Below are positions 1 to 23,781 of a stretch of 23,781 nucleotides of DNA, one piece after another. The notes beneath the pieces were generated by a model. It was not told the DNA's origin. It searched no databases and saw nothing but the letters and a program-made list of their open reading frames with translations. A program made the position numbers and the translations under genes. The number at the start of each line of letters is the position of its first letter. The stretch's first letter is position 1. The stretch spans positions 1-23,781 of IMG/VR virus record IMGVR_UViG_3300025282_000245; one strand, 5' to 3'. The stretch is from a virus.

Positions 1-1
1 G

Positions 2-1123
2 TCAAGCGGACTGTCCAGCAATGTAGCAAGTACAACAAACGTATCGGCTGGACCTACAAAATCACGATTTATGTTGGTATCGGGTGATGACAGGCATGTT
101 ATTTGTCTTGGCACAGAGACAACAATAGGAACAGATTCCACACAGGATAATATGTTTATTCGTTGGTCTTCTCAAGAAACAACAAATACATGGACACCCA
201 CAGCAACGAATACGGCAGGCTCACACAGACTAACGGACGGTAATCAAATTCAAACAGCGGTTAGATCAAGAGGTGCAGTGATGGTATGGACGGATACAGC
301 TTTGTATCAAATGCAATTTATTGGAGCACCCTTTACTTTTGGATTTAAACAAATTGGTTCCAATTGCGGAGCGGTTGGTATTCATTCTGCTATAGATGTG
401 TCTGGTACATCATTCTGGATGAGTGATGATTCTTTCTTTATGTACGATGGTGCGGTTAAAAAAATACCGTGCACGGTACAAGATTATGTTTTTGATGATA
501 TTAACCAAAATGCCAAACAGGATGTTTTCTGTGCGGCAAATTCAGATTTTAATGAAGTGATGTGGTTCTATCCATCTGATGGATCGGATCAAATTGACAG
601 AGTGGTTACATTTAACTACGCAGAAAACTTATGGTATGTTGGCACATTGGCAAGAAGTGCATGGGCGGACAGTGGTATTTATCCTGTGCCGTATGCAGCA
701 GAATTTGATTCTACCGATACAACAGCAAGCATATCAACAATCAACGGAATAAAAGCAGGACGTACATTTGTGTACGCGCACGAAACAGGTGTTAATGATA
801 ATGGCTCTGCCATGTCTAATCACATTGAATCGGGCGACATAGATATACAGGACGGCGATCAGTTTATGTCAATTTCTAGGTTTATTCCAGACTTCAAAAA
901 TCAAGCAGGAACGGTGGACGTAACATTAAAAACACGGCCCTATCCATCGGGAACACAAACAAGTCACGGCTCCTATGATATAACAACAAGTACAACGAAA
1001 CAAGATACACGAATTAGAGGAAGACAAATTGCTATACGTGTAGCAAGCGACGCTGTTGATGATAAATGGCGCTACGGAACACTTAGACTGGATATGAAAC
1101 CAGACGGAATGCGAGGCGGATAA
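2..1123 (+). CDS. Tail nozzle/hub-like virion protein, 5'-truncated by window edge
   Basis: The reading frame is open from the first bases (codons from position 2 read SSGLSSNVAS), so the gene begins upstream and the ATG at 71 is internal. The product is rich in aromatic residues and beta-strand patterns with repeated blade-like units, for example MSDDSFFMYDG followed by a NEVMWFYP segment and VTFNYAENLWYVG. It ends in RLDMKPDGMRGG. This layout resembles the beta-propeller tail proteins of short-tailed phages (P22 gp10 hub, T7 gp12 nozzle), which close the tail and bind fibres or needle. That assignment comes from pattern memory and is not proven. The stop codon overlaps the next ATG (TAATG), suggesting translational coupling with a series of small virion genes downstream. 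Confidence 0.6.
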   Translation, partial: SSGLSSNVASTTNVSAGPTKSRFMLVSGDDRHVICLGTETTIGTDSTQDNMFIRWSSQETTNTWTPTATNTAGSHRLTDGNQIQTAVRSRGAVMVWTDTALYQMQFIGAPFTFGFKQIGSNCGAVGIHSAIDVSGTSFWMSDDSFFMYDGAVKKIPCTVQDYVFDDINQNAKQDVFCAANSDFNEVMWFYPSDGSDQIDRVVTFNYAENLWYVGTLARSAWADSGIYPVPYAAEFDSTDTTASISTINGIKAGRTFVYAHETGVNDNGSAMSNHIESGDIDIQDGDQFMSISRFIPDFKNQAGTVDVTLKTRPYPSGTQTSHGSYDITTSTTKQDTRIRGRQIAIRVASDAVDDKWRYGTLRLDMKPDGMRGG

Positions 1124-1293
1124 TGGCACTTATTACAACACCACGTTTACCAGAAGCACCAGAACAATATGACAGACAACAAATGTCACAACTTGTGCAA
1201 ACACTGGAACAAATGATTTTTGTATTAAATAATACATATACACCGGAAACACTGCGAAATGATGATGAAGCAGTATCATGGTTTTTAGGATAA
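1123..1293 (+). CDS. Small phage protein, 56 aa
   Basis: A 56-residue frame (MALITTPRLPEAPEQYDRQQ...VSWFLG) fits exactly between its neighbours: its ATG overlaps the upstream stop (TAATG) and its own TAA directly abuts the next ATG at 1294. An N-terminal Pro-rich segment is followed by a likely amphipathic helix (MSQLVQTLEQMIFVLNN). Short proteins with a YDRQQM-then-helix pattern sit beside tail genes in many marine podoviruses. The function is unknown; a minor virion or assembly role is inferred from position only. Confidence 0.7.
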   Translation: MALITTPRLPEAPEQYDRQQMSQLVQTLEQMIFVLNNTYTPETLRNDDEAVSWFLG

Positions 1294-1638
1294 ATGGCAA
1301 ACGTTTATACAAATTATAAAGCGATTTTAACGACCAATGAGCTTACAACGCTCTATACGGTAGGATCGGAAACAACAGCGATTATTAAATCTCTTCGTGC
1401 AACGAACATTGATGAAGAGAATGATTGCAAAATTTCTTGTTTTGTCGTGGATACGGACAGTGTTAGTTATACGCTGGAGACAAATAGAAACGTGCAAAAA
1501 GGAACATCGGAGGAATTATTTAATAGCTATTCTTTTTCAACGTCTCCTGTTGTACTGAAAGAATCAGAAGTGGTAAAGATGCACGCACAAAATGGAGGTG
1601 ATTTACATGTCATTCTCAGTGTACTGGAGATTTCATAA
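1294..1638 (+). CDS. Small beta-rich virion-associated protein, 114 aa
   Basis: The product is 114 aa and starts MANVYTNYKAILTT. The pattern is almost all alternating beta-strand: ILTTNELTTLYTV, TAIIKSLRATN, VVLKESEVVKMHA and a closing LHVILSVLEIS. This layout, with a VLxxxxxVxxxA strand and a terminal V.LEIS strand, recurs in small proteins next to tail genes of many phages and is usually annotated as hypothetical or structural. I infer a beta-sandwich decoration or fibre-associated protein. The start abuts the previous stop; the stop shares an A with the next ATG (TAATG). No enzymatic motif is visible. Confidence 0.6.
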   Translation: MANVYTNYKAILTTNELTTLYTVGSETTAIIKSLRATNIDEENDCKISCFVVDTDSVSYTLETNRNVQKGTSEELFNSYSFSTSPVVLKESEVVKMHAQNGGDLHVILSVLEIS

Positions 1639-1796
1639 TGCCAAAAGGATATCATAAAACAAAAGAAGGCAAGATGGCTAAAAAAGGATTGTGGTACAAT
1701 ATTCACAAAAAAAGAAAAGCGGGTAAGAAGATGCGTAAGAAAGGTGCCAAAGGAGCACCAACTGCAAAAGCTATTCGTAGAAGCCAAAGTAAATAA
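1638..1796 (+). CDS. Tiny, strongly basic phage protein, 52 aa
   Basis: A 52-residue frame begins MPKGYHKTKEGKMAKKGLWY and ends AIRRSQSK. It has 20 Lys/Arg and almost no acidic residues. It overlaps the previous stop (TAATG at 1636-1640), and its own TAA overlaps the next ATG. Proteins with the pattern KMAKKGLWxNIHxKRK...GxKGAPT are familiar from marine and other phages but have no assigned role. The charge suggests nucleic-acid binding, perhaps packaged with the genome; this is inference only. Confidence 0.7.
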   Translation: MPKGYHKTKEGKMAKKGLWYNIHKKRKAGKKMRKKGAKGAPTAKAIRRSQSK

Positions 1797-1918
1797 TGAA
1801 AAAAAAATTATCAGTGTCACAGAAACGTAAAAAGAATTCAAAGAAGAATCCTAAAGAGTTAGCGAGAGCATGTGGTATGGTAATGGAAAATAGACGTAAA
1901 AAAACAAAATATTCGTAA
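1796..1918 (+). CDS. Tiny, strongly basic phage protein, 40 aa
   Basis: A 40-residue frame (MKKKLSVSQKRKKNSKKNPK...ENRRKKTKYS) is bounded by TAATG overlaps on both sides, which is the main evidence that it is translated. Sixteen of its 40 residues are Lys/Arg. There is a single Cys and a short central helix-like stretch (ELARACGMVMEN). I know no function. It is the middle of three consecutive basic small genes (1638-2199). Confidence 0.6.
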   Translation: MKKKLSVSQKRKKNSKKNPKELARACGMVMENRRKKTKYS

Positions 1919-2199
1919 TGGCTAGAACAGCAGCATGGCAACGGAAAGAAGGTAAAAGCAAATCGGGTGGATTAAACCGCAAAGGTATTGCTTCTTATCG
2001 TGCCAAGAACCCCGGTTCTAAATTAAAGATGGCTGTTACAACGAAACCTTCTAAGTTAAAGAAGGGATCAAAAGCTGCTAAAAGACGTAAATCATTTTGT
2101 GCTCGTATGTCGGGTATGAAAAAACGATTAACAAGTAAAAAAACAGCGAGGGATCCAAATTCTAGGATAAATAAATCTCTTAGAAAGTGGAATTGTTAA
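1918..2199 (+). CDS. Small basic conserved phage protein (DUF6321-like), 93 aa
   Basis: The product is 93 aa. It starts with TAAWQRKEGKSKSGGLNRKG and has a later block RRKSFCARMSGM then DPNSRINKSLRKWNC. The W.RKEGK...GGLN.KG...Y...NPGS.LK and RR.SF.ARM blocks match my memory of a widespread phage family labelled DUF6321, whose function is unknown. The C-terminal KSLRKWNC ending is common in marine phage versions. The protein is Lys/Arg-rich with two Cys, which would suit DNA binding or metal/disulfide stabilisation. Its ATG overlaps the upstream stop. Confidence 0.65.
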   Translation: MARTAAWQRKEGKSKSGGLNRKGIASYRAKNPGSKLKMAVTTKPSKLKKGSKAAKRRKSFCARMSGMKKRLTSKKTARDPNSRINKSLRKWNC

Positions 2200-2224
2200 T
2201 TAACTATTGCAAAAGGATGGGAAA

Positions 2225-2458
2225 ATGAGTATAAAAAAGGACGAAAACGTATTAGCTGGCAGGAAAACTCCCGCAGTTCTTCCTATTGAGACCAAAGAGA
2301 CAGTTTCCAATACGCAAACAGGTAAAAAATACGCTAGTGAAGATGAAGCACAGGCGGACGTTAACAATCCTGCAACTTCCACAGAAGAAAAACATATCAA
2401 GCGCGATGTCGCTATAACGGTGAACAGCCTAGACATATTCGGAGAGGTCATGAAATAA
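2225..2458 (+). CDS. Conserved small phage protein, 77 aa
   Basis: I place the start at the ATG at 2225, preceded by AAGGATGGG at a suitable distance, rather than at an in-frame TTG at 2207. The product contains AGRKTPAVLPIETKETVSNT, then a YASEDEAQADVNNPAT segment and a C-terminal VAITVNSLDIFGEVMK. Acidic and basic residues are balanced, unlike the basic genes before it. Similar KTPAVLPIET...NPAT.T...I.RDV proteins are common among marine phage genomes next to virion genes, with no known function. It lies between the basic cluster and the first probable ejection protein, so a virion or assembly role is likely. Confidence 0.65.
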   Translation: MSIKKDENVLAGRKTPAVLPIETKETVSNTQTGKKYASEDEAQADVNNPATSTEEKHIKRDVAITVNSLDIFGEVMK

Positions 2459-2460
2459 AC

Positions 2461-3594
2461 ATGCAGGGACTAGAATCATTAAACGAGTTTAAAAGTTTTG
2501 TATCAAAGATTGGCGGCCTTGGTCGTTATGAAGATACATACATGGTCCATGCTGCAGAAGGCGAGACCGTTGTTCCAATGGAGGTTTTGGATAGAAACCC
2601 TGTATTGAAAAAACGGTTATTTAAAACAATGATGGAAATGGGTATTGAACCCGGACGCTACATTGTCGGTAATGAATTAAACTCAAAGAATCCTGTTACA
2701 GGACAACCAGAATTTTTCTTAAAGTATTTAGGTAGACGACTCAGAAAAGCAGCAGCCGATATATCGGGCTACGCCGCTCCTATTGTAGGGGCAATGTACG
2801 GACCGGCGGCAGGAGCCGCGGCAGGTGCAGCACTTGGTCAATATAAAAGAGAAAATCCCGGCGATCCAAATCAAGGTATGCAAATGGCACTTCGTGGTGG
2901 CTTGTCTGGTTTAGCAGCTAACGTAGCAAGTGGTCAAGGTCTTACTCCTTTTGGTGGTGCAAGAGGTGCTTATGGAATGGAAGGAAAAGGTTCTCTTAAT
3001 CCACTTAATATAGGAAAAAGAATGTTGGGTATGGAATCTAAAGGTGGCGGCACAGGGAAAGGAATGGATTTTTTTAAAGATTTTAAAAATCCTTTTGCAA
3101 AAGATAAAACAAGTATTTTTGAAAAAGCAAAAAAATATAAAGCCGATGCTCTTGCTTCTGGATTAGATGTAACAGATGCACAAGCTTTAGAAGCTGCAAG
3201 CAAAGGTGGAATTGGACCAGCAGGAATGAACTGGAAAGATATGATGCTTTATGGTGGATTAGGAACTGGTATACTAGGTAAACTAATTGAAAGTGGGAAA
3301 CCAAAGGGTGATGATACAGAGATACAGAAGAACAGAACAATTAACGATATGATTTTCCAAAATGAAGATTGGAGAGACCGCTTTAATTTAGCAGAAGGCG
3401 GAATAGCTGATCTACGAGATGGCGGAGAATCAAAAGGACCCGGAACAGGAACAAGTGATTCCATTCCGGCAATGCTAAGCGACGGAGAATTTGTCATGAC
3501 GGCAGACGCAGTCAGAGGTGCAGGCGGAGGCGACCGTCGCGAAGGCGCAAAAAAAATGTACGAAGCTATGGATAGATTGGAGGCGAGAGCATAA
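2461..3594 (+). CDS. Putative internal virion protein with a tape-measure-like C-terminal motif, 377 aa
   Basis: The N-terminal part (about residues 29-90) has a recognisable phage block: HAAEGETVVPMEVLDRNP, GIEPGRYIVGNELNS, PVTGQPEFFLKYLGRRLRK. It is followed by a Gly/Ala hydrophobic stretch (about 101-126) that could insert in a membrane, then a Gly-rich linker region. The C terminus (about 310-377) has LAEGGIADLRDGG and then GTGTSDSIPAMLSDGEFVM. The latter resembles the TGTDxVPAMLxPGEFVV segment of tail tape-measure proteins. Together with its place after tail genes, this suggests a protein packaged in the capsid or tail and ejected with DNA. The Shine-Dalgarno match is weak (GGAGAG about 14 nt upstream). 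Its TAA overlaps the next ATG. Confidence 0.6.
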   Translation: MQGLESLNEFKSFVSKIGGLGRYEDTYMVHAAEGETVVPMEVLDRNPVLKKRLFKTMMEMGIEPGRYIVGNELNSKNPVTGQPEFFLKYLGRRLRKAAADISGYAAPIVGAMYGPAAGAAAGAALGQYKRENPGDPNQGMQMALRGGLSGLAANVASGQGLTPFGGARGAYGMEGKGSLNPLNIGKRMLGMESKGGGTGKGMDFFKDFKNPFAKDKTSIFEKAKKYKADALASGLDVTDAQALEAASKGGIGPAGMNWKDMMLYGGLGTGILGKLIESGKPKGDDTEIQKNRTINDMIFQNEDWRDRFNLAEGGIADLRDGGESKGPGTGTSDSIPAMLSDGEFVMTADAVRGAGGGDRREGAKKMYEAMDRLEARA

Positions 3595-4571
3595 TGGCTG
3601 ACGAAACAATACAAACACAGATAACGCAGGTCCCGGAATATATAAGTGACAGGCAACAACAAGTTTTAAATCAACTTTACGGAGTTAAACAGGTAGGTAA
3701 TGTTGGTGATCCAGATTATGTAGCTCCTCAACAAGGACTTTTACAAACAGGTCAAGCAATACCACAGCAATTAACCGCTGGACTTAGCCCTGCTCAACTG
3801 CAAGCTATGCAAATGCAACAACAAGGCATTGGTGCTTACCAACCTTTTCTTGACGCAGCAGCACAGACACAAGCGGGCGCCATAGATACACTAGGTAGAG
3901 GCGTCGGTTCTCTTGGACAAATGGACATTGGTCCGGGTGCCTATAGACAATATATGGATCCGTATCAACAAGATGTAACAGCAGAAGCTCTAAAGGAAAT
4001 TGATCGTCAATCGCAAATGGCAAGCAACCAACTGGCCGGTAAAGCGGTCGGTGCGGGAGCCTTTGGCGGTTCACGGTACGGGCTACAGCAATCAGAACTG
4101 GCGCGTAATGCAGCAGACATGCGATCACGTCGTATTTTTGAAGACTTATCGCGTAACTACCAACAAGCAATGGGCGCTTCGCAAGCAGCCAACCAGCAAC
4201 GTATTCAACAAGGCGCGGCCTTTGGGCAACTAGGGCAACTAACAAGTGGCATTGGTGGTCAAATGGCAGGACTTGGCGGACAAGCACAAGGCATGGGAAT
4301 GCAGGATGTGTCGAGTACGCTTGGCATTGGCGGTTTACAGCAACAACAACTACAAAGACAAGCGGACGTAGGCTATCAGAACCAACTCAATCAAATGATG
4401 GAACCGTACAGACGATTATCGTTTGGTACACAATCCCTTCAACAATTGACACCGGGCGCTGGTACAACGCAACAAACCATTTCTCCTGTACCGCAAGGTA
4501 ATCCTTATCTACAAGCGGCAGGCGCCATTGGTAGCATAGGAACAGGACTTGGAGCATTGATAGGTAATTAA
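3594..4571 (+). CDS. Gln/Gly/Ala-rich putative internal virion protein, 325 aa
   Basis: The product is extremely rich in Gln, Gly and Ala. A central helical core (about residues 115-200) contains YRQYMDPYQQDVTAEALKEI, then a QLAGKAVGAGAFGGSRYGLQ stretch and RRIFEDLSRNYQQAMGASQA. This MDPY..DVT...L.EI...Q and AGAFGGSR..L pattern is familiar from phage proteins near tail/ejection genes. The rest is low-complexity GlnGly repeats. The C terminus ends in a small hydrophobic segment (LQAAGAIGSIGTGLGALIGN) that could contact a membrane. I infer an ejection (pilot) protein comparable in position to T7 gp14. No catalytic motif is seen. It overlaps its neighbours by TAATG on both ends. Confidence 0.6.
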   Translation: MADETIQTQITQVPEYISDRQQQVLNQLYGVKQVGNVGDPDYVAPQQGLLQTGQAIPQQLTAGLSPAQLQAMQMQQQGIGAYQPFLDAAAQTQAGAIDTLGRGVGSLGQMDIGPGAYRQYMDPYQQDVTAEALKEIDRQSQMASNQLAGKAVGAGAFGGSRYGLQQSELARNAADMRSRRIFEDLSRNYQQAMGASQAANQQRIQQGAAFGQLGQLTSGIGGQMAGLGGQAQGMGMQDVSSTLGIGGLQQQQLQRQADVGYQNQLNQMMEPYRRLSFGTQSLQQLTPGAGTTQQTISPVPQGNPYLQAAGAIGSIGTGLGALIGN

Positions 4572-6247
4572 TGAACGTCTATAACCGTAAATTATTCTTT
4601 AATCGAGGCGGGCGGGTTTCTGCCCGCGGAACAGGGATTACATCTGGTCTAATAGATACACCAAAACGTGGTTATGTTGATGGACCGGGCAGTTATGCAG
4701 GTGAAATTACTGGAACAGGTTCTTTATTAAATTATAGTGCAAATGACCCAAATGTTATTGCTGGTCAAGAAATGACGGACGATAGAAAATTTGAAACAGG
4801 TAGATTAAATACGCTGTTTAAAGAAAAACAACGATTACTACAAAGCATAAGACCAGATACACCTAAGTTTAATAGATTAGACGCGGCAACGCCCGCTCTA
4901 TTAACATTCTTCGGTAATCTTATGTCTGGTAAATCGTATCAAGGAGGAATTGGTGGTGCTTTAGACATTGCAGGTCAATCATTGACAGCAGCAACACCTC
5001 AATTTTCAGAGGCTCTTACAGCGAGACGTAAAGCAAAAGCCGATGAAAGATCAGAACAATTTCAATTAGACTTGCAGGCATATGGTTCAGCAGAAGATGC
5101 GTTAGCCGCGGAAAAATTAGCAGAAGCAACGGCGGCAGCAAAAGCCCCTATATTTAAGCACAAAGGAACATTTGATGAAATTTATACTTATCCAACAGAT
5201 AAGAATCATCCAGAATATGTTGAAGGTAAGGAAGGATTAAAAGTTAAAAGAATAACTGCAATTAATGCAAGAGAAACTACAGGAGGAACTGAGTACGGGG
5301 ATGAAGTAATACTTTCAGAAGAACCGTGGCAAGATGATACTCCACCAACAAGCACTGCAAAAAACATTTTATTTAAAACAGGATCAAAAGCAAATACAAC
5401 GTCGGGCGCTGTGGCCTTTAATGATGGAACAGCTTTTTATTATGACCCAGAAAATGAAAAAGCAGATGAAAGAGGACTTGTCAATGTAAATGAATACGAT
5501 GGTGACTTTGAATTTTATACAAGTCAAACACAAGATAAAAGAGATGATTTATTTACTGATAGAGACATTTCCGATCTTGCGGGTCAAATTTCTCAATTCT
5601 CACAAACACTTGCATCGGGCGGTGACTTATTGTCACAAGGAAAAAATCTTGGAACAAACTTAAATAGTTTAAATAGATACATTCTTGACATAGGCGGTAA
5701 TCTTTTAGGTCAATTCTCACCTTCAGCGAAACAGGCTTTATTTAAATGGTTTGATGAAAATCCAGATGACTTGACAAGATTTATTCTCGATGCGCGAACA
5801 TATGCGGCGCAAATGATTTCACCATTTACCGGAGAGGAATCATCTAGAATATCAGAACCGGAACGTGAGTTAACAAACCAAACAGTTAGATTATTTGACG
5901 GTATTATAGATGCGCCAACGGCTTTAGCAGCAATAGAAGCATCAATCAGTTTAACTTATCTCGGCCAGCATAGAAACTTTTTAACTTTAGATGAAGATTA
6001 TGAATACTCAGTGAATAATCTAGAAGAAAATTATAATGGGTGGGGTTTAAGTGAAGCAGGATTAAAACATCATACAGAAAAAATGAGAAATTTAGGAATG
6101 AGTGATGAGGTTATTCGATCAACTATATTAAAAATGCAACTTATGGAACAATCGGGATTAGAAGACTTACGAATAATAACTAGTGGTTTTAATAATAGGT
6201 CAAATGATAGCATACTTCGAACACAAAATACTTTATTAGGAAATTAA
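4571..6247 (+). CDS. Putative internal virion protein, 558 aa
   Basis: The N terminus carries a glycine-rich stretch (LFFNRGGRVSARGTGITSGL, then KRGYVDGPGSYAGE) that looks like an unstructured tag. Then come a helical segment with LATPALLTFFGN-like and Gly/Ala-rich parts (about residues 95-190), a more polar middle (about 195-320), and a helical C-terminal domain with RTYAAQMISPFTGEESSRIS and EPERELTNQTVRLFDG, ending in hydrophilic helices. The TGEESSRxSEPER block recurs in hypothetical proteins of marine phages. No enzyme signature is visible. Its place between two other presumed ejection proteins suggests it is part of the capsid inner core. The start overlaps the previous stop; the next gene follows without a gap. 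Confidence 0.55.
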   Translation: MNVYNRKLFFNRGGRVSARGTGITSGLIDTPKRGYVDGPGSYAGEITGTGSLLNYSANDPNVIAGQEMTDDRKFETGRLNTLFKEKQRLLQSIRPDTPKFNRLDAATPALLTFFGNLMSGKSYQGGIGGALDIAGQSLTAATPQFSEALTARRKAKADERSEQFQLDLQAYGSAEDALAAEKLAEATAAAKAPIFKHKGTFDEIYTYPTDKNHPEYVEGKEGLKVKRITAINARETTGGTEYGDEVILSEEPWQDDTPPTSTAKNILFKTGSKANTTSGAVAFNDGTAFYYDPENEKADERGLVNVNEYDGDFEFYTSQTQDKRDDLFTDRDISDLAGQISQFSQTLASGGDLLSQGKNLGTNLNSLNRYILDIGGNLLGQFSPSAKQALFKWFDENPDDLTRFILDARTYAAQMISPFTGEESSRISEPERELTNQTVRLFDGIIDAPTALAAIEASISLTYLGQHRNFLTLDEDYEYSVNNLEENYNGWGLSEAGLKHHTEKMRNLGMSDEVIRSTILKMQLMEQSGLEDLRIITSGFNNRSNDSILRTQNTLLGN

Positions 6248-9200
6248 ATGGTAACGACAAATCCAAATGAAATAATCACTGCAAAAAATGTTACTACAGA
6301 TCTTTTTCCTCCAAAAAAGGATACAACAGATGATAGGGTTAATGAAATTTTTCCAAAAGGTGGACCAGATGCAGTAAGAACATTAAGTCCAGATGAAAAA
6401 TTAGCAGAGTATGTAGGACAGGAAACACTTGGTGAAGCAGGACTTGAGGATACATCTGTTCGAGGTGATATAGCAGCGGGTGACACAAGGGAAGAAAAAC
6501 TTAATGCTTTTAGAAACGCGTATCCAGACGGTGATTTAATTTTTGTACCTCCTAGCGGAAAGGCAGGAGTGTTCACAGGAGAAAATATAACACAACAAGC
6601 GCAAAGTATATTGGAACAAGTTCCAACAGATAAAAAACACGGCGTTATATTATTTAGAAAAGACAAATCAGAACAGTATGCAAAATTAGATGCTGATATG
6701 TGGTCTAAAGGTGGTAATGAAATATTAGCTGACTTTTATGAATTTTTTTCTGATGACTTAGGAACACTAACAGGAGAAATTGCAGCGGGATCAAAAAAGT
6801 TTTTAAGTCTTATTAATAAAATACCCGGAGCAAAAGTTGCAAAAAAATTAATCCCCGGACTTAGTCAAATAACAACTGTTGAAGATGCTTATTCATTATT
6901 ACCTTTATTAACCCGTACGGGACTATTTAGTTTTGCAGGAGAAATTGCGCAAGAAAGTGTACAGGAACTTCGAGGTATTAATGAACAAGGAGTAAAACAA
7001 ATTGCGAGTTCAGCTGGTTTCAAATCAATTATTGCAACTGGAGGAACAGCGGTACTAGAACCTGTTGTTAGAAGAATTGCAAACGTATTTAAGGGAGCGG
7101 GTTTATTAACAAGAAGTGATGAATCGACGCAAGGTATTCTTGCTGTTACAGAATTAAATTCTATTTTTAAAGAATTAAATATTACAGATAAAAACGGTAA
7201 AATACTTAAAATAAAAGAGTTACCTTCTAATGTTCTTATAGAACCGGGTATTCTTACTAAAATAGCATCTCAATCTGCTGCCGTAGGTGGTCCACTTAGT
7301 AAATCATATCAACAAATTAATGAAGCATTAACGACAGCGTTAGCCCAAGTTGGTGATGCAAAAAGTGCAGGAAACTTAATTGACTTATTAACTATGGCGA
7401 CTCAATTTGAAAAAAATCGTCTTTTGGATTTATCTCATCAAGCAATGAATGGGTCATTAAAATTTGATACTCTTGGAAAAGATCAAGTAGAGTATTTACT
7501 TAAACAGTCTGGTGTCGAAAATTTAAGTGATTTAACAATGAAAGACGCGGCGCAAATTATAAAAGAGTCAATGGAAACAATGACACAACCGGGAGGATAT
7601 TTAGATAATAATATTAAATTAGCAACAGAGCATTTAATTAGTTTAAAGCCAGCCGGTGTTCAATTGGATCTAGGTAATTTAATTACAGCGGGTAAAAAAA
7701 TAAATTTTGGTATTGTTCAAGCAAAAAAAGAAATAAATGGTAGGATTAATGCGGATTCATTAGAAGACTGGATTTTAACAGATTTTGGTACGGAAAGACT
7801 AGCTATTGTTAATAATAATATTGAAAATCGTTTTGCTAAATTAGGAGAGGATGCACAAACCCCAGAAGCGTTTGAAAAAATACGTCATAGTGAATATTCA
7901 AGTTGGTTAAAAAATAAAATAGGATCTGATCCTTTAATTAATATGTCTGCAACAGGTTCTGTTATTGAAAATATTTCTAAAGCTTTAAGAGACATGAAAC
8001 CAGAAGGTGGATCTATTCAAATACCCGAAGGTGCATTACAGGCAACAGGAACAGGAGAAACTTCTACACTTGATTTTTTATTTGAACAAAGAAGACAACT
8101 TCTTGATATTCTTAACGCAGGACCAAGTAATGTGTCTAGACAACAAAAACTACATGCAAAAGAATTATTAAATGAAATTAATTCTACTATTAAAGGTGCT
8201 GCAAACGGTGATGAGGTATGGGGATCAGCATTTAATTCATTATTAGAAACAGAAGCGAAAGCTTTATCTATGCGAAAGCTTCCTATCATTCAAGGATTAG
8301 CGGAGAATGGTAAGTATAAAGAATTAGTAAAAGGATATATGGATACAAATTTTTCAGTGGCTGACATTGGAATTTTAAAAAACACCATGGACGATACAGC
8401 GTGGGACGCATTTAGAGCAGGATTTTTTAATGAATTAGTGGGAGTAAGAAATACTCCGGGTTCTCTAGATAATTTACTAAATCTTCAAAATACTTTAGGC
8501 AAGTATGATCGAAAAGTATTAGAGGCTATATTTGATAGACCAACATTAACTGCTTTAGATAATATCGGCGGTTACATGAAAAAACTTGATAACTCCGGTA
8601 TTCGAAAAACATTAGCAGATCAATCGCAAGTAGGACCAGCTATACGTGAATTAATAAATCAAAAAGAAACTAAAAAAATATCTGAAGTTTTAGATTTAAT
8701 TAAAAATCATTCCGATGAAGTTAACGGACAAACGGTTACAGGATGGGACACACCTCTTGGTCAATCAGTTCATAATGCTATTAAAAACGAATTATTTAAA
8801 TTTTCAACAACGAAAGTAAAGGGAAAGCCTAAATTAAATTTAGAAAAATACAGAAAATTTGTTGATAATTTAAAAGAAAGTGGAATATGGGATACTCTTC
8901 CAAAAAAAGAACGAACACTATTAGAAAAAACTGATTTAGTAAAAGATTTCATTGTTCAAGGCGGAGATGTTGGAACATCATTAGAGATAGCTGCTTTAGC
9001 TGAATCTGGAAGAGGAATAGTTACAGGAAGAACATCACTTGGTACATTTGCTGGCCAAATGTTAGAGTTACTTGGAATAGGAAATATATTTACGTCTAAA
9101 GCGGGAAGATTTCTGCTAACTGGCATAGGTAAAGACCAAATTAAACCTGCTACTGTAAGTCGAGTTTTTGGTGGTATTGGTGCTACATTACTTGCACCGG

Positions 9201-9541
9201 ACGACGGTTCTATGGATGATTTAAAATTTATTTTAGATATTGGAAAAAGTGCCGCTAATGTGGTGTTACCAAAATCTATGGAATTTAATAATGATGAGCA
9301 AGCAAGTATAATGGCACCGACACCAGATGTTTCTTTTACTCCAAATCCAAACTCAAGACTAGCGGGTGCTTTTAATCCAGCAGCAGGTATGACAGCACCA
9401 CAAGCCACGAACACCGGAACAGGAACCACGAACCAAGCAACAGCAGATAGAGGACGACAAATATTCGGACAAAACGACCCGATATTCGCGGCCCAAGGAG
9501 GAATCATGAATGCACATAAACAAATACAGAGGGTAGCATAA
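6248..9541 (+). CDS. Large putative internal virion/ejection protein, 1097 aa
   Basis: This is the longest gene in the window. The N-terminal ~150 residues include GDLIFVPPSGKAGVFTGENI and a HGVILFRKDKSEQYAKLDAD block. Next is a region with hydrophobic Gly/Ala helices (about 170-290), followed by ~650 residues of mostly polar helical sequence. The C terminus is Thr/Gln/Pro-rich, ending FAAQGGIMNAHKQIQRVA. Size, helicity and position match the giant ejection proteins of podoviruses (T7 gp16, Sf6/P22 gp20-like), but I saw no lytic transglycosylase signature, so any peptidoglycan-degrading role is unsupported. The Shine-Dalgarno signal is a modest TTAGGA about 8 nt before the ATG. It ends TAATG with the next gene. 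Confidence 0.6.
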   Translation: MVTTNPNEIITAKNVTTDLFPPKKDTTDDRVNEIFPKGGPDAVRTLSPDEKLAEYVGQETLGEAGLEDTSVRGDIAAGDTREEKLNAFRNAYPDGDLIFVPPSGKAGVFTGENITQQAQSILEQVPTDKKHGVILFRKDKSEQYAKLDADMWSKGGNEILADFYEFFSDDLGTLTGEIAAGSKKFLSLINKIPGAKVAKKLIPGLSQITTVEDAYSLLPLLTRTGLFSFAGEIAQESVQELRGINEQGVKQIASSAGFKSIIATGGTAVLEPVVRRIANVFKGAGLLTRSDESTQGILAVTELNSIFKELNITDKNGKILKIKELPSNVLIEPGILTKIASQSAAVGGPLSKSYQQINEALTTALAQVGDAKSAGNLIDLLTMATQFEKNRLLDLSHQAMNGSLKFDTLGKDQVEYLLKQSGVENLSDLTMKDAAQIIKESMETMTQPGGYLDNNIKLATEHLISLKPAGVQLDLGNLITAGKKINFGIVQAKKEINGRINADSLEDWILTDFGTERLAIVNNNIENRFAKLGEDAQTPEAFEKIRHSEYSSWLKNKIGSDPLINMSATGSVIENISKALRDMKPEGGSIQIPEGALQATGTGETSTLDFLFEQRRQLLDILNAGPSNVSRQQKLHAKELLNEINSTIKGAANGDEVWGSAFNSLLETEAKALSMRKLPIIQGLAENGKYKELVKGYMDTNFSVADIGILKNTMDDTAWDAFRAGFFNELVGVRNTPGSLDNLLNLQNTLGKYDRKVLEAIFDRPTLTALDNIGGYMKKLDNSGIRKTLADQSQVGPAIRELINQKETKKISEVLDLIKNHSDEVNGQTVTGWDTPLGQSVHNAIKNELFKFSTTKVKGKPKLNLEKYRKFVDNLKESGIWDTLPKKERTLLEKTDLVKDFIVQGGDVGTSLEIAALAESGRGIVTGRTSLGTFAGQMLELLGIGNIFTSKAGRFLLTGIGKDQIKPATVSRVFGGIGATLLAPDDGSMDDLKFILDIGKSAANVVLPKSMEFNNDEQASIMAPTPDVSFTPNPNSRLAGAFNPAAGMTAPQATNTGTGTTNQATADRGRQIFGQNDPIFAAQGGIMNAHKQIQRVA

Positions 9542-10797
9542 TGCCAAAAGACGTCTGGGAAACAAAAAAACCATCTAAATCATATACGCCTAAAGTAGCA
9601 TCAAAACCCAGTAGTCCATCTGGATACTTTGGTAGTATGTATACTGCTCCACGCGTTATTCAATCTCCATCACAAGCTGTGGAAGATAGAAAACGTGCTT
9701 ATGCAAGTATGGCTGGTGTAGGTATTAAAAGTTTATCTGGTGCAACTACTGGTGATAAAGCAGGTGAAAGAGCACGAGAAATACAAAGAGGAAACATAGG
9801 TGGTGGTGCTAAATTTAAACCAATTGCAGATTACGATAAAGGTTTATTTACAATAGGTGCAGGTGATACTCCTCCAGACGATATAACTCCAGATAAAAAA
9901 GGACTTGAGCATATAATAGCAGATGCTTTTTTTGGAAAGCCCTTAAATCAATTAGATGAATTAGAATTAAAAAAAGCGCAACAAATGTTGTCCCAGTTTA
10001 GAGAATTAGGAATAAATAATCCACTTAAATTAAGAAGTCTTATGACGAGTAATATTGCTGGTGGCATCTTTGGTAAAGATCAAACCTACTCTGACTTGGA
10101 TGGAAACATAGTTGATCCCGCTAATATTATTGATAAAGGTGACGGTCGTCTCATGGCTCTTGTTGACGGTGAATACGTTGATGTAAGAAGAACGAGAGAG
10201 GGAGCAATAGACCAAATGAAAGAAACTTTTGGTGATGATATTATAAAACGTTTAAAAATGCATAATCCAGAAATATATTATCCTTCTTTAGGAGGATATT
10301 TGCCGGGAAGCACTGGTGAATTAGAAACTTTAGGAAAAGAAGCTACTCTTAAAAAAAATCAAGATGGAAAATATATAACAGCAGATGGTAGAATTATACC
10401 TAAAGAACAAGCTGAAAAATATAATAAAATGATATTTGAAGCACGTAATTTATCAGATCCAAAAACTAGATACACGGGTCTTGGTAGCTACATGGGAGAA
10501 GGCGGCGGCGGAGGCGGCGGTGGAATACCATTACCGGATCCAACTCCAGACCCAGATGATCCAATGATTCCTGTTGACCCAGTACCATACCCCGGAATAC
10601 CAACAACGCCAACTATACCAACTATACCAAAATATCCAAGTAGTGTCATAACAGACTATACGCAGCTAGGATTACCAAATATTTATGGTAATCAACAAAT
10701 GCCTACCTATGGTTATGCAAACTTTAATCAAACAGGACAACCAGTAGGACTAAAAGATTATTTAGAAAATCTTAGACAAAGATTTGGAATAGGATAA
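9541..10797 (+). CDS. Virion-associated protein with Gly- and Pro-rich hinge, 418 aa
   Basis: Residues 1-100 are basic and Ser/Lys-rich (PSKSYTPKVASKPSSPSGYF). A central folded part (about 120-315) contains PLNQLDELELKKAQQMLSQF and a LKLRSLMTSNIAGGIFGKDQ stretch. A run of eight glycines (about 321-328) leads into a Pro-rich stretch of about 40 residues, then a short C-terminal piece (DYLENLRQRFGIG). The glycine run plus the Pro tract looks like a flexible spacer joining two parts. I recognise no enzyme or binding domain. It is the last of five large genes that I interpret as internal or tail-associated proteins; a fibre-linker role would also fit. TAATG overlaps occur at both ends. Confidence 0.55.
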   Translation: MPKDVWETKKPSKSYTPKVASKPSSPSGYFGSMYTAPRVIQSPSQAVEDRKRAYASMAGVGIKSLSGATTGDKAGERAREIQRGNIGGGAKFKPIADYDKGLFTIGAGDTPPDDITPDKKGLEHIIADAFFGKPLNQLDELELKKAQQMLSQFRELGINNPLKLRSLMTSNIAGGIFGKDQTYSDLDGNIVDPANIIDKGDGRLMALVDGEYVDVRRTREGAIDQMKETFGDDIIKRLKMHNPEIYYPSLGGYLPGSTGELETLGKEATLKKNQDGKYITADGRIIPKEQAEKYNKMIFEARNLSDPKTRYTGLGSYMGEGGGGGGGGIPLPDPTPDPDDPMIPVDPVPYPGIPTTPTIPTIPKYPSSVITDYTQLGLPNIYGNQQMPTYGYANFNQTGQPVGLKDYLENLRQRFGIG

Positions 10798-11000
10798 TGT
10801 CAGACTGGGAGAAGGACGTAGCCGAGCTTAAAACGGATGTGAAATACATTCGTGAAGATGTTGGCATCATGCAAAAACAAATACGCGATCTCAATAAACA
10901 TACTAATATGGGTCTTGGAGGAATAAAAGTTTTATTACTTATAGGAGCAGTTGTTGGTACATTGTGGACCGTGATGAAATTAATGGGAGGAAAGTGGTGA
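10797..11000 (+). CDS. Small coiled-coil protein with C-terminal membrane anchor (XhlA/holin-like), 67 aa
   Basis: The N-terminal 40 residues form a charged heptad-like helix (WEKDVAELKTDVKYIREDVG, then MQKQIRDLNKHT). A single strongly hydrophobic segment follows (about residues 43-63: IKVLLLIGAVVGTLWTVMKL), with a short basic tail. This arrangement, a coiled coil followed by a C-terminal transmembrane helix in about 70 residues, matches the XhlA family of phage proteins associated with host-cell lysis. No second membrane segment is present. It opens a run of seven membrane or secreted genes. A holin or holin-helper role is plausible but unproven. Confidence 0.6.
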   Translation: MSDWEKDVAELKTDVKYIREDVGIMQKQIRDLNKHTNMGLGGIKVLLLIGAVVGTLWTVMKLMGGKW

Positions 11001-11785
11001 TGAATTTTTGGACAAGAAACTTATTATTATTACTTATCCTACTAACCGTTGCTTTTTTTGCTAGACCTGTACTTGCTGATGATACAAACACACAAACAAA
11101 TTCTTCGGGAAGTAACACAAATATAACGGGCGGATATACAACAACGAATAATAATACGTACCAGTCCGGAAGTTCCAACGATACAACCAGCACAACAAAT
11201 AACGATACAAATAATACAACAAATAATAATTCTAAAGTTCCACCACCATCAGCAAATGCGCCTTCCTACTCTTCTATGAGTCAAGACGTATGCTCTATGG
11301 GTGTTAGTGGATCAATTACAACAGGTATTGTAGGATTATCGGGAGGCAAGCACTACATTGATGAAAACTGTGAGCGCATCAAACTGGCGAAAGTACTCCA
11401 AGATTTTGGCATGAAAGTTGCGAGCGTAGCAGTGCTTTGTCAAGATCCTCGCGTCCATGCGGCAATGGAATCGGCAGGCACACCGTGCCCGTGGTTCGGT
11501 AAAATTGGTAAAGAAGCCCAAGAAATGTGGGATAAATACCCAGAGATGAGACCCGACCATGAAGAATGGAAGAAAAAGAATGAAATAATTGCTAAAGTAG
11601 ATGACAGAATTGCGGAGGAAGCAAGATTAGCTGCAGAGGAAGTTGCTGCAGAGGAAGAGCGTTTGGCAGAAGAAGCAAGACTAGCTGAAATAGAACGTCT
11701 AAAACAACTAGAAGAAGCAAAGAAAAAAGCAAATGAAAAAGTTATTATTATTGATTCTGATCCTCTCATCATCCACGGCGATTAG
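11000..11785 (+). CDS. Secreted four-cysteine phage protein with coiled-coil tail, 261 aa
   Basis: I choose the ATG at 11000, which overlaps the preceding stop (TGATG) and follows GGGAGG by 9 nt; a longer GTG-start frame exists but lacks a clean signal peptide start. Residues 1-26 form a classical signal peptide (NLLLLLILLTVAFFARPVLA, cleavage before DD). An Asn/Thr/Ser-rich linker (27-79) follows, then a conserved domain (about 92-180) with Cys at 98, 124, 147 and 163 and the phrases DVCSMGVSGS, DENCERIKLA, VAVLCQDPRV and GTPCPWFGKIG. An Ala/Glu coiled coil (about 200-245) follows. I recall the Cys domain from marine phages, always without a function. Even Cys number and export suggest disulfides in the periplasm. 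The 3' end overlaps the next gene by 53 nt. Confidence 0.65.
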   Translation: MNFWTRNLLLLLILLTVAFFARPVLADDTNTQTNSSGSNTNITGGYTTTNNNTYQSGSSNDTTSTTNNDTNNTTNNNSKVPPPSANAPSYSSMSQDVCSMGVSGSITTGIVGLSGGKHYIDENCERIKLAKVLQDFGMKVASVAVLCQDPRVHAAMESAGTPCPWFGKIGKEAQEMWDKYPEMRPDHEEWKKKNEIIAKVDDRIAEEARLAAEEVAAEEERLAEEARLAEIERLKQLEEAKKKANEKVIIIDSDPLIIHGD

Positions 11786-12092
11786 TGAAGAGCTATCTAA
11801 GGGAGAAAAAGTAGGAGAGTTATCTTTCCAAGTTGTCAATTTTATTGACATGATGCAAACTCTAGAGATTGTTCAGCATAGTGATAAATGGTATGAAACC
11901 AATCCTATTCTAGGCAAACATCCGCAACAACACGAAGTTATAACGTATTTTATGATACGCGGCGCTACGCATTATCATATAACAAAATGGCTACCTAAAA
12001 AATTTAGACCTGTGTGGCTGACCGTAACGTTTTTACCGCAAATACCCATTATTGAACACAATCATAATTTAGGAATTAGAATAGGATGGTAA
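11733..12092 (+). CDS. Small exported/membrane phage protein, 119 aa
   Basis: The N terminus (MKKLLLLILILSSSTAISEE) is a textbook signal peptide or anchor. The mature part contains FIDMMQTLEIVQHSDKWYET, then NPILGKHPQQHEVITYFMIR, a basic WLPKKFRPVWL segment, a hydrophobic VTFLPQIPIIE and a final HNHNLGIRIGW. The pattern D..QT......yETNPiLGkHP is seen in small membrane proteins of phages and bacteria (I think DUF5658-related, low certainty). The start lies 53 nt inside the preceding gene in another frame, so the signal peptide is encoded on top of that gene's C-terminal tail. Its Shine-Dalgarno is only purine-rich. It overlaps the next gene by 7 nt. Confidence 0.6.
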   Translation: MKKLLLLILILSSSTAISEELSKGEKVGELSFQVVNFIDMMQTLEIVQHSDKWYETNPILGKHPQQHEVITYFMIRGATHYHITKWLPKKFRPVWLTVTFLPQIPIIEHNHNLGIRIGW

Positions 12093-13852
12093 AATATTTA
12101 ATACCTTTATTACTTAGCTTTAACTTGTACGCTGTAGAAGTCACAACCGACAATCTTTTAAACAACTCGACGTTCGGAACAGGGACCACGTATTCTGATA
12201 CGGGGTGGACTATTACTGGATATGATAGTTCTCATAATTACACAAGCTCTGCTGGTGGTAATGATCCCGGCGGCGCAATGGCCTCGGGACAAGACACAAG
12301 CATAACACAAACAGTAGATTCTTTGGCTAGTGCAGCGGAGATGACGGTACCGGAAATACAAAAAGGCTGGTCGTCGACCATGTCAACGGACATATGGTAC
12401 TGGAATCAATATAATAATACCACAACACTCAAGCAAACAATTACGGATAGCGCCGGCAATGTTACCATACAGCAACGTGTCATTAGTGATACAGGATGTG
12501 GAAGCATTAACTGCGGGCAGTACACTAACTACACGGACAAGCATATACAAGGGGCCAACACAAATACCGATTTTAGCATTGGTGTTAATGTCAGTAACAG
12601 CAATAGTCGAAGCGGGCATTACGGCCCCGACATTGATGATATACAATTAAAAGTTACCTACACCGACGTTCCTCCGATTGATACCAGCACACAAGAAATA
12701 ATTGATGACATTGAAGAGGACATAGAATTTGAAGAGGAGTTTACATGGGAAGAAGATATTGCGTTGGAGGAAAATTTTTACTTTGAAGAAGAAGTAGCAT
12801 GGGAAGAAGATTTTTACTTTGAAGAAGAATTTGATATGGAAGAATATATGACAATGGACTTTGAAGACCAATGGGTAGACATGGAGTTTGAAGATGAATT
12901 TGTTGAAATGGAAGAGATGGAGTTTGAAAATGAGTTCGTTGAAATGGAGTTTGAAGAAATGAATACAGCAATGAATTCTTTCGATGATATGTATATGGAG
13001 GAATTGGAAGAGTTTGAAGAGTTTGAAGATGCATGGGGAATGGAACCAGAGATGACGGAGATGGATACGTTCTTTACGGAAATGTCCGATGAGGAATGGG
13101 AAGAGTTTGAAGAAATGTCCGAAGATGAATTTACGGAATTTCTGGAAGAAGAGTTTCCGGAAGAATTTGTAGAAATGCAGGAGGAAATGGAAGAATCTAA
13201 TACGGTAATGGAAGAGGAAATGCCAATGGAAGAGCCGGAAATGGACGAGGAAATGGAAGTTGCTTCTAGTGAAGAAGATGATATGATGACTGACGAGCCA
13301 GAGCCGGAAATGGACGAACCAGAAAACGAGGAGGTTCAAAATGAAGAAGATACTAAATCTACTGAGGAGCCTAAAGAAAATGTGGAAGAAGAGTCAGAAA
13401 ACGAAGACAGCCCATCAGAGGTTGCTGCGGATGAAGAAAAGGAATCCGATAGCGAAGCTGTTGCGGATGCCGAAGTTCAAGCAGATGGTGATTCCAAGCA
13501 GGAAACTATACAAAAGGCAGAAGTCAAAGGAAATAGAAAGATCAGTATAGATCAAATTAAGGTCAATAAGGTCAACGTGGAACGGGTAACACTGTTCTCG
13601 GACCAAGGATCTTTAGACGTCTATGAAACGGTCGCTTTTTACCAGCCGGAGCAAATCTACACCGACGTAGATACGTCTTTCTTTGACCAAATAGATATGG
13701 TAGAGTATAACAAACAAATTTACCAGAATGTAAGTCTGGCGTCCTACACGGACAATGATCCGGTGGAAGTCCACCGCAAAAACATGGAACGTATTAACAT
13801 GGAAAAACAACGATTATTAATTGAACTACGACAACTGAAAGGCCAACAATGA
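12086..13852 (+). CDS. Secreted hyper-acidic phage protein, 588 aa
   Basis: Three parts are visible after a signal peptide (MVKYLIPLLLSFNLYA, cleavage before VEV). Part one (about 17-195) is beta-rich and Asn/Thr/Ser-rich, like a carbohydrate-binding or adhesin jelly-roll: NLLNNSTFGTGTTYSDTGWT, with a Cys pair at 138 and 143. Part two (about 205-462) is dominated by Glu and Asp, with regularly spaced Phe, Met and Trp: units such as FEEEF, WEED, MEFEDEFVEM. Part three (about 484-588) returns to normal composition and starts RKISIDQIKVNKVNVERVTL, ending in a charged helix. Proteins with this layout occur in marine phage genomes, function unknown. The acidic tract could bind cations, mimic DNA or keep the protein extended; all are inference. 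It overlaps both neighbours (ATGA at the 3' end). Confidence 0.65.
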   Translation: MVKYLIPLLLSFNLYAVEVTTDNLLNNSTFGTGTTYSDTGWTITGYDSSHNYTSSAGGNDPGGAMASGQDTSITQTVDSLASAAEMTVPEIQKGWSSTMSTDIWYWNQYNNTTTLKQTITDSAGNVTIQQRVISDTGCGSINCGQYTNYTDKHIQGANTNTDFSIGVNVSNSNSRSGHYGPDIDDIQLKVTYTDVPPIDTSTQEIIDDIEEDIEFEEEFTWEEDIALEENFYFEEEVAWEEDFYFEEEFDMEEYMTMDFEDQWVDMEFEDEFVEMEEMEFENEFVEMEFEEMNTAMNSFDDMYMEELEEFEEFEDAWGMEPEMTEMDTFFTEMSDEEWEEFEEMSEDEFTEFLEEEFPEEFVEMQEEMEESNTVMEEEMPMEEPEMDEEMEVASSEEDDMMTDEPEPEMDEPENEEVQNEEDTKSTEEPKENVEEESENEDSPSEVAADEEKESDSEAVADAEVQADGDSKQETIQKAEVKGNRKISIDQIKVNKVNVERVTLFSDQGSLDVYETVAFYQPEQIYTDVDTSFFDQIDMVEYNKQIYQNVSLASYTDNDPVEVHRKNMERINMEKQRLLIELRQLKGQQ

Positions 13853-14352
13853 AAATAGTAGAAAAACTTAGCACCTACGCCGCACTAATTGGCGTGATTG
13901 GAGCAATCGGAGGAGGCTTTTACACATGGGGCCAGTTTAACACAAGACTTGATGCGATGGAAAACTCACCTTCTGTCAATCTAAAACCACTGCACGAAAA
14001 AGACAAGGAACTGGAAAAACAGTTTGATGAAGTACTATTGTACGCCAACGAATACAAGGTGGATCTTATTGACCGCATAGCCGCGGTGGAAGAAAAGATT
14101 AAGCCACAAGACTTATCCGGTCTTCTTAAATCAATACAAGAGGTACGAGAAAAAGTGGCAGGATTACCTAAACCTGCTAATTTAAAACCTATTCTTGAAA
14201 AACTTAAAATGTTAGAAGAATATGCTTGGGAATTAGAAGAAGATATTGAAGAGATAAGCAAACAAACTGCAATTGTATCAAAAGAAAACGAACTACAAGA
14301 TATTATGATTGAAGAAATAAAAACGAAAGCAAATAACCCACTGGTGAACTAA
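13849..14352 (+). CDS. N-terminally anchored coiled-coil protein, 167 aa
   Basis: Residues about 9-27 (TYAALIGVIGAIGGGFYTWG) form one transmembrane helix with small residues. The remaining 140 residues are charged helix, with repeated heptad-like segments: KDKELEKQFDEVLLYANEYK, VDLIDRIAAVEEKIK, and LKMLEEYAWELEEDIEEISK. A positively charged N terminus suggests an N-in topology with the coil in the periplasm, the same layout as inner-membrane spanins (lambda Rz), but no partner lipoprotein with a lipobox is seen nearby. It starts inside the ATGA overlap of the acidic protein gene and ends TAATG with a second protein of similar design, hinting that the two coils may interact. Confidence 0.55.
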   Translation: MKIVEKLSTYAALIGVIGAIGGGFYTWGQFNTRLDAMENSPSVNLKPLHEKDKELEKQFDEVLLYANEYKVDLIDRIAAVEEKIKPQDLSGLLKSIQEVREKVAGLPKPANLKPILEKLKMLEEYAWELEEDIEEISKQTAIVSKENELQDIMIEEIKTKANNPLVN

Positions 14353-14762
14353 TGGCTGATAGGATGGACGTAAGTGATAAGACTGCTATTTCTATGCCTA
14401 TGCGTAACCTTTTATCAATACTCGCAGCAGTCGGAATTGGAGTCTACGCCTTTTTCGGAATACAAGAAAGGCTTAACAATGTTGAGACGCGAAGCACACT
14501 CATGGAAGCCGACCTCACAAAAAACACGGAATTCCGCATAAAATGGCCTCGTGGTGAATTAGGGTCTTTGCCCGCGGATAGTCAGCAGGATTTATTAATT
14601 GAATTTATGGCATCTCAGCTTGAGCACATGCAGGAAGAAATGGAGTCAATGATGTCAAATTCAGTGAATATAAAGAGAGCACAGCAGGATATAGAACGTT
14701 TAATGGGGGACGTGGAGAAGCTCAAGGATAAACTAAGGGAGGCGAATAATGGAAATTATTAG
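14352..14762 (+). CDS. N-terminally anchored coiled-coil protein of a conserved marine-phage family, 136 aa
   Basis: A short polar N terminus (DVSDKTAISMPMRN) is followed by one transmembrane helix (about residues 19-39: LLSILAAVGIGVYAFFGI) and a helical remainder. The phrases KTAISMPMRNLLSI, ERLNNVETR and NTEFRIKWPRGELGSLPADS are strongly conserved in proteins I recall from cyanophages and other marine phages, always hypothetical membrane proteins. The C-terminal third is a coiled coil (ERLMGDVEKLKDKLREANNG). The gene sits between another anchored coiled-coil protein and a small hydrophobic-start protein, and overlaps the latter by 14 nt, with the next gene's strong Shine-Dalgarno (AGGGAGG) inside this coding sequence. 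Confidence 0.65.
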   Translation: MADRMDVSDKTAISMPMRNLLSILAAVGIGVYAFFGIQERLNNVETRSTLMEADLTKNTEFRIKWPRGELGSLPADSQQDLLIEFMASQLEHMQEEMESMMSNSVNIKRAQQDIERLMGDVEKLKDKLREANNGNY

Positions 14763-15060
14763 CGTTATATTAATGTTCGTTTTCGGGAACATGAATGACC
14801 AAGAAAATAGAATGACACAGTATGTGCCCATGGAATCACTATCCTCATGCATGAAGGAAGTAAGACTGCTCAAGAAAAAGAACACAGGTTATGACAAGGA
14901 TGCTTTTTGTGGCCCCGGTATTGTTGAAATTAAAGACGGTGAAGTAATTGCCCTTTATAATGAAATACCAGCCGGTGCAACAATGGTGAAGGAAGATATA
15001 AGCAAGGAAGCATTCACTAGGTGGAGCTTACGAGCAAAAGAAAAATGGGATAAAGATTAA
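14749..15060 (+). CDS. Small phage protein with N-terminal hydrophobic segment, 103 aa
   Basis: The start is well supported: AGGGAGG lies 6-7 nt upstream of the ATG. Residues 1-14 (MEIISVILMFVFGN) are hydrophobic, short for a membrane helix but usable as a weak signal or peripheral anchor. The following ~85 residues form a small domain with two Cys (in SLSSCMKEVRLLKKKN and DKDAFCGPGIVEIKDGEVI). The pattern of a Cys in a helix, then C.P...EIKDG.V..LY, resembles small phage exported proteins with one disulfide; no function is known. It is the last of seven envelope-directed genes and ends TAATG with the next. Confidence 0.55.
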   Translation: MEIISVILMFVFGNMNDQENRMTQYVPMESLSSCMKEVRLLKKKNTGYDKDAFCGPGIVEIKDGEVIALYNEIPAGATMVKEDISKEAFTRWSLRAKEKWDKD

Positions 15061-16556
15061 TGGGCATTGAGTATTTTATTGATCCAAGTGTAAGAGCTAG
15101 GTTTGGTCCTGTTATTAAAGGGGCCGCTGATCTTTTTAGAACTCCGGATCCAAAACAAAGTTACAAAAGGTTAATGACCACCGGAGCAAATATAAATAGG
15201 ACTGCGGCTTTAGGAAATTACCTTTCAGATTTACTTGCTTTTGGATTAGATGCAGGAGGAATAAAAGGAGCTAGTGTAATATCTAAATTATCTAGAGCAG
15301 GGACTAAAGGAGGAAAATTTCTTGATGATGTAATTAAAAACTACACAACACCTTTAAACAAAGTTCTAGCGAAAATAGGCGATGAAAAAATATCAACCAT
15401 GACCAACAGAGAGTTAACAGAATATATAAATAAAAATTATGATTTAAATGTAAAGTCTGGAACAATAGCGAATAAAAAATTAAACACAATTTCTGAACAA
15501 GGACTAGGAAAACAAAAATTAAAAGAAGCTTTTGCTTCTATAGACAATCCAGAAAAGTACAGTGTAGATGAATTACTTGCTCTACCTCAAATACAAAAAG
15601 TTGTAACTGAAAATAACATAAATAAAAATTTATTTAGTAAATATAAATCTCAGTTTGGAATTACACAAACTAAAAAAAGGAGAACAAAACCATTTTTTTT
15701 GGATGAAGCAAAGGTTGATGAAAGTAAAGTAATTGAATTTGTTAAAAGTAATCCTAGTTCTACTAACAAACAAATACAAGCTCAGTTTCCAAAACTGAAA
15801 AATGTACCAATACAAACAATACAAAATTGGAGAGATAAAAACAATTTAAAAATAGTTTTTTTAAAAACGATAAATAAAACAATTTTAGAAGCAAACAATC
15901 CTAGACTACAAAAACAATTAGATTTTGTTCCTCAAACCAGCGATGTTTTACCATCAAATATTCCAATTAAACATAAGGATGCTTTTTCCGAAATTGTTAC
16001 AATAAATAAAAAATCTGGACCTTTGGATATGATAAGAACAAAGATAATTCAAGCTCACGGTATAGGTGAAGGTGGTATTTCAAATACAAGTGAAGAAATA
16101 ATAAAATCAAAAATAGCTATGATACCAGATGAATTTTTAAAAGATGAAAAATTACCTCAGTTTTTTTTAACAAGATCTGGAAATATAGCACATAGAAAAA
16201 TAGAAAATAATTTAGTTTTATCTTTAGTAAAAAAATATAAATTACTGGGTCATGAGTTTGTAGATGGATCTTGGAAACAAACAAAAAAAACAAGATTATT
16301 AAATCCTAAAAAAAGAATAAAAGTGAAAAAATTAGAGAATGAAATTGCAGAGTATCAAGAGGAGTTAAATGAATTAGATGCCTATACTCTTTTCTATAAT
16401 CCAATAAAAAAGAAAATGGTCACACATGGAAAACCTTTATCAGAAATACCCGGACTTAGTAATTTACTAAATCAAGTCAAAAGCGGAACGAAAAAGTTAA
16501 GATATGGTGGAATGGTAGGAATTAACCAATTAATTCGTCCTTTAGGAAATTTTTAA
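15060..16556 (+). CDS. Unknown phage protein with HTH-like segments and a GG-containing C-terminal tail, 498 aa
   Basis: The N-terminal 100 residues are moderately hydrophobic (GNYLSDLLAFGLDAGGIKGA). Two segments look like helix-turn-helix units: around 113-140 (TMTNRELTEYINKNYDLNVK...) and around 222-263 (STNKQIQAQFPKL then IQTIQNWRDKNNLK). A C-terminal domain (about 285-430) contains IQAHGIGEGGISNTSEEI and SGNIAHRKIENNLVLSLVKK, His-containing blocks that made me consider a nuclease, but no complete HNH or endonuclease VII signature is present. The end is KKLRYGGMVGINQLIRPLGNF-like, similar to tails on virion proteins of this window. The coding sequence is conspicuously A-rich relative to the genes before it. 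It is the last gene of the rightward virion unit and faces hsp20. The role is unknown; it may be packaged or bind DNA. Confidence 0.55.
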   Translation: MGIEYFIDPSVRARFGPVIKGAADLFRTPDPKQSYKRLMTTGANINRTAALGNYLSDLLAFGLDAGGIKGASVISKLSRAGTKGGKFLDDVIKNYTTPLNKVLAKIGDEKISTMTNRELTEYINKNYDLNVKSGTIANKKLNTISEQGLGKQKLKEAFASIDNPEKYSVDELLALPQIQKVVTENNINKNLFSKYKSQFGITQTKKRRTKPFFLDEAKVDESKVIEFVKSNPSSTNKQIQAQFPKLKNVPIQTIQNWRDKNNLKIVFLKTINKTILEANNPRLQKQLDFVPQTSDVLPSNIPIKHKDAFSEIVTINKKSGPLDMIRTKIIQAHGIGEGGISNTSEEIIKSKIAMIPDEFLKDEKLPQFFLTRSGNIAHRKIENNLVLSLVKKYKLLGHEFVDGSWKQTKKTRLLNPKKRIKVKKLENEIAEYQEELNELDAYTLFYNPIKKKMVTHGKPLSEIPGLSNLLNQVKSGTKKLRYGGMVGINQLIRPLGNF

Positions 16557-16660
16557 CCCCACAGTTAAGTGAGAATAAAGAAAACAGGCCTTGAGTAGGA
16601 TAACCCTTCACAAAACCTGTTTCCTGCACTGAGGGCCTTAAAAACAGTGTTTAAATGGAT
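16557..16660. other. Convergent intergenic region with inverted repeats; weak terminator candidate
   Basis: These 104 bases separate two converging genes, so both transcripts should end here. AAACAGG (16582-16588) is perfectly complementary to CCTGTTT (16616-16622), with a long loop of 27 nt. An alternative pairing uses AGGCC (16586-16590) with GGCCT near 16634-16638. On the leftward strand the first stem would be followed by a T-rich stretch (TTTTCTTTATTC); on the rightward strand there is no T-run. The loop is too long for a convincing intrinsic terminator, so the call is tentative. Confidence 0.3.
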
Positions 16661-17056
16661 TTAGCCCTTTTTGATGTCAATTGTGCGTGGTTTTTCCGAT
16701 TCTGGAATTTCACGGTGGTATTTTATACTTAACATGCCATCTTTTAGTTTTGCACCGTCAACAATGATCTGTTTATGAAGCTGAAAGCTTTTGGTAAAGC
16801 TTCGGTTCGAGATTCCTTTGTGAAAAAATTCTTCTGAATCTTTATCCTCTTTGCATCCATGCACACTTAAAGTGTTTTCTTTTACTTCGACCTTTAAGTC
16901 CTTTTCAGCAAATCCCGCAACAGCGAATTCAATGACACCTAAGTCATCTTTTTCTTTTATATTGTAGGGTGGATAAGTTGATACTCTTCTGAAGTTATCA
17001 AAAAAGTCATTGTGAAAACCAAGAAAATGGTTACGTATAATATCTAGCTCGTTCAT
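16661..17056 (-). CDS. Small heat-shock protein, Hsp20/alpha-crystallin family (IbpA-like), 131 aa
   Basis: The alpha-crystallin domain spans about residues 30-125: YPPYNIKEKDDLGVIEFAVA, then GFAEKDLKVEV, LSVHGCKE, GISNRSFTKSFQLHKQI, DGAKLKDGMLSIKYHREIPE. It closes with KPRTIDIKKG, which provides the C-terminal IxI anchor used in oligomer formation. YPPYNI, AVAGF, GI..R.F...FQL and GML.I...R.IPE are diagnostic of IbpA-type small heat-shock proteins: ATP-independent holdases binding unfolding proteins. The N-terminal arm is short (about 28 residues). Hsp20 genes are known in marine T4-like phages, where a virion-assembly role has been proposed. The start is preceded by AGGAGG (17062-17067), which lies within a predicted hairpin. 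It is co-oriented with the helicase upstream, 62 nt away. Confidence 0.95.
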   Translation of the reverse strand: MNELDIIRNHFLGFHNDFFDNFRRVSTYPPYNIKEKDDLGVIEFAVAGFAEKDLKVEVKENTLSVHGCKEDKDSEEFFHKGISNRSFTKSFQLHKQIIVDGAKLKDGMLSIKYHREIPESEKPRTIDIKKG

Positions 17057-17058
17057 AT

Positions 17059-17082
17059 TAACCTCCTATTAAAGCAAGATTA
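17059..17082 (-). promoter_or_regulatory. ROSE-like RNA thermometer hairpin over the hsp20 ribosome binding site
   Basis: On the leftward strand, UAAUCUUGCU (17082-17073) can pair with AGGAGGUUA (17067-17059) across the loop UUAAU. This gives nine pairs (two of them G-U) with one bulged G at 17075. The whole Shine-Dalgarno AGGAGG is enclosed and the start codon lies 2 nt beyond. UUGCU facing AGGA with a bulged G is the signature of ROSE-type thermosensors, which control hsp20/ibpA genes in bacteria. Pairing was worked out by hand; no energy calculation was possible. Confidence 0.5.
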
Positions 17083-17083
17083 C

Positions 17084-17104
17084 ATGGACCCTTATGGCGT
17101 CCAT
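17084..17104 (-). promoter_or_regulatory. Upstream hairpin in the hsp20 leader
   Basis: Arms ATGGAC and GTCCAT are perfect inverted repeats separated by nine bases. In the leftward RNA two further C-G pairs form inside after one bulged G, leaving an AUAA tetraloop. The element lies just downstream of a predicted -10 box and immediately before the thermometer-like hairpin. It could stabilise or insulate the leader, act as a DNA operator around the transcription start, or terminate helicase readthrough weakly (there is no T-run). Confidence 0.45.
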
Positions 17105-17110
17105 AGATTA

Positions 17111-17139
17111 TATATAAACTATATTAACCACTTTTTCAA
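17111..17139 (-). promoter_or_regulatory. Putative sigma70-type promoter for hsp20
   Basis: On the leftward strand, TTGAAA (17139-17134, one mismatch to TTGACA) is followed after 17 nt by TATATA (17116-17111). A perfect TATAAT overlaps slightly downstream (17112-17107). The -35 box lies inside the 3' end of the helicase gene. The predicted start near 17100-17104 would place both leader hairpins in the transcript. The area is AT-rich, so chance matches are possible. Confidence 0.4.
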
Positions 17140-18555
17140 GTCTTCTCCTAAAACTTTTGTTGCTAAATTAATCTTTCCTCGTAAATTCTTGACAATGTAC
17201 TCATCTATCGTCCCCTCTGATATAAGATCAATATAGGTTACTTTCTTTGTTTGGCTGATACGGTGTGCCCGGTCTTCTGATTGCAGTCTAATTTCTAAAT
17301 CGTAACTATTGCTGTAATATACAACAGTATGACTAGCAGTGAGAGTGAGACCATACCCCCCGGTTTTAGGATTGCCAACGAAAAATCGTAGATTGCTTTC
17401 TCGATCTTGGAAGCGGCTAACAATATCTTGGCGGTCGCGATCAAGAGTATCGCCAAAGAAAGATTCCACGGCGTCCGCTCCATATCGTTCCGAAAGAATT
17501 TTTGTAATTTCTTTAATGTCATGACGGTATACCGCCCAAATAATAACTTTTCCATCGACCTCCTCCAGTATGTTTAATAGTTCTGTTATTCTATTATTTT
17601 TTAACGGTCGCACTTCGCCGTCGTCCGTTGCTAAATGACCGCATGTAATTTGATGCAGTCTAATTAATTGTGCCAGCGCACTAGCCGCCGTTGTTTGTGA
17701 ACCCCGCAATTCTGTCAAAGCATGTTTCTTCATTTCGGTGTATGCTTTTAGTTGTTCGGGTGTTAAAGATATAGTACGTTTCATATAAACTTTATCCGGT
17801 AAATCTAAACAATCTTCTTTCAATACGCGGTACGAAAACTTTTCTAGCTTAGAATTGAGTTCATCTAGTCGTATGTATCCTGTAACTAATTTAAAACTGT
17901 GACTGCCTACATTACGATCAATCATCATTGCGTAACGATTTTTAAACGTGTAGTACGAAGAAAAATCCAAGTAATACGGATCTAAAAAATAGCACTGTGT
18001 ATATAAATCTAATGGACTTTTTGTCACTGGTGAGCCTGTCAGTATTCGTCTATACTTCGCATAATCTCGTAGTTTCAAAACGTTTTTGGTTCTTGACGCT
18101 GTGGGTGATTTTATGGTTGTTGATTCGTCAATCGCCATTAATGCAGAATGTGAGAGTAGAAATTTTTCAGCTATTTTTAGCCCTTTTTTCGTACTAAAGG
18201 CTTCTATATTCATTAAGAATATAACTAATTCTTCTTCGTGTTTAAATAATTTTCTATTTTCCGTATCCTGTTTTTTTGTTTGAGAGGGCGACCATGTCAC
18301 TACATTATACAAAACATGTTCTGGCATGTGTATAGGTATTTCTTGTCTTTCCCAGTTACGATAGACACCTTTGGGTGCGATAATTAACGCCGCATTAATT
18401 TTACCTTTATCATAAAGCATGGCAATATTATCAACCAATACTTTGGATTTACCTGTACCCATTTCCATAAATAGAGCATAGTTTTCTTTGTTATGACTTG
18501 CTCCCAACGCATGTAACTGATGCTCGTATGGCTCTGTTTTAAATTTATAATCCAT
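17119..18555 (-). CDS. SNF2-type superfamily 2 helicase, 478 aa
   Basis: Helicase motifs in order: a Q-like YEHQLHAL (10-17); Walker A MEMGTGKS (30-37); motif Ia LIIAPKGVYRNW (58-69); motif II DEST (143-146, in place of the usual DEAH); motif III LTGSP (172-176); then in the second RecA domain VIIWAVYRHDIKEI, GGYGLTLTASHTVVYYSNSY and motif VI QSEDRAHRISQ (425-435). The QSEDRAHRxxQ signature marks the SNF2/Rad54 branch: ATP-driven translocases on duplex DNA. This is a minimal core without accessory domains, as in several phage SNF2 proteins. It may assist replication initiation, recombination or removal of bound proteins. Its ATG follows AAGGAC by about 9 nt and is read from the divergent promoter region toward hsp20. 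Confidence 0.9.
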   Translation of the reverse strand: MDYKFKTEPYEHQLHALGASHNKENYALFMEMGTGKSKVLVDNIAMLYDKGKINAALIIAPKGVYRNWERQEIPIHMPEHVLYNVVTWSPSQTKKQDTENRKLFKHEEELVIFLMNIEAFSTKKGLKIAEKFLLSHSALMAIDESTTIKSPTASRTKNVLKLRDYAKYRRILTGSPVTKSPLDLYTQCYFLDPYYLDFSSYYTFKNRYAMMIDRNVGSHSFKLVTGYIRLDELNSKLEKFSYRVLKEDCLDLPDKVYMKRTISLTPEQLKAYTEMKKHALTELRGSQTTAASALAQLIRLHQITCGHLATDDGEVRPLKNNRITELLNILEEVDGKVIIWAVYRHDIKEITKILSERYGADAVESFFGDTLDRDRQDIVSRFQDRESNLRFFVGNPKTGGYGLTLTASHTVVYYSNSYDLEIRLQSEDRAHRISQTKKVTYIDLISEGTIDEYIVKNLRGKINLATKVLGEDLKKWLI

Positions 18556-18584
18556 AATGTCGTCCTTCTTTAATTCTTATTTTG

Positions 18585-18613
18585 TAAATAACACTTGCCA
18601 AAAGTATTGTCAA
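18585..18613 (-). promoter_or_regulatory. Putative leftward promoter for the helicase-hsp20 unit
   Basis: On the leftward strand a perfect TTGACA (18613-18608) is followed after 17 nt by TATTTA (18590-18585, three mismatches to TATAAT). It lies 30 nt upstream of the helicase ATG, with AAGGAC as the Shine-Dalgarno between. It overlaps the rightward promoter on the other strand. Confidence 0.5.
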
Positions 18614-18623
18614 CCGTTATAGC
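18595..18623 (+). promoter_or_regulatory. Putative rightward promoter for the replication genes
   Basis: TTGCCA (18595-18600, one mismatch to TTGACA) is followed after exactly 17 nt by TATAGC (18618-18623, two mismatches to TATAAT). It lies 18 nt before the ATG at 18642, so the leader would be very short and contain only the AAGGAG ribosome binding site (18631-18636). Confidence 0.5.
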
Positions 18624-18641
18624 CATTTGAAAGGAGAAAGA

Positions 18642-19040
18642 ATGGTTAAAATAACAGATATAAAATATTTAGCGAGTTCTTCAGAAGAAAAAGAAGTTAT
18701 AACAGAAGAAAAAGGAATAGTATATGTTGTCCAAGAGGTAACAGGTAGAAATATTCTGAGCGCCGAAAAATTTGGTAAGCTAGAATTATTATTACCAGAA
18801 GGCTCTCAATTGGTTTTAAGTGTTGGACCAACGGTGAAAAGATTAACATATAGATTAAGAAAATTTAATGATAACGATTATTTATTGTTAATGGGAGACC
18901 CTGTGGCTATTGGTATCGCGTGCGCTGTTGCTGCGACAAATAACCGCGGGCAATTTAAATGCTTGAAATGGGATAGAAGAGAGTATAAATACTATCCTGT
19001 AGAAGTTAACTTATACGAGAGAGGAGAAATTGATGAGTAA
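18642..19040 (+). CDS. Conserved phage protein of the replication module, 132 aa
   Basis: I start at the ATG at 18642, five bases after AAGGAG; an in-frame TTG at 18627 lies upstream of this site and is not credible. Visible blocks are GIVYVVQEVTGRNILSAEKF, GKLELLLPEGSQLVLSVGPT, then YLLLMGDPVAIGIACAVAAT and GQFKCLKWDRREYKYYPVEV. The last two (GDP.AIG.A...A....G.FK.LKWDR....YYP.E) are familiar from many marine phage proteins at the head of replication operons. No catalytic motif is visible. It is first in the rightward unit and ends within an 8-nt overlap with the next gene. A regulatory or replication-accessory role is likely only by position. Confidence 0.65.
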   Translation: MVKITDIKYLASSSEEKEVITEEKGIVYVVQEVTGRNILSAEKFGKLELLLPEGSQLVLSVGPTVKRLTYRLRKFNDNDYLLLMGDPVAIGIACAVAATNNRGQFKCLKWDRREYKYYPVEVNLYERGEIDE

Positions 19041-19590
19041 CTTATTAGACGAAATGGAAAGTGATATAAAAACGCCAACGATCGGTGATAATTCTTTAAA
19101 AGAAATGGCTGATTTGTGCGCGGAACAAGCATCACTTCAAGAAGAAATGAGACAGTTAGAAGAACAGTTAAAAGCAAAAGCAAAATCTGTTCGTAAATTG
19201 TCACAAGAAATAATTCCGGCAAAAATGCAAGAATTAGGATTGGAAAGTTTGACATTAAAAGATGGCTCTTCTGTAGAAGTAAAACAATTAGTGCAAGCCG
19301 CTATTCCTGTACCTCGTCGTGAGGAAGCATTTAAGTGGCTTCGTGATAGAGGACATGGAGATTTAATTAAAAATGAAATTCTTACGTCTTTCGGTATGGG
19401 TGAAGATTTTATTGCAAATGAATTTATTGACAAAGTAAAATCATTAGGATATCAACCCGTACAGAAGCTATCGGTTCACTCCATGACTCTCAAAGCATTT
19501 GTTAGAGAACAAATCGCGGAGGGTAATGATTTACCGATGGACACTTTCGGAGTCTTCGTGGGCGCCGAAACAAAAATAAGTAAAACGTAA
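19033..19590 (+). CDS. Conserved phage protein with coiled coil, replication module, 185 aa
   Basis: The start is the ATG at 19033, six bases after GAGGAG; a TTG codon directly before it is in frame but less likely. Residues about 25-65 form a coiled coil (ASLQEEMRQLEEQLKAKAKS, then VRKLSQEIIPAKMQELG). A compact alpha/beta part follows with SLTLKDGSSVEVKQLVQAAI, REEAFKWLRDRGHGDLIKN and a C-terminal MTLKAFVREQIAEGNDLPMD segment. The L..eiIP..M.e.G....tL.dG..v and A..WL...GhgdlIKn blocks occur in a phage family encoded beside ssDNA-binding or recombination genes; its biochemical role is unknown to me. It overlaps the previous gene and is followed by the SSB-like gene 13 nt downstream. Confidence 0.65.
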   Translation: MSNLLDEMESDIKTPTIGDNSLKEMADLCAEQASLQEEMRQLEEQLKAKAKSVRKLSQEIIPAKMQELGLESLTLKDGSSVEVKQLVQAAIPVPRREEAFKWLRDRGHGDLIKNEILTSFGMGEDFIANEFIDKVKSLGYQPVQKLSVHSMTLKAFVREQIAEGNDLPMDTFGVFVGAETKISKT

Positions 19591-19603
19591 AAGGAGAAAC
19601 ATT

Positions 19604-20368
19604 ATGGCAAACGCTAATGTTGCAAAAAAAGAAAGTCAATTACCTGCACTAAGTCTAGATACAATGGAAGGGGACGCACACAGCGGCCTTGAAAATATTT
19701 CACAAGATGACTTAGCGACACCAAGACTAAAAGTCTTGATGCAGTTATCACCAGAACTAGAAGACCTAGAAGGCGCTAAAGCCGGAATGATCTATAATAC
19801 AGTGACAAATGAACTGTATGATGGAGCAGTGGGTATTCGTGTTCTACCATGTGCGTATCAACGTCAATACGTTGAGTGGGCTGACAGAGGACAAGGATCG
19901 GGTGCTCCGATTAATGTCTATGATGCTTCAAGTGACATCTTGACAAAAACAACACGCGATGAAAATAATAAAGATCGTTTAGAAAACGGTAATTACATTG
20001 AAACGTGTGGCAACCACTATGTACTACTTGTTGGTGACAATGGAGATGCAACTCCGGCGCTACTTACAATGAAAGCTACACAGCTTAAAAAAAGTAGAAA
20101 GTGGAACTCTATGTTACTTAATCTCAAATTAAACGGTAAGAATGGACTATTTACTCCACCATCTTACAGTCACTACTATCGCCTCAAAACGACAAAAGAG
20201 GGCAACGATAAGGGTAACTGGTATGGTTGGGAAGTTAGTAGAGAGTCTCAACTTGAGGACGCTAACCTTTATAATGTCGCTAAAAGCTTTGCTGAAAGCG
20301 TAAATAAAGGAGAAGTTAAAGTCAAGTATGAGGAAGAATCTTCTACTGATCAAAAAGTTCCGTTTTAA
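19604..20368 (+). CDS. Putative single-stranded DNA-binding protein, 254 aa
   Basis: A strong AAGGAG lies 7 nt before the ATG. The core begins ISQDDLATPRLKVLMQLSPE and continues GAKAGMIYNTVTNELYDG, VGIRVLPCAYQRQYVEWADR, with a basic KATQLKKSRKWNSMLLNLKL segment and FTPPSYSHYYRLKTT. This family is common in phage replication modules. The C terminus turns acidic and ends EEESSTDQKVPF, reminiscent of the acidic tail with final Pro-Phe or Phe in bacterial SSB and T7 gp2.5, which recruits partner replication proteins. The SSB call rests on that tail, the beta-rich core and position before primase and helicase; a recombination mediator is the alternative. A strong terminator follows directly. Confidence 0.6.
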   Translation: MANANVAKKESQLPALSLDTMEGDAHSGLENISQDDLATPRLKVLMQLSPELEDLEGAKAGMIYNTVTNELYDGAVGIRVLPCAYQRQYVEWADRGQGSGAPINVYDASSDILTKTTRDENNKDRLENGNYIETCGNHYVLLVGDNGDATPALLTMKATQLKKSRKWNSMLLNLKLNGKNGLFTPPSYSHYYRLKTTKEGNDKGNWYGWEVSRESQLEDANLYNVAKSFAESVNKGEVKVKYEEESSTDQKVPF

Positions 20369-20376
20369 CTAAACAC

Positions 20377-20400
20377 GGGGCGGCTTATCCGCCCCTTTTT
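20377..20400 (+). terminator. Strong intrinsic (Rho-independent) terminator
   Basis: GGGGCGG (20377-20383) and CCGCCCC (20389-20395) form a perfect 7-bp G+C stem with a CTTAT loop, followed immediately by five or more T residues. It lies 9 nt after the SSB-like stop and only 15 nt before the primase ATG, with no room for an ordinary promoter in between, so it probably acts as a partial terminator within the operon. Confidence 0.93.
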
Positions 20401-20414
20401 AATTATGAGAGAAT

Positions 20415-21965
20415 ATGGACGAGAGAGTAAAAAAATTTAAGAGTATATTTTATGGATTAGACCGTGCGTATGGTCAATATAAAAGTGATGGACAATCGGT
20501 AAATGGAAAAGCCGGTGGTCAAGCGTATATATTAAAGAAACCAGTTGTTGATCAATTATGGATTGATCATTTAGATAAGAAAGAACCAAGTCTTGGTATT
20601 ATACCAATAAGAGATGATTCAACATGTATATGGGGCTGTATTGATATTGATACATATCCTTTAGTTCATAAAAATATTGTAAGAAAAATAAGAGATTTAG
20701 AATTACCTTTGGTTATGTGTAAATCAAAGAGTGGTGGTGCACACGTATTTTTATTTTTAAAAGAACCCGTGCAAGCGAAGTTGGTTCGTGATAAACTACA
20801 AGAATGGGCAGGAGAATTAGGTTATGCAAATTGTGAAATATTTCCAAAACAAATTGAGATACAAGCGGATCGTGGAGACACTGGAAACTTTCTTAATCTT
20901 CCCTATTTCGGTGGTGATGATTCTATGCGTCATGGCTTTAGCGATGATGGTAGCGGGGCTAGTCTGGACGTTTTCTTTTCTTTATATGATACTTATTGTA
21001 CGACCGAAAAAGATTTAAAAGAATTTAAAGTTAAACGAAAAGAGATACCAGAATTAAATGATGGTCCACCTTGTCTATCAACATTAATGTCACAAGGAAT
21101 ACCGCCGGGTGGAAGAGATAATACTTTATATCAATACGCAGTATACGCAAAAAAGAAATGGCCGGATGATTGGTCAGCAAAGATAGAAGAATTTAATCAT
21201 AAGTATATGGAAACACCGTTGCCGGCACAACAAGTTGTTAAAACAATAAGACAGCATGAGAAAAAAGATTATAAATATAAATGTAAAGATCAACCTATGT
21301 GCGCTGTGTGTTCTTTAAATATATGTAGAGGAAAACAATATGGTATAGGTAATTCTTTTGATCATCAAGTAAGTGATTTAACAAAATTTGAAAGTGATGA
21401 ATCAATTTGGTTTTTAAATATTAATGGACGAAGACTTAAATTAAATACGGATCAGTTATATGATCAACATAAATTTCGAAAAGCATGTTTAAATGAAATT
21501 AATGAAATGCCTAATATGATGAGACCTAATGATTGGGATAGTCGTATACAAGTATTATTACAAGATTTTGAAGTTATAAAAATGCCTGCAGAGATTACAA
21601 AGACAGGTAGATTTGAAAATTTACTTTCTCATTTTTTAGAGGATCAAGGAGAAGCGGAACATATAGATGAAATAGATATGGGAAAAGCTTTATTTGAGGA
21701 AAAAGAATATGAAGAGAAAGATGGTAAAGTTAGAAAAGAAACCGCTTATTTTAAATCAGAATGGTTACAAAAGTTTTTAAAGAAGAATGATTTTAAAGAT
21801 TTTAATACTACAGAAATGACAGCGCATATTCGAAACAAGTTAGGTGGAGGAGATATAAGACGTAAGGTAAAAGGTAAAACAGCGTATCTTTGGTATGTAC
21901 CTTGGACGAAGAAAAATAATGAAGAATATAAAACACCAGACATGGGAGAGGATACACCGTTTTGA
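20415..21965 (+). CDS. DNA primase of the archaeo-eukaryotic (AEP) type, 516 aa
   Basis: The AEP catalytic core is visible: WGCIDIDTYPL with the metal-binding D77xD79, then LVMCKSKSGGAHVFLFL (SGGAH at 106-110), a FPKQ (143-146) and TGNFLNLPYFGG (158-167). A PriCT-like helical domain follows (about 225-285: PPGGRDNTLYQYAVYAKKKW then PLPAQQVVKTIRQHEKKDYK). A cysteine cluster C290-x5-C296-x2-C299-x4-C304 precedes YGIG and is probably zinc- or iron-sulfur-binding. The C-terminal 190 residues are unassigned, and the last residues are MGEDTPF. The AEP core resembles primases of TOTE-type conflict systems and marine phages. It would prime replication together with the helicases here. The Shine-Dalgarno is weak (GAGAG). 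The helicase TTG start overlaps its stop. Confidence 0.85.
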   Translation: MDERVKKFKSIFYGLDRAYGQYKSDGQSVNGKAGGQAYILKKPVVDQLWIDHLDKKEPSLGIIPIRDDSTCIWGCIDIDTYPLVHKNIVRKIRDLELPLVMCKSKSGGAHVFLFLKEPVQAKLVRDKLQEWAGELGYANCEIFPKQIEIQADRGDTGNFLNLPYFGGDDSMRHGFSDDGSGASLDVFFSLYDTYCTTEKDLKEFKVKRKEIPELNDGPPCLSTLMSQGIPPGGRDNTLYQYAVYAKKKWPDDWSAKIEEFNHKYMETPLPAQQVVKTIRQHEKKDYKYKCKDQPMCAVCSLNICRGKQYGIGNSFDHQVSDLTKFESDESIWFLNINGRRLKLNTDQLYDQHKFRKACLNEINEMPNMMRPNDWDSRIQVLLQDFEVIKMPAEITKTGRFENLLSHFLEDQGEAEHIDEIDMGKALFEEKEYEEKDGKVRKETAYFKSEWLQKFLKKNDFKDFNTTEMTAHIRNKLGGGDIRRKVKGKTAYLWYVPWTKKNNEEYKTPDMGEDTPF

Positions 21966-23485
21966 GAAACATTATATTTGGACCACCGGGCACAGGTAAG
22001 ACAACGCACTTACTACGTATAGTAGAAAAAGAGTTGCGTGAAAATAAAGTTAATCCTAATAAGATTGCGTATCTTGCTTTTACTAATCAAGCGGCTGATG
22101 AAGCTTTATCACGAGCTATTTCACAATTAAATTATAATACAAAAGATTTTATGAACTTTCGTACACTGCACAGTTTAGCATACAGAGAGTTACATTTAAA
22201 AGAAGAAAACATAATGAGTGATAATGATTATAATTTTTTATCAAATAAATTACAGATAAAATTAAGTAATCCTAATAAAAATGTGAAAGCATACGGTACG
22301 AGTTTTCCCGATGATGTATTCATGCAAGTAATTGATGGAGCAAAAGTAAGAGGACTTACGACAGAAAACTTTTTTAATGATCCTAGCATAGGACATTTGC
22401 CGGGCGGTATTTTAAAATTAAAATACATTGATGAAGCATTAATTAAGTACAAGCGGGCAAGAAATAAATACGACATGACAGACATGATTGTTGATTTTAA
22501 TCAAAAACATTATGACACTATGCCAAATTTTGATGTGGTGATTATTGATGAAGCACAAGATTTAAGTTGGCTACAATGGAAAATGGTAGAGCGCATTATA
22601 ACGAATGCAAAGCGTGTCTATGTAGCAGGTGATGATGATCAAGCAATTTATCGTTGGGCGGGTGCAAGACCAGAATACTTAATGAATATGGAAGGAACAC
22701 GAACCATATTAAATGAATCATATCGCCTGTCAAAATTAATTCATGAAAAGGCTGATAAACTTATCAAGCGTGTACAAGATAGAGTGGATAAAGAATGGAC
22801 AGCACGGGATGAAAAGGGACAAGTAAATATTTATCCTGTTGAACAATTACAAAAAATGAAAGAAGGTAACTGGCTTATTCTTGCAAGAGACAGATATCGT
22901 TTAGATACATTAGAAGAAGATTTACGAATTTATGGTTATTATTTTTCGCGAGGAGATAGAACATCTATTAACAAGCGCGTACAAGACGCTGTTCTTGCGT
23001 GGGAAGATGTACGCAAAGGAAAGTCACTTAATATAAAAAGAGTTAAATCATTTTATAATTATATTAAAACAGGTACAGGCGTTGCAAAAGAACACAAAGC
23101 GATGAAGAATGTTGATAAAGAAAAGTTATTTACTTTTGATACATTAACAGCGGACTATGGATTGAAAGTCGATAAAGAATTGCCTTGGTTTAAGGCTCTA
23201 GAAAATATTGAGCCTCAGAAAAAAACATATGTCCGTATGTGTTTACGTCGTAAAGAAAACATTAGACGCGAACCACGGATCAAATTATCAACGATACATG
23301 GATCAAAAGGTGGCGAAGCAGACAATGTTATGTTATTGACTGATTTGTCTCGTAAGACAGATGCAGAGTATTGGCGAAAACGAGATGAAGAAAGACGTGT
23401 ATTCTATGTGGGAATGACGCGTGCAAGAAATACTTTGAACATTGTGCGATCACAATCGGATAGAGAATTTACGGAGGCTTTTTAA
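21962..23485 (+). CDS. UvrD/Rep-like superfamily 1 DNA helicase, compact, 507 aa
   Basis: SF1A motifs in order: Walker A GPPGTGKTT (7-15); Ia IAYLAFTNQAADEA (35-48); FRTLHSLAYRE (66-76); motif II DEAQD (196-200); motif III GDDDQAIYRWAGA (223-235); motif IV NESYRL (251-256); motif V STIHGSKGGEADNVMLL (443-459); motif VI VGMTRAR (483-489). At 507 residues it is much shorter than UvrD or Rep (about 670-720), and the chain begins directly at the Walker A strand, so the N-terminal Q motif is missing. The start is a TTG overlapping the primase stop (TTTTGA), preceded by GGAGAGGA; no ATG fits. It probably unwinds DNA at the phage fork with the adjacent primase. Confidence 0.9.
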   Translation: MRNIIFGPPGTGKTTHLLRIVEKELRENKVNPNKIAYLAFTNQAADEALSRAISQLNYNTKDFMNFRTLHSLAYRELHLKEENIMSDNDYNFLSNKLQIKLSNPNKNVKAYGTSFPDDVFMQVIDGAKVRGLTTENFFNDPSIGHLPGGILKLKYIDEALIKYKRARNKYDMTDMIVDFNQKHYDTMPNFDVVIIDEAQDLSWLQWKMVERIITNAKRVYVAGDDDQAIYRWAGARPEYLMNMEGTRTILNESYRLSKLIHEKADKLIKRVQDRVDKEWTARDEKGQVNIYPVEQLQKMKEGNWLILARDRYRLDTLEEDLRIYGYYFSRGDRTSINKRVQDAVLAWEDVRKGKSLNIKRVKSFYNYIKTGTGVAKEHKAMKNVDKEKLFTFDTLTADYGLKVDKELPWFKALENIEPQKKTYVRMCLRRKENIRREPRIKLSTIHGSKGGEADNVMLLTDLSRKTDAEYWRKRDEERRVFYVGMTRARNTLNIVRSQSDREFTEAF

Positions 23486-23679
23486 TGCCATTTGATATAG
23501 ATACAGCGCTAAAGCAATTGGACGTAAGTCTAAAGCAAGTGCAAAAAATTAAGAATGAATTACCAAAGTTAAAGCGTGAAAACGTAGAGCAGTATTTAAA
23601 AATTTTTAAAATTGATTTGCAGTTGTTGCGTCAAGATTTACAATTTATGAAACAGAAACAGGAGAAAGATGGACAGTAG
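23485..23679 (+). CDS. Small helical/coiled-coil phage protein, 64 aa
   Basis: The product (MPFDIDTALKQLDVSLKQVQ...) is almost entirely amphipathic helix, with regular Leu/Ile spacing: KIKNELPKLKRENVEQYLKI, then DLQLLRQDLQFMKQ. It starts at an ATG overlapping the helicase stop (TAATG) and ends with an 11-nt overlap into the next gene, whose GGAGAAAG ribosome binding site it contains. Function unknown; it may be a small partner of the helicase. Confidence 0.6.
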   Translation: MPFDIDTALKQLDVSLKQVQKIKNELPKLKRENVEQYLKIFKIDLQLLRQDLQFMKQKQEKDGQ

Positions 23680-23781
23680 AGAATATTTAGAAAAAACTCT
23701 TAAAGTAATAAAAGGACCAAGAGAAAGAGATTATGGCGATAAGTACATGAACCATGTTAACATTTCTAAGTTATGGAGTGA
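23669..23781 (+). CDS. DUF6378-like protein, 3'-truncated by window edge
   Basis: Only the first 37 codons are present: MDSREYLEKTLKVIKGPRER, then DYGDKYMNHVNISKLWS. The pattern of a short helix, a GxRxxDYGD turn and NH..ISKLWS matches the N terminus of DUF6378 proteins, common small phage proteins with no proven role. The ATG is preceded by GGAGAAAG-type Shine-Dalgarno sequence and overlaps the previous gene. The remainder lies outside the window. Confidence 0.7.
   Translation, partial: MDSREYLEKTLKVIKGPRERDYGDKYMNHVNISKLWS

Follow-up and report, generated by a model that had tools for sequence, protein, structure and literature searches.

A ROSE-like two-hairpin leader upstream of a phage hsp20 gene is probably an RNA thermometer

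Among described ROSE thermometers, those of Pseudomonas ibpA (Rfam ROSE_3, RF02523) offer the closest comparison for the leader analysed here. Pseudomonas ibpA leaders contain two hairpins; the motif U(U/C)GCU lies opposite the Shine-Dalgarno (S-D) sequence, and heat melts hairpin II but leaves hairpin I closed (Krajewski et al. 2013, PMC3669281). Hairpin II alone is enough for thermosensing, the P. aeruginosa element melts without protein in vitro, and stabilisation of the mRNA has been suggested as a role of hairpin I (PMC3669281). The hairpin becomes tighter with dG39, U38C or both, and the two together lock P. putida ibpA off (PMC3669281). A 2014 review described ROSE as always associated with small heat-shock genes (PMC4166951); the ABC-transporter cases came later. 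For phages, the RNA thermometers named in the literature are those of lambda cIII, SP-beta blyA and one Caudoviricetes sigma-70 leader (PMC4166951, PMC10586365, PMC11182007), the blyA element being only the second in a phage genome according to a 2024 paper that adds one more (PMC11182007).

We analysed a 23,781-nt stretch of marine phage DNA (IMG/VR record IMGVR_UViG_3300025282_000245; hereafter, the window) in which, reading leftward, a gene for an SNF2-type helicase (17119-18555) is followed by hsp20 (Table 1). An earlier note, made from the sequence alone, had proposed a ROSE-type thermometer at this position, in which a nine-pair hairpin with one bulged G buries the whole AGGAGG and sets UUGCU against AGGA. 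That hairpin is seen both in the sequence and in the predicted fold: hairpin II has nine pairs, with the wobble pair U17076-G17065 beside the bulged G17075, and every base of the S-D is paired within it. Folded alone, it has a predicted free energy of -3.0 kcal/mol at 37 °C and -6.8 kcal/mol at 15 °C. Directly upstream lies hairpin I, which was absent from the earlier note and helps leader stability. These two hairpins, and no others, make up the predicted fold of the 50-nt leader (17106-17057), whose energy of -14.9 kcal/mol (z -2.7) was reached by 3 of 200 dinucleotide shuffles.

Table 1 Features of the hsp20 locus in the window
Feature	Position	Strand	Basis
hsp20 gene, 131 aa	16661..17056	-	Pfam HSP20 3.3e-17; PHROG 432 Hsp20 8.5e-33
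Codons 2-7, able to pair with the anti-SD arm (competing fold)	17036..17053	-	predicted fold
hsp20 leader RNA, short two-hairpin ROSE-like element	17056..17105	-	covariance-model match and fold z -2.7
Hairpin II, UAAUCUU-(G17075)-CU-UUAAU-AGGAGGUUA, buries the Shine-Dalgarno	17059..17082	-	fold, clade conservation, outer-pair covariation
Shine-Dalgarno AGGAGG	17062..17067	-	sequence
UUGCU, ROSE anti-SD motif	17073..17077	-	sequence
Hairpin I, UAUGGAC-(G17098)-CC-AUAA-GG-GUCCAUG, bulged G	17083..17105	-	fold and covariation
Possible sigma-70-like promoter TTGAAA-N17-TATATA	17111..17139	-	read by eye; inference

A scan of the window for consensus sigma-70 promoters and terminators found neither a minus-strand promoter nor a terminator near hsp20. 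Given that many relatives in the window's clade carry TTGACT/TTGATT...TATAAT at the same place as the possible promoter, ending just before hairpin I, we infer that the transcript probably starts near hairpin I. After hsp20, an inverted repeat, AAACAGG...CCTGTTTTC, with a 27-nt loop (16622-16582, minus strand) is possibly a terminator. Elsewhere in the window, Glu and Met are highly enriched over a long segment of the 588-aa protein encoded at positions 12086-13852 (plus strand).

Like Pseudomonas ibpA, the locus has two hairpins within about 50-65 nt, a free AUG and a small heat-shock gene; in both, hairpin I is of the type GGAU-(G)-CC...GG-GUC and hairpin II sets CUU-(G)-CU against AGGAG. 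In an alignment of the two leaders, G39 and U38 of ibpA correspond to G17075 and U17076, and the ibpA mechanism is therefore transferable to this leader, by analogy only. The window element differs from ibpA in its phage genome, its shorter linker, its AU-rich and less stable hairpin II and its sub-cut-off Rfam score; in other phages, the element is also found on dnaK and groES. Enterobacterial ibpA (ROSE_2, RF01832) likewise has a U(U/C)GCU hairpin over the S-D, and Salmonella ibpA has predicted upstream hairpins with a bulged G, but more hairpins are predicted for ROSE_2 than for the window element. In one Salmonella ibpA locus (L519, 1010-1095), both predicted upstream hairpins carry a single bulged G, which may thus be common to ROSE side hairpins in general. 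ROSE-G (PMC12857270) also has a bulged G opposite the S-D in its S-D hairpin, but its motif is CUGCU, its bulge is a double G and its genes are those of ABC transporters; the text of that paper does not mention phage. The lambda cIII, SP-beta blyA and Caudoviricetes sigma-70 thermometers share the phage setting, but are described as other types on other genes, and the cIII thermometer acts in the reverse sense. Synechocystis hsp17 (PMC4166951, PMC4477652) is an hsp20-class gene under an RNA thermometer, but that thermometer is a single hairpin without the two-hairpin ROSE layout.

In the Rfam search that the earlier note had suggested, the leads were ROSE families, but all fell below the cut-offs. 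A scan of the window at the gathering thresholds found no match. ROSE_2 scored 14.8 bits (E 0.63) against a cut-off of 65; ROSE_3, with a cut-off of 43 bits, did not match the window at gathering, nor at E <= 10 in 111 nt; and ROSE (RF00435) did not match the window, its cut-off not being reached. None of the phage leaders scored reached the Rfam ROSE cut-offs, the best relative scoring 34.1 bits against ROSE_3; sub-cut-off matches to ROSE_3 included Melnitz (E 1.6e-6) and a phage groES leader (E 1e-5). The architecture of the leader does, however, fit the literature definition of ROSE. The motif UUGCU is imperfectly paired with the S-D; a bulged G is accompanied by a non-canonical pair, as is conserved in the family; the number of hairpins falls within the expected two to four, with the S-D in the 3′-most; and the downstream gene encodes a small heat-shock protein. 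At low temperature, the S-D is predicted to be hidden in the fold of the leader alone but not in the fold with coding sequence. Because the architecture meets the literature definition but the Rfam cut-offs are missed, we call the leader ROSE-like, by structure and by probable mechanism, and not a member of RF00435, RF01832 or RF02523. An apparent P. aeruginosa ibpA leader, scoring 69.2 bits with ROSE_3 and E 5.8e-5 with the phage-derived model R1 described below, is present in OQ572409.1 (L506), an UNVERIFIED record named 'Pseudomonas phage Y7'; this is probably host DNA.

Relatives of Hsp20 were collected from viral contigs picked by protein similarity, and some of the 39 distinct leaders of the window's clade were found by DNA pattern. 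The earlier note had held that unpaired substitutions in homologous arms would refute the thermometer. Instead, the seven inner pairs of hairpin II are kept in 39/39 clade leaders, four of which change U-G to U-A with pairing kept. The eighth pair is present in 22/39 and the ninth in 5/39, such that the nine pairs proposed earlier do form in the window but the conserved hairpin has seven.

A wider set comprised 151 distinct leaders from protein-selected hsp20 loci (cyanophages, pelagiphages, Melnitz and others); loci found with two DNA patterns had been selected for the element and were excluded from frequency estimates. A simple motif descriptor found hairpin II in 145/151 of these leaders and a bulged-G hairpin I in 141/151, compared with 11 and 2, respectively, of 1100 other gene starts on the same contigs, and with 9/151 and 1/151 when upstream sequences were shuffled with the S-D kept. 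Two apparent misses, L180 (CCAC-G-CUU...AAGGUGG) and L171 (AGAC-G-CU...AG-GUCU), have an altered S-D but, by eye, are still paired; one leader (L042) has only hairpin I, and neither hairpin was found in the leader of Vibrio phage PWH3a-P1 (L177). MAFFT misplaced the 3′ arms of the diverse leaders, and a same-geometry seed was therefore used. A covariance model, R1, built from nine leaders all outside the window's clade, had a sole significant match in the window, at 17104-17061 on the minus strand (22.1 bits, E 3.4e-5), which places the window leader in this phage family of two-hairpin leaders. Among 100 sources chosen by Hsp20 protein similarity alone, R1 matched before hsp20 in 96.

In an alignment of 90 distinct phage leaders, 98.7% of cells were paired, compared with 82.4 in shuffles, and 164 cells carried double changes, compared with 41.5 (0/500 shuffles as high); sliding the partner by 1-3 columns destroyed the signal. 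Note that structure-fitted alignments lean towards that structure, which is why the slide and shuffle controls matter. Covariation was found in six of the seven modelled pairs of hairpin I. For hairpin II the support is thinner, since its core is nearly invariant, although its outer two pairs covary across 54 representatives (54/54 vs 50.3 expected; 32/54 vs 23.9). Beside the bulged G of hairpin II, the wider family has U-G 55 times and C-G 32 times. With the arms preserved, the leader energy below that of shuffles and the sub-cut-off Rfam leads, the ROSE-type reading of the leader is supported; the temperature response itself is inferred.

The element precedes hsp20, dnaK and groES in phages. 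Eight genomes of isolate phages (141-229 kb) each have a single R1 match at E <= 0.001, immediately upstream of hsp20; under the stricter filters used, five further isolate records had no R1 match. Of 121 sites that match the hairpin-II sequence alone (CTTGCTTANNNNAAGGAG), 85 precede hsp20 and about 15 precede dnaK; chance matches are among the remainder. One 107-kb phage contig (L120/G001, IMGVR 3300044613_003659) has three copies, before groES-groEL, dnaK and hsp20, and several other phages carry it once on dnaK and once on hsp20. The same contig (L120 7524-11556, and G001) encodes GroES, GroEL, DnaK and Hsp20. At three loci (L055 10544-10768, L265 1317-1562 and L229 757-1014), a family of proteins of 73-85 aa without a Pfam match is encoded just downstream of the element; in L055 and L265 this small ORF lies between the element and hsp20, with hsp20 immediately after, and in L229 there is no adjacent hsp20. 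An element-like hairpin II also precedes a gene for a 93-aa protein of unknown kind (MTITILQQDEITKMK...) in L208 (3627-3665, minus strand), where no bulged-G hairpin I is visible upstream.

A pattern search of bacterial genomes recovered near-identical leaders before hsp20 in marine OCS116, SAR86, PS1 and an alphaproteobacterium. Ordinary-looking metabolic genes flank the OCS116, SAR86 and alphaproteobacterial copies, which we therefore take to be chromosomal. R1 matched 11, mostly small, of 289 genomes in the class of G013, which is recorded as an alphaproteobacterium; several of these matches precede hsp20 and one precedes dnaK. With ROSE_3, one sub-cut-off match was obtained among 274 genomes from the class to which the SAR86 genome belongs. 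A contig of the single-cell archaeal assembly SCG-AAA382B04 (L497, PZKD01000051.1) carries an hsp20 of the window clade with its leader; this reflects a virus carried along or contamination, and the archaeon is not necessarily a host.

We computed the exposure of the S-D across temperature. For the leader alone, mean predicted exposure of hsp20 leaders rose from 0.18-0.19 at 20 °C to 0.29-0.31 at 45 °C, compared with 0.48 and 0.56 for 150 control genes. The window leader opened gradually, from 0.08 at 20 °C to 0.29 at 55 °C. The same computation for the tested P. aeruginosa ibpA gave 0.03 and 0.26 over this range, with 0.04 at 25 °C and 0.12 at 42 °C. The computation thus understates the tested element, and predicts no sharp switch for either leader; given their similar exposures, the window leader lies, by computation, within the range of a real ROSE element.

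We consider it likely that the window leader is a phage-borne short ROSE-like RNA thermometer, with the temperature response inferred, there being no temperature experiment on any phage copy. The transcript would start, as inferred above, close to hairpin I, which would form a stable 5′ hairpin. Hairpin II would then fold and, as computed, hide the S-D at ordinary growth temperature. The bulged G beside the U-G wobble would keep the stem weak, such that warming opens it and lets a ribosome start on hsp20, a step inferred from the tested Pseudomonas ibpA of the same layout. Hsp20 output would rise with temperature at translation without a protein regulator, and phage dnaK and groES genes would use the same device.

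The main unresolved point for the window phage is a competitor within the coding region. With codons 2-6 added to the sequence, the predicted minimum-energy structure has AUCUUGCUU paired to GAGCUAGAU, leaving the S-D free. On the comparison with shuffles that the earlier note had named as a possible refutation, the 50-nt leader is more stable, but the 81-nt stretch that includes coding sequence is no better (z -1.2). With 30 nt of coding sequence added, leaders of the window clade have a predicted S-D exposure of 0.5-0.66, such that the element looks open at moderate temperature. The anti-SD arm might thus trade between the S-D and codons 2-6 in a bistable switch specific to this clade, leaving the S-D open by default or opening it once the coding region is transcribed. 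The competing pairing wins the longer fold and reaches about -7 to -8 kcal/mol in most of the 39 clade members; however, the MNELEL members reach only about -4.2 kcal/mol. Beyond this clade, the value for complementarity to the start of the coding region (-3.41) barely exceeds that of permuted coding sequence (-3.10, sd 0.14) and equals that of shuffled sequence (-3.27, sd 0.22), and a general codon-pairing switch is unsupported there. We regard the bistable switch as rather unlikely.

It is also unlikely, if slightly more so, that the leader acts independently of temperature, with hairpin I protecting the mRNA 5′ end and hairpin II imposing a fixed lowering of translation. Hairpin I is the more variable but remains paired, is probably at the 5′ end and has the suggested stabilising role in ibpA, and the predicted opening of hairpin II is shallow. 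A fixed attenuator, however, needs neither the bulged G and adjacent U-G or C-G pair kept in hairpin II nor the same bulge in hairpin I, and the target genes are chaperones. A dimeric protein could well bind two like-shaped hairpins that each keep a bulged G, and regA adjoins hsp20 in several T4-like cyanophages; repression by a phage or host protein that binds bulged-G hairpins, such as RegA of T4-like phages, can thus be envisaged. Yet the element is also present in unrelated phages and in bacterial chromosomes, and it matches P. aeruginosa ibpA, which needs no protein to melt in vitro; we find a protein operator very improbable. Finally, AGGAGG has many possible partners and hairpin II alone is weak at 37 °C, as might be expected of chance complementarity to an ordinary S-D. 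We reject this origin with near certainty: it is contradicted by the descriptor counts (145/151 vs 11/1100), the R1 matches, the conserved clade pairs and covariation far above shuffles.

The earlier note knew of no described ROSE case in such a phage, and our text searches, limited to open-licence papers, likewise found no report of one; compared with these sources, what is new is that the element is in phages and that it also precedes dnaK and groES. Few RNA thermometers have been described in phages; here one element recurs across many phage lineages and extends the ROSE type to dnaK and groES. Named members of these lineages infect Pelagibacter, Prochlorococcus, Synechococcus, Methylophilales, Sinorhizobium and Agrobacterium, and T4-like cyanophages are described as having hsp20 among their core genes (PMC9004378). 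Judging from sequence, these phages probably tie chaperone production to temperature. We lean, by a little, towards a broader proposal: that many marine phages run hsp20, dnaK and groES-groEL under one shared thermometer design, copied before each gene and common to them and marine bacteria, and that the chaperones made by the virus thereby track sea temperature with no protein regulator, in cyanobacterial hosts also. If the element works, temperature would set the supply of chaperones during infection at the level of translation, providing a direct, testable link between sea warming and viral replication.
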